A model generated the notes under the pieces. The model made no database searches. It was not told where the DNA came from and was given only the letters and a program-made list of their open reading frames with translations. A stretch of 64,000 nucleotides of DNA. It comes from Haliovirga abyssi (GTDB lineage: Bacteria > Fusobacteriota > Fusobacteriia > Fusobacteriales > Haliovirgaceae). Each line of letters starts with the position of its first letter. Within the stretch, counting starts at the first letter, position 1. This document shows positions 1-64,000 of this stretch, in pieces. The stretch spans positions 62,001-126,000 of the forward strand of contig NZ_AP027060.1 of the NCBI RefSeq assembly GCF_030295325.1, given 5' to 3'. Position numbers and translations under genes: made by a program.

Positions 1-161
1 TTAATAATCTGTTTCTTTGTTAAAAATTCTAATGTTCTATACACAGTTGAGCAATCAAGTTTATCTTTAATTTTTGATTGTATAACTTTTGCGGATATGG
101 GTTTTTTAGAAGACTTAATTATATTAAAAATTTCCTTCCTATTTTCAGTTAATTTTATCAA
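1..161 (-). CDS. Fur-family metal/peroxide-responsive repressor (N-terminal part; runs off window)
   Basis: On the minus strand, a TTG codon (161-159) stands a few bases downstream of an AGGAGG ribosome binding site and opens a frame that continues past base 1. The visible 53 residues form the winged-helix domain of the Fur/PerR/Zur family, including the recognition-helix signature STVYRTLEFL. The metal-binding dimerisation half lies outside the window, so iron, zinc and peroxide sensing cannot be told apart. The gene diverges from the YeiH-type exporter; a perfect palindrome lies between them and may be its own operator. Family membership is secure from the helix motif; the subfamily is unknown. 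Confidence 0.85.
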   Translation of the reverse strand, partial: MIKLTENRKEIFNIIKSSKKPISAKVIQSKIKDKLDCSTVYRTLEFLTKKQII

Positions 162-272
162 ACTTCTTCCTCCTTTTGCAAATGATTTGCACGAATTAAT
201 TGTAATACTTTTTATAAAGAAAGTCAACTGTTTTTTAACAATAACCAAAACTTATCATTTCTATAAAAACTA

Positions 273-297
273 TATATTTTACTTATTGTAAAATATA
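273..297. promoter_or_regulatory. Perfect inverted repeat between divergent promoters, probable operator
   Basis: Two 10-bp arms (TATATTTTAC and GTAAAATATA) flank a 5-bp spacer. The palindrome overlaps the -35 region of the rightward promoter and lies upstream of the divergent Fur-family gene. Fur-family repressors bind AT-rich palindromes of this size and commonly autoregulate, so this is a candidate operator for that protein. The assignment is inferred from position. Confidence 0.55.
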
Positions 298-306
298 GTA
301 TATAAT
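278..306 (+). promoter_or_regulatory. Probable sigma70-type promoter for the YeiH-type exporter
   Basis: A perfect -10 box TATAAT (301-306) lies 17 bp after a weak -35 box TTTACT (278-283). Transcription from here would give a leader of about 150 bases, containing a GC-rich palindromic repeat, before the exporter start. The weak -35 box is buried in the palindrome at 273-297, as expected for a regulated promoter. Confidence 0.45.
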
Positions 307-374
307 ATTGATATAAACTAGGGAGTGTCAAAAGTTTATGAAAACTATAGCGTGGATATTGGGTTTGTTGTTTT

Positions 375-417
375 GCTCCCTTCTCCTAAGATAGGAGAAG
401 GGTTGGGGATGAGGTCT
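375..417. repeat. GC-rich palindromic interspersed repeat
   Basis: CCTTCTCC and GGAGAAGG form a hairpin followed by a GGTTGGGGATGAGGTC tail, far more GC-rich than its surroundings. A related block containing CCTCTCC and GGAGAGG palindromes lies at 28151-28247. Such CCTCTCC/GGAGAGG repeats are known as dispersed intergenic elements in many unrelated bacteria. Here it sits in the leader of the exporter gene and interrupts a short signal-peptide-like frame (338-394). Confidence 0.5.
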
Positions 418-461
418 GAAAAGTATTTAAAATTACGTTATTATTTTAGGAGGGATTAAAT

Positions 462-1436
462 ATGATTTATGGAATATTATTATCAATTTTTTTAGGAATT
501 TTAGCAAAGGTGTTATCTTTTTTTATTCCTGGAATTGGAACTGTTGCAATTGCAATTTTTTTAGGAATTTTAGTAAGAAATTTATTCCTAAAAAATCAGA
601 TTTTTAACAAAGGGATAAACTTAACCGAGAAAAAACTTTTGCCAATTGCGATAATGCTTTTAGGAACTGAATTAAATTTTGCTGTTTTGTTGAAATTGGG
701 ATTTAAATCAATAATTTTTATAGGTTTAATGATTACAATTACAATCTCGTCAGGGTATTTTATAAGTAAATTCTTTGGATTTGATAAAAAATTTGGATTG
801 CTTTTAGGTACAGGAAATGCAGTTTGTGGTTCATCAGCAATAGCAGCTACTGCACCTGTTTTAGAATCAGATGATGAAAGTATAGGGTTATCTGTTGCAG
901 CAGTAAATTTAATGGGAACATTAGGAATATTTTTTATACCAGTAATAGCATCAATAGCAGGATTTGGAAATTTACAAGAAGGAACATTAATAGGAGGGAC
1001 ATTACAAGCTGTAGGGCAAGTTGTGGCTTCTGGATTTTCTGTAAATGATAGTGTTGGAGCTATAGCTACAGTTGTAAAAATGGGAAGAGTATTGAGTTTA
1101 GGAGTTGTTATAATTGTATTGGATTTAATAATGTCAAAAGATAAAATTAAAATAGAAGAAAAAAAATCTAAATTTAAAATCATAAGGGTTCCATATTTTA
1201 TAGTAGGATTTTTTATTTTAAGTGTAATATCTTCAATAAATATATTTCCTTCATATGCAATAAGTTTTGTGAATCTGATTGGAAAATGGTTATTAATATT
1301 TTCTATGGCAGCAGTTGGACTAAAAATTAATTTTACTACATTAATAGAAAAGGGAAAAAAATTAATTTTATTAGAATTATTAATAGAATTAGTACAGGTA
1401 TCATCTGCAGTTTTATTAATTAAGATATTGTTTTAG
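462..1436 (+). CDS. yeiH: YeiH-family putative sulfate exporter (PF03601), inner membrane
   Basis: This 324-residue, almost wholly hydrophobic protein has about ten predicted membrane segments and the family signature GNAVCGSSAIAATAPVL near residues 118-134. YeiH/Cons_hypoth698 proteins are inner-membrane transporters annotated as putative sulfate exporters; the true substrate is not well established. The ATG follows an AGGAGG site by eight bases, which settles the start. The gene is transcribed away from a Fur-family regulator and converges on hcp, with an intrinsic terminator between them. The Fur-family neighbour and the shared palindrome suggest metal- or redox-linked control, which is inference. 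Length is normal for the family. Confidence 0.85.
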   Translation: MIYGILLSIFLGILAKVLSFFIPGIGTVAIAIFLGILVRNLFLKNQIFNKGINLTEKKLLPIAIMLLGTELNFAVLLKLGFKSIIFIGLMITITISSGYFISKFFGFDKKFGLLLGTGNAVCGSSAIAATAPVLESDDESIGLSVAAVNLMGTLGIFFIPVIASIAGFGNLQEGTLIGGTLQAVGQVVASGFSVNDSVGAIATVVKMGRVLSLGVVIIVLDLIMSKDKIKIEEKKSKFKIIRVPYFIVGFFILSVISSINIFPSYAISFVNLIGKWLLIFSMAAVGLKINFTTLIEKGKKLILLELLIELVQVSSAVLLIKILF

Positions 1437-1455
1437 GGATCGTAAAACAATAACA

Positions 1456-1514
1456 TGCTCAAAGTTTCTTAGAAAAAAGGGATAAACCATACCTATTTTT
1501 CTAAGAAATGAGCA
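1456..1514. repeat. Palindromic element with long imperfect stem
   Basis: A stem of about 18 bp is formed by a left arm containing TTTCTTAGAAAAA and a right arm containing TTTTTCTAAGAAA, separated by a 16-base loop. A related CTTAGAAA...TTTCTTAG inverted repeat precedes the CvfB-like gene at about 6567-6620. It could act as an mRNA 3'-end hairpin for yeiH, but the T-run expected of a terminator is missing. Confidence 0.4.
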
Positions 1515-1518
1515 AATA

Positions 1519-1561
1519 TTTGTTAAAATTGTTTGATAAAATTTGTAGATATGTTTTTATT
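1519..1561. repeat. Dispersed repeat, copy 1 of 2
   Basis: The segment starting TTTGTTAAAATTGTTT and ending in GTAGATATGTT recurs with few changes at 6387-6430. Both copies are intergenic and lie near a CTTAGAAA-type palindrome, so they may be parts of one larger decayed element. Confidence 0.4.
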
Positions 1562-1575
1562 AAATTATAACAATA

Positions 1576-1606
1576 GCCGAAGAAATTAATCTTCGGCCTT
1601 TTTTTA
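1576..1606 (+). terminator. Intrinsic terminator for yeiH
   Basis: GCCGAAGA and TCTTCGGC form a perfect 8-bp stem with a six-base loop, followed by CCTTTTTTT. The T-run is on the plus strand only, so it ends the yeiH transcript rather than that of the convergent hcp. Confidence 0.85.
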
Positions 1607-1647
1607 TATCTTATTTTTTTAAATTATTACTACTATTATCCTTATTA

Positions 1648-3303
1648 TTATTCTCCTAAGAATAATTTTATATCTTCGTCAACTTCACCAATTCCAGCAA
1701 TTCCAAAGTTTTCAACTAAAACTTTAGCTACATTTGCTGATAAAAATGCTGGTAATGTTGGTCCTAAATGTATATCTTTTACTCCTAAATATAAAAGTGC
1801 TAATAATACTATTACAGCTTTTTGTTCATACCATGCAATGTTATAAGTTATAGGTAATTCATTAATATCGTTTAATTCAAACACTTCTTTTAATTTTAAT
1901 GCAATCACTGCTAATGAATATGAATCATTACATTGTCCTGCATCTAGCACTCTAGGGATTCCACCAATATCTCCTAATTTCAATTTATTATATCTATATT
2001 TCGCACAACCAGCTGTAAGAATAACTGTATCACCAGGTAATTTTTCAGCAAATTCAGTATAATATTCTCTTGATTTCATTCTACCATCACAACCAGCCAT
2101 AACAAAGAATCTTTTTATTGCACCAGTTTTTACAGCATCTACAACTTTGTCAGCTAGTGCAAATACTTGTGCATGAGCAAATCCTCCGATAATTTTACCT
2201 GTTTCAATTTCAGTAGGTGCTTCACATTTCTTAGCTAATTCAATTATTTCTGAGAAATCCTTTTTACCATTTTCATCTGCTTCAATATGTTTCCATCCAG
2301 GGAATCCAGAAGCTCCTGTTGTAAATACTCTACCATCATATTTTGCACCAGTTTTTGGTGGAACTATACAATTTGTTGTAAATAAGACAGGTCCGTTAAA
2401 TGATTCAAATTCTTCTTTTTGTTTCCACCAAGCATTTCCATAATTACCAACAAAATGTTTATATTTTTTAAATGCTGGATAATAATGACCTGGTAACATT
2501 TCACTATGAGTATATACATCAACTCCTGTTCCTTCTGTTTGTTCTAATAATTGTTCTAAATCTTTTAAGTCATGTCCACTAATTAATATTCCTGGATTAG
2601 TTCCTACACCTATATTTACTTCTGTTATTTCAGGATTTCCATAAGCTGTAGTATTGGCACCATCTAATAGAGCCATTCCTTCCACCCCATATTTACCTGT
2701 TTCTAATGTAAGAGCTACTAAATCTTCAACGCTTAAACTATCATCAAGTGTTTTAGCTAATGCTGTTTGCATAAAGTTAAAGATTTCTTCTTTTCTTTCT
2801 CCTAAGACTGAAGCATGTTCTACATATGCAGCCATACCTTTTAATCCATATGTAATCAATTCTCTTAAACTTCTGACATCTTCATTTTCTGTAGCTAATA
2901 CTCCAACCTCTTTAGCTGTAGATTTTGCTTCCATCTCTTCTTTAGTATTAGCTGTAAAAGTTGCTGCATCTGGTAAATTTTCAAGTTTTACTCCTGCATC
3001 TTCACAGACTTTTTTCATTTTATCTCTTAATTCTAATCCTTTTCTTATTTGATTATAAAAAACCTCTTTATCAAAATTAGCATTTGTAATGGTATTAAAT
3101 AACCCAACAAAGATGAAATCATCAACTTCAGGATCTCTTTTTCCAATAGCTTCTGCTTTTGTGCTAAAAAAAGATATACCTTTTAAAGTGTAAATTAAAA
3201 GATCCTGTAAATTTGCTAAAGAATCATCTTTTCCACAAACCCCTTTTATAGTACAACCAGTTCCTTTTGCTGCTTCTTGACATTGATAACAAAACATACT
3301 CAT
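1648..3303 (-). CDS. hcp: Hybrid-cluster protein / hydroxylamine reductase
   Basis: This 551-residue cytoplasmic iron-sulfur protein contains the N-terminal motif C-x2-C-x8-C-x5-C ([13 protein letters not shown] then TIKGVC), the [4Fe-4S] type found in anaerobes. Further down are the hybrid-cluster ligands: a His/Glu pair in GHDLKDLEQ and [10 protein letters not shown], Cys in TTNCIVPP, Cys in MAGCDGR, Cys in [10 protein letters not shown], Cys in GQCNDSY, and Glu in AWYEQKAV. Hcp proteins reduce hydroxylamine in vitro and are linked to nitric-oxide and nitrosative stress defence. Three ATGs occur close together; the second (codon at 3303) sits nine bases after AAGGAGG and is preferred. It is monocistronic, with a GTAAC-N4-GTTAC palindrome upstream. 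No reductase partner (Hcr) gene is adjacent. Confidence 0.95.
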
Positions 3304-3420
3304 TCTCATAATCCTCCTTGTATTTTTATTTTAAATCTCTATATGTTATATACTAGAAAAAAAAATATTTCCTTTTTTTTCTTCGTGACAGTATCTTATC
3401 AAATTAATCAACTATTTTAT

Positions 3421-3434
3421 GTAACGTTTGTTAC
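3421..3434. promoter_or_regulatory. GTAAC-N4-GTTAC palindrome, candidate CRP/FNR-type (HcpR-like) site
   Basis: A perfect 5-bp-arm palindrome, GTAACGTTTGTTAC, lies about 120 bp upstream of the hcp start and about 90 bp from a plausible minus-strand -10 box (TATAAC, 3350-3345). hcp genes in anaerobes are often activated by CRP/FNR-family regulators called HcpR, which bind palindromes of this kind. Identification as an HcpR site is inference from motif shape and position. Confidence 0.45.
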
Positions 3435-3452
3435 GAAAATAAAAAAATATTT

Positions 3453-3557
3453 TAAGTCATAAAAATAGTTGCTTAGGACGTAAAAATCTCTGTTTGGGTC
3501 ATAAAAGTCTCTATTTAGGTCAGAAAAGTTTCTATTTGGGACAAAACAGTGGTTTGA
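3453..3557. repeat. Five tandem 21-bp direct repeats upstream of the CPBP gene
   Basis: Units begin at 3453, 3474, 3495, 3516 and 3537, all exactly 21 bp. The best units read TAGGTCA(T/G)AAAAGT(C/T)TCTAT, and the outer units are more diverged. The array ends in the -35 box of the promoter at 3554. A 21-bp period equals two helical turns, placing every unit on the same DNA face, as in operator or iteron arrays. No binding protein can be named. Confidence 0.75.
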
Positions 3558-3582
3558 CATTGTTTTTTTTATCTGATAAAAT
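3554..3582 (+). promoter_or_regulatory. Promoter for the CPBP protease gene
   Basis: A consensus TTGACA (3554-3559) is followed after 17 bp by TAAAAT (3577-3582). The -35 box overlaps the last 21-bp repeat unit, so a protein bound to the array could contact or block RNA polymerase. Confidence 0.7.
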
Positions 3583-3624
3583 GATTTGATTGTATAAAAT
3601 AATAAAATTAAGGGGGTATTTATT

Positions 3625-4488
3625 TTGGGAAAAAAGCAAAAGATGTTAAAATTTTTAAAAATATTTGTATATTTAGGAATTGGAATAGCGTTGCAAATTA
3701 TTTTTTTGTTTATTATATCAGGTGGTGTTGGAATGTTATTTGAAATAACACATTCTAAACTTTTAAGTACTGATATTATTAAATTTAAAAGTTCTGTAGA
3801 AAATATTATAAAAATATCAATGCCATTAATAATAATTTCATCAGCTATATTATCTAATATATCACTTATTTTTTTAGGAAGAAAACAGCTACAATGCACT
3901 GTTTTAAATATTAGAGAATTTCTGAATATTAATAAATTATTTATTGATAAAAAACTAATTTTTATTGTTACGTTATTTGCAATGGGATTATCCTTAGTTT
4001 TAAGTGAAATAATGGGAATTGTAATAAATATTTTTAAAATAGATATAAGCTCATTAGATAAGATAAATAATATTTTAGGATCATTTTCAGGGTTGATATA
4101 TGTAATTTTATTAGCACCAATTTTAGAAGAAATAATTTTTAGAGGTATAATCTTAAGAAGTTTGAAAAAAAGCTTTAAGTTTTCCACGTCAATCTATATA
4201 TCTTCATTCTTTTTTGCTTTGTATCATATGAATTTTATAAAATTTATTCCTATTTTTATATTAGGATATTTTTTGGGGTATATTTATAAAAAAACAAACT
4301 CATTAGGGGTTGTAATATATTTTCATATGATATATAATTTAATTCCAGTTGCGATTACAGTATTTAGAAAATATTATAATATTAGTAGGTCATATGATTA
4401 TACTTTGAATGATATTGCAGTTCTTTTATTTGGAGTTTTATTAATAACTTGGGGAGTTGGCTTAAAGAAATTGAATTATATAAAATGA
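3625..4488 (+). CDS. CPBP-family intramembrane glutamic protease
   Basis: This 287-residue integral membrane protein has about eight hydrophobic segments. The CPBP (CAAX protease/bacteriocin-processing, Rce1-like) motifs are all visible: EExxxR as LEEIIFRG with Glu168-Glu169, FxxxH within FFFALYHM, and the third motif HMIYN. Bacterial members cleave or process membrane peptides, bacteriocins or regulators; the substrate here is unknown. The start is a TTG eight bases after AAGGGGG; the next in-frame ATG is 18 bases further. It has its own strong promoter, preceded by five 21-bp direct repeats, so it is probably tightly regulated. The stop codon abuts the palindromic repeat at 4491. Confidence 0.85.
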   Translation: MGKKQKMLKFLKIFVYLGIGIALQIIFLFIISGGVGMLFEITHSKLLSTDIIKFKSSVENIIKISMPLIIISSAILSNISLIFLGRKQLQCTVLNIREFLNINKLFIDKKLIFIVTLFAMGLSLVLSEIMGIVINIFKIDISSLDKINNILGSFSGLIYVILLAPILEEIIFRGIILRSLKKSFKFSTSIYISSFFFALYHMNFIKFIPIFILGYFLGYIYKKTNSLGVVIYFHMIYNLIPVAITVFRKYYNISRSYDYTLNDIAVLLFGVLLITWGVGLKKLNYIK

Positions 4489-4490
4489 TT

Positions 4491-4600
4491 ATTAAGGAGC
4501 GTTTTAAAAATAACATTTCTATTTTGTTTTAAAATACGCAACGATTTAAGCGTTTTTATAACAAAAAAGAGAAACTTATTTTTTAGACGTTATTAAGGAG
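4491..4600. repeat. MITE-like palindromic element, family A, copy 1
   Basis: The roughly 110-bp element has inverted ends (GGAGCGTTTTAAAAATAA on the left, TTATTTTTTAGACGTTA on the right). A central hairpin is built on CGCAACGATTTAAGCG flanked by inverted ATTTTGTT and AACAAAA tracts. The same structure occurs at 54435-54539 and, in reverse orientation and nested, at 44692-44896. It lies between the stop of the CPBP gene and cobO, and its right end contains the AAGGAG used as the cobO ribosome binding site. Confidence 0.75.
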
Positions 4601-4605
4601 AGTAG

Positions 4606-5133
4606 ATGAGATCTGGAATTGTAGAGTTATATATAGGTAATGGGAAAGGTAAAACAAGTGCTGCAGTTGGAACGGCTATAAGAGCAGCAGGACATGGATA
4701 TAATGTGATAATCTTTCAGTTTTTAAAGGGAAGAGAGTCAGGAGAGCAAACTTTGTTAAAGAATATAGAGAATATAGAGTTTATAAAGTGTAATAATAGT
4801 AAAAAATTTATAATGGAGATGGATAATATAGAAAAAGAAATATTAAAAAAAGAAGTAAATTATTATGTTAGACAGATAAAAAAAGAAACTATTATAAATA
4901 ATTATGACGTAATAATTGCAGATGAGATATTAGGTTGTTTGGAAAATAAATTAATAGGTGAAGATAAGCTATTAGATATTATAGATGGTAAATCAGAAAA
5001 TATAGAGCTGATTTTTACAGGTAGAAATGCTACTGAAAAAATCATAGAGAAATCAGACTTAATTACAGAGATGAAAAAGATAAAACATCCTTATGATAAA
5101 GGGATTATAGCACGAGAGGGAATTGAATATTAA
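4606..5133 (+). CDS. cobO: Cob(I)yrinic acid a,c-diamide / cob(I)alamin adenosyltransferase (CobO/BtuR type)
   Basis: The protein transfers the 5'-deoxyadenosyl group of ATP to reduced corrinoids, making adenosylcobalamin precursors in the cytoplasm. It has 175 residues, the normal length for the CobA/CobO/BtuR family. The family P-loop GNGKGKTSAAVGTAIRAAGHG is at residues 10-30, followed by QFLKG, with the DEILG segment near residue 105. The ATG lies six bases after AAGGAG, which belongs to the end of a family A repeat. No other corrinoid gene or cobalamin riboswitch is nearby, so it may serve salvage rather than a de novo pathway. A strong terminator follows. Confidence 0.9.
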   Translation: MRSGIVELYIGNGKGKTSAAVGTAIRAAGHGYNVIIFQFLKGRESGEQTLLKNIENIEFIKCNNSKKFIMEMDNIEKEILKKEVNYYVRQIKKETIINNYDVIIADEILGCLENKLIGEDKLLDIIDGKSENIELIFTGRNATEKIIEKSDLITEMKKIKHPYDKGIIAREGIEY

Positions 5134-5140
5134 AGGAAAA

Positions 5141-5182
5141 AAAGAGAAACTCTTAATTAATATTAAGAGTTTCTCTTTTTTT
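5141..5182. terminator. Bidirectional intrinsic terminator
   Basis: AAAGAGAAACTCTTAA pairs with TTAAGAGTTTCTCTTT around a short loop, flanked by A-rich sequence on the left and seven or more Ts on the right. It can end both cobO and the convergent glucosaminidase gene. Confidence 0.85.
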
Positions 5183-5212
5183 AATTTTATATGGAATGGT
5201 CTAAAACTAATT

Positions 5213-6043
5213 TTAGCTTTTTAATTTAAAGTTATTAAATTTATCTAAATTATTATATTTTATAATATTTTTTAATAAAACAATATATTCGCTACCTATT
5301 TCAGAATAGCTATTAAGATAATTTACAGAAGATGTAGAGCGGTCTCCATTTTTTAAAGATTTTCTAAAATTATCATAGTATTTTAATTTTATAATTTTTG
5401 TGTAATAATCTTCAATACTTTCTTTTAAATTACTGTATTTTTTTAGATATATTTTTTTACCATTTCTTGTTTGTAGTGCTTCTATTCTATTATCCTTTTT
5501 ACTAAAGCTCCATATTCCAAATATATTATTAGCTTTACTAAAAAAACGAGAAGATCCCCATCCGCTTTCTAATGCAGCTTGTGCTAATACAATACTTATG
5601 TTAGGAACTACAAATTTTTTATATAATTCGTCTAAATTACTTGCTCCAAATTTCATTAAATAGTTATTAATTTTTTCTTTTTCTTTTGTAGTTAAGTTTT
5701 TATTAGGTTTAATTTTTAGATTAAATATATCAATTTTTATGTTTTCAAATTCAGATTCTACAATTAAAATATTTGGTAATAATAAATTTATAAATTGTTC
5801 TTTTTTCTCTTTAGATGAATAATTTTTAAGTGAAAAATTCTCAATTTCATAAATTATAGGTTGAACTTCATTATCTGTTATTTTATAAATATCAGATATG
5901 TTTTTCACTATTATTTTTTTTGTTACAACGGTATTGTCGCTAGATAATGAGGAATTACAATTTGTAAAAAATAACATTACAAAGATAAAAAAGGCTAACC
6001 TAAAATTTATTTTCCCTATTTCCCCTAATTTGCTGCTTACCAT
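5213..6043 (-). CDS. Exported glucosaminidase-domain protein (Bax/FlgJ-like peptidoglycan hydrolase)
   Basis: This 276-residue protein has an N-terminal hydrophobic export segment (about residues 14-28). It ends in FFTNC, an imperfect lipobox, so it may be a lipoprotein or simply secreted. The C-terminal half is a glucosaminidase domain (PF01832) with AQAALESGWGSSRFF, which contains the catalytic Glu, and the following NNIFGIWSF. Such enzymes cut the glycan strands of peptidoglycan. The middle segment (about 60-130) resembles Bax-type proteins but has no motif I can name. The start ATG (6043) follows AGAGGTGAT. The gene is monocistronic and converges on cobO across a shared terminator. Confidence 0.85.
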   Translation of the reverse strand: MVSSKLGEIGKINFRLAFFIFVMLFFTNCNSSLSSDNTVVTKKIIVKNISDIYKITDNEVQPIIYEIENFSLKNYSSKEKKEQFINLLLPNILIVESEFENIKIDIFNLKIKPNKNLTTKEKEKINNYLMKFGASNLDELYKKFVVPNISIVLAQAALESGWGSSRFFSKANNIFGIWSFSKKDNRIEALQTRNGKKIYLKKYSNLKESIEDYYTKIIKLKYYDNFRKSLKNGDRSTSSVNYLNSYSEIGSEYIVLLKNIIKYNNLDKFNNFKLKS

Positions 6044-6124
6044 TAAATCACCTCTAAAATTATTTTTAAACTATTTGTAATTATATAGTATCTTTTTTAA
6101 GTATTTTTGTCAAGTATTTGAAAT

Positions 6125-6203
6125 GATAGTGCAAAATAGTTGTATGATTTTAGTCATAGATAAATGCAGATAATTATCTCCTAATTTTTATTCATCAGTG
6201 TTA
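6125..6203. repeat. 79-bp dispersed repeat, copy 1 of 2
   Basis: Beginning GATAGTG and ending CATCAGTGTTA, it aligns without gaps to 19576-19654 with about ten differences in 79 positions. The core TAGTCAYAGATAAA resembles dispersed CACAGAT-type repeats found in many bacterial genomes. The other copy runs into the 3' end of a gene. Confidence 0.75.
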
Positions 6204-6236
6204 CTCTGTCTTTACCCCATGGTTTAAAATTTTTTT

Positions 6237-6310
6237 TGTGTAACTTTGCGAGCTTTGCGTCTTTGTGCTGAAATTGTTTTCCCTACAAAGACTTGACACT
6301 ATCTAAAATT
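6237..6310. repeat. CTTTGCG-type interspersed repeat, copy 1
   Basis: CTTTGCGAGCTTTGCGTC and TTTGTGCTGAAAT are followed by a tail with ACACTATCTAAAA. Related copies are at 41060-41107 (reverse orientation), 42788-42832 and 43379-43456; the last shares the CACTATCCAAAA tail. The GC content is higher than the surroundings. Confidence 0.55.
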
Positions 6311-6386
6311 TTAATGACTTGTTTTTTTTTGATTTGAATGTTATAATAAATAAATATGTAATTTGAGATAAGGTATATTAAAAAAA

Positions 6387-6430
6387 TTTGTTAAAATTGT
6401 TTTATGAAATATGTAGATATGTTCATATTT
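6387..6430. repeat. Dispersed repeat, copy 2 of 2
   Basis: It matches 1519-1561 over about 40 bp, sharing TTTGTTAAAATTGTTT and TGTAGATATGTT. Confidence 0.4.
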
Positions 6431-6644
6431 TTTTAAAGATCCTAATTAGAAAATTTCAAGTTATTTTTGTAGGAGTATAAAAAGTATATCTTTTTAAATT
6501 TATGTTAAAATATTAAAATCGTTGCATATTTTATTATAAAATTAGAATAAATAAATTTTTAAATATTCCTTAGAAACTTTAAAAAAATAGGTTTTCTATA
6601 TTTTTAAACTGTTTCTTAGCTAAAATTTAAGGAGAGTGAAGAAG

Positions 6645-7484
6645 TTGGTAAAAATTGGTAAAATTCAAAAAATGAAGGTTAATAATATTGAAAAAATGGG
6701 TGCTTATTTGGATTCTGGAACAGGTTATAGAGAAGATAATATACTATTACCCAAAAGTCAATTGACAAAAGATGTAAAAGAGGGCGATGAAATAGAAGTT
6801 TTTATTTATAGAGATTCTGAAGATAGATTAATTGCAACAACAAAAAAGCCATATGGACAAGTTGAAGAATTAGCATATTTAAAAGCTGTAGATGAAACAA
6901 CTATAGGTGCTTTTATGGATATAGGATTAGAGAGAGATCTATTCTTGCCATTTAGAGAGCAAAAATATACTATTGAAATTGGGAAAAAATATCTTGTAAA
7001 TATATATTTAGATAAAAGTGAAAGATTATGTGCTAGTACAAATATTTATCAATATTTAAAAGATAATTCACCATATGTGCAAGATGATAGGGTAATAGGA
7101 ATAGTTTATGATATAAAGCCTGGAGTTGGAATTTTTGTTGCAGTAGATAAAATATATAGAGGATTAATACCTGAAAAAGAAAATTTTAAAAAATTAAAAT
7201 GTGGTGAAGAGATAGAAACACGTGTAATAAGAGTTCGTGAAGATGGTAAGTTAGATTTATCAATGAGAGAAAAATCGTATATTCAAATGGATACAGATAG
7301 TGAGATGATCTTTAATGAATTAAAGAAAAATCGTGGTTTTTTAGAATTAAATGATAAAAGTTCGCCAGAAGATATAAAACGTAAATTAAATATGAGTAAA
7401 AAATCTTTTAAAAGAGCTGTTGGAAGATTATTAAAAGAAAATAAGATAATTTTTTCTAACGGTGGAATAAAATTAGTAAAATAG
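6645..7484 (+). CDS. CvfB-like S1-domain RNA-binding protein
   Basis: The protein of about 279 residues is built of consecutive S1-like beta-barrel modules with a C-terminal winged helix, the architecture of the CvfB/YitL family. CvfB proteins bind RNA and influence virulence or stress gene expression in Firmicutes; the role here is not known. Visible landmarks are GAYLDSGTGYREDNILLP (residues about 17-34), GAFMDIGLERDLFLP, GIFVAVDKIYRGLIP and the terminal helix segment MSKKSFKRAVGRLLKENKI. A GTG at 6636 also opens the frame but is only one base from GGAG. The TTG at 6645 is correctly spaced (ten bases) and is chosen. It is monocistronic, with a long-stem terminator after it. Confidence 0.8.
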   Translation: MVKIGKIQKMKVNNIEKMGAYLDSGTGYREDNILLPKSQLTKDVKEGDEIEVFIYRDSEDRLIATTKKPYGQVEELAYLKAVDETTIGAFMDIGLERDLFLPFREQKYTIEIGKKYLVNIYLDKSERLCASTNIYQYLKDNSPYVQDDRVIGIVYDIKPGVGIFVAVDKIYRGLIPEKENFKKLKCGEEIETRVIRVREDGKLDLSMREKSYIQMDTDSEMIFNELKKNRGFLELNDKSSPEDIKRKLNMSKKSFKRAVGRLLKENKIIFSNGGIKLVK

Positions 7485-7540
7485 ACAGGAAATAAAAAAG
7501 TTAAGATTAATTTTAATCTTAGCTTTTTTTATTTCCTGTC
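7484..7540. terminator. Long-stem intrinsic terminator
   Basis: GACAGGAAATAAAAAA and TTTTTTTATTTCCTGTC pair, with an inner AAGATTA/TAATCTT stem. The structure begins at the stop codon of the CvfB-like gene and extends for more than 20 bp of stem. Confidence 0.75.
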
Positions 7541-7837
7541 TTTAGTATTTGAAAGCTATTTTGTGTATATTTAATTATAGGGTGGCTCAACCATAAAAAA
7601 TCAATATAAAACTAGTATAATTATGAAAAAAATTGATATCCAAGTTATTATTATAATTGAAAGAAAAATGTTTATATGTTATAATTATTTTGTTACTTTT
7701 AGAAAAGGATTAATAACAAATTTGAAATAAAAAGTCTATTTTTTAACGTTCCGAAACTCTTATTTGAGTAAACTATTTTGCGTATAAACATCTATTTTAT
7801 AAAAAATATATATTAGAAAAGAGGAGGATTATAAAAG
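7541..7837. other. Intergenic region with a remnant of a family A repeat end
   Basis: No gene is seen. TATTTTTTAACGTTCC at about 7736-7751 matches the right terminus of family A palindromic elements, without a matching left end. A GAGGAGG ribosome binding site for the next gene lies at 7821-7827. Confidence 0.35.
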
Positions 7838-8575
7838 ATGAAAAAGAAAATTCTACAACTAAGGATTGAGATTAAAGGGATAAAACCTCCTATTTGGAGA
7901 AGAATTTTAGTGGAGGATAATATTACATTTTTAGATTTACATAAGATAATTCAAATTGCATTTGATTGGAAAGGGTATCATTTATACCATTTTAGTCCTG
8001 ACAATTATGATGAAGTTAGAATTCTTTCTATGGAAGATGAATTTTATGAGCCATTAGATCTATTGGATTTTTTAGACTTAGATGAATCAAAAGATTATGA
8101 AGAGTCTAAAACTAAATTAAATAAATTTCTAAAAAAAGAAAAAGATAAGATGGTTTACTGTTATGATTATGGAGATAATTGGGAACATTTAATAAAAGTG
8201 GAAAAAATTCTTGATTTTGACAAAAAAGTAAAATATCCAGTATGTATAAAAGGAAAAAGAGCAGCTCCATTAGAGGATATTGGAGGAGTATATGGTTATT
8301 ATGATTTTATGGATGCTCTCCAAGATGAAAACCATGAAATGCATGATGACTATATAGAGATGGGATATAAATTTTATATGAAAGAATTTGATGCAGAAGA
8401 ATTTGATTTAGATAAAATAAATGAAAAATTGAAAGATTACAAAAAATTTGGAGTTTATGAAGAAGATGATGATTATAATGATGAGGATGAATCTATATCT
8501 GATAATATGGAGAATAACAAAAAAATAATAGATTTTTCTGATGTGAAAAAATTTCAAAAAAATAAGAAAAAATGA
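7838..8575 (+). CDS. Plasmid pRiA4b Orf3-like family protein
   Basis: This 245-residue protein belongs to the pRiA4b ORF-3-like family (PF07929). The hallmark segments are LRIEIKGIKPPIWRRILVED (residues 6-25), HLYHF, YCYDYGDNWEHLIKVEKIL (about 107-125) and the GGVYGYYDFMDAL box. The family is found on plasmids, phages and transposons as well as chromosomes; its biochemical function is unknown. The last 40 residues are highly acidic and then Lys-rich, and look unstructured. The ATG is nine bases after GAGGAGG. The gene is followed with no gap by a 5'-truncated ATP-binding regulator, so its 3' neighbourhood looks rearranged. Confidence 0.8.
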   Translation: MKKKILQLRIEIKGIKPPIWRRILVEDNITFLDLHKIIQIAFDWKGYHLYHFSPDNYDEVRILSMEDEFYEPLDLLDFLDLDESKDYEESKTKLNKFLKKEKDKMVYCYDYGDNWEHLIKVEKILDFDKKVKYPVCIKGKRAAPLEDIGGVYGYYDFMDALQDENHEMHDDYIEMGYKFYMKEFDAEEFDLDKINEKLKDYKKFGVYEEDDDYNDEDESISDNMENNKKIIDFSDVKKFQKNKKK

Positions 8576-8576
8576 T

Positions 8577-9248
8577 TTGTTTTATCAATTAGAAGAAGTT
8601 AAGAAATTTATAAAAAATCATTTAAATGTAAGAGGAGAAATTAAAGGGTTACAAAGAACAGATACATATGAAATTCCATTGGATGCAATTAGGGAAGTTT
8701 TGGTAAATGCGATTGTTCATAGGGATTATACCAATATAGGAAGAGATATAAAAGTAGGAATATATGATGATATATTAAATGTAGTATCTCCAGGAGGATT
8801 TCCAAATAGTGTATCTGAAAAAGATATTTTAGAAGGAAGATCAGAAATTAGAAATAGAGTCGTGGCGAGAGTTTTTAAAGAATTGGGATATATTGAACAA
8901 TGGGGAAGTGGAATAAAAAGAATAAAATCATCTTGTATAAAACATGGATTAAAAGAGCCTTCTATAAGGGAAACAGGAGATTTTGTAGATGTTGAAATTT
9001 TCAGAATAGATGAAAAAGTTGAAAACGACGGATTAGCGACGGAAAACGACGGATTAATTTTAGATTATAAAAAGATAGTTTTAAATTATATAGAAAAAAA
9101 TAAAAAGATTAATACAAAAGAATTAAAACAGTTATTAAATATAAAAGATACAAAAGCAAAAAGTATATTTAAAGAATTAATGAATAAAAATTTAATTGAA
9201 AGAAAAGGAAAAGGGAGAAGTACCTATTATGTAATACGAAAAAAATAA
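8577..9248 (+). CDS. 5'-truncated ATP-binding transcriptional regulator (COG2865/AlbA_2-HATPase type), probable gene fragment
   Basis: The 223 residues match only the C-terminal half of AlbA_2/Schlafen-like ATP-binding regulators. They hold the GHKL-like ATPase segment with IREVLVNAIVHRDYTN, SPGGFPNSVSEKDI, EGRSEIRNRVVARVFKELGY and EQWGSGIKRI, then a winged-helix tail (about 160-222). The N-terminal AlbA_2 DNA-binding domain, usually about 200 residues, is missing. The frame is open only from 8547, inside the preceding gene, and the TTG at 8577 has no ribosome binding site. Translation might depend on coupling to the upstream stop. The linker contains a 21-bp duplication (GAAAACGACGGATTA at 9021 and 9042). 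It is most likely a remnant joined to the pRiA4b-like gene by deletion. Confidence 0.65.
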   Translation: MFYQLEEVKKFIKNHLNVRGEIKGLQRTDTYEIPLDAIREVLVNAIVHRDYTNIGRDIKVGIYDDILNVVSPGGFPNSVSEKDILEGRSEIRNRVVARVFKELGYIEQWGSGIKRIKSSCIKHGLKEPSIRETGDFVDVEIFRIDEKVENDGLATENDGLILDYKKIVLNYIEKNKKINTKELKQLLNIKDTKAKSIFKELMNKNLIERKGKGRSTYYVIRKK

Positions 9249-9301
9249 TCTTTTTAACAAATTATAAAATCATAATAGGAAAAGAATAGGGAGGAATTAA
9301 A

Positions 9302-9850
9302 ATGGAAAAAGTTTGTGTACATTTTGCAGAAGGATTTGAAGAGATCGAAGCAATAACAATAGTTGATATACTTAGAAGAGCAGAAATAGATGTTAAAATG
9401 GTATCTATAACAAAATCAAAAATAGTAACTGGAGCACATAAAATTAAAATTACAACTGATCTTTTATTTGAAGAAGTTAATTATGATGAAGTAAGTATGA
9501 TTATCTTACCTGGAGGAATGCCAGGAAGTAAAAATTTGAAAGAACATGTAGGATTAAATGAAAAAATAAAAGAATTTTATAAAAAAGGGAAAAAATTAGG
9601 AGCTATTTGTGCAGCACCAATGGTATATGGTGGATTAGGTATATTAAAAGGAGAAAAGGCTACATCTTATCCAGGATTTGAAGTTTATTTAGATGGGGCT
9701 ACAATAGTTAATGAAGAAGTTGTAACTTCAAATAAGATTATAACATCTCAAGGACCAGGAACAGCAATAAAATTTGCACTAAAAATTGTGAGTGATTTAA
9801 AAGGAGAAAAATTGGCAAACAGTATAAAAGAAGGGATGATTGTAAAATAA
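9302..9850 (+). CDS. DJ-1/PfpI family protein
   Basis: This 182-residue cytoplasmic flavodoxin-like protein belongs to the DJ-1 clade. The conserved acidic residue lies in AEGFEEIEAI (residues about 9-18) and the reactive nucleophile-elbow Cys in LGAICAAPMVYGGLGIL (about 99-115), followed by SQGPGTAIKFAL. DJ-1 clade members have been described as glyoxalase/deglycase, chaperone or redox-sensing proteins, and the exact reaction is disputed. The ATG follows a GGGAGG site. It lies ten bases upstream of the Nudix gene and is probably co-transcribed with it. Older annotation calls such genes thiJ, but there is no evidence of a thiamine role. Confidence 0.85.
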   Translation: MEKVCVHFAEGFEEIEAITIVDILRRAEIDVKMVSITKSKIVTGAHKIKITTDLLFEEVNYDEVSMIILPGGMPGSKNLKEHVGLNEKIKEFYKKGKKLGAICAAPMVYGGLGILKGEKATSYPGFEVYLDGATIVNEEVVTSNKIITSQGPGTAIKFALKIVSDLKGEKLANSIKEGMIVK

Positions 9851-9860
9851 GGGGGATTTT

Positions 9861-10550
9861 ATGGATGATAATTTTATCAATAAGATAATAGGATTTGAAA
9901 AATATAAATTATTTGCAGTTTTAATATCAATTGTAGAATTTGAAGGTATAGACTATTTTTTATTTCAAAAAAGAGCCAAAAATATTAGGCAGGGAGGAGA
10001 AATCTCTTTTCCTGGCGGAGAATTTGATGAAAATATGGATAATGATTTAAAAGAAACTGCTTTTAGAGAAACATTTGAAGAGATGGGAGTATCGAAAGAT
10101 AAAATAGAGATTATAAAAGATGTTGGATATTTAATTTCTCCATCATCTATAATAATAAAAGGGATTTTAGGAAAAATTAAAATTAAAAGTTTAGATGAGA
10201 TAAATTATAATAACGAAGTAGAAGAGATTTTTATAATTCCAATTTCTAAATTTAATGAAAAAAATCTAAAACATTATTTTGTAAATGTAGAATTTAATCC
10301 ACACGAAATAGAAAAAAATGGAGATAAAAAAATATTATTTAATGCAAAGGAATTAAAATTGCCAAACCGTTATCATAAAAGTTGGAGAGGAAATAAAGTT
10401 CCAATTAAAAGTTATGAAATAGATGATAGAATTATTTGGGGTATTACAGCAGATTTGATTTATGAAGTGGTATCTAAGGAATGGCTTAAAAAGAATACGA
10501 AGAAAAAAATTGAAACCACTGGATTAACACAGATTAAAGCTGATGAATAA
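9861..10550 (+). CDS. Nudix hydrolase, CoA pyrophosphatase-like
   Basis: This 229-residue Nudix-fold protein has IRQGGEISFPGGEFDEN (residues about 46-62), the signature of the UPF0035/NudL CoA pyrophosphatases. The Nudix box core REtfEEmG follows. NudL-type enzymes split CoA into phosphopantetheine and 3',5'-ADP, using divalent metal bound by the Nudix Glu residues. The C-terminal part (about 140-229) contains the LPNRYHKSWRGNKVPIKSY segment and an HTDLI-like WGITADLIYEV helix typical of the family. It is 11 bases after the DJ-1 gene, consistent with one transcript. The substrate is inferred from family similarity only. Confidence 0.8.
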   Translation: MDDNFINKIIGFEKYKLFAVLISIVEFEGIDYFLFQKRAKNIRQGGEISFPGGEFDENMDNDLKETAFRETFEEMGVSKDKIEIIKDVGYLISPSSIIIKGILGKIKIKSLDEINYNNEVEEIFIIPISKFNEKNLKHYFVNVEFNPHEIEKNGDKKILFNAKELKLPNRYHKSWRGNKVPIKSYEIDDRIIWGITADLIYEVVSKEWLKKNTKKKIETTGLTQIKADE

Positions 10551-10663
10551 AAAATGATAAATCAAGTGAAAAATTTCCAGAAGAGCATACTTTTTAAGAA
10601 TAGTGTTAAAAAACGATTTTATCTAAATTAATTTTAAAAAATAAAATAAAAGGAGTATTATTA

Positions 10664-12649
10664 ATGAAAAAGAAGATTATAATATTGATATTAAATTTAT
10701 TATTAATATCAAATCTATTTGCTAGTGTAAAAACAAGTTATCGATATTTGCCTTTTGGAAATGGATTGGGAAATGGAGTTTATAGAGTATTTGGAAGAAC
10801 GAAACTAATAAGTTTTTATGACCATATTTATAAACAATATAGTCCAAATGAGATAACTCAAAACTATGTAAAAGATGGGATAGAATGGGGGTTAAATGAT
10901 AAATGGCTCTCTTATGTAAAAGTAAAAAAAGCTAATTATATTAATGGAACTGGAATTTTAGATATAAAAAAACAATATAAAGATATTGAAATAACAGAAA
11001 ATTATTTTATGCCTTTTGAGACGGATAAACGAATTTTAATAGGAGTTCTCAGATTAAAAAATATAGGTAAAGATACAGAATTGTCACCATATTTAAAAGT
11101 AGATGTAAGCATGGGGAATAATTTATCTACATTAAAAGAAACAGTAAATAGAAGTGGAAATATATTTATAGAATCAAATAGTGAGAAAAAGGGATATGAA
11201 TATTTCACATATTTAAGTGATTTGAATAAATTTTCATATAAATCTAAAAAGAAATATCCTAAAAATTTAAGAAGGCAAACAGTTGCACTAGATAATACTA
11301 TTGAAAAAATAGCTAATAATGAAATTGGTGTATTTCAATTTAATAAAATTGTTTTAAAAAAAGGTAAATCTAAGACTATATTTGTAATAATGGGATTGGG
11401 TAAAAAAGATAAACATAAAGATTATTTGGAAGAGATATCAAAAATTAGCAAAGAAGATGGTAAAACTATTTTAAATAATGAGATTAAATTTTGGGAAAAG
11501 TGGCATAGTGTAGAAAAATATCCAAAAAAGATGAAAGAAGATGAAAAAAATCTATATAGACAATCTACAACTATTTTAAAAATGGGGCAAAGTAGAGAAA
11601 AAGGAAAAGCTTATGGACAAATTTTAGCAAGTATGCCTCCAGGTCAGTGGAATATAAGTTGGCCAAGAGATGGGGCTTATTCAATTGTAGCATTATTAAA
11701 GTCGGGGCATATTAAAGAAGCAAAAGCGTTTTTAGAGTTTATGCTTAATGCACCTGGAGGAAAATTTACTAATAAAAAATATATTGGAGTTCCATATAAA
11801 ATTTCTGCTTGTAGATATTATGGAAATGGAGAAGAGTGGAGCGATTATAACAATCATGGACCAAATGTAGAATTTGATGATTTCGGATTATTTTTATGGG
11901 CTTTTACAAAATATGTAGAGACTACAGGAGATATGAAATTTAAAGACAGATATTATAATATAGTGAAAGAGCAAATTGCAGATGTTATAGTTTCGCTTAT
12001 GGAAAAAGAGGGATATTTAAAAGCTGATTCTTCTATTTGGGAAAGGCATTGGGAAAAGGGTGATGTAGATGGGAAAAAACATTTTGCGTATTCTACAATT
12101 AATGGATACAATGGATTAATTAGTTTTAGTAAAATAGGTGATTTGTATGATAATATATTTTATAAAAAAGAAGCTGAAAGAATAAAAAGAGGATTTTTGA
12201 ATAATTTTATTTTAAATAACGTTATAGTATCTAGTTTAGAAGAAAAAAAAGATGGGAATAATTATGCAGATGCAGCAACTGTGGAAGCTATAAATTTTAA
12301 TATGGTAGATGAAAAAATAGCATTAACTACACTGGATTTTTATGAAAAGAATTTGAAAATGAAAAATAGTGTAGGATTTAAAAGAAGTGATGATGGGACT
12401 AAATATGATAGGCAAGAATGGCTTATGATAGATTATAGAATAGCAAATGCGTATATGAAATATGATAAAAAACATTCATATGAAATAATTAGATGGAGTG
12501 TAGATAATGCAAAGGCTAATTATAATTTAATTCCTGAGCTTTTGACAGAAGGAAAAAGTAAATATTATGGTGCTATTCCAATGTGTGGATTTGGAGCTGG
12601 GGCTTATATAATAACTGTTGGGAATTATTATCTTGAGAATAAAAGATAA
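10664..12649 (+). CDS. Exported GH15-like glucan alpha-glucosidase (glucoamylase-type)
   Basis: This 661-residue protein has a cleavable signal peptide (MKKKIIILILNLLLISNLFA, residues 1-20), so it acts in the periplasm or outside the cell. An N-terminal beta-sandwich (about 30-290) precedes an (alpha/alpha)6 barrel with GH15 landmarks: PPGQWNISWPRDGAYSI (substrate-binding WPRD), SSIWERHWEKG with candidate general acid Glu460, and ELLTEG with candidate base Glu629. GH15 enzymes release glucose from the non-reducing ends of alpha-glucans. AAAGGAG precedes the ATG. The GH31 enzyme at 14038 is a likely functional partner; the two are now separated by a ruined restriction locus. Trehalase or dextranase activity cannot be excluded. 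Confidence 0.85.
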   Translation: MKKKIIILILNLLLISNLFASVKTSYRYLPFGNGLGNGVYRVFGRTKLISFYDHIYKQYSPNEITQNYVKDGIEWGLNDKWLSYVKVKKANYINGTGILDIKKQYKDIEITENYFMPFETDKRILIGVLRLKNIGKDTELSPYLKVDVSMGNNLSTLKETVNRSGNIFIESNSEKKGYEYFTYLSDLNKFSYKSKKKYPKNLRRQTVALDNTIEKIANNEIGVFQFNKIVLKKGKSKTIFVIMGLGKKDKHKDYLEEISKISKEDGKTILNNEIKFWEKWHSVEKYPKKMKEDEKNLYRQSTTILKMGQSREKGKAYGQILASMPPGQWNISWPRDGAYSIVALLKSGHIKEAKAFLEFMLNAPGGKFTNKKYIGVPYKISACRYYGNGEEWSDYNNHGPNVEFDDFGLFLWAFTKYVETTGDMKFKDRYYNIVKEQIADVIVSLMEKEGYLKADSSIWERHWEKGDVDGKKHFAYSTINGYNGLISFSKIGDLYDNIFYKKEAERIKRGFLNNFILNNVIVSSLEEKKDGNNYADAATVEAINFNMVDEKIALTTLDFYEKNLKMKNSVGFKRSDDGTKYDRQEWLMIDYRIANAYMKYDKKHSYEIIRWSVDNAKANYNLIPELLTEGKSKYYGAIPMCGFGAGAYIITVGNYYLENKR

Positions 12650-12759
12650 AAGATAAATTTTTTTTTGCCACTAATTTACACCAATTGGTACAGATAGAGA
12701 ATAAGATTATGAACAAGAATAAATTTTATTCAAAAAAATAATGAGATGGGGGGAACATA

Positions 12760-12924
12760 ATGCTATATAATATAAAAAAACGTGAAAATATAGAAGAATT
12801 ATGTAAACTTACAGGTAAGGAAGATATTACTAAAAATGATTGGAGTTTAACATATAGTACATATGTTGGAATTACATCAAAAATAGCAGATGAAGATTTT
12901 AATTTTGAGGAGCTAAGAATATGA
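12760..12924 (+). pseudogene. hsdM C-terminal remnant (54 codons)
   Basis: A short frame with its own ribosome binding site (GGGGGG) encodes 54 residues, including DWSLTYSTYVGI and DEDFNFEELRI. These resemble the extreme C-terminus of type I methyltransferase subunits, where a LTPxRYVG segment is followed by an acidic FEE stretch. The rest of hsdM is gone. The stop overlaps the start of the DUF1016 gene (ATGA), the same coupling seen for intact hsdM and yhcG at 61004. It is therefore best read as the tail of a lost methyltransferase gene. Similarity is judged by eye and moderate. Confidence 0.5.
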
Positions 12925-13955
12925 GTATAGAGAAAAATCTATATAAAGAATTTGTTACAGAATTAAAATTAAAAATTAGAAATTCTCAACAAAGAGCAAT
13001 ATTATCAGCAAATAAAGAGTTAATTATTTTATATTGGGAGATTGGAAAGAGTATTCTAATAAGCCAAGAAAAACAAGGTTGGGGAGCAAAAATAATCAAA
13101 CAGTTATCAGAGGATTTAAAGAAAGAGTTTCCTGAAATTAAAGGCTTTTCTGAAAGAAACTTGAAATATATGCGTAAATTTTCTGATACATATAGAGATT
13201 TTCAATTTGTGCAAGAGGTTATTGCACAAATTCCGTGGTATCATAATATTACATTAATGGAAAAAATAAAAGATGATAATAAAAGGAAATGGTATATAGA
13301 AAAAACTATTGAAAACGGATGGTCAAGAAATGTTCTTCTTCATCAGATAGAATATCAACTTTATGAAAGGTCTGATAGTAAAAAAGTAACAAATTTTGAA
13401 AATACTTTACCAAAAGTACAGTCAGAACTTGCAATGCAGACTTTAAAAGATCCATATATATTTGATTTTTTAAGTATTGAAAAAGATGCTCTTGAAAGAG
13501 AAATTGAAAAAGAGCTAGTAAAACATATAAGTTCATTTTTGTTAGAACTTGGAGCAGGTTTTGCGTTTGTAGGAAATCAATATCATTTAGAAATAGCTAA
13601 TAGAGATTTTTACCTTGATCTATTATTTTATCATATAAAATTAAAGTGTTATGTAGTTATTGAATTAAAAACAGGAGAATTTAAGCCTGAATATGCAGGT
13701 AAGATGAACTTTTATTTATCTGCTGTTGATGACAGTTTAAAAAGTGAAGATGATAATCCTACAATTGGAATAATTTTATGTAAAGAGAAAAATAATATAT
13801 TTGCTGAATATACACTTCGTGATATGAATAAACCTATGGGTATTGCAGAGTATAAGTATAATGACATTATTCCTGAAAATTTACAAACGAAACTGCCGAG
13901 TATTGAGGATTTGGAGAAGAAGTTGAGAGATGAGTTTGAGGTAGTAGAAAAATGA
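12921..13955 (+). CDS. yhcG: YhcG/DUF1016-family PD-(D/E)XK nuclease domain protein
   Basis: This 344-residue protein has an N-terminal DUF1016_N helical domain (NKELIILYWEIGKSI, FPEIKGFSERNLKYMR). Its C-terminal PD-(D/E)XK nuclease-like domain contains GAGFAFVGNQYHLE, FYLDLLFYHI (catalytic Asp) and CYVVIELKTGEFKPEYAGK (the ExK element). It is a close paralogue of the protein at 61004-62071, with near-identical motifs. DUF1016 proteins are often encoded inside type I restriction loci; their role there is not settled. Here the gene is intact, but its partners on both sides are remnants (hsdM tail, frameshifted hsdS start). It may therefore be a relic, or kept for an independent function. Confidence 0.85.
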   Translation: MSIEKNLYKEFVTELKLKIRNSQQRAILSANKELIILYWEIGKSILISQEKQGWGAKIIKQLSEDLKKEFPEIKGFSERNLKYMRKFSDTYRDFQFVQEVIAQIPWYHNITLMEKIKDDNKRKWYIEKTIENGWSRNVLLHQIEYQLYERSDSKKVTNFENTLPKVQSELAMQTLKDPYIFDFLSIEKDALEREIEKELVKHISSFLLELGAGFAFVGNQYHLEIANRDFYLDLLFYHIKLKCYVVIELKTGEFKPEYAGKMNFYLSAVDDSLKSEDDNPTIGIILCKEKNNIFAEYTLRDMNKPMGIAEYKYNDIIPENLQTKLPSIEDLEKKLRDEFEVVEK

Positions 13956-14034
13956 TGTGGGAGAAGGTAGAAATTTTGGAAAAATAATTCCAGGAACAAC
14001 ACCTGTAACAAAAAATAAATTACAAGGAGATTAA
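13952..14034 (+). pseudogene. hsdS 5' remnant, frameshifted and truncated
   Basis: An ATG overlapping the yhcG stop (ATGA) reads MMWEKVEIL and then shifts frame. From 13978 the other frame continues GKIIPGTTPVTKNKLQGD and stops at 14034. Joined, they match the start of an HsdS target-recognition domain, where a WEKVxLGEI...IxxGxTPxTKN pattern is standard. Nothing more of hsdS is left. Its last bases provide the AAGGAG ribosome binding site for the GH31 gene. Confidence 0.6.
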
Positions 14035-14037
14035 AAA

Positions 14038-16221
14038 ATGAAAAAAATAGTAATACTAATATTTATATTGTTGTCTATAAATATTTTTTCTCAAGAAACA
14101 ATTAATAACAACAAGCTAAAATTAAAATTTAAAAATGGGATAAATATCTCATTTTATGAAACTACAAAGGGGAAATTAAGAGTAACTGCATTATCTAAAG
14201 ATATGAAATTAAAAAAGAACAGATTTTTTATAAATAAAGAAAAATCTAACGTTAAAATTAAAAAAGATGGAAATAGATATATATTAGGAAAATATATAAT
14301 TGAAGAAATTAAAAATGGTTATAAAGTTAATTTAGAGTCTAATAATAAACTGTTGTATAGTTCAGTTTTTTCTATTACTAAAAAAGGATTTTTAGAAATT
14401 AAAAATAGTTATGATAAAGAACTATTTCACGGAATGGGAGAAGCAAATGATAAATCATCAATTATAGCCAAACAATTTATGATATATCAAAAAGCTGAAT
14501 ATGGCAATCAAGCTAAATTATATATTCCATTTTATTTTACAACTGGTGGTGATGCATATTATTATAATAGCAATTCTAAAGATATTTTTAAATTTGGAAG
14601 GAGAGGCTCTGCTGTATCAAAGGTTTATTCTAAATATGGGTATTTAGATTATTATTATTTTTATGAGAATAGTCCTAAAAAAATAGTATCTGAATTTTAT
14701 AAATTTTCTAAATCGAACTCTTTAATTCCTAAATGGGCTTTTGGATATTTACAGTCAAAATATGGATATAAAAATAGTGAGGAAGTTTATAATTTAATTA
14801 AAAAATTTAAAAAATATAATATACCTGTAAGTGGAGTGATATTAGATTTATACTGGTTTAAACATATGGGAGATTTAGATTGGGATAAAGATAACTGGAA
14901 AGATGTTGCTAAATTGGACAGATATTTAGAAGAAAATGGAGTTAAATTAATAACAATATCAGAACCATTTTTTACAGTTGACTCTAAAAGTTATAAAGAT
15001 TTTAATAAAAATGGAGTTTTCGCAAAAGATAAATATGGAAAAACTTTAAAATTAAGTGGATGGTGGTGTTTTGGATCTGAATATGGTGGGATAATGAATC
15101 CTATTGCTAAAAACAGTTTTGACACTATTGGAAATAGATATGTACAAATGAGAAAAACAGGAATTGATGGATTTTGGACTGATTTAGGAGAACCTGAAGG
15201 AGATCCTACAGAAGCTTATTTTAATGGATATAGTGAATTTGAATTTCACAATTATTATAATAGAGAATGGTCAAAGCTTATTTATAAAAAAATGGTAAAG
15301 GTTTTTCCAAATGAAAGACCATTAATTTTAAGTAGAAGTGGATTTACAGGAAGTGCAAAATATAATGTGTCTGTATGGTCTGGTGATTCATCATCATCAT
15401 ATATAAATTTCAGAAAACAAATAGGAATAGGAATTAATGCTGGAATATCTGGATTTTCATATTGGGGAAGTGATGTTGGAGGATTTCTTAGTGATAGGAA
15501 AAAACCTAAAAAAGAACTGTTTATAAGATGGATGCAATTTGGAACATTTGTACCAGTATTTAGAGCACACGGCTCTTTTTCTCCAAGAGAACCTTGGATG
15601 TATGATGATGAAACAACTAAACTATTAAAATCGTATATTGATTTGAGATATCAAATGTTACCATATATTTATTCAACTGCTTATGAAACATATTTAAATG
15701 GAGTTCCAATGATGAGACCTTTGTATCTTGAATATCCTAAAGATAATTTTGCACAAAAAAGCAGTTTACAATATTTCTTTGGAGATTTTTTAATGGCAGC
15801 ACCAGTAGTTAGAAGAATAAGAGAAAAAAAAGAAAAAGAGGTTTATTTGCCAAAAGGTAATTGGTATGATTTTTATGATTTAAAAAAAATTGTAGGTGGC
15901 AATAAAATAAAAGTAAAAAGAGATATAAATAAAATACCTGTATATATAAAAGAGGGAGCAATATTACCATTTAAAGATTTGATTTTATTATTTCCAGCAG
16001 AGAAAAAATCAGAATTTACGTTATATAATGATGATGGAATTAGTAATAATTATTTAAAGGGAGATTATTCAAAAATAAAAATTATTTTAAAGAAAGATAG
16101 TGTTGAGTTTGAAGGTATTAAAAAAGAGATGACATTTAATTTGAAGATAGTAAAAAATGGTGGAGTTATTAAAAAAGTAGTAGAATTGAAAAAAGGAGAT
16201 AATAAAATTTTGTTTGAATAA
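14038..16221 (+). CDS. Exported GH31 alpha-glucosidase/alpha-xylosidase-type hydrolase
   Basis: This 727-residue secreted protein has a signal peptide (residues 1-18, MKKIVILIFILLSINIFS). It has the GH31 order of beta-sandwich, (beta/alpha)8 barrel and C-terminal beta domains. The catalytic nucleophile is Asp382 in DGFWTDLGEPEG and the acid/base Asp450 in VWSGDSSSSY. Substrate-site residues include the GISGFSYWGSDVGGF and MQFGTFVPVFRAHG segments. GH31 enzymes remove alpha-linked glucose or xylose from oligosaccharides. The DLGEP variant differs from the classical DMNEP, so the exact linkage is open. With the GH15-like enzyme upstream it fits extracytoplasmic breakdown of alpha-glucans. Confidence 0.9.
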   Translation: MKKIVILIFILLSINIFSQETINNNKLKLKFKNGINISFYETTKGKLRVTALSKDMKLKKNRFFINKEKSNVKIKKDGNRYILGKYIIEEIKNGYKVNLESNNKLLYSSVFSITKKGFLEIKNSYDKELFHGMGEANDKSSIIAKQFMIYQKAEYGNQAKLYIPFYFTTGGDAYYYNSNSKDIFKFGRRGSAVSKVYSKYGYLDYYYFYENSPKKIVSEFYKFSKSNSLIPKWAFGYLQSKYGYKNSEEVYNLIKKFKKYNIPVSGVILDLYWFKHMGDLDWDKDNWKDVAKLDRYLEENGVKLITISEPFFTVDSKSYKDFNKNGVFAKDKYGKTLKLSGWWCFGSEYGGIMNPIAKNSFDTIGNRYVQMRKTGIDGFWTDLGEPEGDPTEAYFNGYSEFEFHNYYNREWSKLIYKKMVKVFPNERPLILSRSGFTGSAKYNVSVWSGDSSSSYINFRKQIGIGINAGISGFSYWGSDVGGFLSDRKKPKKELFIRWMQFGTFVPVFRAHGSFSPREPWMYDDETTKLLKSYIDLRYQMLPYIYSTAYETYLNGVPMMRPLYLEYPKDNFAQKSSLQYFFGDFLMAAPVVRRIREKKEKEVYLPKGNWYDFYDLKKIVGGNKIKVKRDINKIPVYIKEGAILPFKDLILLFPAEKKSEFTLYNDDGISNNYLKGDYSKIKIILKKDSVEFEGIKKEMTFNLKIVKNGGVIKKVVELKKGDNKILFE

Positions 16222-16364
16222 TAATTAATAAAATATTATAATAGTAGAGACAGCGTTTTTATTATAACAAATAGAAAAAAGGAGCAGATATAGAAAATGA
16301 GATAATTACTTTAAATGAATATGATATAAAAAATAAAATTTATTCAATTAGAGATAAGCGGATA

Positions 16365-17165
16365 ATGCTTGATAGAGATTTAGCGGCATTTTATCGGACG
16401 GAAACAAGAGCTTTGAAACAGGCAGTAAGAAGGAATTTAGAGAGATTTCCTGAAGATTTTATGTTTGAATTAGAAGAAGTCGATATTGAATATTTGGTGT
16501 CACAATCTGTGATACCATCAAAAAGTTATTTTGGTGGTGCTAAACCATTTGCATTTACAGAGCAAGGGGTATCAATGCTTAGTGCTGTATTAAGAAGTCC
16601 AACTGCAATAGAAATAAGTGTAAAAATCATCAGAACCTTTGTTAATATGAAAAATTTTTTGTCAGAAAATGCACAAATATTTAAAAGACTTGATAGCCTT
16701 GAAAATTATCAAAAAACATCAGATGAAAAATTTGAAATGATTTTTAATGCTATTAAAAATAAAGGACTAAAACAGAAACAAGGTATATTTTTTAATGGAG
16801 AAATATTTGATGCATATGTTTTTATTTCTGATATTATAAAAAAATCTAAGAGCTCAATAATTCTAATAGATAATTATATAGATGAAAGTGTCCTTACTAT
16901 TCTTTCGAAAAATACAGAAAATATAAAAATTGAAATATATACAAAGAATATAAGCGATAAATTGAGGCTTGATGTTAAAAAATATAATGAGCAATATAAA
17001 AATTTAAAATTAAAAAAATTCAATGATTCTCATGATAGATTTATGATAATAGATAAAAAGGAAGTTTATCATTTTGGAGCTTCTTTAAAAGATTTAGGGA
17101 AAAAATGGTTTGCTTTTTCAAAGTTTGATACTGAAATTATTAGTATTATGGGAAAGTTAAAATAA
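16365..17165 (+). CDS. ORF6N domain protein with PLD-like C-terminal domain (start codon doubtful)
   Basis: The N-terminus is an ORF6N domain of phage-type regulators (MLDRDLAAFYRTETRALKQA, RNLERFPEDFMFEL, FTEQGVSMLSAVL). The C-terminal half (about 145-266) carries SHDRFMIIDKKEVYHFGASLKDLG, resembling a single HxK-type phospholipase D-like module. Homology continues upstream: codons 16290-16364 encode ENEIITLNEYDIKNKIYSIRDKRI, the usual ORF6N beginning. No ATG, GTG or TTG exists there; the codon correctly placed after GGAG is ATA (16290). Either ATA or the internal ATG at 16365 is used, or the start has been lost. ORF6N proteins frequently accompany prophages and restriction islands, which fits the type I remnant 2 kb upstream. 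Confidence 0.7.
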   Translation: MLDRDLAAFYRTETRALKQAVRRNLERFPEDFMFELEEVDIEYLVSQSVIPSKSYFGGAKPFAFTEQGVSMLSAVLRSPTAIEISVKIIRTFVNMKNFLSENAQIFKRLDSLENYQKTSDEKFEMIFNAIKNKGLKQKQGIFFNGEIFDAYVFISDIIKKSKSSIILIDNYIDESVLTILSKNTENIKIEIYTKNISDKLRLDVKKYNEQYKNLKLKKFNDSHDRFMIIDKKEVYHFGASLKDLGKKWFAFSKFDTEIISIMGKLK

Positions 17166-17185
17166 AATATAAACAGGAGGAGAAA

Positions 17186-19177
17186 ATGAAAAAAATAGCA
17201 GTAGCATTAATATTATTATTCACAGTGATAGGGTGTAGTTCTACAAAAATCAAAGAAAATTCTAATCAAAAAACATTGATTTTGGACAAGAAGATAATTT
17301 CTAAAATTAATAAAAGCGTTTATGAAGTTTTAGTTAAAAAAGTAGAAGTAAAAGGATTTAAGTATGAAAAGGAATTGCCTGTTAAAAAATTATCATATTC
17401 AAATAGAAATGATAAATATTATTCAATAGGAACAGCATTTGCAATTGGTGAAAATAAATTTATGACAGCAGGACACGTATTAGCGTTGGATAAAAAAACA
17501 TTTTTTAAGGATTTTTTTATAAGAGATAAAAATAAAAAAGTATACAAAATAGATAAAGTGTATAAATATTCTTCAAATAAAGATTTTGCTGTGTTTTCTG
17601 TAAAAGGAGATGTTAAAAATGAAGATTTTTTAACAATAAAAGAAAAGTTTAATATAAATCAACCAGTTTTTACAGTAGGAAACGCATTAGGAGATGGAAT
17701 TGTTATTAGAAATGGAGTATTGACTTCAACAACTCCTGAAACTGAAAATGGAAAATGGAATTGGATAAGATTTTCTGCACCTGCATCTCCTGGAAATAGT
17801 GGAGGACCTTTAGTAGATAAAGATGGAAATATTATAGGAATAATATTAATGAAATCTAAAAATGAAAATCTAAATTATGCTTTGCCAATATTAGAAACTA
17901 TGAAATTTTTTGATAATAGTTTAGTTATTCATAAAAAAATTGGTTATGGATTTTATAATTATGATAAAACTGTAAATAAATATTATGATTTTAAAGAAAA
18001 ATTGCCTAAAAGCATAAATGAAATAAGGAGAGATATTACAGAAGATTATCATAAAGAATATATTGAAAATTTAGATGCGATTTATAAAAAAAATAAAAAA
18101 GATTTTTTTCCAAATGGAGAAAATTCATTAAAAATAATTTATGATGAATATACTAATAGATTCCCATATGTTTTAGCAAAGGCTGATAATGGAGAATGGA
18201 AAGCTTTTACACCTAAAAAAATAGAAAAAAATGAACTGCCTAATGAAAGCTTAATACAGTATGGACAACTTTATGATTTTAATATGATATATTTTAAAAA
18301 GCCAAATAATATTAAAGAAAAAGATATTTTGGATAATCCAACAAAAATGTTAAATTTAGCTTTAAAAGGGTTACCTTTGTATAGAAATTTTGCAGGAGAG
18401 GATATACGAATTACATCTGTAGATAAACAACCTGTTAGCTCAAATTATATTGATGCATATGGAAGAAAATGGATATTTAATACATGGGATTTAGTGTATA
18501 ATGATTTGCAATTAACAACAATGATTTTGCCAACACCTTCTGGATTTGTGGGATTATCAATGATGGGAACAGTTGATGATACGTACAATTTAAAGTATGA
18601 TTTTAAAATGATAAGTAATTTTGTGTTGGTATCTTATGATGGCACATTAAAAGATTGGAAAGAATTTTTAACATTAAAAGATATATTACAAAAAAATCTA
18701 GTGGGATTAAAATTAGATTATAGTAAAAAGGATAATTTGAATTTATCAACAGGAAATGTTAGTATAAAGTATCAAAATAAAATTCCAATAAAAATAGATG
18801 AAGACAGTTATTTGTTGGTTATCTCTAATTTTATAAAAAATAAAGAAAATGTAAAATTAGGAATAAAGGGAATATATGTTTCTGAAAATGAAAATAGTAA
18901 TAATGCATTTTATCTACTTGAAAACTTAAGACCAGATGATAGATTGGATAAAGATTATAAAAATAGTTGGGGGAAAATAGTAGATAATAAATATCCATTT
19001 GATAATGAGGTGTATATGAATGATGGACAAACAAGGATAGTAACTACTATAAAGAACAATAAAAACAAAATTTATAGTTTGAGCTTTTATTTAGAAGGGA
19101 AACAAGATGAAAATGAAATAAAAAATATGATGAATGAGTTTAAATCAAATTTACAAATAAAAAAGGAGATGAAATGA
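17186..19177 (+). CDS. Trypsin-like serine protease lipoprotein
   Basis: This 663-residue protein begins with a lipoprotein signal (ILLFTVIGC, lipidated Cys at about residue 17), so it is membrane-anchored outside the cytoplasm. Residues about 60-250 form a chymotrypsin-fold protease of HtrA type. All three catalytic residues are visible: His97 in MTAGHVLAL, Asp133 in NKDFAVFSV and Ser205 in SPGNSGGPLVD. No PDZ domain is evident. The remaining roughly 400 residues show no domain I recognise and may bind substrate or envelope partners. The ATG follows AGGAGG. It overlaps the next small gene by four bases (ATGA), so the two are translationally coupled. Envelope stress or protein quality control is a plausible role by analogy with HtrA. 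Confidence 0.8.
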   Translation: MKKIAVALILLFTVIGCSSTKIKENSNQKTLILDKKIISKINKSVYEVLVKKVEVKGFKYEKELPVKKLSYSNRNDKYYSIGTAFAIGENKFMTAGHVLALDKKTFFKDFFIRDKNKKVYKIDKVYKYSSNKDFAVFSVKGDVKNEDFLTIKEKFNINQPVFTVGNALGDGIVIRNGVLTSTTPETENGKWNWIRFSAPASPGNSGGPLVDKDGNIIGIILMKSKNENLNYALPILETMKFFDNSLVIHKKIGYGFYNYDKTVNKYYDFKEKLPKSINEIRRDITEDYHKEYIENLDAIYKKNKKDFFPNGENSLKIIYDEYTNRFPYVLAKADNGEWKAFTPKKIEKNELPNESLIQYGQLYDFNMIYFKKPNNIKEKDILDNPTKMLNLALKGLPLYRNFAGEDIRITSVDKQPVSSNYIDAYGRKWIFNTWDLVYNDLQLTTMILPTPSGFVGLSMMGTVDDTYNLKYDFKMISNFVLVSYDGTLKDWKEFLTLKDILQKNLVGLKLDYSKKDNLNLSTGNVSIKYQNKIPIKIDEDSYLLVISNFIKNKENVKLGIKGIYVSENENSNNAFYLLENLRPDDRLDKDYKNSWGKIVDNKYPFDNEVYMNDGQTRIVTTIKNNKNKIYSLSFYLEGKQDENEIKNMMNEFKSNLQIKKEMK

Positions 19178-19590
19178 TGAATATTATTTCTATAATAATA
19201 ATAATATTAGGGATCTTTCTTATTATGAAAAACAGACCAAAAAAAAGAGTTGAAAATGATTTTGGAGATTCTAAATTTGAACAAAAATGTATAAATTGCC
19301 ATTACTTGATGAAAAGTATAAGACAAGGAGGAGGACCTGTTAGGATGCCATTAACTCCAATAGAAAGGCAGGAACTTTTGGATAATAGGTTTGAATTTAT
19401 AGAAAAATCAAATTTACCTTGGGAACTTGGATGTTATAAAAACATCTGGAGCAGAGAAGCAACACCAGATAATTATAAAGAATTATATAAGAATATAGTA
19501 GAAAAAAAGAGAAAGAACAAATGTGATTTTGTGAAATATGAGCAAGGGAAAAACTTTGAAGATATAGGTAAAGAGGATAGTGTAAAATAA
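19174..19590 (+). CDS. Small membrane-anchored cysteine-containing protein, function unknown
   Basis: The 138 residues start with one hydrophobic segment (about 3-22, IISIIIIILGIFLIM) and continue as a soluble domain. That domain contains CINCHYLMKSIRQGGG, a single Cys in ELGCYKNIW and another in KCDFVKY; the four cysteines could bind metal. I do not recognise the family. It is coupled to the upstream protease by an ATGA overlap, suggesting a joint function at the membrane. Its last codons (DSVK, stop) lie within a 79-bp dispersed repeat also present at 6125, so the original C-terminus may have been replaced. Confidence 0.65.
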   Translation: MMNIISIIIIILGIFLIMKNRPKKRVENDFGDSKFEQKCINCHYLMKSIRQGGGPVRMPLTPIERQELLDNRFEFIEKSNLPWELGCYKNIWSREATPDNYKELYKNIVEKKRKNKCDFVKYEQGKNFEDIGKEDSVK

Positions 19591-19654
19591 TTGTAGAATT
19601 TTAGTCACAGATAAACGAAGATAATTATCCACCAATTTTTATTCATCAGTGTTA
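19576..19654. repeat. 79-bp dispersed repeat, copy 2 of 2
   Basis: It is the counterpart of 6125-6203. The first 15 bases are the last codons and the stop of the preceding small gene, so this gene's stop codon is supplied by repeat sequence. Confidence 0.75.
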
Positions 19655-19933
19655 ATATGGTTGTATAATATTTATTGGGAAATAAAAAAATAAATTAAAA
19701 AAGCATACAAAATCTAATATCATAAGGTTACCAATAAAATGATAAAGGAAAATAAAATATGTAATGAACACTATGATTTGTTTATTATGGATATATTAAG
19801 TAAGGCGTTTGAAAATTTAATAATAATAAATATATTTTCTCAATAGGAAATCTGTAAAATGTCAGATTTCCTATTTTTTTATTGATATTTGGGTTTTTGT
19901 ATAGTAAAATTAAAAATAGGAGGCAAGTTGAAT
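19655..19933. other. Intergenic region with orphan hairpin terminator
   Basis: A 35-codon frame (19739-19846) exists but lacks a convincing ribosome binding site and any recognisable domain. Its stop overlaps a terminator-like hairpin at 19844. AGGAGG at 19918-19923 serves the next gene. Confidence 0.4.
19844..19880 (+). terminator. Intrinsic terminator
   Basis: TAGGAAATCTG and CAGATTTCCTA form a perfect 11-bp stem followed by TTTTTTT. No clear gene ends immediately upstream, so it may insulate the following operon or close a decayed gene. Confidence 0.75.
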
Positions 19934-20728
19934 ATGAATAAAAAAATTATTTTTTTAAAGTCATTTATTATAATATTTTTATTTATAAATGTAACTATAT
20001 TTAGCAAAACAATTTCATTGGCTACAATAAATTTTGAGCCATATTATGGACAAAAGTTAAAAAATGGAGGAGCTGTTGCAGAGTTAATAAAAAAAGTATT
20101 TAATGAAGAAGGGTATAATGTGAAAATAAAATATGTTCCTTGGGCTAGAGCAGTAGGGTACTTAGATATGGGAGTAGTTGATGGAATATATGCAATGTGG
20201 AAAACTGAATCAAGAGATAAAAAATATTTATTGTCAGAACCATTTTTTCCCAATGAAATAGTTTTTGTTTCTATGAAAAAAAACAGTATTAAATTTGATG
20301 GAGATTATAAAAAATTAAAAAAATACAGAATTGGAGGAGTTAGGGGATATTCATATTTAGAAACTATGAAAAAGTATAAATATAACTTTGATTTAACTTC
20401 TACCGATATTCTTAATGTTAAAAAATTGTTATATGGAAGAGTGGATTTGATTATAGGCGATAAATTAGAAACACAATATATTATAAAAAAATATTTTAAA
20501 GAATTTTATGGAAAAGAAGAATATTTAAAACCTATTGTAACCATGGAAAATCAGTATTTAGCATTTTCTAAAAAGGTCAAAGATGCTAAATTAAAATTGG
20601 AAGCATTTAATAGGGGATTAAAAAAATTAAAAGAAAATGGAGAGTATGAAAAAATAAAAGAAGAGATATTACAATTATCAAAATTTATTAATGAAAAAAG
20701 AGAAGAGAAGATAGAGGTTAAGAAATAG
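19934..20728 (+). CDS. Periplasmic solute-binding protein (SBP_bac_3-like), no permease nearby
   Basis: This protein of about 264 residues has an export signal (MNKKIIFLKSFIIIFLFINVTIFS). It adopts the type II periplasmic binding-protein pattern of the family-3/amino-acid-like group: SLATINFEPYYG, a GGAVAELIKKVF segment, MWKTESRDKKYLLSEPFF, and YRIGGVRGYSYLETM. A TTG and an upstream ATG also open the frame, but the ATG at 19934 is ten bases after AGGAGG and begins directly with the signal peptide. No ABC permease or ATPase lies near. The next genes are a double-receiver protein, a hybrid kinase and FapA, so a sensory rather than transport role is possible. The ligand is unknown. Confidence 0.8.
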   Translation: MNKKIIFLKSFIIIFLFINVTIFSKTISLATINFEPYYGQKLKNGGAVAELIKKVFNEEGYNVKIKYVPWARAVGYLDMGVVDGIYAMWKTESRDKKYLLSEPFFPNEIVFVSMKKNSIKFDGDYKKLKKYRIGGVRGYSYLETMKKYKYNFDLTSTDILNVKKLLYGRVDLIIGDKLETQYIIKKYFKEFYGKEEYLKPIVTMENQYLAFSKKVKDAKLKLEAFNRGLKKLKENGEYEKIKEEILQLSKFINEKREEKIEVKK

Positions 20729-20754
20729 AAATTATTTTATATGGGGGGATAAAA

Positions 20755-21858
20755 ATGGCTAAATATGGAGTTTTATTTGTAGATGATGATGAGAATATAT
20801 TAAGTTCTATTAAAACAAAGCTCACTTCACAAGAATATGAAAAATATTTTGCGAATTCTGTAGAAAAAGCTCTTGAAATTTTAACTATTACAAGTGACAT
20901 ATATGTTGTGGTATTGGATTTGAATATGCCAGAAGTAAATGGGCAAAAACTTTTAGAATATATTAATAAATATTATCCAGATATAGAAAAAATTGTTTTA
21001 TCTGGATATAGCGATTCCGCTACAATAATGTCTGTTTTAAATAGTTATCATATTTCTGCATATATAAAAAAACCTTGGACATATAATACCGAATTTATAC
21101 CAATTATAAAGAGCTGTGTACAAAGATATATTGAAAGAAAAGAGATAAAAAATAAGATAAAAAAATATAATTATGAAAAAAAATTTTTTACATCAAAAGA
21201 AAAAGTAGTTAATACAAAAATTGAAAAATTAGATGAACTTTTAAAAAAAATAGAGAAGGAGAAAGAAGATAATAAAAAATTGATAGGTTTCATAATAAAT
21301 TATGCACAACCTTATATAGAAAAATCTCAAGAACTTTTTAAGTTAGATCAAGAGGAATTAATAAAAAAGTTAGATGTAGAAAAAGAGGAATTAAACAAAG
21401 AAGCAAAGTTTGTAATAAAAAATTTAGATAAAATAAAAGAGTATATTCAAATTAAAACAAAAGCACAAAGCAAAAATAAAAAAGTACTTATTGTAGATGA
21501 CTCTAAAGAAAACAGGCAACTATTAGCTAATATAATACAAACATATACAAAACATAAAGTAATTGTCGCAAAAAGTGGCTATGATATTATGAAAATTATA
21601 GGTAAATTAGATTCTGAAGATATAGGGATTATACTTTTGGATATAATGATGCCGGGAATAGATGGATATCAAATTGCAGAAGCTCTAAAAAATAATAAAA
21701 AAACTAAGGAGATACCTATAGTATTTATAAGTGCTATGACAGATATAAAAGATATGGCAAAAGCATTTGAAAAAGGTGCATATGACTATATAAAAAAGCC
21801 TATTAATAAAAATGAAGTGTTAAAAAAAGTAGAGGAACATATAAGAGCGGGTAGGTGA
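20755..21858 (+). CDS. Response regulator with two receiver domains joined by a coiled coil
   Basis: The 367 residues comprise a first REC domain (about 4-125, phosphoacceptor Asp55 in VVLDLNMPEVNG, acidic pocket in LFVDDDEN). A Lys/Glu-rich coiled-coil linker follows (about 130-238), then a second REC domain (about 242-366, Asp296 in ILLDIMMPGIDG, pocket VDDSKENRQ, terminal KKP). There is no DNA-binding or enzymatic output domain, so it probably relays or stores phosphate, or works through protein contacts. It follows the solute-binding protein by 26 bases and precedes the kinase by six, strongly suggesting one operon. The cognate kinase is probably the next gene product. Confidence 0.9.
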   Translation: MAKYGVLFVDDDENILSSIKTKLTSQEYEKYFANSVEKALEILTITSDIYVVVLDLNMPEVNGQKLLEYINKYYPDIEKIVLSGYSDSATIMSVLNSYHISAYIKKPWTYNTEFIPIIKSCVQRYIERKEIKNKIKKYNYEKKFFTSKEKVVNTKIEKLDELLKKIEKEKEDNKKLIGFIINYAQPYIEKSQELFKLDQEELIKKLDVEKEELNKEAKFVIKNLDKIKEYIQIKTKAQSKNKKVLIVDDSKENRQLLANIIQTYTKHKVIVAKSGYDIMKIIGKLDSEDIGIILLDIMMPGIDGYQIAEALKNNKKTKEIPIVFISAMTDIKDMAKAFEKGAYDYIKKPINKNEVLKKVEEHIRAGR

Positions 21859-21864
21859 TATATT

Positions 21865-24800
21865 TTGGGATCTAAGAATTTAACAGAGGAGATAATAAAT
21901 AATTCGAACGTTGGAATTATAGTAAGTGATGATTCTGGGAATATTACTTTTGCTAATGATAGAATCTGTAATATTTTAAAAATTAATAAAAAAGATGTCA
22001 TAAATAAAAACTATAATGAATTAATAAAATTGAATGTTGAAAATATAACTATTTTTGGAAAAAACATTCAATATTTTATAATTAATTTTATAGGAGAAAT
22101 AATACCTGTAAAAATTATGTATTTAAAAACAGAAAATGAAAAAAAAATAACTTTATTTGAAGAAGTGAAAATAAAAAATAACAGATTAAAAGATATTAGT
22201 TTGAAAAATAGATTGAAAAACCTATTTATAAATTTTTCTATAGAAGCTATTAGCATTGATATAAATGAATTAAAAAATTATTTGGAAAATTTTCTCAGAG
22301 AAATTATTTCTGAAATTGGGTTTGATGGTGCAGGGATCTATAATTATAAAAATTTAAATAAAATGAAAAAATATTTTTTTATTGGAGATAAAAATTGCAC
22401 TTTTCCAGAAGAATATAATATAGGTACAAGGAAATGGTTGAAAAAACAGATGGAAAATATGGAAATAATCTATCTGAAAACAGAAAATCTGAATAATGTA
22501 AATAATTTTGAAGAAAAGAAATTTTTAGAGAAAATGGGGATAAAATCTTTTGTGATGATACCTATAGGTATAAAAAAAGAACCTTTAGGTTTTATTTTTT
22601 TAATTTCAAAAGAAAATATGGTATCTCAATTTTTAATTGATTTTTTTAATATTATTCAAAAAGTAGTGACTAATATTTTTTATAGAAAATCCATTGAGGA
22701 ATCTCTTATTGAAGGTAGTACAAGATTAATGGAATTTATGTCAAAAATAAAAGAAATATCTTATGTAGATCTAAAAACATTTGAGAGTATAGAAGGTAAA
22801 ATGAAAGAGTATCTTGCATTATGCAATAAAACACTTGAATCCGATTGTTCTATGATTATAAAGTTACAATTAAAAGATGTTGTTTTAAAGGAGAAGTTTG
22901 AGATAAACAATTATTTTCAAATAATAAAAGATGAAAAATTAAAAATAAAAGCTGATAATAAGTTGTTATTAAAAATAATTGAAGAAGATGTTTTTAACAA
23001 AGGAATAATTATGTTAGAAGAAGAAAATAAAAATATATTTGAAAATGAGGATATAAAAATATCATTTTGGGCACCGATATATTTTAATGAATCATTTGCA
23101 TTAGGAGTATTAATAATTGGATTTAAAGAACAAGAAAAAATAAAATTTTATAGCGAAAACTATACTTTGCTGGAAAGTATCGCAAGAAGTATAGGAAAAT
23201 CTTTTGAATTGGATATCAAAAGAAATCAATTGTTAAAATCAAAAGAGGAGGCTGAAAAAGCAAATAGAGCAAAAAGTACATTTCTTGCTACAATGAGCCA
23301 TGAAATAAGAACTCCAATGAATTCTATAATAGGATTTTCAGATTTGTTATATGAAGATGAAGATGATTTAGCTAAAAAAGAACTATTAAAAATAATAAAA
23401 TATTCATCTAAAAATTTATTAGAACTTATAAATGATATTTTGGACATTTCAAAGATAGAGTCAAAAAAATTGGAGCTAAATAAAGAAAATGTAATAATAA
23501 GAAAAGTTTTTAATGAAATATATCTGATTTTTTTAGATATAAAAAATAAAAAAAAGCTAAATTTTATATATGAAGTATCAGAGAATGTGCCTGATATTAT
23601 TCTTACAGATGAGCTAAGAGTAAAACAAATTATTATAAATTTATTGAGTAATGCTTTTAAATTTACAGAAAAAGGAAGTGTAAAATTTTTTGCAGATTAT
23701 GATTATAGTGAAGGCAATCTAATCTTCGAAGTAGAAGACAGTGGAATAGGAATAAGTAAAGAAAATATAAAGAAAATATTTAATCCTTTTGCACAAGAAG
23801 ATAGCTCAACATCAAGAAAATATGGTGGGACAGGGCTTGGATTGTCAATAAGTAAAAATTTAGCGGTAATGCTTGGTGGAGATATTTATTTAGAAAGTAA
23901 AAAAGGGGAAGGAAGTAAATTTCAAGTAAAAATAAATGCACCAGAAGAAAAAGATGAAAATTTATTAGGAGAAGCATTAATAAATAGATGGAAAAAAGAC
24001 CCTGAATTAGAAGAGATGTTTTATTCATTTTTAAGCACTTTAAATGAAAAAATAGAAGATTTAAAACAAAATATAAAAGATAGAAATAAAGAAAATATAG
24101 CTTTTATAAGTCATAAAACAGCAGGTACTTGTGGAAATTTGGGAATAGAAAATCTCTATATTATAATGAAAAAGATTAATAAAGAAGCTTTAAAAGATAA
24201 TCCAAATTATAATTTAATTATAAAAAATATGAATGAAATAGAAAATATAATATCTATAATTCCTAAAAAATATTTAGAAAAGAAAGAAAAATATAAGGTA
24301 AATATAAGTGAAAATTTTATTGCAAACGGAGAATATAAAATTTTACTTGCAGATGATAGTGAATATAATCAACTGTTAATAAAAAAATTACTTGCTAAAT
24401 TAGGATTAAATTGTGTATCAGTTGAAAATGGATTGGAAGCAATAGAAGAATTAAAGAAAAGTGATTATGATATATTACTTTTAGATAGGCAAATGCCTAT
24501 TATGGATGGAGAAGAAACGCTTAAAGAATTAAATAAATATGATAAATATATAAAAATAAAAAAAATAATATTAACAGCAGATGCACAGGAAAAAGTAAAA
24601 GAAAATTTTTTTAAATTGGGGTGTTATGATTTTATATCAAAACCAATAGAGAAAGAAAAATTTTATAATGTAATAAAACGGGCAATAATCAGTGTTAAAA
24701 AAAATAAAATTATAAATATTTATAGTAAAAGAGAAAAAGAAAAGTTAAAAAAATTTATTTCAGATTTAGAAGAAAATTTATATATATTTGATCCTGATAA

Positions 24801-24948
24801 TTTGGAATTTATAATGGAAAATATGGATAAAAATCTTATATATTATAATGAAATAAAACCAAAGCTTAAAAAAATTATAGATACTTTTGATGATGAAGGA
24901 CTTGAAGAATTAATTAATAATTTAAAATCAATAATTAAGGTGGTTTAA
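21865..24948 (+). CDS. Soluble hybrid histidine kinase (PAS-GAF-GAF-HisKA-HATPase-HPt-like-REC)
   Basis: This 1027-residue protein has no clear membrane segments. It starts with a PAS domain (about 8-110), followed by two GAF-like modules (about 140-285 and 305-460). HisKA has phospho-His479 in [12 protein letters not shown], and the HATPase has the boxes [19 protein letters not shown] and [12 protein letters not shown]. Next comes an HPt-like segment (His750 in [14 protein letters not shown]), then REC with Asp874 in [12 protein letters not shown]. Placing HPt before REC reverses the usual order. The TTG start (21865) follows GGTAGGTGAT at the end of the preceding gene. It probably phosphorylates its own REC and the double-receiver protein; the input signal is unknown. 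Confidence 0.9.
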
Positions 24949-26514
24949 ATGGATAAAATTAAATTAAATAAAATGGATGAAGGTGTATTTGTAATAGTAA
25001 CTGAAAAAATAAGTATGGATGAGCTTATATCTTTTATAGCTGAAAATGATGTTGAAAATCCTGATGTTGAAAAAATAAGTTATGCTTTTGAACATATAGG
25101 AGAGGAAGTAAAAATAGCAGAATATTATGGAGAAATATCTTTGAAGTCTCATTTTGAAATAACAGTAAGTACCAATAAAATGGAAGCCTATTTAATAGTT
25201 GGATATTCGCAAGGTGGAAAAATTCCTGATTATTCTGATATAATAGATGAGTTGCAGAATATGGGAATAATAAAAGGGATAAAAGAAAAAGCAATAAAAG
25301 ATTTGATAGAAATAGAAAATTTTAACAGTAAAATTAAAATAGCAGAAGGGAAATTTCCCATAGATGGTAAAAATTCTTATACAAAATATCTAAAAGGATT
25401 GAAAAAAAATAAGACTAAAAGACCTACTATTGATATTGATGGGAAAGCAGATTTTAAAAATATAAATTTTTTAGAAACAGTATTAAAAGGGGAAGTATTA
25501 GCGAAAAAAATATCTGCCACTAAAGGGGTAGATGGATATGATATATTTGGAAATGTATTAAAAGCTAAAGATGGAAAAGATATAAAATTAAAAAAAGGAA
25601 AAAATACTATAATAACAGAAGATGGTATGCAAATTATAGCTAATGTAGATGGAATGCCAATAATAAGAGATAATAAAATTGAAGTAGAAAATGTGCTTAT
25701 GGTTGAAGAAGTAGGAGTAGAAACAGGAAATATAGATTTTAATGGAAGCGTAGTAGTAAGAGGAGATGTAAAATCTGAATATATAATAAAAGCGACTGGA
25801 GAAATACAGGTATTGGGAAATGTAGAAAATGCGATACTTCAATCTAATGGGGAGATTGTTATAAAAGGGAATTGTTTTGGTAAAGAGGATTCTTTAATTA
25901 GTGCAGAAGGGGATATTTTTCTTAATTTTGCAGAAAATATAGAAATAAAAACAAAAAAAGATTTAATTATTAATGAAGGATTAATAAATTGCAAAGTGTA
26001 TGCTGAAGGGAAAGTTGTAGCAATTACTAAAAGCGGTTCAATAATAGGTGGAGAAACAAGAGGTGAAGCTGGTATAGAAGTTTTAAATGCTGGTTCGAAA
26101 ACAGGGGCACAAACCGAATTAAAAATTTTAGGAAAATCAAAAGTGGTTGAGAGGATAAAAGAGAAATTAAAAGATATCGATTGGGAAATAAAAGTGATAG
26201 AAAAAAATATAATTAGCTTACAATATATAAAAAAAAATGTTCCTCAATTATATGGTGATGAAAAAGAAGAACTGTTTATGAAATTAATAAAAAATAAAAT
26301 GGGTTTATTAAATGATAAGAAAGTTTTGGAAATAAGATATAATGTGTATAAAGAAAAAATGGAAAGAGAGGAATTTCCAAAAATAATTGTAAGAAATAGA
26401 TGTTATTTTGGAGTTAAAATAACATTAAAAGAGAGAAATTTTGAAGTAAATGAAGATATTGAGAGGATAAAATTTTTCCTAAAAGATGATAGAGTAGAGC
26501 ATGAGTTTGTGTAA
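24949..26514 (+). CDS. FapA-like DUF342 protein
   Basis: This 521-residue protein belongs to the FapA/DUF342 group (flagellar assembly protein A domain). It has an N-terminal alpha/beta region, then FPIDGKNSYTKYLKG and GVDGYDIFGNVLKAKDGKD (residues about 190-210). A right-handed beta-helix-like repeat of short strands (about 255-380) and a Lys/Glu-rich coiled coil (about 395-460) follow. DUF342 proteins are cytoplasmic scaffold-like proteins of uncertain function; in Vibrio FapA affects flagellation. Its ATG directly follows the kinase stop, so it is in the same operon. That links DUF342 to a kinase/receiver pathway rather than to flagellar genes, none of which are seen here. Confidence 0.8.
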   Translation: MDKIKLNKMDEGVFVIVTEKISMDELISFIAENDVENPDVEKISYAFEHIGEEVKIAEYYGEISLKSHFEITVSTNKMEAYLIVGYSQGGKIPDYSDIIDELQNMGIIKGIKEKAIKDLIEIENFNSKIKIAEGKFPIDGKNSYTKYLKGLKKNKTKRPTIDIDGKADFKNINFLETVLKGEVLAKKISATKGVDGYDIFGNVLKAKDGKDIKLKKGKNTIITEDGMQIIANVDGMPIIRDNKIEVENVLMVEEVGVETGNIDFNGSVVVRGDVKSEYIIKATGEIQVLGNVENAILQSNGEIVIKGNCFGKEDSLISAEGDIFLNFAENIEIKTKKDLIINEGLINCKVYAEGKVVAITKSGSIIGGETRGEAGIEVLNAGSKTGAQTELKILGKSKVVERIKEKLKDIDWEIKVIEKNIISLQYIKKNVPQLYGDEKEELFMKLIKNKMGLLNDKKVLEIRYNVYKEKMEREEFPKIIVRNRCYFGVKITLKERNFEVNEDIERIKFFLKDDRVEHEFV

Positions 26515-26551
26515 TTTTTTTTTTGAAAATTTAAGTTGAATAAAAAAACAA

Positions 26552-26580
26552 TTGACAAATTTTAATATTAGTGATATTTT
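26552..26580 (+). promoter_or_regulatory. Promoter of the thiamine operon
   Basis: A consensus TTGACA (26552-26557) is followed after 17 bp by TATTTT (26575-26580). Transcription would start about 20 bases before the TPP aptamer. Confidence 0.6.
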
Positions 26581-26611
26581 ATAGTTGTTAAGACAGATTC
26601 ATTTTTAAAAT

Positions 26612-26708
26612 TAAATATTTACCGCTAGGGGAGCAATTTTGCTGAGAGGAAAAATATTTCCGACCCTTAGAACCTGATTTCTGGATAATACCAGCGTAGG
26701 AAAGCGAT
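26612..26708 (+). promoter_or_regulatory. TPP (THI-box) riboswitch aptamer
   Basis: The conserved core is present in order: CTAGGGGAGC, GCTGAGAGG, GACCCTTAGAACCTGAT, CTGGATAATACCAGCG and TAGGAAA. TPP binding to this RNA represses thiamine biosynthesis genes. Downstream are an intrinsic terminator (26849) and the whole thiS-thiC operon. Confidence 0.97.
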
Positions 26709-26848
26709 AATTTTATACTTTATATTAAAAGATATTAAAAAGATTATTTGAAATATCTATAATGAAATATTCAAAAATTTTGAGATTCCATTACAAGTTT
26801 AATAGGGATAATTTTTTAAACTTTTAAATATTAATATAGTATATTTTT

Positions 26849-26876
26849 AACCGCATACCTATGTATGCGGTTTTTT
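26849..26876 (+). terminator. Intrinsic terminator of the TPP riboswitch expression platform
   Basis: AACCGCATAC and GTATGCGG pair around a short loop and are followed by TTTTTT. It lies about 140 bases after the aptamer and before thiS, so premature termination is the probable mode of control. I could not identify the antiterminator strand by eye. Confidence 0.8.
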
Positions 26877-26924
26877 ATGTTTATGGAATGATTAATTGGT
26901 TGATACCATCTGTACCGGTTCATT

Positions 26925-26950
26925 TGTAAGGGCAATTTACGAATTGCCCA
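26925..26950. repeat. Palindromic GGGCAATT...AATTGCCC repeat
   Basis: TGTAAGGGCAATTTACGAATTGCCC is a GC-richer hairpin. Two elements with the same TGTA(A/G)GGG lead and CCC end but other stem sequence lie at 32303-32330 and 32351-32376. It lies in the leader between the riboswitch terminator and thiS. Confidence 0.5.
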
Positions 26951-27010
26951 AATAAAGAGATTATTTTAAGCATATTAATCAATAGTCATAATTTTTTAGG
27001 AGGTGATATA

Positions 27011-27211
27011 TTGGAAATTGTTATTAATGGCGAAAAAAGATTGTTATTAGAAGAAATATCAGTAGAAAATCTTATATTTTTATTAAAATTAAATAAAAAC
27101 AGTATTTTAGTAGAATTGAATTTGGAAATAATTAAAAAGTATGAGTGGGAAAATACTATTATTAGCGAAGGGGATTCTGTTGAAATTATAACTTTTATGG
27201 GAGGAGGATAA
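27011..27211 (+). CDS. thiS: Sulfur carrier protein ThiS
   Basis: This 66-residue ubiquitin-fold protein ends in Gly-Gly-Gly (FMGGG), the C-terminus that is adenylylated and thiocarboxylated to deliver sulfur to thiazole synthesis. Family landmarks are the N-terminal [10 protein letters not shown] strand and [11 protein letters not shown]. The start is TTG, eight bases after AGGAGG. It is the first gene of the TPP-controlled operon, followed one base later by thiG. ThiF, encoded downstream, is its expected activating enzyme. Confidence 0.9.
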
Positions 27212-27212
27212 A

Positions 27213-28001
27213 ATGAAAGATATTTTAAAAATAGGGAATAAAGAATTTAGTAACAGATTATTTACAGGAACAGGTAAGTTTAGAGATAAAAATTTAATAA
27301 AAGGTATGTTAGAAAAAAGTGGCTCGGAAATGATTACAATAGCTTTAAGGCGAGTTAATTTATCTAATCCTGATGACAATATATTAAGTTATATTCCAAA
27401 AAATATAACAGTTTTGCCAAATACATCAGGAGCTAGGAATTATAAAGAAGCTGTTAGAATTGCAAAAATAGCAAGAGAAGCTGGATGTGGGAATTTTATA
27501 AAAATAGAGATAATACATGATAGTAAATATTTAATGCCAGATAATGAAGAAACTATAAAAGCAACTAAAATTTTAGCAGATGATGGATTTATAGTTTTAC
27601 CATATATAATGGCTGACTTAATAAGCTGTAAAAAATTAGAAGATGTAGGAGCTAGCGCTGTAATGCCATTAGGTTCTCCAATTGGCTCAAATAAAGGGTT
27701 ACAAACTAAAAGTTTAATAAAAATAATTATAGAAAATAGTAATGTTCCTGTAATTGTAGATGCTGGAATTGGAGCACCATCACAAGCAGCAGAAGCAATG
27801 GAGATGGGAGCAGATGCGGTACTTGTAAACACAGCAATTGCAACTGCAGAAAATCCTTTATTAATGGGAGAAGCATTTTCAATGGCGATAAAAGCTGGAA
27901 GAATGGCTTTTTTAGCAAAATTAGCTAAAGAAAATAGATATGCAGCTGCTTCTTCGCCTCTTACGGGATTTTTACATATGAATGGAAATGGGAAGATATA
28001 A
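27213..28001 (+). CDS. thiG: Thiazole synthase ThiG
   Basis: This 262-residue TIM-barrel enzyme combines deoxyxylulose 5-phosphate, the ThiS thiocarboxylate sulfur and dehydroglycine to make the thiazole phosphate of thiamine. Characteristic segments are [10 protein letters not shown] (residues 11-20), [46 protein letters not shown] (catalytic Lys) and the phosphate-binding [21 protein letters not shown]. Its start ATG lies after GGGAGGAGG, which also encodes the last glycines of thiS. A gap of 305 bases containing GC-rich repeats separates it from thiH, its source of dehydroglycine. Confidence 0.97.
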
Positions 28002-28306
28002 TTGACAATGGACAATGATTTAGGAGTGCTTAAAAATAGAATAAGAGAAGTAAAAAATAAAATAGTGCTCTTCTAAGTTAGGGGAGGATTTAGGTCAATG
28101 CTTTAAGTTAAGAAAAATATCCTATATTTTCTTATTATTTGCTAAAAATCACCCTCTCAGTCACTAGCGTGACAGCTCTCCCAGAGGGAGAGCCAAAAAG
28201 CCTCTCCTTTTAGGAGAGGTGGCAGCGAAGCTGACGGAGAGGTAGGGTTAGCGACTTTAGGTTAGGTCTAAACTAGAACAGAATAAATCAAAAATTTGGA
28301 GGGAAA
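28002..28306. other. Repeat-filled gap inside the thiamine operon
   Basis: No gene is seen. The gap contains ATTGACAATGGACAATG at its start and a GC-rich block of hairpins at 28151-28247. No terminator T-run follows these hairpins, so transcription probably continues into thiH. Confidence 0.5.
28151..28247. repeat. GC-rich compound palindromic repeat
   Basis: Hairpins include GTCACTAGCGTGAC, GCTCTCCC/GGGAGAGC and CCTCTCCTTTTAGGAGAGG, followed by a tail containing GGCAGCGAAGCTGACGGAGAGG. The composition is strikingly richer in GC than the rest of the window. It is related to the element at 375-417. Confidence 0.6.
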
Positions 28307-29407
28307 ATGAGTTTTTTTAATGTTTTAAAAAATTTTAATGAATTTAATTTTAATGAATATTTTGAACAAGTAACTGAAAAAATGGTGTTGGATTCTCTTG
28401 TTAAAAAAGAGCTGGATTATTACGATTTTTTAAATTTATTATCTCCAAAAGCTGAAAATAATTTGGAGATGATTGCTAAAAAAGCTCATGATATAACAGT
28501 TCAAAATTTTGGATATACAATAAATTTATATCTACCTATGTATTTATCCAATTATTGTAGTAGCGATTGTTTATATTGTGGATTTAGCAAAAACAATCAT
28601 ATTACAAGAAAAAAATTAACATTAGATGAAGTAGAAAAAGAAGCAATTGAGATATCCAAAACAGGAATTAAACATATTTTAATTTTGACAGGAGAATCAA
28701 AAGAGATTACTCCAATAAATTATACAATAAAAGTTGTTGAAATATTAAAAAGATATTTTTCATTTGTAGGAATAGAGATGTTTCCTATGGATGAAGATGA
28801 TTATGCAAAATTATTTGAAGCTGGAGTTGATGGGTTAACTGTTTATCAAGAAGTATATAATAAAGAAATTTATGAAAAAGTACATATTTCAGGAGAAAAA
28901 AGAGATTATAATTACAGACTTGAGACTCCAGAAAGAGGAGCAAAAGCAGGATTTAGAAATATTAATATAGGAAATTTATTTGGACTTGGAGATATTAAAA
29001 GTGAAGCTTTTTTTAGCGGAATACACGCTAAATATTTAACTGATAAATATTTGGACACAGAATTTGGATTGTCACTTCCAAGAATTAACAGAGCAGAAGG
29101 AGGATTTAAACCTTTTTCACATTTAAATGATATTTCGTTTGTACAAATTATGAGTGCATATAGATTATTTTTACCTAAAGTTGAAATAAATATTTCTACA
29201 AGAGAAAAGCCAGAATTTAGAGATAATTTATTAAATATTTGTGCTACAAAATTTTCTGCTGGCTCAAAAACAGAAGTTGGGGGTTATACTTTGGCTAAAA
29301 CAGAACCACAATTTGAAATTTCGGATAATAGAAATACAGAAGAGATAATAAAAAAAATAAAAGATATGGGATATCAACCAATATTAAAAAATTGGGAGAT
29401 GATATGA
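28307..29407 (+). CDS. thiH: 2-iminoacetate synthase ThiH (radical SAM tyrosine lyase)
   Basis: This 366-residue radical SAM enzyme cleaves tyrosine to dehydroglycine (2-iminoacetate) and p-cresol, supplying ThiG under anaerobic conditions. The [4Fe-4S]-SAM motif C-x3-C-x2-C is seen in NYCSSDCLYCGF (residues about 83-94). Other family blocks are the ILILTGESKEITP segment and LPRINRAEGGF. Use of ThiH rather than the oxygen-dependent ThiO fits an anaerobe. The ATG follows TGGAGGG. Its stop overlaps the start of thiF (ATGATATGA), indicating translational coupling. Confidence 0.96.
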   Translation: MSFFNVLKNFNEFNFNEYFEQVTEKMVLDSLVKKELDYYDFLNLLSPKAENNLEMIAKKAHDITVQNFGYTINLYLPMYLSNYCSSDCLYCGFSKNNHITRKKLTLDEVEKEAIEISKTGIKHILILTGESKEITPINYTIKVVEILKRYFSFVGIEMFPMDEDDYAKLFEAGVDGLTVYQEVYNKEIYEKVHISGEKRDYNYRLETPERGAKAGFRNINIGNLFGLGDIKSEAFFSGIHAKYLTDKYLDTEFGLSLPRINRAEGGFKPFSHLNDISFVQIMSAYRLFLPKVEINISTREKPEFRDNLLNICATKFSAGSKTEVGGYTLAKTEPQFEISDNRNTEEIIKKIKDMGYQPILKNWEMI

Positions 29408-29949
29408 TAGGAATAGCAGGTGTAGGAGGGATTGGTTCTAATGTCGCAGTTAATTTAGTTAGAAGTGGTATAACCAAATTAAAAATAGTTGATTTTGATA
29501 AAATAGATATTTCAAATTTAAATAGACAATTTTATTTTGAAAATCAAATTGGGAAAAATAAAGTGGAGGCTTTAAAAGAAAACTTATTGAAAATAAATAA
29601 TAGATTAGAAATTATAACTATAAATAAAAAAATAGTTAATGAAAATATTGAAGAGATATTTAATGATTGCAATATAATTGTAGAAGGTTTTGATAGTAAA
29701 TATTATAAAGCAATGTTAGTAGAAAAATTTATTGATAATAAGGATTTAATAGTTTCTGCTTCTGGAATTGCAGACAATGATGTCGAAAATATTAAAGTAA
29801 AAAAGATTCAAAATAGTTGTTATATTGTAGGAGATTTGGAAAAAGATGTAGAAAATTATAAAACATTTTCTACAAAAGTTAATATTGTCGCTGCAATTAT
29901 GGCAAATATTATATTGGAAAAAGGAGATTTTTATGAAAAAAATCTATAG
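29404..29949 (+). CDS. thiF: ThiS adenylyltransferase ThiF (E1-like)
   Basis: This E1-like enzyme of about 181 residues adenylates the ThiS C-terminus. The nucleotide-binding GIAGVGGIGSNVAVNLVRSG stretch is at residues about 3-22, followed by KIVDFDKIDISNLNRQF with the conserved Asp and Arg. It is shorter than E. coli ThiF and lacks Zn-binding cysteine pairs, as in the short ThiF forms of anaerobes. A TTG at 29392 opens the same frame, but the ATG at 29404 is better placed after GGGAG and begins at the conserved beta strand. It overlaps thiH at its start and the thiE fusion at its end. Confidence 0.92.
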   Translation: MIGIAGVGGIGSNVAVNLVRSGITKLKIVDFDKIDISNLNRQFYFENQIGKNKVEALKENLLKINNRLEIITINKKIVNENIEEIFNDCNIIVEGFDSKYYKAMLVEKFIDNKDLIVSASGIADNDVENIKVKKIQNSCYIVGDLEKDVENYKTFSTKVNIVAAIMANIILEKGDFYEKNL

Positions 29950-30964
29950 AATTTTAGATGCAAACGTAAATAGAGCTTCAGAAGGAATTCGAGTAGTAGA
30001 AGATATTTGTAGATTTTATTTTGAAAATGAAACTCTTACAGAAAAGTTGAGGAATATTAGACATAATATTAGAAAAAGTTTAAAAGATATTGATATTTAT
30101 ATGATTGAAGAAAGAGATTCAGAACATGATATAGGTAAAAATATTACTTTAAACAGTGTTATTGATAAAAAAGATTCTGTATCTCAAATTATAACTGCAA
30201 ATTTTAAAAGAGCTCTTGAGGCTGTAAGAGTTATTGAAGAGATATTAAAAACATTAGATAATATGTATTTAATAGGTAAAAAATTTGAAACTATTCGTTA
30301 TGAACTTTATTATTTAGAGAAAGATGTAACACAACTAATTAACAAAAAAATTATTCCAGAAGGAATTTATGGAATAACAATGGAAGAGAGTTCTAACGGA
30401 AAAAATAATATTGAAATCGTGAAAGAGATGATAGAGAATGGGATAAAAATTATTCAATATAGAGAAAAAAGGAAATCTTTTAGAGATATGTATAAAGAAG
30501 GATTGGAATTAAGACAATTAACAAAAGAAAATGGAGTTACTTTAATAATAAATGATTATATAGAATTAGCAATGATGTTAGATGCTGATGGAGTACATAT
30601 TGGGCAAGATGATTGGCCAATTGAAGAGGTTAGAAAATTAATAGGGAGTGATAAAATTATTGGCGTATCTACTCATTCAAAAGAAGATGCTATAGAAGCT
30701 GTAAAAAATGGAGCCGACTATTTAGGAGTAGGACCAATTTTTAAGACAAATACAAAAGATTATAAAACTGTTGGATTTGAATATTTAGAATTTGTAAGTG
30801 AAAATATTAAAATTCCTTTTGTAGCAATTGGAGGAATAAAAGAGAATAATTTAGAAGAAATAGTGAAAAGAGGAGCAACTAGAATAGCGCTTGTAACAGA
30901 AATAACAGGAGCTGAAAATATGAATGAAAAGATTGGGAAGTTAAATGAAATTATAAAAAAATAA
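29933..30964 (+). CDS. thiE: Fusion of ThiD2-like domain with thiamine-phosphate synthase ThiE
   Basis: This 343-residue protein has two parts. Residues 1-135 (YRILDANVNRASEGIRVVED, LRNIRHNIRKSL, NFKRALEAVRVIEEI) match the N-terminal domain found before ThiE in several bacteria, called ThiD2 and thought to act as an HMP-P kinase unrelated to ThiD. Residues about 140-343 are ThiE, with IIQYREKRKSFRDM, IINDYIELAMMLDADGVHIG, GVSTHSKEDAIEA, GADYLGVGPIFKT and VAIGGI. ThiE joins HMP-PP and thiazole phosphate into thiamine phosphate. No separate thiD is seen in this operon, so the fused domain may fill that role. The ATG at 29933 after AAGGAG is chosen, overlapping thiF by 17 bases. Confidence 0.9.
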   Translation: MKKIYRILDANVNRASEGIRVVEDICRFYFENETLTEKLRNIRHNIRKSLKDIDIYMIEERDSEHDIGKNITLNSVIDKKDSVSQIITANFKRALEAVRVIEEILKTLDNMYLIGKKFETIRYELYYLEKDVTQLINKKIIPEGIYGITMEESSNGKNNIEIVKEMIENGIKIIQYREKRKSFRDMYKEGLELRQLTKENGVTLIINDYIELAMMLDADGVHIGQDDWPIEEVRKLIGSDKIIGVSTHSKEDAIEAVKNGADYLGVGPIFKTNTKDYKTVGFEYLEFVSENIKIPFVAIGGIKENNLEEIVKRGATRIALVTEITGAENMNEKIGKLNEIIKK

Positions 30965-30979
30965 AAGGAGAAATTAAAA

Positions 30980-32254
30980 ATGAAATATACAACTCAAATG
31001 GATGCGGCGAAAAAAGGAATTATTACAAAACAGATGAAAGAGGTAGCATTTGAAGAAAATTTGGATGTAGAAATAATCAGGGAAAAATTATCAAAAGGGA
31101 CAGTTGTAATACCTGCAAATAAAAACCACATATCTTTAATTGGAAAAGGGGTTGGAGATGGATTAAAAACAAAAATAAATGTAAATTTAGGAGTATCAGA
31201 AGACACTTGCAATATTGATACAGAAGTAGAAAAAGCAAAATATGCTATAAATCTGAAAGCAGATGCAATAATGGATTTAAGTACTTTTGGGAATACAGGA
31301 GAATTTAGGAAAAAACTTGTTAATGTATCTCCAGTAATGTTAGGGACAGTTCCTGTATATGATGCAGTTGCACAATTTGGAAAAACTATAAAAGATATTA
31401 GTGTAGATGATTTTTTTAGTATAGTTGAAACTCATGCAAAAGATGGTATAGATTTTTTAACTATTCATGCTGGATTAAATAGAACTTCTATTGAGAGGGT
31501 ACAAAAAAATGAAAGATTAACACATATTGTGAGTAGAGGTGGTTCAGTATTATATCAATGGATGTTAGAAAATGATAAAGAGAATCCTTTTTATGAAAAT
31601 TATGATAGATTGCTTGAAATTTGTAAAAAGCATGATGTAACTTTAAGTTTAGGCGATGGATTAAGGCCTGGAAGTTTAAAAGATGCAACAGATGCTCCAC
31701 AAATTCAAGAATTAATCATTTTGGGAGAGCTTACAAAAGAAGCTTGGAAAGAAAACGTGCAAGTGATGATAGAAGGTCCAGGTCATGTTCCATTAAATGA
31801 GATTGCTGCAAATATGCAAATTCAAAAAAAATTATGTCATGGTGCTCCATTTTATGTGTTAGGACCAATAGTTACAGATATAGCCCCAGGATATGACCAT
31901 ATTACATCTGCTATTGGAGGAGCAATTGCCGCTACACATGGAGCAGACTTTTTATGTTATGTAACTCCTGCAGAACATTTGAGATTGCCTACAGTGGAAG
32001 ATGTTAAAGATGGAATTATAGCTACAAGAATTGCAGCTCATGCAGCAGATATTGCAAAAGGGATAAAAGGTGCAATTAATTGGGATAATAGAATGAGTAA
32101 AGCAAGAGGGGACCTTAATTGGAATAAAATGTTTGAACTTGCAATTAATCCTGAAAAAGCTATAAAATATAGAGAATCAGATAAGCCGAAAGATAAAGAG
32201 GTTTGTACAATGTGTGGTGAATTATGCGCAATAAAAAGAAGTAAAAAAGCTTAA
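30980..32254 (+). CDS. thiC: Phosphomethylpyrimidine synthase ThiC
   Basis: This 424-residue non-canonical radical SAM enzyme rearranges aminoimidazole ribotide into hydroxymethylpyrimidine phosphate. The C-terminal cluster motif C-x2-C-x4-C is intact ([11 protein letters not shown]). Other ThiC blocks are [67 protein letters not shown] and [20 protein letters not shown]. It is the last gene of the TPP-controlled operon, 15 bases after thiE and preceded by AAGGAG. It is the short bacterial/archaeal form lacking the N-terminal extension of E. coli ThiC. Confidence 0.97.
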
Positions 32255-32302
32255 TTGTAATTTGTATAAAATTCGTCAAGTTAAGGATTTTATAATTTTA
32301 TA

Positions 32303-32376
32303 TTGGGTTTGCAAACGGCAAAACCCTTACATTATAAAACAAATTAATACTGTAGGGGCTTGCCGTTGGCAAGCCC
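32303..32376. repeat. Inverted pair of TGTARGGG...CCC palindromic repeats
   Basis: The first unit (32303-32330) and the second (32351-32376, GGGGCTTGCCGTTGGCAAGCCC) are near reverse complements of one another. Each contains its own internal palindrome, and together they can fold into one long hairpin. They follow thiC and may serve as its transcript end. They are related to 26925-26950. Confidence 0.6.
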
Positions 32377-32429
32377 AGTTCTTATCTTGATGACATTGAC
32401 CTTTGTGGGTACCAAAGATGAAGTATAGG

Positions 32430-33224
32430 TTATTTCTTTATTTTAGGAGAATATTTTATTCCATATTTAGCATATATTTTTACAAGAGTTCCATCCTCTT
32501 TCATCTTTCTTAAAATTTCGTCATATTTTTTTTTAATATTTTCCATGTTCGGATAATCCGATTTTCGTGGAAATGTATTAAAATAATCCCTCTTTTTAAG
32601 TGGCTTTTTAAGATATGTTATTTTATCAGAAAAACCACCAACATGAGCTTCATAAAGAGCTGCATTGGTATTATATGGCAATAAATCTATTCTTCCACCA
32701 AGAAGTTTTCGCATTTGAAGTTTATTTTTTACAACAGTATCAAGTGTGAGGATACCTTTTGAAGCTGCTTCCCAAAATTCTGGCGTATATGAAAACCCTT
32801 TTGTAGCCCCTATATAATAACCACGTAAATCTTCAAAACTGTTATATTTTATTTTACCTTCATTTTTTCTAAGAATAAAAAAATTCCAAGTTATAGTTAC
32901 ATGAGACTCTTTAGGATAATATAGATATTTATTTCTATCTTTATTATAAGAGTATGTAAAGACTATATCATATTTACCTGCTTTTGAAAGAGCAAGAAGT
33001 CTTGTTGATGAATTTACTAAAAGAATTTTATATTTGATACCCATTTTATCCATTATATAAGATATAATATCAACATCAATTCCGGTAGGTTTCCCTGTAG
33101 AATCATGAAATCTTAAAGGTGCTTCTGGGATTCCAGCTATAATGAAATCTCTGGCAAAAGATAATTGAAAAATAGAAAAACATAAGGCAGTAATAATAAT
33201 GATTTTTTTTAATGAATATTTCAT
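32430..33224 (-). CDS. Periplasmic solute-binding protein, orphan, divergent from a chemotaxis receptor
   Basis: This protein of about 264 residues has a signal peptide (MKYSLKKIIIITALCFSIFQLSFA) and type II binding-protein blocks: IAGIPEAPLRFHDSTGKPTG (residues about 29-48), DVDIISYIMDKMG, YIGATKGFSYTPEFWE and LRKMKEDGTLVKIYAKYG. It resembles the SBP_bac_3 group binding small polar solutes. The first ATG (33233) lies inside the ribosome binding site; the second (33224), nine bases after AAAGGAG, is chosen. No transporter genes are adjacent. It diverges from a methyl-accepting chemotaxis protein across a long palindrome, so it may feed ligand to a receptor. Confidence 0.8.
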   Translation of the reverse strand: MKYSLKKIIIITALCFSIFQLSFARDFIIAGIPEAPLRFHDSTGKPTGIDVDIISYIMDKMGIKYKILLVNSSTRLLALSKAGKYDIVFTYSYNKDRNKYLYYPKESHVTITWNFFILRKNEGKIKYNSFEDLRGYYIGATKGFSYTPEFWEAASKGILTLDTVVKNKLQMRKLLGGRIDLLPYNTNAALYEAHVGGFSDKITYLKKPLKKRDYFNTFPRKSDYPNMENIKKKYDEILRKMKEDGTLVKIYAKYGIKYSPKIKK

Positions 33225-33362
33225 TTTTAACATCTCCTTTTTATATTTTATATTATACTTATTTGTGTAATTCTAAAATTAGTATATATATAATATACTG
33301 CAAATATAAATAAATCCTTTTTTTATTTATGAAGAAAGTATAAGTTTATGATACATTCAAAG

Positions 33363-33397
33363 AATATCTATTATTGTAATTGACAACAATAGATATT
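33363..33397. promoter_or_regulatory. Long operator-like palindrome over the MCP promoter
   Basis: Arms of 15 bp, AATATCTATTATTGT (33363-33377) and ACAACAATAGATATT (33383-33397), match at 14 of 15 positions around a 5-bp spacer. The right arm overlaps the -35 box TTGACA. It is a strong candidate binding site for a dimeric regulator controlling the MCP and possibly the divergent solute-binding protein. Confidence 0.65.
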
Positions 33398-33409
33398 ATA
33401 AGCTATACT
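33380..33409 (+). promoter_or_regulatory. Promoter of the methyl-accepting chemotaxis protein gene
   Basis: TTGACA (33380-33385) and TATACT (33404-33409) are separated by 18 bp and lie about 50 bp before the start codon. The -35 box lies within the palindrome at 33363-33397. Confidence 0.7.
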
Positions 33410-33458
33410 ATAACATAGTGCAAATATAAAAAATACAATGGATAAAAAGGGGGATAAA

Positions 33459-35411
33459 ATGAAATTAAAATGGAAAATAATGTTACCAATAGTATTAATA
33501 TTAACAGTTCAATATTCGGTGTTAATTTTTAAAGATATTAGTATTAATCGAGAAAAGAATAAATCAATAATAAAAAAAATAGGGGATATAAAAAGTGAAG
33601 CCTTTTTTAGTTATTTAAATAAATCTCTGGCAAAAGGAGAAATGTTTATAGATTTTGTTTTAAGTAATAAAGAGACAAAAAAAGCTTTTGCAGAAAGAGA
33701 TAGAGATAAATTAGAAGAGATAAATTATAAGTTATATAATAAATTCAAAAAAAATGCAGATATAGCTCAATTTCAATTTCATCTGCCATCAAGTGTATCA
33801 TTTTTAAGATTGCATAATTTAAATAAATATGGAGATGATTTGAGTTCTTTTAGAAAAACTGTAGTAGAAGCAAATAAAAAAAAGCAATTAGAAAAAGGGA
33901 TTGAAGTTGGAGTTGCTGGAATTGGGATTAGATATGTAAAACCTGTTTTTTATAATGGAAATAGCATTGGAACTGTAGAATATGGTGGAAAATTAGGAGA
34001 TAAATTACTTAAAGAATTTATTGAAGAGACAGATAAAAAGATAAAAGAATATGGATTAAATGTATCTATTATAGCTAAAAATTTAAAAGGTGAATATAGT
34101 GTTATCGCTTCAAATTTTGAAGATGAAATAGCTATAAATCCTAATGAGATATTATCTAAATTTACAAATAGTAGTGATGGTTATTATTTTTCCAATGGAA
34201 GAGATGCTTTTTTTTATGAAAAACTAAAAGATTTTTCTGGAGCAGTAGTAGGTTATGTTAAGTTTAAATATGATATTTCGAATATTTTGAAAAAAGGTAG
34301 AGCAGATACAAGATTTTCAATAGTTATAATTATTGTAACACTAATAAGTATAATAGTTTTTCTATTGCTATTTATAAAAATTGTGATAGAAAAGAGGTTA
34401 AATTTATTAGTTGAATTTATTAAACAAGTTGAAAAAGGAGATTTTAGAGATAAAAACAGGATAAAAGGGAAAGACGAAATAGGGAAAATGTCAGATAGTA
34501 TAAATATTTTTATTAAGAAATTACAAAAAATAATTATTGATGTAAAAAGTTATTCAGGAAGAGTATCAAATGGAATAGAAGAATTTAATGATACAATGCG
34601 TCAAATAAGTAATTCTACAGAAGAAGTAAGCGAAAGCTCAACAACCACAGCTGCTTCAATAGAAGAATTATCAAGTACAACAATTGAAATACACCAAAAT
34701 ATTGAGAGATTATTAAAAAATACAGAAAACACCTTACAACTAGCAAAGAATGGCGGAGATGCAGTGGATTTAACAATAGATGAAATTAATAAAATAAAAA
34801 AATTGGTAGAAGTAGGAACGGAAGATGTAAAAGAGTTAGGAAATAAAACAAATGAAATAGGTGAGATTGTAGTAGTTATAAAAGAAATAGCAGCACAAAC
34901 AAATTTGTTAGCATTAAATGCTGCAATAGAAGCTGCAAGAGCAGGAGAAGCGGGAAAAGGATTTGAAGTGGTAGCGGAAGAGGTTAGAAAACTCGCTGAA
35001 AAAACTACAGAATATACCAAAGAGATAAATAATAGTATAAAAGAGATACAGGATGAAACAAATGGGGTAATAACTAAAATGGAGGAAGTCAACATAGAAG
35101 TAGAAACAGGAGTAGAAACATCAAATAATACAGGAAAAGCATTGGAAGAGATTGTTATTCATACAGTAGAGGTAAGGGATATGGTCAATTCAATAGTAAA
35201 CTCTACTAGAGAACAATCTATAGCTTCGGAAGATATAGCTAAACAGACAGAAGCTGTCGCACAAAATTCAGAATTAAATGGGCAAGCTATAGAAAATAGT
35301 AGTGAATCAATAGGAGAAATAGCAGAGATAGCAGAAGAATTAAATCAAATGGTGAGGAAATTTAAAGTTAATAATGATGAGAATGAAATGGGAATAAAAA
35401 AAATAGAATAA
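33459..35411 (+). CDS. Methyl-accepting chemotaxis protein with Cache-like sensor and HAMP
   Basis: This transmembrane chemoreceptor has about 650 residues. An N-terminal membrane anchor (about 7-24) leads to an extracytoplasmic Cache-like sensor (about 25-283). A second membrane helix follows (about 285-312, [20 protein letters not shown]), then HAMP. The cytoplasmic coiled coil has the signalling tip [20 protein letters not shown] near residue 475 and the adjoining [17 protein letters not shown]. The 33438 ATG lies before the AAGGGGG ribosome binding site; the ATG at 33459 is correctly spaced. It diverges from a periplasmic solute-binding protein under a strong, operator-covered promoter. 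The ligand is unknown. Confidence 0.9.
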
Positions 35412-35421
35412 AACAGTAGTT

Positions 35422-35458
35422 ATTGCCTATTTTAATATAAATAGGCAATTTAACTTTA
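35422..35458 (+). terminator. Intrinsic terminator-like hairpin after the MCP gene
   Basis: ATTGCCTATTT and AAATAGGCAAT pair around a five-base loop, followed by TTAACTTT. The T-run is broken, so termination may be partial. Confidence 0.6.
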
Positions 35459-35479
35459 CAGAGGAGGTTGTAATAAGAA

Positions 35480-38029
35480 ATGGATTTTAAATATATAAAT
35501 TATGGACAAGATGAATTTGAAAATATAATTAATGAAAAGAATAGAGTATATATTACAGATTCTAATATAAATAAAACATTTTTAAAAAATTATGAGAAGA
35601 AGGAAATATTAAAAAAAAGCAATCTATTTTTTACACTAAATGAATTAAAAGAAAATATATTTTTAGATGATAAAATAACTTTAAAAGAGGAAAAGGAATT
35701 TTTGCTTTTTTATGAAATATTAAATTCAGAAGAAAAAAAAGCCTTAAATATATCAACTTATTATGATTCTATTGATATTGCAGGAGAATTTATAAATTTT
35801 TTTACAGAATTAAATGAATATAATGTTGATAAAATAGATAATTTAAATATTTGGCAAACAAAAAGATATTCTATGTTTTCAATAATAAAAAAAAGATATG
35901 AAGAAGAATTAAACAAAAGAGGATATACCCTTCCAATGTTTAAGTATAATATTAAAAATATTGATTTGAATATATTAAAAGATTATGATGAAATTTGTTT
36001 TGTAAACGTGTTAAATTTTACTCCTCTTGAAAAGGAGATAATAACTTTATTGGAAAAAAACAGGAAAAAAGTTATTATTTATAATCAAATTTATAAAGAG
36101 GATTATAATGAAAAAGAGTTAAAAATAAAAGATATAACATTTCCAAAGAAAATTGATACAGATATAAAAATCTATGAAAATAAAGAGGAGTTTTTAGAGA
36201 TATTAAATAGTATTAAAATAGCTGAAAGCGGTAAATATGATATTTATGATTTGAATTTTGAAAATAGTAAATATAAAAATATATTTTTAAATGAACATAT
36301 AAATTTTCAAAAAGTTATAGAATATAGTTCTACGAAAATATTTAAATATTTAGATGGACTACATACTCTTTTGAACAATTTAAAAAGAGAAGAAGGAAAA
36401 TATCTATTTAGATTAAAGGATATTTTAGAAGCAGTTGAATTTAAAGAGATAAAATATAATTTTCAAATAGAAGATGATGATATTATGTTACTTAGAAATA
36501 TGGCAGTTAAAGGATATAAATTTATAGATAAAAATGTAAATATTCCAAATAAAATCAAATTAATGTTATTAGAAATAGAGGAGATATCTAAATTTAAAAC
36601 ATTAAAAGAATTTTGTGATTATATTGAAAAAGTAGATGTCGAAAGGACAAGTGAAGAAAATAAATTACTATTTGAGGCACTTTCAGAGATAGCTGTTATT
36701 GAAAAATTAGATATTGTTTCTAGCTGGGACAATTATTTTGAAGATATAGCAGAAGGGCTTTTTAGATTAGTCTTGAAATATTTGAGATTTAAAAAGGTAA
36801 GTGAAAATATTAAATTGGATGAAGATGCAATATTAATAAAAAATTATCAAGATATTAAATTTATAAACGAAAATATGATTTTATTAAATTGTAATGATAA
36901 TTTATTGCCGACAAAATATAATAAAAGTTTTTTATTAACAGAAAAACAAAGGAAAAATTTAGGATTAAAAAATTATGAAGATAATAGATTAATAGAAAAA
37001 CATAAGTTTTTAAGTAGAATATCTAATTCAAATGAAACTATTATTTTTGCTATAAATAATGAAAATAAAAATGTAGATGCAAGTTCATTTGTAGAGGAGT
37101 TAATAATTAATTACAATATAAAAAAAGCAGATTCAAATATTGATGAAAATAATTATGAAGAAGTTATAAGCTCTATTTTTAAAAATGGAGATGGATTTGA
37201 GCTAATAAATAATAATTTTAAATTAAAATTAGAAAAAAACGATTTCGAAGATAATAAATTTATAATTTCACCAACTGATTTGTATGATTTGAATATGTGT
37301 AATTATAAATTTTATCTGAAAAAAATTGCAAATCTTACAGATATTAATATTGATATTGAATATAAATTGGATTCGAGAACTTTGGGAATTATTTTGCATA
37401 AATTAATGGAAGAGATAGGATTTAAAGTTTGGGGAAAGAAGATTAAAGTAGAGAAAAAAATTATAAGAGAAAATTTAAATAAGATATTAAAAGAGTATGA
37501 GCTATTTATGCCAAAAGAGTTTGAGAGATATTATACAGAAGTTTTATTTGAGAATATAATAGAATCTGTATTTAGATTTTTTGATAAGTTAAATAAAATT
37601 TTAGAAAAAGAGAGTAATATAAAATATAAAAGAGAAGAAAATACGGGAATGATAAAACTTTTTGATGAAAAAGATATAGAGGTAAGTGCAAAAGGGAGAA
37701 TAGATCTGCTCGTTGAAACAGAAAACAGTAGATATTTAATTGATTATAAAACTGGTAATGGAAAGTTTCAACAATTGGATTTTTATTCGATACTGTTTTA
37801 TGGTGATGCAGGGAAAGCTGAAAAATATCTATATAATGTAATGGAAAGTAGATTTATTTTAGAAAAAGAGAGAAAAAAAGATGACAAGCCTTTGACAAAA
37901 TTGGATTTAGAAGAGACAATAAAAGGGATGATTCGAGAAAAAGAGTATATTAGAAAAAAGAATTTGTTTGTGTGTAATGATTGTGAATATGGCAATATAT
38001 GCAGGATGAGGTGGGAAGAAAATGAATAA
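35480..38029 (+). CDS. addB: AddB-like PD-(D/E)XK nuclease subunit
   Basis: This 849-residue protein is the nuclease-bearing, helicase-like partner of the AddA protein encoded next. The C-terminal third has the RecB-type nuclease motif GRIDLLVETENSRYLIDYKTGNG (in which the Asp and the DYK element are catalytic) followed by a QLDFYSILFY helix. The iron-sulfur staple cysteines are seen at DLNMCNYKFYLKK and CNDCEYGNIC near the end. The N-terminal region is UvrD-like in layout but has no Walker A motif, so it is probably an inactive helicase domain, as in some epsilonproteobacterial AddB. AddAB resects double-strand breaks for RecA-dependent repair. The gene overlaps addA by eight bases; GAGGAGG precedes its start. 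Confidence 0.82.
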   Translation: MDFKYINYGQDEFENIINEKNRVYITDSNINKTFLKNYEKKEILKKSNLFFTLNELKENIFLDDKITLKEEKEFLLFYEILNSEEKKALNISTYYDSIDIAGEFINFFTELNEYNVDKIDNLNIWQTKRYSMFSIIKKRYEEELNKRGYTLPMFKYNIKNIDLNILKDYDEICFVNVLNFTPLEKEIITLLEKNRKKVIIYNQIYKEDYNEKELKIKDITFPKKIDTDIKIYENKEEFLEILNSIKIAESGKYDIYDLNFENSKYKNIFLNEHINFQKVIEYSSTKIFKYLDGLHTLLNNLKREEGKYLFRLKDILEAVEFKEIKYNFQIEDDDIMLLRNMAVKGYKFIDKNVNIPNKIKLMLLEIEEISKFKTLKEFCDYIEKVDVERTSEENKLLFEALSEIAVIEKLDIVSSWDNYFEDIAEGLFRLVLKYLRFKKVSENIKLDEDAILIKNYQDIKFINENMILLNCNDNLLPTKYNKSFLLTEKQRKNLGLKNYEDNRLIEKHKFLSRISNSNETIIFAINNENKNVDASSFVEELIINYNIKKADSNIDENNYEEVISSIFKNGDGFELINNNFKLKLEKNDFEDNKFIISPTDLYDLNMCNYKFYLKKIANLTDINIDIEYKLDSRTLGIILHKLMEEIGFKVWGKKIKVEKKIIRENLNKILKEYELFMPKEFERYYTEVLFENIIESVFRFFDKLNKILEKESNIKYKREENTGMIKLFDEKDIEVSAKGRIDLLVETENSRYLIDYKTGNGKFQQLDFYSILFYGDAGKAEKYLYNVMESRFILEKERKKDDKPLTKLDLEETIKGMIREKEYIRKKNLFVCNDCEYGNICRMRWEENE

Positions 38030-41000
38030 AATAATAAAAGCAAGTGCTGGAACTGGAAAAACTTATAGATTGTCATTAGAATATTTAATAAGATTAATAA
38101 AAGGAGAACCGTTTAATAATATTTTTGTAATGACTTTTACAAGAAAAGCTACTTTTGAAATAAGGCAGAGGATATTATTACATTTAGAAACTATAATTTC
38201 AAATTCAAAAGAGGGAAAAGATATTATTGATAATTTGAAAAAAATAGATGATAATATTAATATAGATATTGAAAATTTAAAACAAATATATAATGAGATG
38301 TTAAAAAATAAAGATAAAATTAACATTTATACAATAGATGGATTTTTAAATATGGTTTTTAAAAAAGTAATATCGCCATATATAAATTTATATAATTATG
38401 AAATTGTAAATACAGAGGAAAACAAAGAATTTACAGAAAGAGTTTTGAAAAAAATAGTTAATAATAAAGTTTATTTTAAAGAGTTTAATGATTTTTTTAT
38501 GGAGAATATAGAAAGAGATATTGATGAATATATAAAAACAATTGATACAATTATATTAAATAGATGGAAATTTTTATTAGTAAATCACGAGCCTAAAGTT
38601 AAATTAGGAAATATTAATCCAATAATTATTTATGAAGAGGCTGTCAAAAAGTTAGATGAAATTTTTCAAATAAAAGGAAAAGGAGAATTTTTTGAATATT
38701 TTAAAAAAGATTTTAGATTTTATAATGAAATTGAAAATTTAGAAAAAAAAGCTGAATATATATTAAGAGATAATAAGAAATTTTTAAAAGCCAATTTTTG
38801 GAATGGAAATAAAATAAAAGGTAAAAATGTAGTAGGGTTAAAAGGAGATTTGGAAGATATATATGAAGAATTTAAGAAAAATTTAGCAATAGAGATATAT
38901 AATAGAGAGGTAATTCCATATGAAAAACATATATTTAATATTGCGGATATTATATTTAAACTATATGATGAGATAAAAATAAAAGAGAAAAAATTTACAC
39001 ATTCTGATATAGGAAATTATACTTATAAATATTTAACAGATGAGAATTTGGGAGTAGTAAAAAATGGTAAATTTACAAATTATTTTTATGAATTAATCGG
39101 GAATGAAATAGACACAATATTTATAGATGAATTTCAAGATACAAGTATTTTACAGTGGAATATTTTAAAATTAATAATAGAAAGCAGTAAAAGTTCTATT
39201 GTAGTTGGAGATGAAAAACAATCAATATATTCTTGGCGTGGTGGAGAAAAGCGATTATTTGAAACAATGGAAAATATAATTGATGGAAATGTTGAAGTTT
39301 TGGACAAGTCATATAGAAGTGATAGTAAAATTATAAATTATATAAATAACTTTTTTGGGAAAATTAATGAAAATTTTAGATATAAGCCTATAAGTTATTA
39401 TGAAAAAAATATTGGCGGATATATTGAAACTTTTGCAGGAAGTAAAATTGATGTTAAAAATGAATTAGTGGAAAAAATTAAAGAAAAACTAAATGGAAAT
39501 TATAAAAATGTAGCAATTTTAGCAAGAGGAAACAGGGAGTTAAATGAAATTGCATTAATATTAGGAAACAATAAAATACCATATGTTACAGAAAGTAATT
39601 TATCAATTATAGAACATAGGACTGTAAAACCTATCTATTTTATTTTAAATTATTTTTTGAAAAATAGTTATATTGATTTGTTAAACTTCTTAAGAAGTGA
39701 TATAATAAATATAGATGAAAACTATTTGAAACTATTTATAAAAAATCAAAATATTGTTGAAGATTTTATTAATGGAGTAGATGATTTAGAAAATATAAAT
39801 ATAAAGAAATTAGATTTTATAGATGAGAATATTATAAAATTATTAGAAGAGATAAAAAAATTAAAAAATATGGAATTTAAAGATATAAATAAAGAATTAA
39901 TAGAAAAATTTGGAATATTAAATAAATATACCAGTATAAGTGATTTGAAAAATATATATTATTTTTTTGAATTAATGAAAAATTTTGACAGTTTAAAAGA
40001 GTTTATGGAATTTTTAAAAAAGAAAAGTGAAAATGAAGAATTAAAACAAATTGGAATTGAAGAGACAAATGCAATAAAATTAATGACAATACATAAATCA
40101 AAAGGGCTTGAATTTTCTACTCTATTTTTTTATTGGAAAATATCGTCAAGAGAGAAACCTGAAAAGGGACTTAAATTTTTTACAGAATTTGATTCTAAAT
40201 TCCATAATGTAGAAAAATATATGTTTGTAAATTCTAAATATAAAAATATAATAGAAACTTGTGGATTTGAATTTTTTTCTAATGCTAAAAATGTATCTGA
40301 TATAGAAGAGATAAATAATTTATATGTTGCATTAACAAGAGCTAGTAAAAATTTATTTATATTTGCTGATTTTGGGAATTCAAAACTTGGTAAAAATTTT
40401 AATACTATATTTAGTGAAGAGGATACGAATATATATAAAGGAGAAGGAAAATTTGTAGCAACTCCAATTGAAATTAAAGATGTAGAAGATAAAATAGTAT
40501 TAGATAATAAAGAAAAATCTAAATCAAATAATAAAGATAATAATAAAACAACTATTAAAGAAGAATATAATTTTAATAAATATTTTAAAAATTTAAAAGA
40601 AGAAAGATTAGAATTAGAAAACAGTATGACACTTGAAAAAGAATTTAATAGAAAATTGGGACTTGCAATCCATTATTACTTAGAAAATATAATTTATGGC
40701 AAGGAAGATGAGAGAAAAAGGGCAAAAAAAATCACATATTCTAAATATGGAAATATGTTAGGATATGACAAGGTAGAAACTGCAATAGAAAGGGCAAATA
40801 ATTTCATAAATAAAAATAAAGAATATTATGATGAAAAGTATAATGTTTTTAATGAATATGAGATAGAGTATAATAATCAAAAACATAGAATAGATAGATT
40901 GTTAATAGATGAAAAAAATAGGGAGATTTATATTTTAGATTATAAATCGGGACACGTTATGGATAAAGCACAATTAGAAAGATATAAAGATATTCTAATG

Positions 41001-41051
41001 GAATTAACAGAGAACAGATATGCAATAGAGACTAAGTTTTTGTCTTTGTAA
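38022..41051 (+). CDS. addA: AddA-like UvrD/Rep helicase-nuclease subunit
   Basis: This 1009-residue SF1 helicase has Walker A ASAGTGKTYRLS at residues about 6-17, motif Ia FVMTFTRKATFEIRQR, Walker B IFIDEFQDTSILQW and motif III GDEKQSIYSWRGGEK. Motif V/VI are KLMTIHKSKGLEF and NNLYVALTRASKN. The C-terminus carries a RecB-type nuclease with YILDYKSGHV and the QLERYKDIL helix. It acts in the cytoplasm with AddB to unwind and degrade broken DNA ends before RecA loading. The gene begins inside the AddB coding end, so the two are translationally coupled. Decayed repeats and an IS3-family element follow directly. Confidence 0.88.
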   Translation: MNKIIKASAGTGKTYRLSLEYLIRLIKGEPFNNIFVMTFTRKATFEIRQRILLHLETIISNSKEGKDIIDNLKKIDDNINIDIENLKQIYNEMLKNKDKINIYTIDGFLNMVFKKVISPYINLYNYEIVNTEENKEFTERVLKKIVNNKVYFKEFNDFFMENIERDIDEYIKTIDTIILNRWKFLLVNHEPKVKLGNINPIIIYEEAVKKLDEIFQIKGKGEFFEYFKKDFRFYNEIENLEKKAEYILRDNKKFLKANFWNGNKIKGKNVVGLKGDLEDIYEEFKKNLAIEIYNREVIPYEKHIFNIADIIFKLYDEIKIKEKKFTHSDIGNYTYKYLTDENLGVVKNGKFTNYFYELIGNEIDTIFIDEFQDTSILQWNILKLIIESSKSSIVVGDEKQSIYSWRGGEKRLFETMENIIDGNVEVLDKSYRSDSKIINYINNFFGKINENFRYKPISYYEKNIGGYIETFAGSKIDVKNELVEKIKEKLNGNYKNVAILARGNRELNEIALILGNNKIPYVTESNLSIIEHRTVKPIYFILNYFLKNSYIDLLNFLRSDIINIDENYLKLFIKNQNIVEDFINGVDDLENINIKKLDFIDENIIKLLEEIKKLKNMEFKDINKELIEKFGILNKYTSISDLKNIYYFFELMKNFDSLKEFMEFLKKKSENEELKQIGIEETNAIKLMTIHKSKGLEFSTLFFYWKISSREKPEKGLKFFTEFDSKFHNVEKYMFVNSKYKNIIETCGFEFFSNAKNVSDIEEINNLYVALTRASKNLFIFADFGNSKLGKNFNTIFSEEDTNIYKGEGKFVATPIEIKDVEDKIVLDNKEKSKSNNKDNNKTTIKEEYNFNKYFKNLKEERLELENSMTLEKEFNRKLGLAIHYYLENIIYGKEDERKRAKKITYSKYGNMLGYDKVETAIERANNFINKNKEYYDEKYNVFNEYEIEYNNQKHRIDRLLIDEKNREIYILDYKSGHVMDKAQLERYKDILMELTENRYAIETKFLSL

Positions 41052-41059
41052 AGAATTAA

Positions 41060-41107
41060 GTCATTCAGCACAAAGACTCAAAGTTCACTAAGGAACACGA
41101 AGAAAAC
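41060..41107. repeat. CTTTGCG/CTTTGTG-type interspersed repeat, copy 2 (reverse orientation)
   Basis: ATTCAGCACAAAGACTCAAAG is the reverse complement of the CTTTG...GTGCTGAAT core seen at 6237, 42788 and 43379. It starts nine bases after the addA stop. Confidence 0.5.
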
Positions 41108-41146
41108 ATTTTTTTAGTTAATAAAAAAATAAGCTACGCTTTATAC

Positions 41147-42622
41147 TGTACCCTATAAGATGGACATTTAAAAAAAAGTTGCATCAGATATGGTATTTTT
41201 ATATAATATCTATAATGTTAATTTAATAGATTGGAGGATTTCATGAGCAACAAAATATTCACAAAAAAAGAGATTGAAATTTTATCAAAAAATAAATATG
41301 TCAAAACTATAAGTTCTAAGGCAATCACATATACATCAGAATTCAGAAGAATTTTTATTGCAGAAAGTCAAGATAAAATTTTACCTAGAGCAATATTTGA
41401 AAAATATGGATTTGACGTACAAGTATTAGGGATGAAAAGGATTCGATCAGCAGCAGCAAGATGGAGACGTGCCTATAAAGAGCAAGGAGTATTAGGGTTA
41501 GATGATAGAAGAAAAGAGAACTCTGGACGACCTTTAGAAAGAGAGCTATCTTTAGAAGAGAAATATGAAAGGCTTCAAGTAAAAAATGATTATCTTCAAG
41601 CGGAGATTGATTTGCTAAAAAAGCTAGACGTGCGAGAAAGAGAGGTGAACGGTAAATTAATTGAATTATCGCCATCAGAAAAGTTTGTTATAATCAAAGA
41701 TGTAATAGAAACAAGTGGTGTAAAAAATATTATAAAATATTTATGTGAAGTTGCAGAAATTTCTAGAACAAGTTATTATAACTATTTGTCTGAAACTTCC
41801 AAAACAAATAAAAGCAATCAAGAATTAGAAGATGAAAAAGCAAGAGATTTAATCATAAAAGCATATGAATTCAAAGGTAGGCAAAAGGGAGCTAGACAGA
41901 TAAAAATGACTTTAGAAAATGAATTTGCTACAATTTTTAATCTGAAAAAAATCAGAAGAATTATGAAAAAATATAGTATTGTATGTACGATTAGAAAGGC
42001 AAATCCTTATAAGAGAATAGCAAAGGCTACAAAAGAGCATACAACTATTCCAAATAAATTGAATAGGGAATTTAAACAAGAAATACCAGGGAAAATATTA
42101 TTAACAGATATAACATACCTATCATATGGTAATGGTCAACGTGCGTATTTATCAACTATTAAGGATAGTTCAACAGGAGAAATACCTGCATATGTATTAT
42201 CTAAAAATATTAAGTTAGAAATTGCAACAGAAACAATAAGAACTCTTATGGAAAACAAAAGCTTTAAAATTCATAAGGATGCATTAATACATTCTGATCA
42301 AGGAGTCCATTATACAAGCCCAACATTTCAAAAATTAGTTAAAAATAGTGGCTTAGATCAGTCAATGTCAAGAAGAGGTAATTGCTGGGACAATGCTCCT
42401 CAAGAATCATTTTTTGGCCACTTTAAAGATGAAGCAAATATTAAAGAATGTAATACATTTGAAGAATTAATTAATGAGATTGATGATTATATGGATTATT
42501 ATAATAATTATAGATGTCAGTGGGGATTAAAAAAGATGACTCCTATAAAATATAGAAATCATCTTTTAGAAAATAAATCAGCTTAACTACTTTTTTTTAA
42601 AATGTACTTGACAAAGGGTACA
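41147..42622 (+). mobile_element. IS3-family insertion sequence, about 1476 bp
   Basis: Terminal inverted repeats are TGTACCCTATAAGATGGACA on the left and, read inward, TGTACCCTTTGTCAAGTACA on the right, each followed by ATTTTAAAA-type sequence. One transposase gene fills the element. No obvious target duplication flanks it (left TAC, right GAT). Both flanks contain the same family B repeat (ATAAGCTACGC) in opposite orientations, so the site itself was repetitive or has recombined. Confidence 0.9.
41243..42586 (+). CDS. IS3-family transposase, single frame (OrfA and OrfB fused)
   Basis: This 447-residue DDE transposase combines N-terminal helix-turn-helix segments (about 1-130, with GVLGLDDRRKENSGRP), an HTH_21-like linker (about 190-260) and a retroviral-type integrase core. 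The triad is Asp289 in LLTDITYLS, Asp352 in HSDQGVHY and Glu388 in NAPQESFFGHFK, giving the expected 35-residue spacing of the last two. Most IS3 members need a -1 frameshift to make this protein; here it is one open frame. An in-phase slippery sequence (A AAA AAG, 41617-41623) remains; slipping would instead yield a 137-residue OrfA-like product. The ATG follows GGAGG; an upstream in-frame TTG (41231) is part of that site. Confidence 0.93.
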   Translation: MSNKIFTKKEIEILSKNKYVKTISSKAITYTSEFRRIFIAESQDKILPRAIFEKYGFDVQVLGMKRIRSAAARWRRAYKEQGVLGLDDRRKENSGRPLERELSLEEKYERLQVKNDYLQAEIDLLKKLDVREREVNGKLIELSPSEKFVIIKDVIETSGVKNIIKYLCEVAEISRTSYYNYLSETSKTNKSNQELEDEKARDLIIKAYEFKGRQKGARQIKMTLENEFATIFNLKKIRRIMKKYSIVCTIRKANPYKRIAKATKEHTTIPNKLNREFKQEIPGKILLTDITYLSYGNGQRAYLSTIKDSSTGEIPAYVLSKNIKLEIATETIRTLMENKSFKIHKDALIHSDQGVHYTSPTFQKLVKNSGLDQSMSRRGNCWDNAPQESFFGHFKDEANIKECNTFEELINEIDDYMDYYNNYRCQWGLKKMTPIKYRNHLLENKSA

Positions 42623-42706
42623 GATTACTTCATCTGGTAGAACATAAATGTTTTTCAAAATTTTTGGCTTCTAAAAAATTTTGCCTTGAAAAATCGCATA
42701 TTTCAA

Positions 42707-42778
42707 AAAAACGGCGTAGCTTATTTCTGAATAAACTTATAGTTTCCTAACAAATTAGGAAACTATAAATTTGTTCTT
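42707..42778. repeat. Family B repeat, reverse copy plus adjoining forward terminus
   Basis: Read in reverse it starts TTAGGAAACTATAAGTTTAT and continues CAGAAATAAGCTACGCCG with a T-run. The forward element at 52870-52947 begins almost identically, and partial forward termini lie at 44475-44505 and 50131-50160. The ATAAGCTACGC part is also found at 41130-41140. Confidence 0.6.
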
Positions 42779-42787
42779 ATATGAATT

Positions 42788-42832
42788 ATTCTTTGTGCTC
42801 CTTTGTGTTCTCCTTTCTTAGTGCTGAATCTT
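42788..42832. repeat. CTTTGTG-type interspersed repeat, copy 3
   Basis: CTTTGTGCTCCTTTGTG and AGTGCTGAATC show the same frame as the copies at 6237 and 43379, with more divergence. Confidence 0.5.
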
Positions 42833-42888
42833 TTAAGTTTTTAAAACTATTTTCAAATTATTACTAATTAATAGAAAGGAGAAAAATT

Positions 42889-43242
42889 ATGGCAGTAATA
42901 GAATTTAATAAAGAGATTAGAGTAAATCCATATTTTGGAATAAATATTACAAATAATATAGCTAGAATATTTAAAAATTACAAAAGAGATGAATCAATAG
43001 AAATAATAAAAATTTTATTGAATATCTCAAAAAAAAGAGTTGTAGAAATAAAAGAAGCTGAGTCAACTGATGGGAACAAAGTTATAATATTGCTACTTTA
43101 TGGGAGTAAATATATTTCAAAAAATATTGTAAAAGAGATTCCAGAAAATCCAGATGGAACATTTGCTTTTCCTGTATTTGAATTAGATTTCAATAACGTA
43201 GTTGATATAGAGGAAGAGCTAAGAGTACTGGGATATGATTAA
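42889..43242 (+). CDS. Small protein of unknown function
   Basis: These 117 residues form a soluble, mixed alpha/beta-like sequence with no signal peptide or membrane segment. I do not recognise the family. Notable stretches are EIRVNPYFGINITNNIARIF, an acidic KEAESTDGNKVIILLLYGSKYI and the C-terminal FELDFNNVVDIEEELRVLGYD. AAAGGAG lies seven bases before the ATG, and codon usage matches neighbouring real genes, so it is probably expressed. It stands alone between an insertion sequence and an rRNA or tRNA pseudouridine synthase gene, with decayed repeats on both sides. Confidence 0.65.
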   Translation: MAVIEFNKEIRVNPYFGINITNNIARIFKNYKRDESIEIIKILLNISKKRVVEIKEAESTDGNKVIILLLYGSKYISKNIVKEIPENPDGTFAFPVFELDFNNVVDIEEELRVLGYD

Positions 43243-43378
43243 TTACAATTATAAATTATAGTTATACTTGTAGAATTGTAGAAAAAAATAATTTCAACAC
43301 AAATATGTAAAGGACACAGAAGTTTGCAAAGAAAAATTATAATTAATTTTTTATTCGCATATATTTAGTTTATGGTAT

Positions 43379-43456
43379 CTCTGCGTCACTTTGCGCTCTC
43401 TGTGGCTCTGCGTTGAATACCTTTTTTTACAATTATCTCACACTATCCAAAAGCAC
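43379..43456. repeat. CTTTGCG-type interspersed repeat, copy 4
   Basis: CTGCGTCACTTTGCGCTC and CTCTGCGTTGAAT are followed by the CACACTATCCAAAA tail, matching the order seen at 6237-6310. It ends 13 bases before the start codon of the RluA-family gene, just outside its ribosome binding site. Confidence 0.55.
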
Positions 43457-43469
43457 ACTAGGGAGGAAT

Positions 43470-44378
43470 ATGAAAAATAAAAGTAGATATAAAAATAAAC
43501 CAAAAAAGTCAAAACAAATTGAAATAACAGTTAAAGAGCCTATGGAACTTATGGATTTTATCATGAAAATGTATGAGGGGAAAAACAGAAATAAAGTAAA
43601 AAGTTTATTAAAACATGGACAAGTGGTAGTAGACGATTTAATCCAGATGAAATATAATTATAAATTAAATCCTGGGCAAAAAATAATTATTAATGGCAAA
43701 GGAATTTCAAAAGAAAAAATGAATGGCGTTAAAATAATGTTTGAAGATAATTATGTGATTGTTATAGAAAAAGAATCAGGTTTATTAACTATAGCTACAA
43801 ACAAAGAAAAATTGAATACAGCAAATAGTATTCTTCGTGAACATGTAAAAGAAGCGGACCCAACAAATAAACTATTTATAGTGCATAGATTAGATAGAGA
43901 TACGTCAGGAGTAATGATATTTGCGCGTAATAAAATGGTGAAAGAGACTTTTCAAAATGAGTGGAATGAACGAATATTGGAGAGAGCTTATGTTGCAATT
44001 CTTGAGGGAAATATTCCAAATGATGAAGGAACTATAGAATCATATCTTAAGGAAAACAGAGCTTTTTTGATGTATTCTACTAAGGATACTAAAGATGGAA
44101 AGAAGGCTATAACGCGTTACAAAGTGTTAAAAAGAGTTAATAATTATACTCTTGTAGAAATACATTTAGATACAGGGCGTAAAAATCAAATACGTGTACA
44201 TATGCAAAATATGGGGCATAGCATAATAGGAGATAAAAAATATGAAGCAAAAACAAATCCAATTGGACGATTGGGGCTTCATGCGAAAATAATAGAATTT
44301 AAACATCCAATAACAAATAAGATAATGAGATATGAATCGCCTTTACCAAAAGAATTTAAAAAATTGATGAAGATGTAA
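43470..44378 (+). CDS. RluA-family RNA pseudouridine synthase
   Basis: This RNA-modification enzyme of about 302 residues has an N-terminal S4 RNA-binding domain (about 20-85, KVKSLLKHGQVVVDD). The pseudouridine synthase catalytic domain includes HRLDRDTSGVMIFARN (catalytic Asp in the second position of the RxDRDTSG signature), RAYVAILEG and GRKNQIRVHMQ. It isomerises specific uridines in rRNA or tRNA; the target cannot be assigned from sequence alone. An upstream frame extension lies in repeat sequence and is rejected; the ATG at 43470 follows GGGAGG. A terminator follows at 44439. Confidence 0.9.
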   Translation: MKNKSRYKNKPKKSKQIEITVKEPMELMDFIMKMYEGKNRNKVKSLLKHGQVVVDDLIQMKYNYKLNPGQKIIINGKGISKEKMNGVKIMFEDNYVIVIEKESGLLTIATNKEKLNTANSILREHVKEADPTNKLFIVHRLDRDTSGVMIFARNKMVKETFQNEWNERILERAYVAILEGNIPNDEGTIESYLKENRAFLMYSTKDTKDGKKAITRYKVLKRVNNYTLVEIHLDTGRKNQIRVHMQNMGHSIIGDKKYEAKTNPIGRLGLHAKIIEFKHPITNKIMRYESPLPKEFKKLMKM

Positions 44379-44438
44379 GCAGAGAATGTATAGGATTATT
44401 TTTGATAGGGAAAATATATAAGAAATAAAATTAAATGG

Positions 44439-44473
44439 AAAAGAGATTGCTAAAATAGTGGTCTCTTTTTTTG
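44439..44473 (+). terminator. Intrinsic terminator after the RluA-family gene
   Basis: AAAAGAGAT pairs with GTCTCTTTT across a loop and is followed by a run of Ts on the plus strand. Confidence 0.65.
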
Positions 44474-44691
44474 TTAGGAAAGTATAAATTTATTTAGAAA
44501 ATAAAAAAATATTTAAAGGAAATTTAAAAAAGAAGCGTATAATAACTATAAGAACAAAAAGGAAGTAGTAAGATGGGAGGAGTCTTTTCAATATGAAAAT
44601 AGCATGGGATAAATAAACATAGAAAAATATCTTAAAACAGTTAAAGCTTTTTCAAAAAAATAATTATTCTTATTATTGTGTTGTCCAATTG

Positions 44692-44896
44692 TTAGGGAAC
44701 GTTTAAAAAATAATTTTATTATATTTTGTCATAAAAACGCTTGAAGAATGTTTAAAAATAATTTTATATATTTTGTTATAAAAACGCTTGAACCATTGCG
44801 TATTTTAAAACAAAATGAAAAGGTTATTTTTAAATCATTCCTAAACCATTGCGTATTTTATAACAAAATCGAAAGGTTATTTTTAAGCCGTTCCTA
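44692..44896. repeat. Family A palindromic elements, one inserted in the centre of another
   Basis: The order is left arm, left arm, right arm, right arm. The outer copy begins TTAGGGAACGTTTAAAAAAT and ends TTTTTAAGCCGTTCCTA. Between its two halves (about 44743-44843) lies a second complete copy beginning AGAATGTTTAAAAAT and ending AAATCATTCCTAA. Both have the ACGCTTGA/ACCATTGCG core. Orientation is opposite to the copies at 4491 and 54435. It stands in the leader of the large lipoprotein gene. Confidence 0.75.
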
Positions 44897-44936
44897 GGTA
44901 AATTATTTAATTGATAATTTAAAGGAGGCGGGTAAA

Positions 44937-47900
44937 ATGAAAAGGAAAATTTTGTGGAAAAGTTTATTTATGTTTTTGGGTTTAATGCTATTAGCTGTGG
45001 GGTGTTTTGAAAAGCCAGTTGAAGAAGCAGTCACATTATCTCCACCTACAAATTTACAAGTTGTTCAAAAAGATGAAACTTTTATACAATTTAGTTGGCG
45101 TGGGGTTTCGGGAGCGGAAGGCTATAAAATTTATAAGAGTTCTACAAGTTATGGAACTTTTGTACAAATAGGGAATTCTCCAGTAGTTGTATACAGGGAT
45201 GAGGAATTAAATCCAGGGACAACATACTATTACAGAGTTAAAGCATATAAAGGAACTGTAGAAAGTCAATTTAGCCAAGTTTTACAAGCAACAACATCTG
45301 AAAAACCTAAAATAATAAATATTACTCCAGCTAAAGATTCAACTGGAGTATCAATTAACACAAAAGTAGTGATAACTTTTGATAAAGATATGGATTCAGG
45401 AACATTAACTAGTAATAATGTTTATTTAATGAAATCGGTAGGACTTGAAACAATAACATCAGCAATTACTTATAATAATAAAATTTTAACTTTAACACCT
45501 TCATCACCTTTAAATTATAATACAGAATATACTATATTAATTTCTTATAAAGTAAAAGATATTAACGGCAATGGCGTTGAGTCAACTCTCTCAAGTTTTA
45601 CAACAGAACAAGAAACTGTAGTGAATACAGCACCAACAGCACCAACAAATCCAACTCCAGCAAATAATGCAATAGATATAACAACAAATTCAGCTATAAC
45701 ATGGCAAGCTTCAACAGATTCTGATGGAGACGCAATAACATATGATATTTATTTAGATGAAACAACATCTCCTGCAATAAAAGTAGCATCAGATTTATCT
45801 GTAGTAACATATTCTCCAACTTTAGGAGTGGGAAAAACATATTATTGGAAAGTAGTAGCAAAAGATGGAAAAGGTGGAGAAACATCAAGTGAAATTTGGA
45901 AATTTACAACAATTTCTCAAACAGTAACTTATAACGTAGGAGATAAAGTTTGGGAATTTAATTCAGGAACTGCAATGTATAGTAGTCCTGCAACAGGAAA
46001 TAACGGAGTAATTTATATAGGCTCAAATGATGATAATTTGTATGCAATAAATCAAGATGGTACAGAAAAATGGGAGTGTAAACTTGATTATGATGCAGGA
46101 ACGCCAGCAGTAGGAAGTGATGGAACTATATATGGTGGTTCTAAGAAAGAAACACTTTACGCAATAGATCCAACAGATGGCACAAAAAAATGGAGTTTTA
46201 CAGAAGGTGGTGGATTTATAAATAGTGCTCCAGCAATAGGAAAAGATGGTACTATATATTTTGGGACTTCAGGGAATATATTATATGCAATAAATCCAAA
46301 TGGCACAAAAAAATGGAGTTTTACAGTAGATAATAATATTCAAATATCTCCAGTAATAGCTTATGATGGAACTATATATGTTGGAAGTAGTAGTGGAACT
46401 ATATATGCTGTAGATTCAGATGGTACAAAAAAATGGGAATTTACAGAAAATGGGAGCTCTGTAAATGGACTAGCTATTGGAACAGATGGGATTGTTTATG
46501 TAATAGCAATAAAAAATATATATGCAATAAATCCAGATGGAACAAAAAAATGGGAATATGAAATTAGTAGTTCTACAACAACACCAACTCAATTAGTAAT
46601 AGGCAGTGATGATACTTTATATTTTGGAGCACAAATATTAGAAAGTGATTGGGTTAATAAAATTTTTGCTGTTGATAAAAATGGAAGTAAATTATGGGAA
46701 AAAACTATTGATGAGGATATACAAAATGGTCCTGCATTAGGAGATAATGGAAATATCTATTATATAACTTATGGAAAATTAGAAGTATTTGATACTAATG
46801 GAACAAAAAAATGGGAATTTGATGCAGAAGATGGAATGTATGGGAATGATTCTTCTCCATTAATATTAAATAATAGAGTCTATTTTGGAACCTCTAAAGG
46901 AAAATTATGTGCAATTTATGATAATGTAGGAGGGGTGGCAGATTCACCTTGGCCAATGGTTGGACATGATACATATCATACAGGAGTTACTCATTTAGAA
47001 ACAATAACGCCATCAAATACTCCGCCAACAGCTCCAACAAATCCAACTCCAATAAATAATGCAGTAGATGTTTCAACTGCAATTGTATTAGAGTGGGATA
47101 GAAGCAGTGATTCAGATGGAGATACAGTAACATATGATGTATATTTAGATGAAACAACAAATCCTATAACAAAAGTAGCAAAAGATTTGTCAACATATTA
47201 TTTGGGGATATCTTTAGATAATGGAAAAACATACTATTGGAAAGTAGTAGCAAAAGATGGAAAAGGTGGAGAAACATCAAGTGAAATTTGGAAATTTACA
47301 ACAATAAATAGTACTATTAGCAAGGTAGAAACTCCAACTGCTAGTCAAACTGGAGGAGAAGTAGCGGTTGGAACAAAAGTTTCATTAAGTTGTTCAACAA
47401 CTGGAACAGCTATATATTATACATTAGATGGTACTGACCCGACTAAATCAGACACAGAATATATTGGAGAAATAACAATAGATTCCGATATAACAATAAA
47501 AGCATTTGCTACAAAAGATGGTATGACAGATTCTGATATTTTAACAGTTAGTTATACAGTTACTGCAGCAACAAGTGATGGAGACAGTTTTGCAGATGCT
47601 ATTCCTTTAAATGTGGAAGAAACCATAGCAAATTATTTAGGAGCTGAATCGGATGGAGTTACAGATTCTAAAGATTGGTATAAAGTAACATTAAGTAGTC
47701 CAGGCGCATTAACTATAACTGTAACAGGAACAACAAGAATAGATGTATATGATTCGAACAATACATATCAAGGAGGAGTATCAGAGGCTGAAAATCCAAC
47801 TTATACGAATAACTTTACAGCAGGAACATATTATTTCCAATTAAGTTCAAGCCAAGTAGGAGCGTATGAAATAAGTGCTACTTTTGTAGCAGGTGGAACT

Positions 47901-50072
47901 TTTGCAAATGAAGAAGATCCAACAGGAGATTATGATAGTTCAAGCAATACATCAAGAAATGATACATTTGAAACAGCTTATGGGTTAGGATTAGGGACAG
48001 AAAATAGTAAAAAAGGCTATTTAAAATATAGAAATGATAAATGGAAAGAAGATACATCAGATTGGTATAAAGTGACATTAAGTAGTCCAGGAGCATTAAC
48101 CATAACAGTAACAGGAACAACAAGAATAGATATATATGATTCGAACGATACATATCAAGGAGGAGTATCAGAAGCTGCAAATCCAACTTATACAAATAAC
48201 TTTACAGCAGGAACATATTATTTCCAATTAAGTTCAAGCCAAGTAGGAGCGTATGAAATAGGTGCTACTTTTGTAGCAGGCGGAACTTTTGTAAATGAAG
48301 AAGATCCAACAGGAGATTATGATAGTTCAAGTAATACATCAAGAAATGATACATTTGAAACAGCTTATGGGTTAGGATTAGGGACAGAAAATAGTAAAAA
48401 AGGCTATTTAGAATATAGAAATGATAAATGGAAAGAAGATACATCAGATTGGTATAAAGTGACATTAAGTAGTCCAGGAGCATTAACCATAACAGTAACA
48501 GGAACAACAAGAATAGATATATATGATTCGAACGATACATATCAAGGAGGAGTATCAGAAGCTGCAAATCCAACTTATACAAATAACTTTACAACAGGAA
48601 CATATTATTTCCAATTAAGTTCAAGCCAAGTAGGAGTGTATGAAATAGGTGCTACTTTTGTAGCAGGTGGAACTTTTGCAAATGAAGAAGATCCAACAGG
48701 AGATTATGATAGTTCAAGTAATACATCAAGAAATGATACATTTGAAACAGCTTATGGGTTAGGATTAGGGATAGAAAATAGTAAAAAAGGCTATTTAGAA
48801 TATAGAAATGATAAATGGAAAGAAGATACATCAGATTGGTATAAAGTGACATTAAGCAGTCCAGGAGAATTAACTATAACTGTAACAGGGACAACAAGAA
48901 TAGATGTATATGATTCGAATGATACATATCAAGGAGGAGTATCAGAAGCTGCAAATCCAACTTATACGGAGAATCTTACAGCAGGAACATATTATTTTCA
49001 ATTGAGTTCAAGTCAAGTAGGAGCATATGAAATAAGTGCAGAATTGCCTATATTTAAAGCTGTAAATGATCCAACAACTTTAAATTCTAATATGGAATCT
49101 ATTGGATTAAGTTCCGATGGTTTAGATACTTATATGTTTTTTAGAAATAGCGACTTAGAATATAATGTGCCAAATGTTTATGTTACAAAAAAAAGTGGAG
49201 ACAGTGATTGGACTTTATTAGGGACAAATCCTGTAGGAACTGCATATACAGGAACATACTCTTCGCTTGAGATGACTGTATATAATAATATTCCTTATAT
49301 AGCTTATTCTGATGATGAATATGGTCAAAAATGTTCTGTTAAAAAATATGATAATGGAAGTTGGAGTTATGTTGGAACAGCAGGCTTTGCAGAAGCTGCT
49401 GATTCTGCTTACAGAGGAATGGTTATTGATTCAAATGATAAAATATATGTTACTGTAGATTTGTCTTCAGGATTAACAGTATATGAATATGATGGAAGTA
49501 GTTGGACAAAAGGAGATTATCTATCAACAGAAGCTACTTCTTCAACTAAATTAAAGTTGGTAAATAATATACCTTATATAATTTATGAAGATAATGCTGC
49601 ATATGGTAGCACAACTCAAAAGATAGTTATAAAAAAGAGAGGAACTGCTGGTTGGGAAAATGTGATGGAGATTACAGGAACAGGAGATATAAGAAATAAT
49701 TATTTAGATTTTGTAGTTTTAAATGACGATATATATATATCATATTATAGTAAAGATGATGATAAATTGTATATAAAAAAATATTCTAGTGGGAATTTAA
49801 GCGACATAACAGGAAATTTAACAGCATATCAATATGCACAGGGTATAGGAATGGCAATATATGAAAATACAGTTTTTCTTGCATTAAGTGAAAGTGCAAC
49901 ATCTGGGAAGAGCTTAGCATTTTATAAATATGTAAATGATACTTGGACAAAAGTTGGAGATAGTTTTAATGAAAATAGTACTATATATAATATTAAATTA
50001 AAAAGTAATGAAAATAGTATGGAATGTTCATTGGTAACATCTGATAAGAATATAAAAGTATATAAATATTGA
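44937..50072 (+). CDS. Giant mosaic surface lipoprotein with FN3, Ig-like, PQQ-type propeller and PPC-like repeats
   Basis: The 1711-residue protein has a lipoprotein signal (LMLLAVGC, Cys at about 22). Domains in order: fibronectin type III (about 35-120); Big_5/SbsA-like Ig (about 122-225); FN3-like module (230-325); a PQQ-type beta-propeller of repeated YAINPDGTKKWEF blades (330-665); a second FN3-like module (680-780); a chitobiase-C-terminal-like module (YYTLDGTDPT, 790-875). Four PPC-like repeats of 129 residues follow (DWYKVTLSSPGALTITVTG, 913 to about 1370), then a C-terminal propeller-like domain. The combination points to adhesion or polymer binding at the cell surface. The four repeats are almost identical in DNA, so repeat number may vary. 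No catalytic residues are recognised. Confidence 0.85.
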   Translation: MKRKILWKSLFMFLGLMLLAVGCFEKPVEEAVTLSPPTNLQVVQKDETFIQFSWRGVSGAEGYKIYKSSTSYGTFVQIGNSPVVVYRDEELNPGTTYYYRVKAYKGTVESQFSQVLQATTSEKPKIINITPAKDSTGVSINTKVVITFDKDMDSGTLTSNNVYLMKSVGLETITSAITYNNKILTLTPSSPLNYNTEYTILISYKVKDINGNGVESTLSSFTTEQETVVNTAPTAPTNPTPANNAIDITTNSAITWQASTDSDGDAITYDIYLDETTSPAIKVASDLSVVTYSPTLGVGKTYYWKVVAKDGKGGETSSEIWKFTTISQTVTYNVGDKVWEFNSGTAMYSSPATGNNGVIYIGSNDDNLYAINQDGTEKWECKLDYDAGTPAVGSDGTIYGGSKKETLYAIDPTDGTKKWSFTEGGGFINSAPAIGKDGTIYFGTSGNILYAINPNGTKKWSFTVDNNIQISPVIAYDGTIYVGSSSGTIYAVDSDGTKKWEFTENGSSVNGLAIGTDGIVYVIAIKNIYAINPDGTKKWEYEISSSTTTPTQLVIGSDDTLYFGAQILESDWVNKIFAVDKNGSKLWEKTIDEDIQNGPALGDNGNIYYITYGKLEVFDTNGTKKWEFDAEDGMYGNDSSPLILNNRVYFGTSKGKLCAIYDNVGGVADSPWPMVGHDTYHTGVTHLETITPSNTPPTAPTNPTPINNAVDVSTAIVLEWDRSSDSDGDTVTYDVYLDETTNPITKVAKDLSTYYLGISLDNGKTYYWKVVAKDGKGGETSSEIWKFTTINSTISKVETPTASQTGGEVAVGTKVSLSCSTTGTAIYYTLDGTDPTKSDTEYIGEITIDSDITIKAFATKDGMTDSDILTVSYTVTAATSDGDSFADAIPLNVEETIANYLGAESDGVTDSKDWYKVTLSSPGALTITVTGTTRIDVYDSNNTYQGGVSEAENPTYTNNFTAGTYYFQLSSSQVGAYEISATFVAGGTFANEEDPTGDYDSSSNTSRNDTFETAYGLGLGTENSKKGYLKYRNDKWKEDTSDWYKVTLSSPGALTITVTGTTRIDIYDSNDTYQGGVSEAANPTYTNNFTAGTYYFQLSSSQVGAYEIGATFVAGGTFVNEEDPTGDYDSSSNTSRNDTFETAYGLGLGTENSKKGYLEYRNDKWKEDTSDWYKVTLSSPGALTITVTGTTRIDIYDSNDTYQGGVSEAANPTYTNNFTTGTYYFQLSSSQVGVYEIGATFVAGGTFANEEDPTGDYDSSSNTSRNDTFETAYGLGLGIENSKKGYLEYRNDKWKEDTSDWYKVTLSSPGELTITVTGTTRIDVYDSNDTYQGGVSEAANPTYTENLTAGTYYFQLSSSQVGAYEISAELPIFKAVNDPTTLNSNMESIGLSSDGLDTYMFFRNSDLEYNVPNVYVTKKSGDSDWTLLGTNPVGTAYTGTYSSLEMTVYNNIPYIAYSDDEYGQKCSVKKYDNGSWSYVGTAGFAEAADSAYRGMVIDSNDKIYVTVDLSSGLTVYEYDGSSWTKGDYLSTEATSSTKLKLVNNIPYIIYEDNAAYGSTTQKIVIKKRGTAGWENVMEITGTGDIRNNYLDFVVLNDDIYISYYSKDDDKLYIKKYSSGNLSDITGNLTAYQYAQGIGMAIYENTVFLALSESATSGKSLAFYKYVNDTWTKVGDSFNENSTIYNIKLKSNENSMECSLVTSDKNIKVYKY
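47673..49040 (+). repeat. Four in-frame 387-bp tandem repeats within the lipoprotein gene
   Basis: Units start at 47673, 48060, 48447 and 48834, each with GATTGGTATAAAGT; the fourth is truncated. Each complete unit encodes 129 residues. Units two and three are nearly identical in DNA, indicating recent duplication or gene conversion. Confidence 0.9.
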
Positions 50073-50084
50073 GATGTTGAAAAG

Positions 50085-50127
50085 TAAGAATCCAGTTTAA
50101 AAACTGGGTTCTTATCTTTTTATTTTT
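50085..50127 (+). terminator. Intrinsic terminator after the lipoprotein gene
   Basis: TAAGAATCCAGTTT and AAACTGGGTTCTTA pair (one G-T mismatch) and are followed by TCTTTTTATTTTTT. A family B repeat terminus follows at 50131. Confidence 0.8.
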
Positions 50128-50162
50128 TACTAGGAAAGTACAAATTTAATTCAAAAAAATAG

Positions 50163-50191
50163 TTGACAAAAAAATCAAAATGTAGTACCAT
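50163..50191 (+). promoter_or_regulatory. Promoter of clpB
   Basis: TTGACA (50163-50168) precedes TACCAT (50186-50191) by 17 bp. The CIRCE-like operator begins five bases further, over the expected transcription start. Confidence 0.6.
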
Positions 50192-50195
50192 TTTA

Positions 50196-50222
50196 TTAGC
50201 AACCAGTCATATAGAGTGCTGA
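50196..50222. promoter_or_regulatory. CIRCE-like operator (HrcA binding site)
   Basis: TTAGCAACC, a nine-base spacer, and GAGTGCTGA fit the CIRCE consensus TTAGCACTC-N9-GAGTGCTAA at seven of nine and eight of nine positions. CIRCE is bound by the HrcA repressor at heat-shock genes, and its place between promoter and clpB supports the reading. Confidence 0.8.
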
Positions 50223-50241
50223 TAAAATGGAGGTGGGTGAA

Positions 50242-52812
50242 ATGGAACAAGATAAATTTACACAAAAAAGTTTAGAAGCTTTGTCAGAAGCACAAAATTT
50301 TGCTATAAGGTATAAGCATCAGCAAATCGATGTAGAGCATTTGTTATTAGCTTTACTTGGGCAGGTAAATGGATTGATTTCAAATATTTTACGAAAAATG
50401 GGAATAGATGTATCAGGATTAATAAGTAAAGTAGAAAGTGAATTGGATAAAAGATCTAAAGTAGAAGGAGGGAATACAGAAATATATGGTTCTACTAGAT
50501 TAAATAGAATTTTAGTTAATGCAGAAACATATATGAAAAAATATAATGATTCATATATTAGTGTAGAACATCTATTTTTAGCAGTAATTGATGATTTAAA
50601 TTGGATAAAGGAATTTGGAGTTAATAAAAAGAATTTTGAAAATGTATTAAAAAGTGTTAGAGGTTATCAAAATGTAGATTCTAAAAATCCTGAAGGAACT
50701 TATGATGTCTTAAATAAATTTGGGAAAGATTTAGTTTCATTAGCTAGAGAAGGGAAATTAGATCCTGTAATAGGAAGAGATGAAGAGATAAGAAGGGCAA
50801 TAAGAATTTTATCAAGAAGAACTAAGAATAATCCTGTATTGGTAGGAGAACCGGGAGTAGGAAAAACTGCAATAGTTGAAGGGTTAGCTCAAAGAATATT
50901 AAAAGGAGATGTTCCAGAAGGATTAAAAAATAAGACAGTTTTTTCATTAGATATGGGAGCACTTGTTGCTGGAGCAAAATATAGAGGAGAATTTGAAGAG
51001 AGATTAAAAGCTGTTTTAAAAGAGATAGAGGAAAGCAATGGAGATATAATTTTATTTATAGATGAGATTCATACAATAGTTGGTGCAGGAAAAACTGAAG
51101 GGGCTATGGATGCAGGGAATTTATTAAAACCAATGTTAGCTAGAGGAGAAATAAAAGTTATTGGAGCCACAACTATTGATGAATATAGAAAATATATAGA
51201 AAAAGATTCAGCTTTAGAAAGAAGATTTCAACCTGTTATGGTAAATGAGCCAACAGTTGAGGATACAATATCCATATTAAGAGGATTAAAAGAGAGATTT
51301 GAGGTACATCACGGTATTAGGATTTCTGATAATGCTCTTGTTCTAGCCGCTGTATTAAGTCATAGATATATAAGTGATAGACATTTACCAGATAAAGCTA
51401 TTGATCTAATAGATGAGGCTGGAGCTATGTTAAGAGTAGAGATTGATAGTATGCCATATGAATTAGACGAAATTTCAAGAAGGATTATGCAACTTGAAAT
51501 AGAAAAAGAAGCATTAAAAAAAGAGAAAGATAAAGTTTCAAAAGAGAGATTGCTTAAATTAAAAAAAGAGTTATCAGAATTAAAAGTAAGAAGAGATGAA
51601 TTAAAGAGTAAATGGGACCTTGAGAAACAGGGAATAGTTAAAGTTAAAGAGATTAAAGAAGAGATTGAAAAGGTAAATTATCAAATAGAGGAAGCTGAAA
51701 GACAATATGATTTGAATAAAGTTGCAGAACTTAAATATGGTACATTAACAGAATTGGAAAATAGATTAAAAGATGAAGAAGCTAGACTTGAAAAAGAGAA
51801 AGAGAATCAAGAAAATAAATTACTAAAAGAGGAAGTAACAGGAGAAGAGATTGCACAAATTATCTCTAAATGGACAGGTATTCCATTATCAAAATTAATG
51901 GAAGGAGAAAAAGAGAAGATATTATCCCTTGAAAAAAGATTGAATACTCAAGTAATTGGACAAAGTGAGGCTATAAAATATGTGGCAGATGCAATAGTAA
52001 GAGCAAGAGCAGGATTAAAAGATCCAAAGCGTCCAATAGGGTCATTTATATTTTTAGGACCTACGGGAGTTGGGAAAACTCATTTAGCGAAGAGCTTGGC
52101 ATATGACCTGTTTGATAGTGAGGATAATATAATTAGGATTGATATGTCTGAATATATGGATAAATTTAGCGTAACACGTTTAATAGGAGCACCTCCAGGA
52201 TATGTTGGATATGAAGAGGGTGGTCAATTAACAGAAGCTGTAAGGAGAAAGCCCTATTCTGTAATACTATTTGATGAAATAGAAAAAGCCCATCATGATA
52301 TATTTAATATTTTATTACAACTTCTTGATGATGGAAGATTAACAGATGGGAAAGGTAAAGTTGTAGATTTTAAAAATACAATAATAATAATGACTTCAAA
52401 TTTAGGAAGTGGATATATAGCTGAGTCTGCTGAAATTACAGAAAATATAAAAGAAAAAGTTTTTGACACATTGAGGGGATATTTTAAACCAGAATTTTTA
52501 AATAGAATAGATGAGATTGCTCTATTTAAGATGTTGGACAGAGAGAGTATAAAAGAGATTGTAAAATTATTGCTAGTTGAAATAAATAATAGATTAGAAG
52601 AAAGATATATAAAATTGGAATATACAGAGAAAGCTTTAGATTTAATTGCTGAAAATGGATATGATCCTATTTATGGAGCAAGGCCGTTAAAAAGATATTT
52701 ACAAAAAGGAATAGAGACAAATTTAGGTAAAATGATTTTAAGGGGTGAAATAAAAGAGAATTCTGTTGTTAAGTTAGATGTTGAAGATGGAGAGTTGGTT
52801 TATAGGAAATAA
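50242..52812 (+). CDS. clpB: ClpB disaggregating chaperone (Hsp100)
   Basis: This hexameric AAA+ ATPase of about 856 residues works with DnaK to dissolve protein aggregates. It has an N-terminal Clp_N repeat domain (about 1-145) and a first AAA+ module with Walker [14 protein letters not shown] and Walker [14 protein letters not shown]. The long coiled-coil middle domain (about 405-525) separates true ClpB from ClpA/ClpC. The second AAA+ module has [30 protein letters not shown] and SNLGSGYI. The ATG at 50227 lies inside the GGAGGTGGG ribosome binding site; the one at 50242 is chosen. A CIRCE-like operator directly upstream predicts heat-shock control by HrcA. A terminator follows. Confidence 0.96.
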
Positions 52813-52821
52813 TTTTGTGAT

Positions 52822-52865
52822 AAAGAGCCAGAATGGGGGACTGTTCTGGCTCTTTATATTTTTTA
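52822..52865 (+). terminator. Intrinsic terminator of clpB
   Basis: AAAGAGCCAGAA and TTCTGGCTCTTT form a perfect 12-bp stem around a ten-base loop, followed by a T-rich tract. Confidence 0.85.
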
Positions 52866-52869
52866 TTTA

Positions 52870-52947
52870 TTAGGAAAGTATAAATTTATTCAGAAAATAA
52901 GCTACGCCGTTTTTTTTAATATGTTATTTTTAAGCCATTCCTAAATA
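52870..52947. repeat. Family B element whose right end matches family A
   Basis: The left part is TTAGGAAAGTATAAATTTAT followed by ATAAGCTACGCCG, the family B core. The right end, TTATTTTTAAGCCATTCCTAA, is the family A terminus. Both ends read TTAGGAA inward, so this 78-bp unit may show that the two families are variants of one element type. Confidence 0.6.
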
Positions 52948-52997
52948 AAAAGAGGAAATCCAAAAATAAGCAGTAAATATATATAGAGGTGATAAAA

Positions 52998-54260
52998 ATG
53001 AAAAAGATAGTGTTTTTATTTTTAATATTTTCTAATCTAATCTTTGCAGAAGAACTTGTTTTAAAAGAGATGCAAATAATCCCACCAAAACTTCAAGTAA
53101 GAGAGAATATCTCAAACGTCGAACATATATTTATAATAAAAAATAGAAAAGGAAAATATTATATTGAAGTTTTTTATAAAAAAGGAAAGTCAATATATAA
53201 AAAAACAATACCAGTAGAAAAAAAGATAGTTTCAGAAATTTTTCTTAATAAAGAATATTCAGATAATTTAAGTTACGAAACTGAAAAAGATAAAAATATT
53301 ATCGTTTATGGGACGACATTATATTCAGCTTCCACAGCATTTTTATTAATTATTGATACCAATAGAGAAAAGGTAGCTTTTGCAACTTCTGCAGTTGCAG
53401 GATGGGGTTCTTATATTTATTTAAATAAATTAGCAGATAGAGGAACTTTTTACAAACGCGATTTTATAAATATGTCTCTTGCAGGATTGTCAACTACAAT
53501 TGAATTATATGATATTTTAAGAGGAACATATGGAGAATTAAATAAAGAAAGAGTAAAATTTATGATTGGAACAGGATATGCTGCTTATCTTTATACAAAA
53601 AAAATATCAGATAAATATAAAATAAATAGAACTGCTTTTTCTATAGGAACAGAATGGATGTTTATTTCGAGATTTCAAAATAGTTTTTTAGTAAATGAAA
53701 AACAGCTTAGTGAAAGAAACTATTATAGGATTAATGCTGTTGTTAATCCTATAGTTTTTTATTCTGGTTTGCAATATGGAATGAAATATAGGCTTTCAAT
53801 GGGAGCATATGGAATTTTAGATAATTATTCATTATCTTTAAGAAATATACTTTTAGAAATACCTGTAGATGCACGAGTAAAAGCTGGAATTAGCTCAATT
53901 GGAGCAGTCACTCCATATATATTAGGCAAAAATATAGAAGAAAAAATAAAATTTAGAAAAAATGATTGGTTTTTAGCAAAAGCCTCACAAGGACTTGGTT
54001 GGCTTACGGGGTTAGCAATTACAGGCCTTTTTGAGGATAAAATGGAAGAAGGACAAGCTAGAACGTTCTTAAATGTATCAACTTCACTTGGTGTTATTGG
54101 GGCAACCTATTATACAACAAAACTTTTTGAAAATAGAAATGAAAAAATAGGTTCAGAAAAATTAGATTTGTCAGATTATATTGATATTAATCCAATAGGC
54201 ATTTTAAGTGCAATGAATAAATTAGAAGGTAATTGGCCAATTTTTACAATACATTTTTAA
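52998..54260 (+). CDS. Exported envelope protein of unknown function
   Basis: This protein of about 420 residues has a signal peptide (MKKIVFLFLIFSNLIFA, residues 1-17). A small soluble domain (about 18-95) is followed by a long stretch alternating short hydrophobic and polar segments (about 100-385, for example GTTLYSASTAFLLIID and LGWLTGLAITGLFEDK). The last residues are IFTIHF; a terminal Phe is typical of outer-membrane beta-barrel proteins, but the Gly/Ala-rich segments could equally be helical. I do not recognise a family. The ATG at 52998 follows GAGGTGAT and is preferred over an upstream ATG (52989). It is monocistronic. Confidence 0.65.
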   Translation: MKKIVFLFLIFSNLIFAEELVLKEMQIIPPKLQVRENISNVEHIFIIKNRKGKYYIEVFYKKGKSIYKKTIPVEKKIVSEIFLNKEYSDNLSYETEKDKNIIVYGTTLYSASTAFLLIIDTNREKVAFATSAVAGWGSYIYLNKLADRGTFYKRDFINMSLAGLSTTIELYDILRGTYGELNKERVKFMIGTGYAAYLYTKKISDKYKINRTAFSIGTEWMFISRFQNSFLVNEKQLSERNYYRINAVVNPIVFYSGLQYGMKYRLSMGAYGILDNYSLSLRNILLEIPVDARVKAGISSIGAVTPYILGKNIEEKIKFRKNDWFLAKASQGLGWLTGLAITGLFEDKMEEGQARTFLNVSTSLGVIGATYYTTKLFENRNEKIGSEKLDLSDYIDINPIGILSAMNKLEGNWPIFTIHF

Positions 54261-54385
54261 TAATTGGTTGATTGATCTGCCTTTTGTTATATACTTTTCA
54301 AATCACGATTAAGGTGCTAGGTACTTTTAGTTTGATATATACACATCTGAACTGTAACAATCCCTTAATATTTTTTATAATTTTT

Positions 54386-54414
54386 TTGACTTGTTTATTG
54401 TTTTGTGATATACT
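54386..54414 (+). promoter_or_regulatory. Promoter of the SulP-family transporter gene
   Basis: TTGACT (54386-54391) and TATACT (54409-54414) are separated by exactly 17 bp. The transcript start would lie just before the family A palindrome, giving a leader of about 160 bases. Confidence 0.7.
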
Positions 54415-54434
54415 TTTTCTTCGCTTTTGTATAA

Positions 54435-54539
54435 CTAGGAACGGCTTAAAAATAACCTTATGATTTTGTTATAAAATACGCAACGATTTAAGCGTTTTTA
54501 TAACAAAATACAAGAAACTTATTTTTTAAACGTTCCTAA
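54435..54539. repeat. MITE-like palindromic element, family A, best preserved copy
   Basis: Inverted termini are CTAGGAACGGCTTAAAAATAA and TTATTTTTTAAACGTTCCTA, with the central ATTTTGTTATAAAATACGC and GCGTTTTTATAACAAAAT arms. The whole 105-bp unit can fold into one hairpin. It matches 4491-4600 in the same orientation and 44692-44896 in reverse. Confidence 0.8.
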
Positions 54540-54579
54540 TGTGTTATGCACATTAAAATAAATTTTTTAAGGAGAGTAT

Positions 54580-56121
54580 ATGTTTTTTGATGTTTTAAAG
54601 AAAAAATTAAATGCGAAAGATGAAATTCTTTCAGGATTAACAGTTGCATTAGCATTAATTCCAGAAGCTATTGCATTTTCATTTGTAGCAGGAGTTTCAC
54701 CTTTGGTTGGACTTTATGCTGCGTTTATTATGGGACTTATTACTGCTGTTTTTGGTGGACGACCAGGTATGATTTCAGGAGCTACTGGCTCTATGGCAGT
54801 GGTATTTGTGGCTTTAGTTAGTACATATGGGACACAATATCTATTTGCAACAGTGATATTAGTTGGTATAATTCAAATTTTAATTGGTGTTTTTAAATTG
54901 GGTAAATTCGCAAGAATAATTCCACATCCAGTTATGTTAGGATTTGTAAATGGATTAGCCATTGTTATTTTTAGAGCACAGCTTGGACAATTTAAAGTTG
55001 ATGTTAATGGTAAATCAATGTGGATGACTGGTTCAACTTTATATATAATGTTAGGATTAGTAATTTTAACTATGTTAATTATATATTTTTTGCCAAAATT
55101 AACAAAAGCAGTTCCTTCATCTTTAGCTGCTATTATAACTGTTACTTTAATTAGTCTTTGGTTAAGTAAATCTGGATTTAATATCCCAAATGTAAAAGAT
55201 TTTGCAAAAGGTGGAATTTCTGGGGCTTTTCCTCAATTTAGTTTACCAAAAGTACCTTTTAATTTAAAAACATTGGAGATTATCTTTCCATTTGCTTTGA
55301 CAGCTGCTTTAGTTGGACTTATTGAATCTTTGCTTACATTAACTTTGATTGATGAGCTTACAGATACAAGAGGACGAAGTAATAAAGAGTGTATTGGGCA
55401 GGGTGCTGGAAATATGCTTTGCGGAGTATTTGGTGGAATGGGCGGTTGTGCTATGATTGGGCAAAGTATTATCAATGTAACCTCTGGTGGAAGAAAAAGA
55501 TTATCTGGAATAGTGGCAGCTATTTCATTACTTTTATTTGTAATGTTTGGCTCTTCGTTAATTGAAATAATTCCATTAGCTGCATTAGTTGGAGTTATGT
55601 TTATGGTTGTAATAGGAACTTTTGAATGGGAGTCTTTAAAATTAGGAAATAAAATACCTTTAAAAGATGTTATTGTTATAATTATAGTTATGATAATAAC
55701 AGTTGTTCATGATTTAGCTCTTGCCGTTATTGTGGGTGTTATCCTTTCAGCTTTAATATTTGCTTGGGAAAAAGGGAAACAAATATCAGCTACTATTTTT
55801 ATGAGAGATGATGGAATAAAAGTATATAGATTAGACGGTCCATTGTTTTTTGCTTCTGCAACTTGTTTTAAAAATATATTTGATATAAAAAATGATCCAA
55901 AGGAGATAATGATTGATTTTAAAAACTCACACATTATGGATCATTCAGCTATAGAAGCTATAAATTCAATAACAAAAAAATATAAAGAAAACAATAAAAA
56001 GCTTCATTTGAAACATTTGAGCCCTGATTGTTTACAATTATTAAATAACGCAGAAGAAATTATTGATGTAAATATTTTAGAAGATCCTAAATATTACATT
56101 GCAGATGATACTTTAGCATAA
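54580..56121 (+). CDS. SulP-family anion transporter with STAS domain
   Basis: This 513-residue inner-membrane transporter has ten or more hydrophobic segments. The SulP signature region near the N-terminus is VALALIPEAIAFSFVAGVSP (residues about 22-41), followed by GGRPGMISGATGSMAVVF. A cytoplasmic STAS domain (about 410-513, KVYRLDGPLFFASATCFKNI and IMDHSAIEAIN) follows. SulP/SLC26 proteins move sulfate, bicarbonate or other anions; the substrate cannot be deduced. The ATG follows AAGGAG. It is monocistronic, with a strong promoter, a palindromic element in the leader and its own terminator. Confidence 0.9.
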   Translation: MFFDVLKKKLNAKDEILSGLTVALALIPEAIAFSFVAGVSPLVGLYAAFIMGLITAVFGGRPGMISGATGSMAVVFVALVSTYGTQYLFATVILVGIIQILIGVFKLGKFARIIPHPVMLGFVNGLAIVIFRAQLGQFKVDVNGKSMWMTGSTLYIMLGLVILTMLIIYFLPKLTKAVPSSLAAIITVTLISLWLSKSGFNIPNVKDFAKGGISGAFPQFSLPKVPFNLKTLEIIFPFALTAALVGLIESLLTLTLIDELTDTRGRSNKECIGQGAGNMLCGVFGGMGGCAMIGQSIINVTSGGRKRLSGIVAAISLLLFVMFGSSLIEIIPLAALVGVMFMVVIGTFEWESLKLGNKIPLKDVIVIIIVMIITVVHDLALAVIVGVILSALIFAWEKGKQISATIFMRDDGIKVYRLDGPLFFASATCFKNIFDIKNDPKEIMIDFKNSHIMDHSAIEAINSITKKYKENNKKLHLKHLSPDCLQLLNNAEEIIDVNILEDPKYYIADDTLA

Positions 56122-56125
56122 AAGA

Positions 56126-56156
56126 AGAGACTACTGAAAAAGTGGTCTCTTTTTTG
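56126..56156 (+). terminator. Intrinsic terminator of the SulP gene
   Basis: AGAGACTACT pairs with AGTGGTCTCT (one G-T pair) around GAAAA, followed by TTTTTT. Confidence 0.8.
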
Positions 56157-56257
56157 GATTGGGTAGAGATAGGTTAAAATGATAGGGATTGTATGAAAAT
56201 CTTATCGTCCATAAAAACAAATATTCGGCGGCCATCCTAATCGCCTACAGTAAAATA

Positions 56258-56288
56258 TTGGGCAAAAAACCAAAAAATATGGTATAAT
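56258..56288 (+). promoter_or_regulatory. Promoter of the type I restriction operon
   Basis: A perfect extended -10 box (TGGTATAAT, TATAAT at 56283-56288) lies 37 bases before the hsdR start. A -35-like TTGGGC (56258) is two bases too far, but an extended -10 box can compensate. Confidence 0.55.
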
Positions 56289-56324
56289 ATTTAGAAATTG
56301 TTGCTTTGAGGAGGGATTTAATTT

Positions 56325-59300
56325 ATGAAAAGTAATTTTGAATTTTTGATTGCAGATTGGCCAACTTTAGCCAATTTAGGAGAGTTTGCAGAAAAGAATT
56401 TATTTATTGATTCAAATACAACATTGATAAAATTAAGAGTTTTAGCAGAAAATATAGCAAAATTAATAATTAAGGAAGAAAATTTAATTGATCCTGAAAG
56501 CAATAATCAAATTGATAGATTAAAATTGTTAAAAAGAGAAGATTTACTAGAAAGAGAAATTGAAGAAATTTTTCATAGTTTAAGAATAATAGGAAACAAA
56601 GCTACTCACGAAGGATATTCTTCATTTGATGATGCAGATACTTATTTATCAATGGCTGTTAAATTGTCTGCTTGGTTTAAGGAAGTTTATGGAAGTGATT
56701 TAACTTTTGATTCTGAAACAACAATTTATAAAACACCTGAAAAATTTGAATTAACTTCTGATTATGAAAAACTAAAAAAGGAAAATGAAAAATTATCAAA
56801 AGAATTTAATGAATTAAAAGCAGTAAACAGATCAATTAGAAATAAAGAAGAAAAGAAGATCATCTCAATTAAAGCTGTACAGAAAATTAAATTTGATGAA
56901 AAAGAAACAAGAAAAATTATTGATGAACAATTAAAGAGTGTAGGGTGGGAAGCTGATAGTGGAAATTTAAGATTTTCAAAAGGAACAAGACCAGAAAAAG
57001 GAAGAAACATAGCTATTGCAGAGTGGCCAACATCGAAGATGAGAGTTGACTATGCACTATTTATTGGCTTGGAGTTTGTAGGAGTAATAGAAGCCAAAAA
57101 GAAATCAACTGATGTAATATCAGTTTTAAATGAATCAAAAATCTACTCTGAAAAAGCAAGAATTATAGATAATGAAAAATTTGTAAAAGGAGCACCTTTT
57201 AATAAATATAATATTCCTTTTATGTTTGCAGCTAATGGAAGAGAATATAATAAAACAATTGAAGAAAAATCGGGCATCTGGTTTTTAAATGGAAGAAAAC
57301 CTACTAATCACCCAAAAGCATTAAAAAATTGGTATTCTCCACGTGATATTGAGGAATTATTAAGTAAAAATATTGATGACGGAAACAAGAAACTTGAAGA
57401 GGAACCTTTTAATTATTTGAAATCAAAAGAAGGTTTAGGATTAAGATATTATCAAGTAGAAGCAATACAAGAGGTAGAAAAAGCAATTGTAGAAGGAAAA
57501 GATAAAATATTGCTTACAATGGCAACTGGCACAGGAAAAACAAGAACTGCAATAGCTTTAATTTATAGATTACTAAAAAGTGGAAGATTTAAAAGGATAT
57601 TATTTCTAGTAGATAGAGCAAGTTTAGGGAATCAGGCAGGAGATAGCTTCAAAGAAGCTAAAATGGAAGATTTACAAACTTTTGCACAAATTTATGATGT
57701 AAAAGAAATAAAAGATAAAGAGCTTGAAGATACAACAAAAGTACATATTGCAACAATTCAAGGATTAGTAAGAAGAATTATATATAGTAATGATAATGAA
57801 TTAAAACCAAGTGTGGGTCAATATGATTGTATAATTATTGATGAAGCACATAGAGGTTATATTTTAGATAAAGAGATGGAAGAAGAGGAAGTGAATTTTA
57901 AAAATCAAAATGATTATGTAAGTAAATATAGAACAGCTATAGAGTATTTTGAGGCAGTTAAAATTGGATTGACTGCAACTCCCGCATTGCATACTGTAGA
58001 CATATTTGGACATAGTGTTTATGAGTACAGTTATAGACAAGCAGTAATAGATGGAAACTTAGTTGACCACGAACCACCTGTAATTATTGAAACAGAGTTA
58101 AATACAAATGGTATGGTTTGGCAAGTTGGAGAGGAAGTATCTGTTTATAATAGAAAAGAAGGGAAAGTTGAAAAAGAAAGACTAGATGATGAATTAAAAA
58201 TAGAAATAGAAGGTTTTAATAGAAGAGTAATAACAAAAAATTTTAATAGAACTGTTATAAAAGAATTAGTAAAATATTTAAACCCAGAATCAGAAGAAAA
58301 AACATTAATATTTGCAGCAACAGATGAACACGCTGATATGATAGTAAAAATATTGAAAGAAGAATTTGAAGAATTAGGTTGGGAAATATATGATAATTCT
58401 ATTCAAAAAATAACTGGGTATCTTGGAAAAGGACAAGAAGAAGCTATCAAAAGATTTAAAAATGAAAAATTGCCTAATATTGTTGTAACTGTGGATTTAC
58501 TTACTACAGGAATTAACGTACCTGAAATATGTAACTTGGTATTTATAAGAAGAGTAAAATCAAGGATTTTGTATGAACAAATGATAGGGAGAGCAACAAG
58601 ATTATGTGATAAAATAGGGAAAACTCATTTTAAAATATTTGATACAGTTGGAGTATATGATTCGTTAAAAGATTATACAGATATGAAGCCGATAGTACAA
58701 AATCCTAATCAAAATTTTGAGAAAATGATAGGTGAAATAGAGTTAATAGAAAAAAAAGAACATTTAAATAAAAAGAGAGAAGAAATCATTGCAAAAATAC
58801 AAAGAAAAAAGAAATTAATTGAAAAACAGGAGTTAGAAGAATATTTTAAATTGAAATCAGGAAATAAAACACCAGAAGAATATATTGAAGAAATAAAAAA
58901 GATGCCAGTAGAAGATGCAACTAAAAAATTAATGGATGATATTGAACTATTTAGATATTTAGACACAGTAAAATATTTACCTCAAAAACAATATATTTCG
59001 AATCATAAAGATGCAATAATTGAAGTGAAAAGAGGATATGGGAAAAAAAATAAAAAGCCAGATGATTATTTGGAATCTTTTAAAAAGTTTATAATTGAAA
59101 ACAGTGATAAAATTGAAGCTCTGAAATTATTAAAAACAGCACCAACTAAAATAACTAGGCAACAATTAAGAGGGCTTAAATTAATACTTACAGAAAAAGA
59201 TTTTTCAGAAACATATTTGAACTCTGCATATAAGGATTTAAAAAATGAAGAAATATTAGCAGATATAATAAGTTTCATAAAAAACGCTATTGATAATGAA

Positions 59301-59561
59301 CCGTTAATAAATCATGAGGATAGAATTAAACTTGCAGTAAATAAAATCAGACAAAAAAAACAGTGGAACGCTTTACAAAAGAAATGGTTAGATATAATAG
59401 AAAAACAGTTGTTAGTTGAAAATATAATGCAAAAAGAAGATTTTGATAAATCAGCATTTAAAAATCAAGGTGGATTTAAAAAGATAGATAAAATATTTAA
59501 TGGAGAATTAGAAAGTATAATAGATGAATTAAACAAATATTTATTTAATATTTCAGCATAG
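56325..59561 (+). CDS. hsdR: Type I restriction endonuclease subunit R (EcoEI-like, with DUF4145)
   Basis: The 1078 residues start with a DUF4145 domain (about 1-140), then a coiled linker. The restriction nuclease domain follows (about 185-330; MRVDYALFIGLEFVGVIEAK with the Asp and ExK catalytic elements). An SF2 translocase has Walker A TMATGTGKTRTAIALI, DEAH box IIIDEAHRGY, motif III GLTATPALH and motif VI QMIGRATRLC. The C-terminal EcoEI_R_C-type region contains APTKITRQQLRGLKLIL. The complex cuts DNA lacking the cognate methylation after translocation. The ATG follows GAGGAGGG. It is the first gene of hsdR-hsdM-yhcG-hsdS, with hsdM nine bases downstream. All catalytic motifs are intact. 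Confidence 0.95.
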   Translation: MKSNFEFLIADWPTLANLGEFAEKNLFIDSNTTLIKLRVLAENIAKLIIKEENLIDPESNNQIDRLKLLKREDLLEREIEEIFHSLRIIGNKATHEGYSSFDDADTYLSMAVKLSAWFKEVYGSDLTFDSETTIYKTPEKFELTSDYEKLKKENEKLSKEFNELKAVNRSIRNKEEKKIISIKAVQKIKFDEKETRKIIDEQLKSVGWEADSGNLRFSKGTRPEKGRNIAIAEWPTSKMRVDYALFIGLEFVGVIEAKKKSTDVISVLNESKIYSEKARIIDNEKFVKGAPFNKYNIPFMFAANGREYNKTIEEKSGIWFLNGRKPTNHPKALKNWYSPRDIEELLSKNIDDGNKKLEEEPFNYLKSKEGLGLRYYQVEAIQEVEKAIVEGKDKILLTMATGTGKTRTAIALIYRLLKSGRFKRILFLVDRASLGNQAGDSFKEAKMEDLQTFAQIYDVKEIKDKELEDTTKVHIATIQGLVRRIIYSNDNELKPSVGQYDCIIIDEAHRGYILDKEMEEEEVNFKNQNDYVSKYRTAIEYFEAVKIGLTATPALHTVDIFGHSVYEYSYRQAVIDGNLVDHEPPVIIETELNTNGMVWQVGEEVSVYNRKEGKVEKERLDDELKIEIEGFNRRVITKNFNRTVIKELVKYLNPESEEKTLIFAATDEHADMIVKILKEEFEELGWEIYDNSIQKITGYLGKGQEEAIKRFKNEKLPNIVVTVDLLTTGINVPEICNLVFIRRVKSRILYEQMIGRATRLCDKIGKTHFKIFDTVGVYDSLKDYTDMKPIVQNPNQNFEKMIGEIELIEKKEHLNKKREEIIAKIQRKKKLIEKQELEEYFKLKSGNKTPEEYIEEIKKMPVEDATKKLMDDIELFRYLDTVKYLPQKQYISNHKDAIIEVKRGYGKKNKKPDDYLESFKKFIIENSDKIEALKLLKTAPTKITRQQLRGLKLILTEKDFSETYLNSAYKDLKNEEILADIISFIKNAIDNEPLINHEDRIKLAVNKIRQKKQWNALQKKWLDIIEKQLLVENIMQKEDFDKSAFKNQGGFKKIDKIFNGELESIIDELNKYLFNISA

Positions 59562-59570
59562 GAGGATTTT

Positions 59571-61004
59571 ATGGGAACTGTAGAAATAGTACAAAAATTA
59601 TGGAATTTATGTAATGTTTTGCGAGATGATGGGATTACTTATCATCAATATGTTACTGAACTTACTTATATACTTTTTTTGAAGATGATGAAAGAAACAG
59701 GGCAAGAAGAAATTGAAAGAAAAAATGGTGATATAGAAGTTAAAATACCGGAAGGTTATAGATGGGAAAATATCACAAAAGAATCAGGAATTGAGTTGAT
59801 GAAAAAGTATAAAAGTATACTTAGTTACTTGGGAGAGCATGGAGAAGGTAAAATTAAATATATTTACAATAAGGCAAATACAAATATTGAAGAACCGAGA
59901 AACCTTGAAAAAATAATAAGAGAAATTGATAAACTTGATTGGTATAATGCAAAAGAAGAAGGGTTAGGAAATCTGTATGAAGGTTTATTACAAAAAAATG
60001 CTGAAGAGAAAAAATCAGGTGCAGGGCAATATTTCACACCAAGAGTTTTAATTGATGTAATGGTAGAAATAACAAAGCCTGAGATTGGAGACAAATGTAA
60101 TGATCCCGCTGCTGGAACTTTTGGATTTATGATTGCTGCTGATAAATTCTTAAAAGAAAAGACAAGTGATTATTTAGAATTAGATGAAAAAAAACAAGAA
60201 TTTCAAATAAAAGAAGCATTTTCAGGTTGTGAACTTGTAAGCGATACTCATAGATTAGCTCTTATGAATGCAATGTTGCATGATATTGATGGCAATTTAT
60301 TATTTGGGGATACATTATCTAGTCTTGGAAAAAGTATGAAAGGTTATGATGTTGTTTTAACAAATCCTCCCTTTGGAACAAAAAAAGGTGGAGAACGACC
60401 AAGAAGAGATGATTTACCTTTTATTACTTCAAATAAACAGTTAAACTTTTTACAACATATTTATCGTTCTTTAAATACTAATGGAAAAGCTAGAGCAGCG
60501 GTTGTATTACCTGATAATGTTTTATTCCAAGATGGTGATGGAATGGAAATAAGAAAGAATTTATTAAATAAATGCAATCTTCATACAATATTAAGATTAC
60601 CAACTGGAATATTTTATGCACAAGGTGTAAAAACAAATGTTTTATTCTTAACAAGAGGTGTAAATGATAAAGATAATACAAAAGAGGTTTGGTATTATGA
60701 TTTAAGAACTAATATGCCTAACTTTGGGAAAACTAATCCATTAAAAAGAGAACATTTTAAAGATTTTGAAGAAACATTTATTAATCATAAAAGTGATAAA
60801 TGGACAAAATATACAATAGATGAGATTAAAAATAAAAATTATAATCTTGATTTAGGATTGCAAAAAGATGAAAATCAAATTGACCATGAGGACTTACCAA
60901 ATCCAATCGAAAGTGCAGAAGAAGCAATAGTAAAACTTGAACAGGCAGCAGATTTACTTCAAAGTGTTATTAAAGAACTTCGTTTAAGTGGAGTAGAACT
61001 ATAA
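59571..61004 (+). CDS. hsdM: Type I restriction-modification methyltransferase subunit M
   Basis: This 477-residue N6-adenine methyltransferase has an HsdM N-terminal helical domain (about 1-135, VTELTYILFLKMMKETG). SAM-binding follows with QYFTPRVLIDVMVEI and NDPAAGTFGFMIAADKFL. The catalytic motif IV is VVLTNPPFGTKKGG, and the terminal helices (about 440-477) dock HsdS. It methylates the sequence chosen by HsdS and protects host DNA. The ATG follows AGGAGG. Its stop codon shares one base with the yhcG start (TAATG). The typical LTPxRYVG tail is not obvious here, unlike in the remnant at 12760. Confidence 0.95.
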   Translation: MGTVEIVQKLWNLCNVLRDDGITYHQYVTELTYILFLKMMKETGQEEIERKNGDIEVKIPEGYRWENITKESGIELMKKYKSILSYLGEHGEGKIKYIYNKANTNIEEPRNLEKIIREIDKLDWYNAKEEGLGNLYEGLLQKNAEEKKSGAGQYFTPRVLIDVMVEITKPEIGDKCNDPAAGTFGFMIAADKFLKEKTSDYLELDEKKQEFQIKEAFSGCELVSDTHRLALMNAMLHDIDGNLLFGDTLSSLGKSMKGYDVVLTNPPFGTKKGGERPRRDDLPFITSNKQLNFLQHIYRSLNTNGKARAAVVLPDNVLFQDGDGMEIRKNLLNKCNLHTILRLPTGIFYAQGVKTNVLFLTRGVNDKDNTKEVWYYDLRTNMPNFGKTNPLKREHFKDFEETFINHKSDKWTKYTIDEIKNKNYNLDLGLQKDENQIDHEDLPNPIESAEEAIVKLEQAADLLQSVIKELRLSGVEL

Positions 61005-62071
61005 TGGGAACTATAATTGATAATATAGATTATAAAAACTGGATAAGTAATTTAAAACTAAAGTTTAGAAATTCACAGATAAAAGCAAGTATTTCTGTAA
61101 ACAGAGAGCTTTTAAATTTTTATTGGGAATTAGGAGAAGATATTACCAATATGCAGTTAAAGTATAAATGGGGAAGTAATTTTTTAAAAAATTTGAGTAG
61201 TGATTTAAAAAGAGAATTCCCTGAAATAAAAGGTTTTTCAGAAAGAAATCTCAAATATATAAGGCAATGGTATTTGTTTTGGAATAAAGATGAAATTGGG
61301 CAACAAGTTGTTGCCCAATTAAAAACGATACCTTGGGGAAGTAATATTGTGATAATTTCAAAATGTAATAATATAGAAGAAGCAACCTTTTATTTGAATA
61401 ATATATTGGAAAATGGATGGAGTAGAAGTGTTTTACTTCATCATATTAAGAGCAATTTATATAAGAGGGAAGGAAAAGCAATTACAAATTTTAAAGAGAC
61501 ACTACCTGAAATTTATTCTGATTTAGCCAATGAAACATTAAAAGATCCTTATAAATTTGATTTTCTTAATATAAGTAAAAAATATAGTGAAAGAGAACTT
61601 GAAAATGCTCTTGTGAAAAATATTATGAAATTTTTACTTGAGCTTGGGAAAGGATTTGCATTTATTGGGAATCAATATCATTTAGAATTGAGTGGAAAGG
61701 ATTATTATCTTGATTTGCTGTTTTACCATATAAAATTAAGATGTTATGTAGTAATTGAATTGAAAGTGGGAGAGTTTAAACCTGAATATGCAGGTAAAGT
61801 AAATTTTTATTTAACTCTTGTTGATGAAAAATTAAAAAATGAAACTGATAATCCTAGTATTGGAATTATTTTGTGTACTTCAAAAGATAAAATCACAGCA
61901 GAATATTCATTGAGAGAGATGATAAAACCAATAGGGGTAAGTGAATATGAGGTAATAGAAAAATTACCGAATGAGTTTAAAGATATTCTGCCTACAATAG
62001 AAGAATTTGAAGAAGAGTTTAAAAAGATAGAGTTGGCAGAAAAGGAGACAGAGTATGGCGAAGAAGAATAA
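61004..62071 (+). CDS. yhcG: YhcG/DUF1016-family PD-(D/E)XK nuclease domain protein inside the type I operon
   Basis: This 355-residue protein has DUF1016_N (NRELLNFYWELGEDI, FPEIKGFSERNLKYIRQW) and a C-terminal PD-(D/E)XK nuclease-like domain (GKGFAFIGNQYHLEL, YYLDLLFYHIKLRCYVVIEL, GEFKPEYAGK). The key Asp and ExK residues are present. It overlaps hsdM by one base and hsdS by 17, so it is made with the restriction enzyme subunits. DUF1016 proteins recur in type I loci; proposed roles include an accessory nuclease, and none is settled. A paralogue at 12921 sits in the same relative position in a ruined system, arguing for a specific functional link. Confidence 0.88.
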   Translation: MGTIIDNIDYKNWISNLKLKFRNSQIKASISVNRELLNFYWELGEDITNMQLKYKWGSNFLKNLSSDLKREFPEIKGFSERNLKYIRQWYLFWNKDEIGQQVVAQLKTIPWGSNIVIISKCNNIEEATFYLNNILENGWSRSVLLHHIKSNLYKREGKAITNFKETLPEIYSDLANETLKDPYKFDFLNISKKYSERELENALVKNIMKFLLELGKGFAFIGNQYHLELSGKDYYLDLLFYHIKLRCYVVIELKVGEFKPEYAGKVNFYLTLVDEKLKNETDNPSIGIILCTSKDKITAEYSLREMIKPIGVSEYEVIEKLPNEFKDILPTIEEFEEEFKKIELAEKETEYGEEE

Positions 62072-63593
62072 AGAGAAAAAAAGTATAGATGAATTATTGA
62101 AAGAGGCATTGATCCCAGAAGAAGAGCAGCCTTATGAGTTGCCTGGAAATTGGGCGTGGGTGAGATTAGGAAATATTATTAATTTAATTTCTGGGCAAGA
62201 CGTTTCAAAAAAATTGTGTAATGAGAATAAAATAGGTATTCCGTATATAATGGGTGCAAGTAATATGGAAAATGATAATTTACTTATTGAAAGATGGATA
62301 GAAAAGCCAAAGATTATTGCAAATAAAGGAGATATTATATTAAGTGTAAAAGGTACAGTAGGTAAATTATTAATTTTAAAAGAAGAAAAAGCAAATTTGA
62401 GTCGTCAAGTAATGGGAATAAAATTAAAAAATGATATAGATAATATATTTATATATAGATTTTTTCAAAGTTATATTGAAGAGTTAAAAACTAGAGCCAA
62501 AGGTTTAATTCCTGGAATAAATCGAGATGATATTTTGGAAATAAAATTTCAGCTTCCGCCGTTAGCTGAACAAAAAAGAATAGTTGCAAAACTTGAAGAT
62601 ATGCTTTCAAAAATAAAACAAGCAAAAGAACTAATTACAGAAGCAAAAGAAACTTTTGAACTTCGTAGAGCAAGTATTTTACATAAAGCTTTTACAGGAG
62701 AATTGACTAAAAAATGGAGAGAAGAGAATGAAACTGAATCAGTTGATAAACTTCTTAAAAAGATAAATGAAGAAAAATTAAAAAAATGGGAAGAAAAATA
62801 TAAAATAGCAGAAAAAGAAGGAAAAAGAAAACCTAAAAAGCCTGAAATTAAATCTGTTGAAGAGATGAAGGTCTATGGAAGTGATCAGCCTTATGAATTG
62901 CCTGATGGGTGGTGTTGGGTTATGTTGGGGGATATTACAGAATTTAAGAACGGTTACGCATTTAAAAGTAAATTTTTTACACAAGAAGGGTTACAGGTAA
63001 TAAGGATGGGGAATTTATATCAAAATTCACTTAATTTGGATAGGAATCCTGTTTTTATGCCTTTATCTTTAGATGAAAAAATAGTTAATAAAACAAAATT
63101 GAAAGAAAATGATATACTATTAACTTTAACTGGAACAAAATACAAAAAAGATTACGGTTATGCCATAAAAATTAATAATTTAGGTGAAAGAATGTTATTA
63201 CTTAATCAAAGAATTCTTGGAATAACTACAATTGATGAAATAAACACTTTTATATTTAGATATTTATATTCAAATATTTTTAGGGATAAGTTTTTTAGTT
63301 TTGAAACCGGTGGAGTTAATCAAGGAAACGTAAGTTCAACAGCAACGGCAACCATAGGAGTTCCGTTTCCATCACTTAAAGAACAAACAGAAATTATTCG
63401 ACAGCTTGAACAATTCTTTAGAACAGAAGAAGAAGCAAAAGACCTTCTTGAAATGGAAGAACAAATTGATTTACTTGAAAAATCAATTCTATCAAAAGCA
63501 TTTAGAGGAGAATTAGGGACAAATAATCCTGATGATGAACCTGCTATTGAGTTGTTGAAGAGAGTATTGCAGGAGATGTCTTGTGAGAATTAA
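62055..63593 (+). CDS. hsdS: Type I restriction-modification specificity subunit S
   Basis: The 512 residues hold two target-recognition domains. The first is at about 27-175 (ELPGNWAWVRLGNII) and ends in the conserved helix region PPLAEQKRIVAKLEDMLSKI. The second is at about 280-440 (ELPDGWCWVMLGDIT) and is followed by FPSLKEQTEIIRQLEQFF. Each half also ends with a matching ILHKAFTGEL or ILSKAFRGEL motif. HsdS reads a bipartite DNA target and brings HsdM and HsdR to it. A Lys/Glu-rich stretch (about 225-275) links the halves. The ATG at 62055 lies inside yhcG, indicating coupled translation. The DNA coding QPYEL at both domain starts is similar, which could favour domain shuffling. Confidence 0.93.
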   Translation: MAKKNKEKKSIDELLKEALIPEEEQPYELPGNWAWVRLGNIINLISGQDVSKKLCNENKIGIPYIMGASNMENDNLLIERWIEKPKIIANKGDIILSVKGTVGKLLILKEEKANLSRQVMGIKLKNDIDNIFIYRFFQSYIEELKTRAKGLIPGINRDDILEIKFQLPPLAEQKRIVAKLEDMLSKIKQAKELITEAKETFELRRASILHKAFTGELTKKWREENETESVDKLLKKINEEKLKKWEEKYKIAEKEGKRKPKKPEIKSVEEMKVYGSDQPYELPDGWCWVMLGDITEFKNGYAFKSKFFTQEGLQVIRMGNLYQNSLNLDRNPVFMPLSLDEKIVNKTKLKENDILLTLTGTKYKKDYGYAIKINNLGERMLLLNQRILGITTIDEINTFIFRYLYSNIFRDKFFSFETGGVNQGNVSSTATATIGVPFPSLKEQTEIIRQLEQFFRTEEEAKDLLEMEEQIDLLEKSILSKAFRGELGTNNPDDEPAIELLKRVLQEMSCEN

Positions 63594-63780
63594 AAGTTTA
63601 TTGAAAAATTTACGAAAAGATGCAATTGAATCTTTTATTGATGAAATTCCAAACGCAGAAGAAACAGAAATATTAATCAATGGATTAAAAATAAAGTAAA
63701 CGGTAAATTTGAACCATTTTGTAATGCAATAGTAGGATTTTTAAAAACTTTTATACCGCAAACATGACTAGCCCACCGTC
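63583..63780 (+). pseudogene. Gene debris after hsdS (short coupled frame with apparent frameshift)
   Basis: A GTG (63583) within the hsdS end, eight bases after AGGAGA, opens 38 codons (KNLRKDAIESFIDEIPNAEE...) to a stop at 63699. A shifted frame continues KVNGKFEPFCNAIVGFLKTF to 63767. The family is not recognised. It may be a broken fourth gene of the operon. The hairpin-rich stretch with CCCACCGTCCTAGTGGG and TGGGCGG follows. Confidence 0.35.
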
Positions 63781-63843
63781 CTAGTGGGATTCTGTTTTAA
63801 TGGGCGGTTAAATCTAATGAAGTTTGTTCTAAATAAGTTGTTT

Positions 63844-63949
63844 AAAATTTCATTTAGGCGAAAAAATTAGTAGGAAGATAAAAGATATCAAAATTTTAAC
63901 ATTTGATGAACTATTCGACAGAGCTAATTTTATAATTAATCAAAAATAA
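63844..63949 (+). pseudogene. C-terminal gene fragment, possibly DUF4263/Shedu-like
   Basis: One frame ends IKDIKILTFDELFDRANFII before a stop at 63947-63949, directly upstream of the next ribosome binding site. The ILTFDELxxRA pattern resembles the C-termini of some DUF4263-type nuclease proteins. No start or upstream body is visible, so it is a remnant. The assignment is tentative. Confidence 0.3.
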
Positions 63950-63960
63950 TAGGAGGTCCA

Positions 63961-64000
63961 ATGAATATTTTCGAAGCATTAAGTCAAGGAAATGGTCAAA
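63961..64000 (+). CDS. Start of a probable PD-(D/E)XK nuclease superfamily gene (partial)
   Basis: An ATG six bases after AGGAGG begins MNIFEALSQGNGQ and runs off the window. This opening resembles that of a PD-(D/E)XK nuclease family found in phage-defence and restriction islands, whose members typically start with an N-[IL]-FE-x-L-SQGxG pattern. Only 13 residues are visible, so the family call is tentative, but the start itself is well supported. Confidence 0.5.
   Translation, partial: MNIFEALSQGNGQ

Follow-up and report, generated by a model that had tools for sequence, protein, structure and literature searches.

An intact yhcG gene bordered by a fragment of hsdM in Haliovirga abyssi, a probable relic of a type I restriction operon

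Gene content of the locus

The genome of Haliovirga abyssi comprises two contigs (2.73 Mb); the stretch analysed here, hereafter denoted the window, is 64,000 nucleotides long and corresponds to bases 62001–126000 of contig C2 (297,551 bp). A yhcG (DUF1016) gene lies in the window between two glycoside hydrolase genes, with a short reading frame overlapping each of its ends:

10664–12649, + strand: GH15-like / trehalase-like glycoside hydrolase gene, upstream neighbour of yhcG
12760–12924, + strand: 54-codon open reading frame, C-terminal fragment of HsdM (type I methyltransferase), with HsdM similarity at 12784–12918 (profile matches)
12907–12912, + strand: GAGGAG, Shine-Dalgarno-like site of yhcG, within codons of the hsdM fragment (sequence)
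12921–13955, + strand: intact yhcG, 344 residues, with DUF1016_N at 15–150 and YhcG_C, of PD-(D/E)XK type, at 173–326 (domain profiles, sequence)
13952–14034, + strand: probable hsdS head, frameshifted, with an ATGA overlap with the yhcG stop (sequence and motif, giving weak support)
14038–16221, + strand: GH31 glycoside hydrolase gene, downstream neighbour of yhcG

A first-pass annotation, made from the letters of the window, had read the 54-codon frame as an hsdM tail, and profiles from PADLOC, PHROG and our own alignments bear this out. The search of its translation against HsdM profiles that the annotation had suggested gave a match to the PADLOC MTase_I model PDLC03035 (E = 2.3e-8, model positions 580–621 of 653), and the same model run against the whole genome recovered window 12784–12918 (E = 8.3e-7). 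An HsdM profile built from other loci was run against the sequence upstream of every yhcG examined and matched the fragment at E = 6.7e-5; the next unrelated match had an E-value of 2.6, and the reverse strand gave none. A class-specific HsdM tail profile matched it at E = 7.3e-7; the fragment also matches the PHROG families phrog_2713 (without function) and phrog_6380 (DNA methyltransferase). None of 200 shuffled versions scored as high as the fragment itself when aligned with any of the best 40 HsdM tails listed. Compared with those tails, the fragment, which ends FEELRI, is without the N-terminal body and without the ~34 last residues, implying at least one internal loss besides the loss of the body. 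A C-terminal fragment of ~45 residues is all of HsdM that is found at the locus. It meets yhcG in an ATGA at 12921–12924, a 4-nt overlap between the end of the fragment and the yhcG start. Neither scrap beside yhcG is repeated elsewhere in the genome, nor is either flank. Insertion-element borders were considered and rejected, there being no edge repeats at the locus and no repeated flank in the genome.

The yhcG frame was rightly described as undamaged, with both domains present in its 344 residues. The protein scores 159 bits against PF17761 (cut-off 32.8) and 226 bits against PF06250 (cut-off 32.5), which places DUF1016_N and YhcG_C over their curated cut-offs, and it matches the PADLOC models of PDC-S02 (the YhcG family) at E = 1.6e-155; PADLOC lists PDC-S02 as a candidate defence family. 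The PD-(D/E)XK motif of YhcG has been given as E-D-E(I/L/V)K (PMC1189080). Its residues D233 and E248-L-K250 are present in the window protein, D233 and K250 being invariant in 45 homologues. The model of the C-terminal domain resembles PD-(D/E)XK nucleases, e.g. AdnA, EndoMS and Hjc (Z 8–9.7), and YhcG is thus predicted to be a PD-(D/E)XK DNase. A search by sequence for a solved YhcG structure found none.

The DUF1016_N domain had no match in a 2005 survey (PMC1189080). Modelled alone (residues 1–160, window 12921–13400; pLDDT 90, pTM 0.78), it has as structural neighbours 1–11 exclusively DNA-binding domains of ParB, Noc or Spo0J (Z 7.7–9.3 over 95–104 residues, rmsd 2.4–3.4; next unrelated 5.2). 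ParB/Noc proteins also rank first in Foldseek, with a non-significant E of 0.23, and no sequence match between the domain and ParB/Noc was found. The model provides a lead towards a ParB/Noc-like DNA-binding domain; the simplest reading of the two predicted domains is that YhcG would be a DNA-binding nuclease working alone. The gene adjoins parA and parB on two unrelated plasmids (L328 1571–4023, Nostoc plasmid p057_C; L334 1088–3951, a Moraxella osloensis plasmid), which is suggestive at most. In two other loci (L180 5308–5481, L179 1060–1233) the ends of long YhcG proteins resemble the winged-helix C-terminal part of the HATPase_c_4 protein encoded at 8577–9248 of the window, suggesting that these YhcG carry an extra DNA-binding domain.

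Downstream, an ATGA at 13952–13955 overlaps the yhcG stop with the ATG of the putative hsdS head. Frame 1 of this piece gives MMWEKVEILEK and a different frame gives FGKIIPGTTPVTKNKLQGD, each ending at a stop codon. The HsdS recognition domain frequently starts with the motif W..V...(I)..G.TP...N, which is ~50-fold commoner in 90 gathered HsdS proteins than in other open reading frames; in the window the two motif halves are, by our count, 7 nt short of the usual spacing of 17 codons, as the loss of 7 nt would produce. The best score was reached by between 1 and 14 of 500 shuffles, or between 4 and 22 of 300, and no useful match was obtained with PADLOC, Pfam and PDB profiles or in a protein search of 96 genomes. 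The frameshifted hsdS beginning claimed in the first-pass annotation is favoured by place, spacing and motif enrichment, but the profile comparison suggested there found no HsdS similarity and the shuffles lie near chance; 13952–14034 is likely, if with weak support, an hsdS head in the right place and register, and its ~25 frameshifted codons are all of HsdS at the locus.

The locus had also been said to separate two probable α-glucan enzymes, of which it can be confirmed that two real glycoside hydrolase genes, GH15-like and GH31, flank it. The ribosome-binding site of the GH31 gene (AAGGAG, 14024–14029) is fused with the end of the probable hsdS head. No terminator was seen between the two hydrolase genes and a promoter scan gave results at chance level; yhcG would now use a ribosome-binding site of its own, probably as part of the transcription unit of the glycoside hydrolases. 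Genomes of the window's order yielded no homologues usable for GH15-like/GH31 synteny; the plasmid records searched for the region, and viral contigs searched with a second query, gave no match. Further out, the gene at 8577–9248 encodes a RecG-like HATPase_c_4 protein that starts mid-family and is probably a truncated remnant, directly preceded by a plasmid pRiA4b ORF-3-like gene (7838–8575). Just 3′ of the GH31 gene, 16365–17165 encodes an ORF6N domain of the phage anti-repressor type; the C-terminal part of the product matches a VPA1262 domain weakly and looks, on inspection by eye, phospholipase-D-like. It is possibly another piece of foreign DNA.

Linked and lone yhcG genes

A second yhcG, ~43 kb away, lies within an intact type I operon of the window:

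56325–59561, + strand: hsdR
59571–61004, + strand: hsdM of another class (PADLOC PDLC03026)
61004–62071, + strand: second yhcG, ~55% identical to the lone yhcG
62055–63593, + strand: hsdS

The first-pass annotation had held that the relic keeps the order and overlaps of this operon. The order M–yhcG–S and the presence of start–stop overlaps are indeed shared, but the junctions differ, with overlaps of 1 nt and 17 nt in the intact operon and of 4 nt and 4 nt in the relic. The intact-operon HsdM is of the PDLC03026 class, as against the PDLC03035 match of the fragment, and its C-terminus is unlike the fragment. HsdM class, ~55% YhcG identity and junctions rule out the relic as a duplicate of the 56–64 kb operon; it descends from another hsdM–yhcG–hsdS operon, with an HsdM class unlike the intact one. 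Aeromonas media pMC64A carries such an operon intact, with an overlap of 4 nt at either border; in Deinococcus aquaticus pDATS03 the M–yhcG–S order recurs, and the HsdM tail aligns well with the window fragment.

To place the lone gene among its homologues, 80 relatives from the genome collection and those of 96 genomes of the window's order were gathered, and the neighbours of each yhcG were scored by HsdM, HsdS and HsdR profiles. In the collection set, 60 of 81 yhcG genes have no adjacent hsd gene, another 14 likewise have none but are close to the end of a contig, and 7 adjoin one; the corresponding counts in the order set are 33, 8 and 10 of 51. Unlinked genes overall number 93 of 132 in clear cases, or 115 of 132 including those near contig ends. 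The loci were found via yhcG, which biases the sample to yhcG survival and makes its apparent hardiness partly an effect of sampling. A tree of 126 YhcG sequences requires 10 changes of the linked state, or no fewer than 8 when well-supported branches are counted, so that yhcG has repeatedly moved into or out of type I operons; the 2005 survey had noted a single link, in Methanosarcina acetivorans (PMC1189080). The gene is also found on plasmids, on phage WO and on integrative elements. Broken copies, common in the window's order, occur even in loci with intact hsdM and hsdS (L227 4720–9121 and L235 2946–6234, with stops or a deletion). Survival of yhcG without hsd neighbours is ordinary for the YhcG family, and is thus less special than had been supposed.

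Two further arrangements were seen among the linked loci. One operon reads hsdM–yhcG–yhcG–hsdS, with two divergent yhcG in tandem (L183 3888–8771). In another (L010 5974–7551), a second, slightly different hsdM C-terminal fragment (7074–7250) stands between yhcG and hsdS, so that yhcG has an hsdM tail on either side.

Orphan hsdM 3′ ends directly precede four other lone yhcG genes, in Methanoculleus (L014), a planctomycete (L015), the Nostoc plasmid p057_C (L328) and a genome of the window's order (L220), in the last of which a truncated hsdS and a second, broken yhcG lie upstream. In a motif test for one HsdM-tail class, 7 of 135 yhcG starts carried the tail, 3 of them as orphans; the reverse strand gave 0 and shuffles predict 0.45. 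The yhcG start codon in L014, L015 and L328 falls within the last hsdM codons (the TATG of LGY). These four tails retain the extreme hsdM 3′ end, unlike the window fragment, which is without most of it and thus records at least one more deletion. The hsdM end likely stays because yhcG is translated from a ribosome-binding site or start inside it, and we infer that the scar on the hsdM side can be explained without any function for the scrap as a protein. Such scars are a rare marker of direction, from operon to lone gene. Their presence in several unrelated microbes makes the relic instructive rather than a new kind of system.

Origin of the relic

The hsdM fragment and the intact yhcG together support the reading of the first-pass annotation that this is a ruined type I locus with yhcG whole. 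Probably, an hsdM–yhcG–hsdS operon whose HsdM belonged to another class than that of the intact operon decayed here. Deletions would have taken nearly all of hsdM and hsdS and left yhcG whole between two scraps. The relic shows no trace of hsdR, the HsdR profile matches in the window being confined to 56334–59558. YhcG would be self-contained, with a helical DNA-binding N-terminal domain (ParB/Noc-like in the model) and a predicted PD-(D/E)XK catalytic domain, so that neither methyltransferase nor specificity subunit would be needed for its persistence. The hsdM scrap would have stayed because deletions reaching further, into the Shine-Dalgarno site and start codon, would silence yhcG.

That the frames beside yhcG are chance and that the gene never had hsd neighbours here is very improbable: the hsdS piece alone is near chance and most yhcG are lone, but for the hsdM side this explanation is refuted by the fragment, which several independent profiles place at the proper end of HsdM, the controls giving no match, and which abuts yhcG with the usual overlap. 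It is unlikely, though less remote, that hsdM tail, yhcG and hsdS head arrived together as a short cassette by recombination, the scraps serving as arms. The occurrence of yhcG on mobile elements would suit such transfer, and the L010 arrangement (hsdM–yhcG–second hsdM tail–hsdS) is the outcome expected if a circular molecule had integrated via the hsdM tail; the tandem yhcG between M and S in L183 points the same way. Tandem and duplication could, however, also arise by ordinary recombination, and the borders of the window locus have neither direct nor inverted repeats, with scraps that occur once in the genome.

For the survival of yhcG, the annotation had offered either a recent event or selection on the nuclease itself. 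Conservation reaches at least 80% in the other 125 sequences at 68 columns, and the window protein agrees with every one of these, which ranks it with the best; its end branch in the YhcG tree is long (0.69), the nearest YhcG stands at ~61%, and its codon-position G+C is similar to that of other genes. By our own estimate, neutral drift since the loss could amount to at most ~0.02 nonsynonymous changes per site. This conservation would be expected of a loss that was recent and equally of selection that continues, so the alternative itself stands; the survival that prompted it is less telling, most homologues being lone. That yhcG is intact through recent loss only, is under no selection and will decay is possible but somewhat doubtful. 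Zero changes at 68 columns would permit drift up to the above limit, and broken yhcG copies are common in the window's order, but the neighbours have lost most of two genes, the hsdM tail with a further internal loss, while yhcG has lost nothing, and most relatives persist alone.

Relation to known systems

The window yhcG shares with other members of YhcG / DUF1016 (PF17761 + PF06250; COG4804; PDC-S02) both domains, at E <1e-45, and the D...ExK active site. Like the family, which is mostly lone with an occasional type I link (Methanosarcina acetivorans, PMC1189080), it stands alone, and it differs in still carrying scraps of the operon left behind. With the hsdM–yhcG–hsdS operons of pMC64A, pDATS03 and window 56–64 kb the relic has gene order and overlapping junctions in common; M and S are intact there, whereas the relic holds fragments.

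An accessory nuclease encoded within a type I operon is commonly taken to assist the restriction enzyme. A yhcG that has outlived its operon with all conserved residues kept, and whose relatives are mostly lone, argues for a YhcG that acts on its own. The relic indicates that a predicted nuclease gene can outlive the defence operon that once contained it, and a contig with one linked and one lone yhcG offers a natural test pair.

The closest parallel is the pair PrrC and RloC, in which a nuclease gene lies inside a type I operon or alone: PrrC is an anticodon nuclease encoded within a type IC operon, and its relative RloC is rarely linked (PMC3874165, PMC3874168). In the window, the yhcG at 61004 is embedded in an intact hsd operon as prrC is, and the lone yhcG is not. 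As a tentative wider proposal, YhcG could be a self-sufficient nuclease with DNA binding of the ParB/Noc type that has time and again entered type I operons between hsdM and hsdS and left them, the hsdM scar of lone copies, a consequence of the borrowed start site, recording the direction. If so, one family would span the operon-bound (PrrC-like) and free (RloC-like) states, with one of each in the window. Both PrrC and RloC act on tRNA, as anticodon nucleases linked to an ATPase, whereas YhcG is predicted to be a PD-(D/E)XK DNase without an ATPase.
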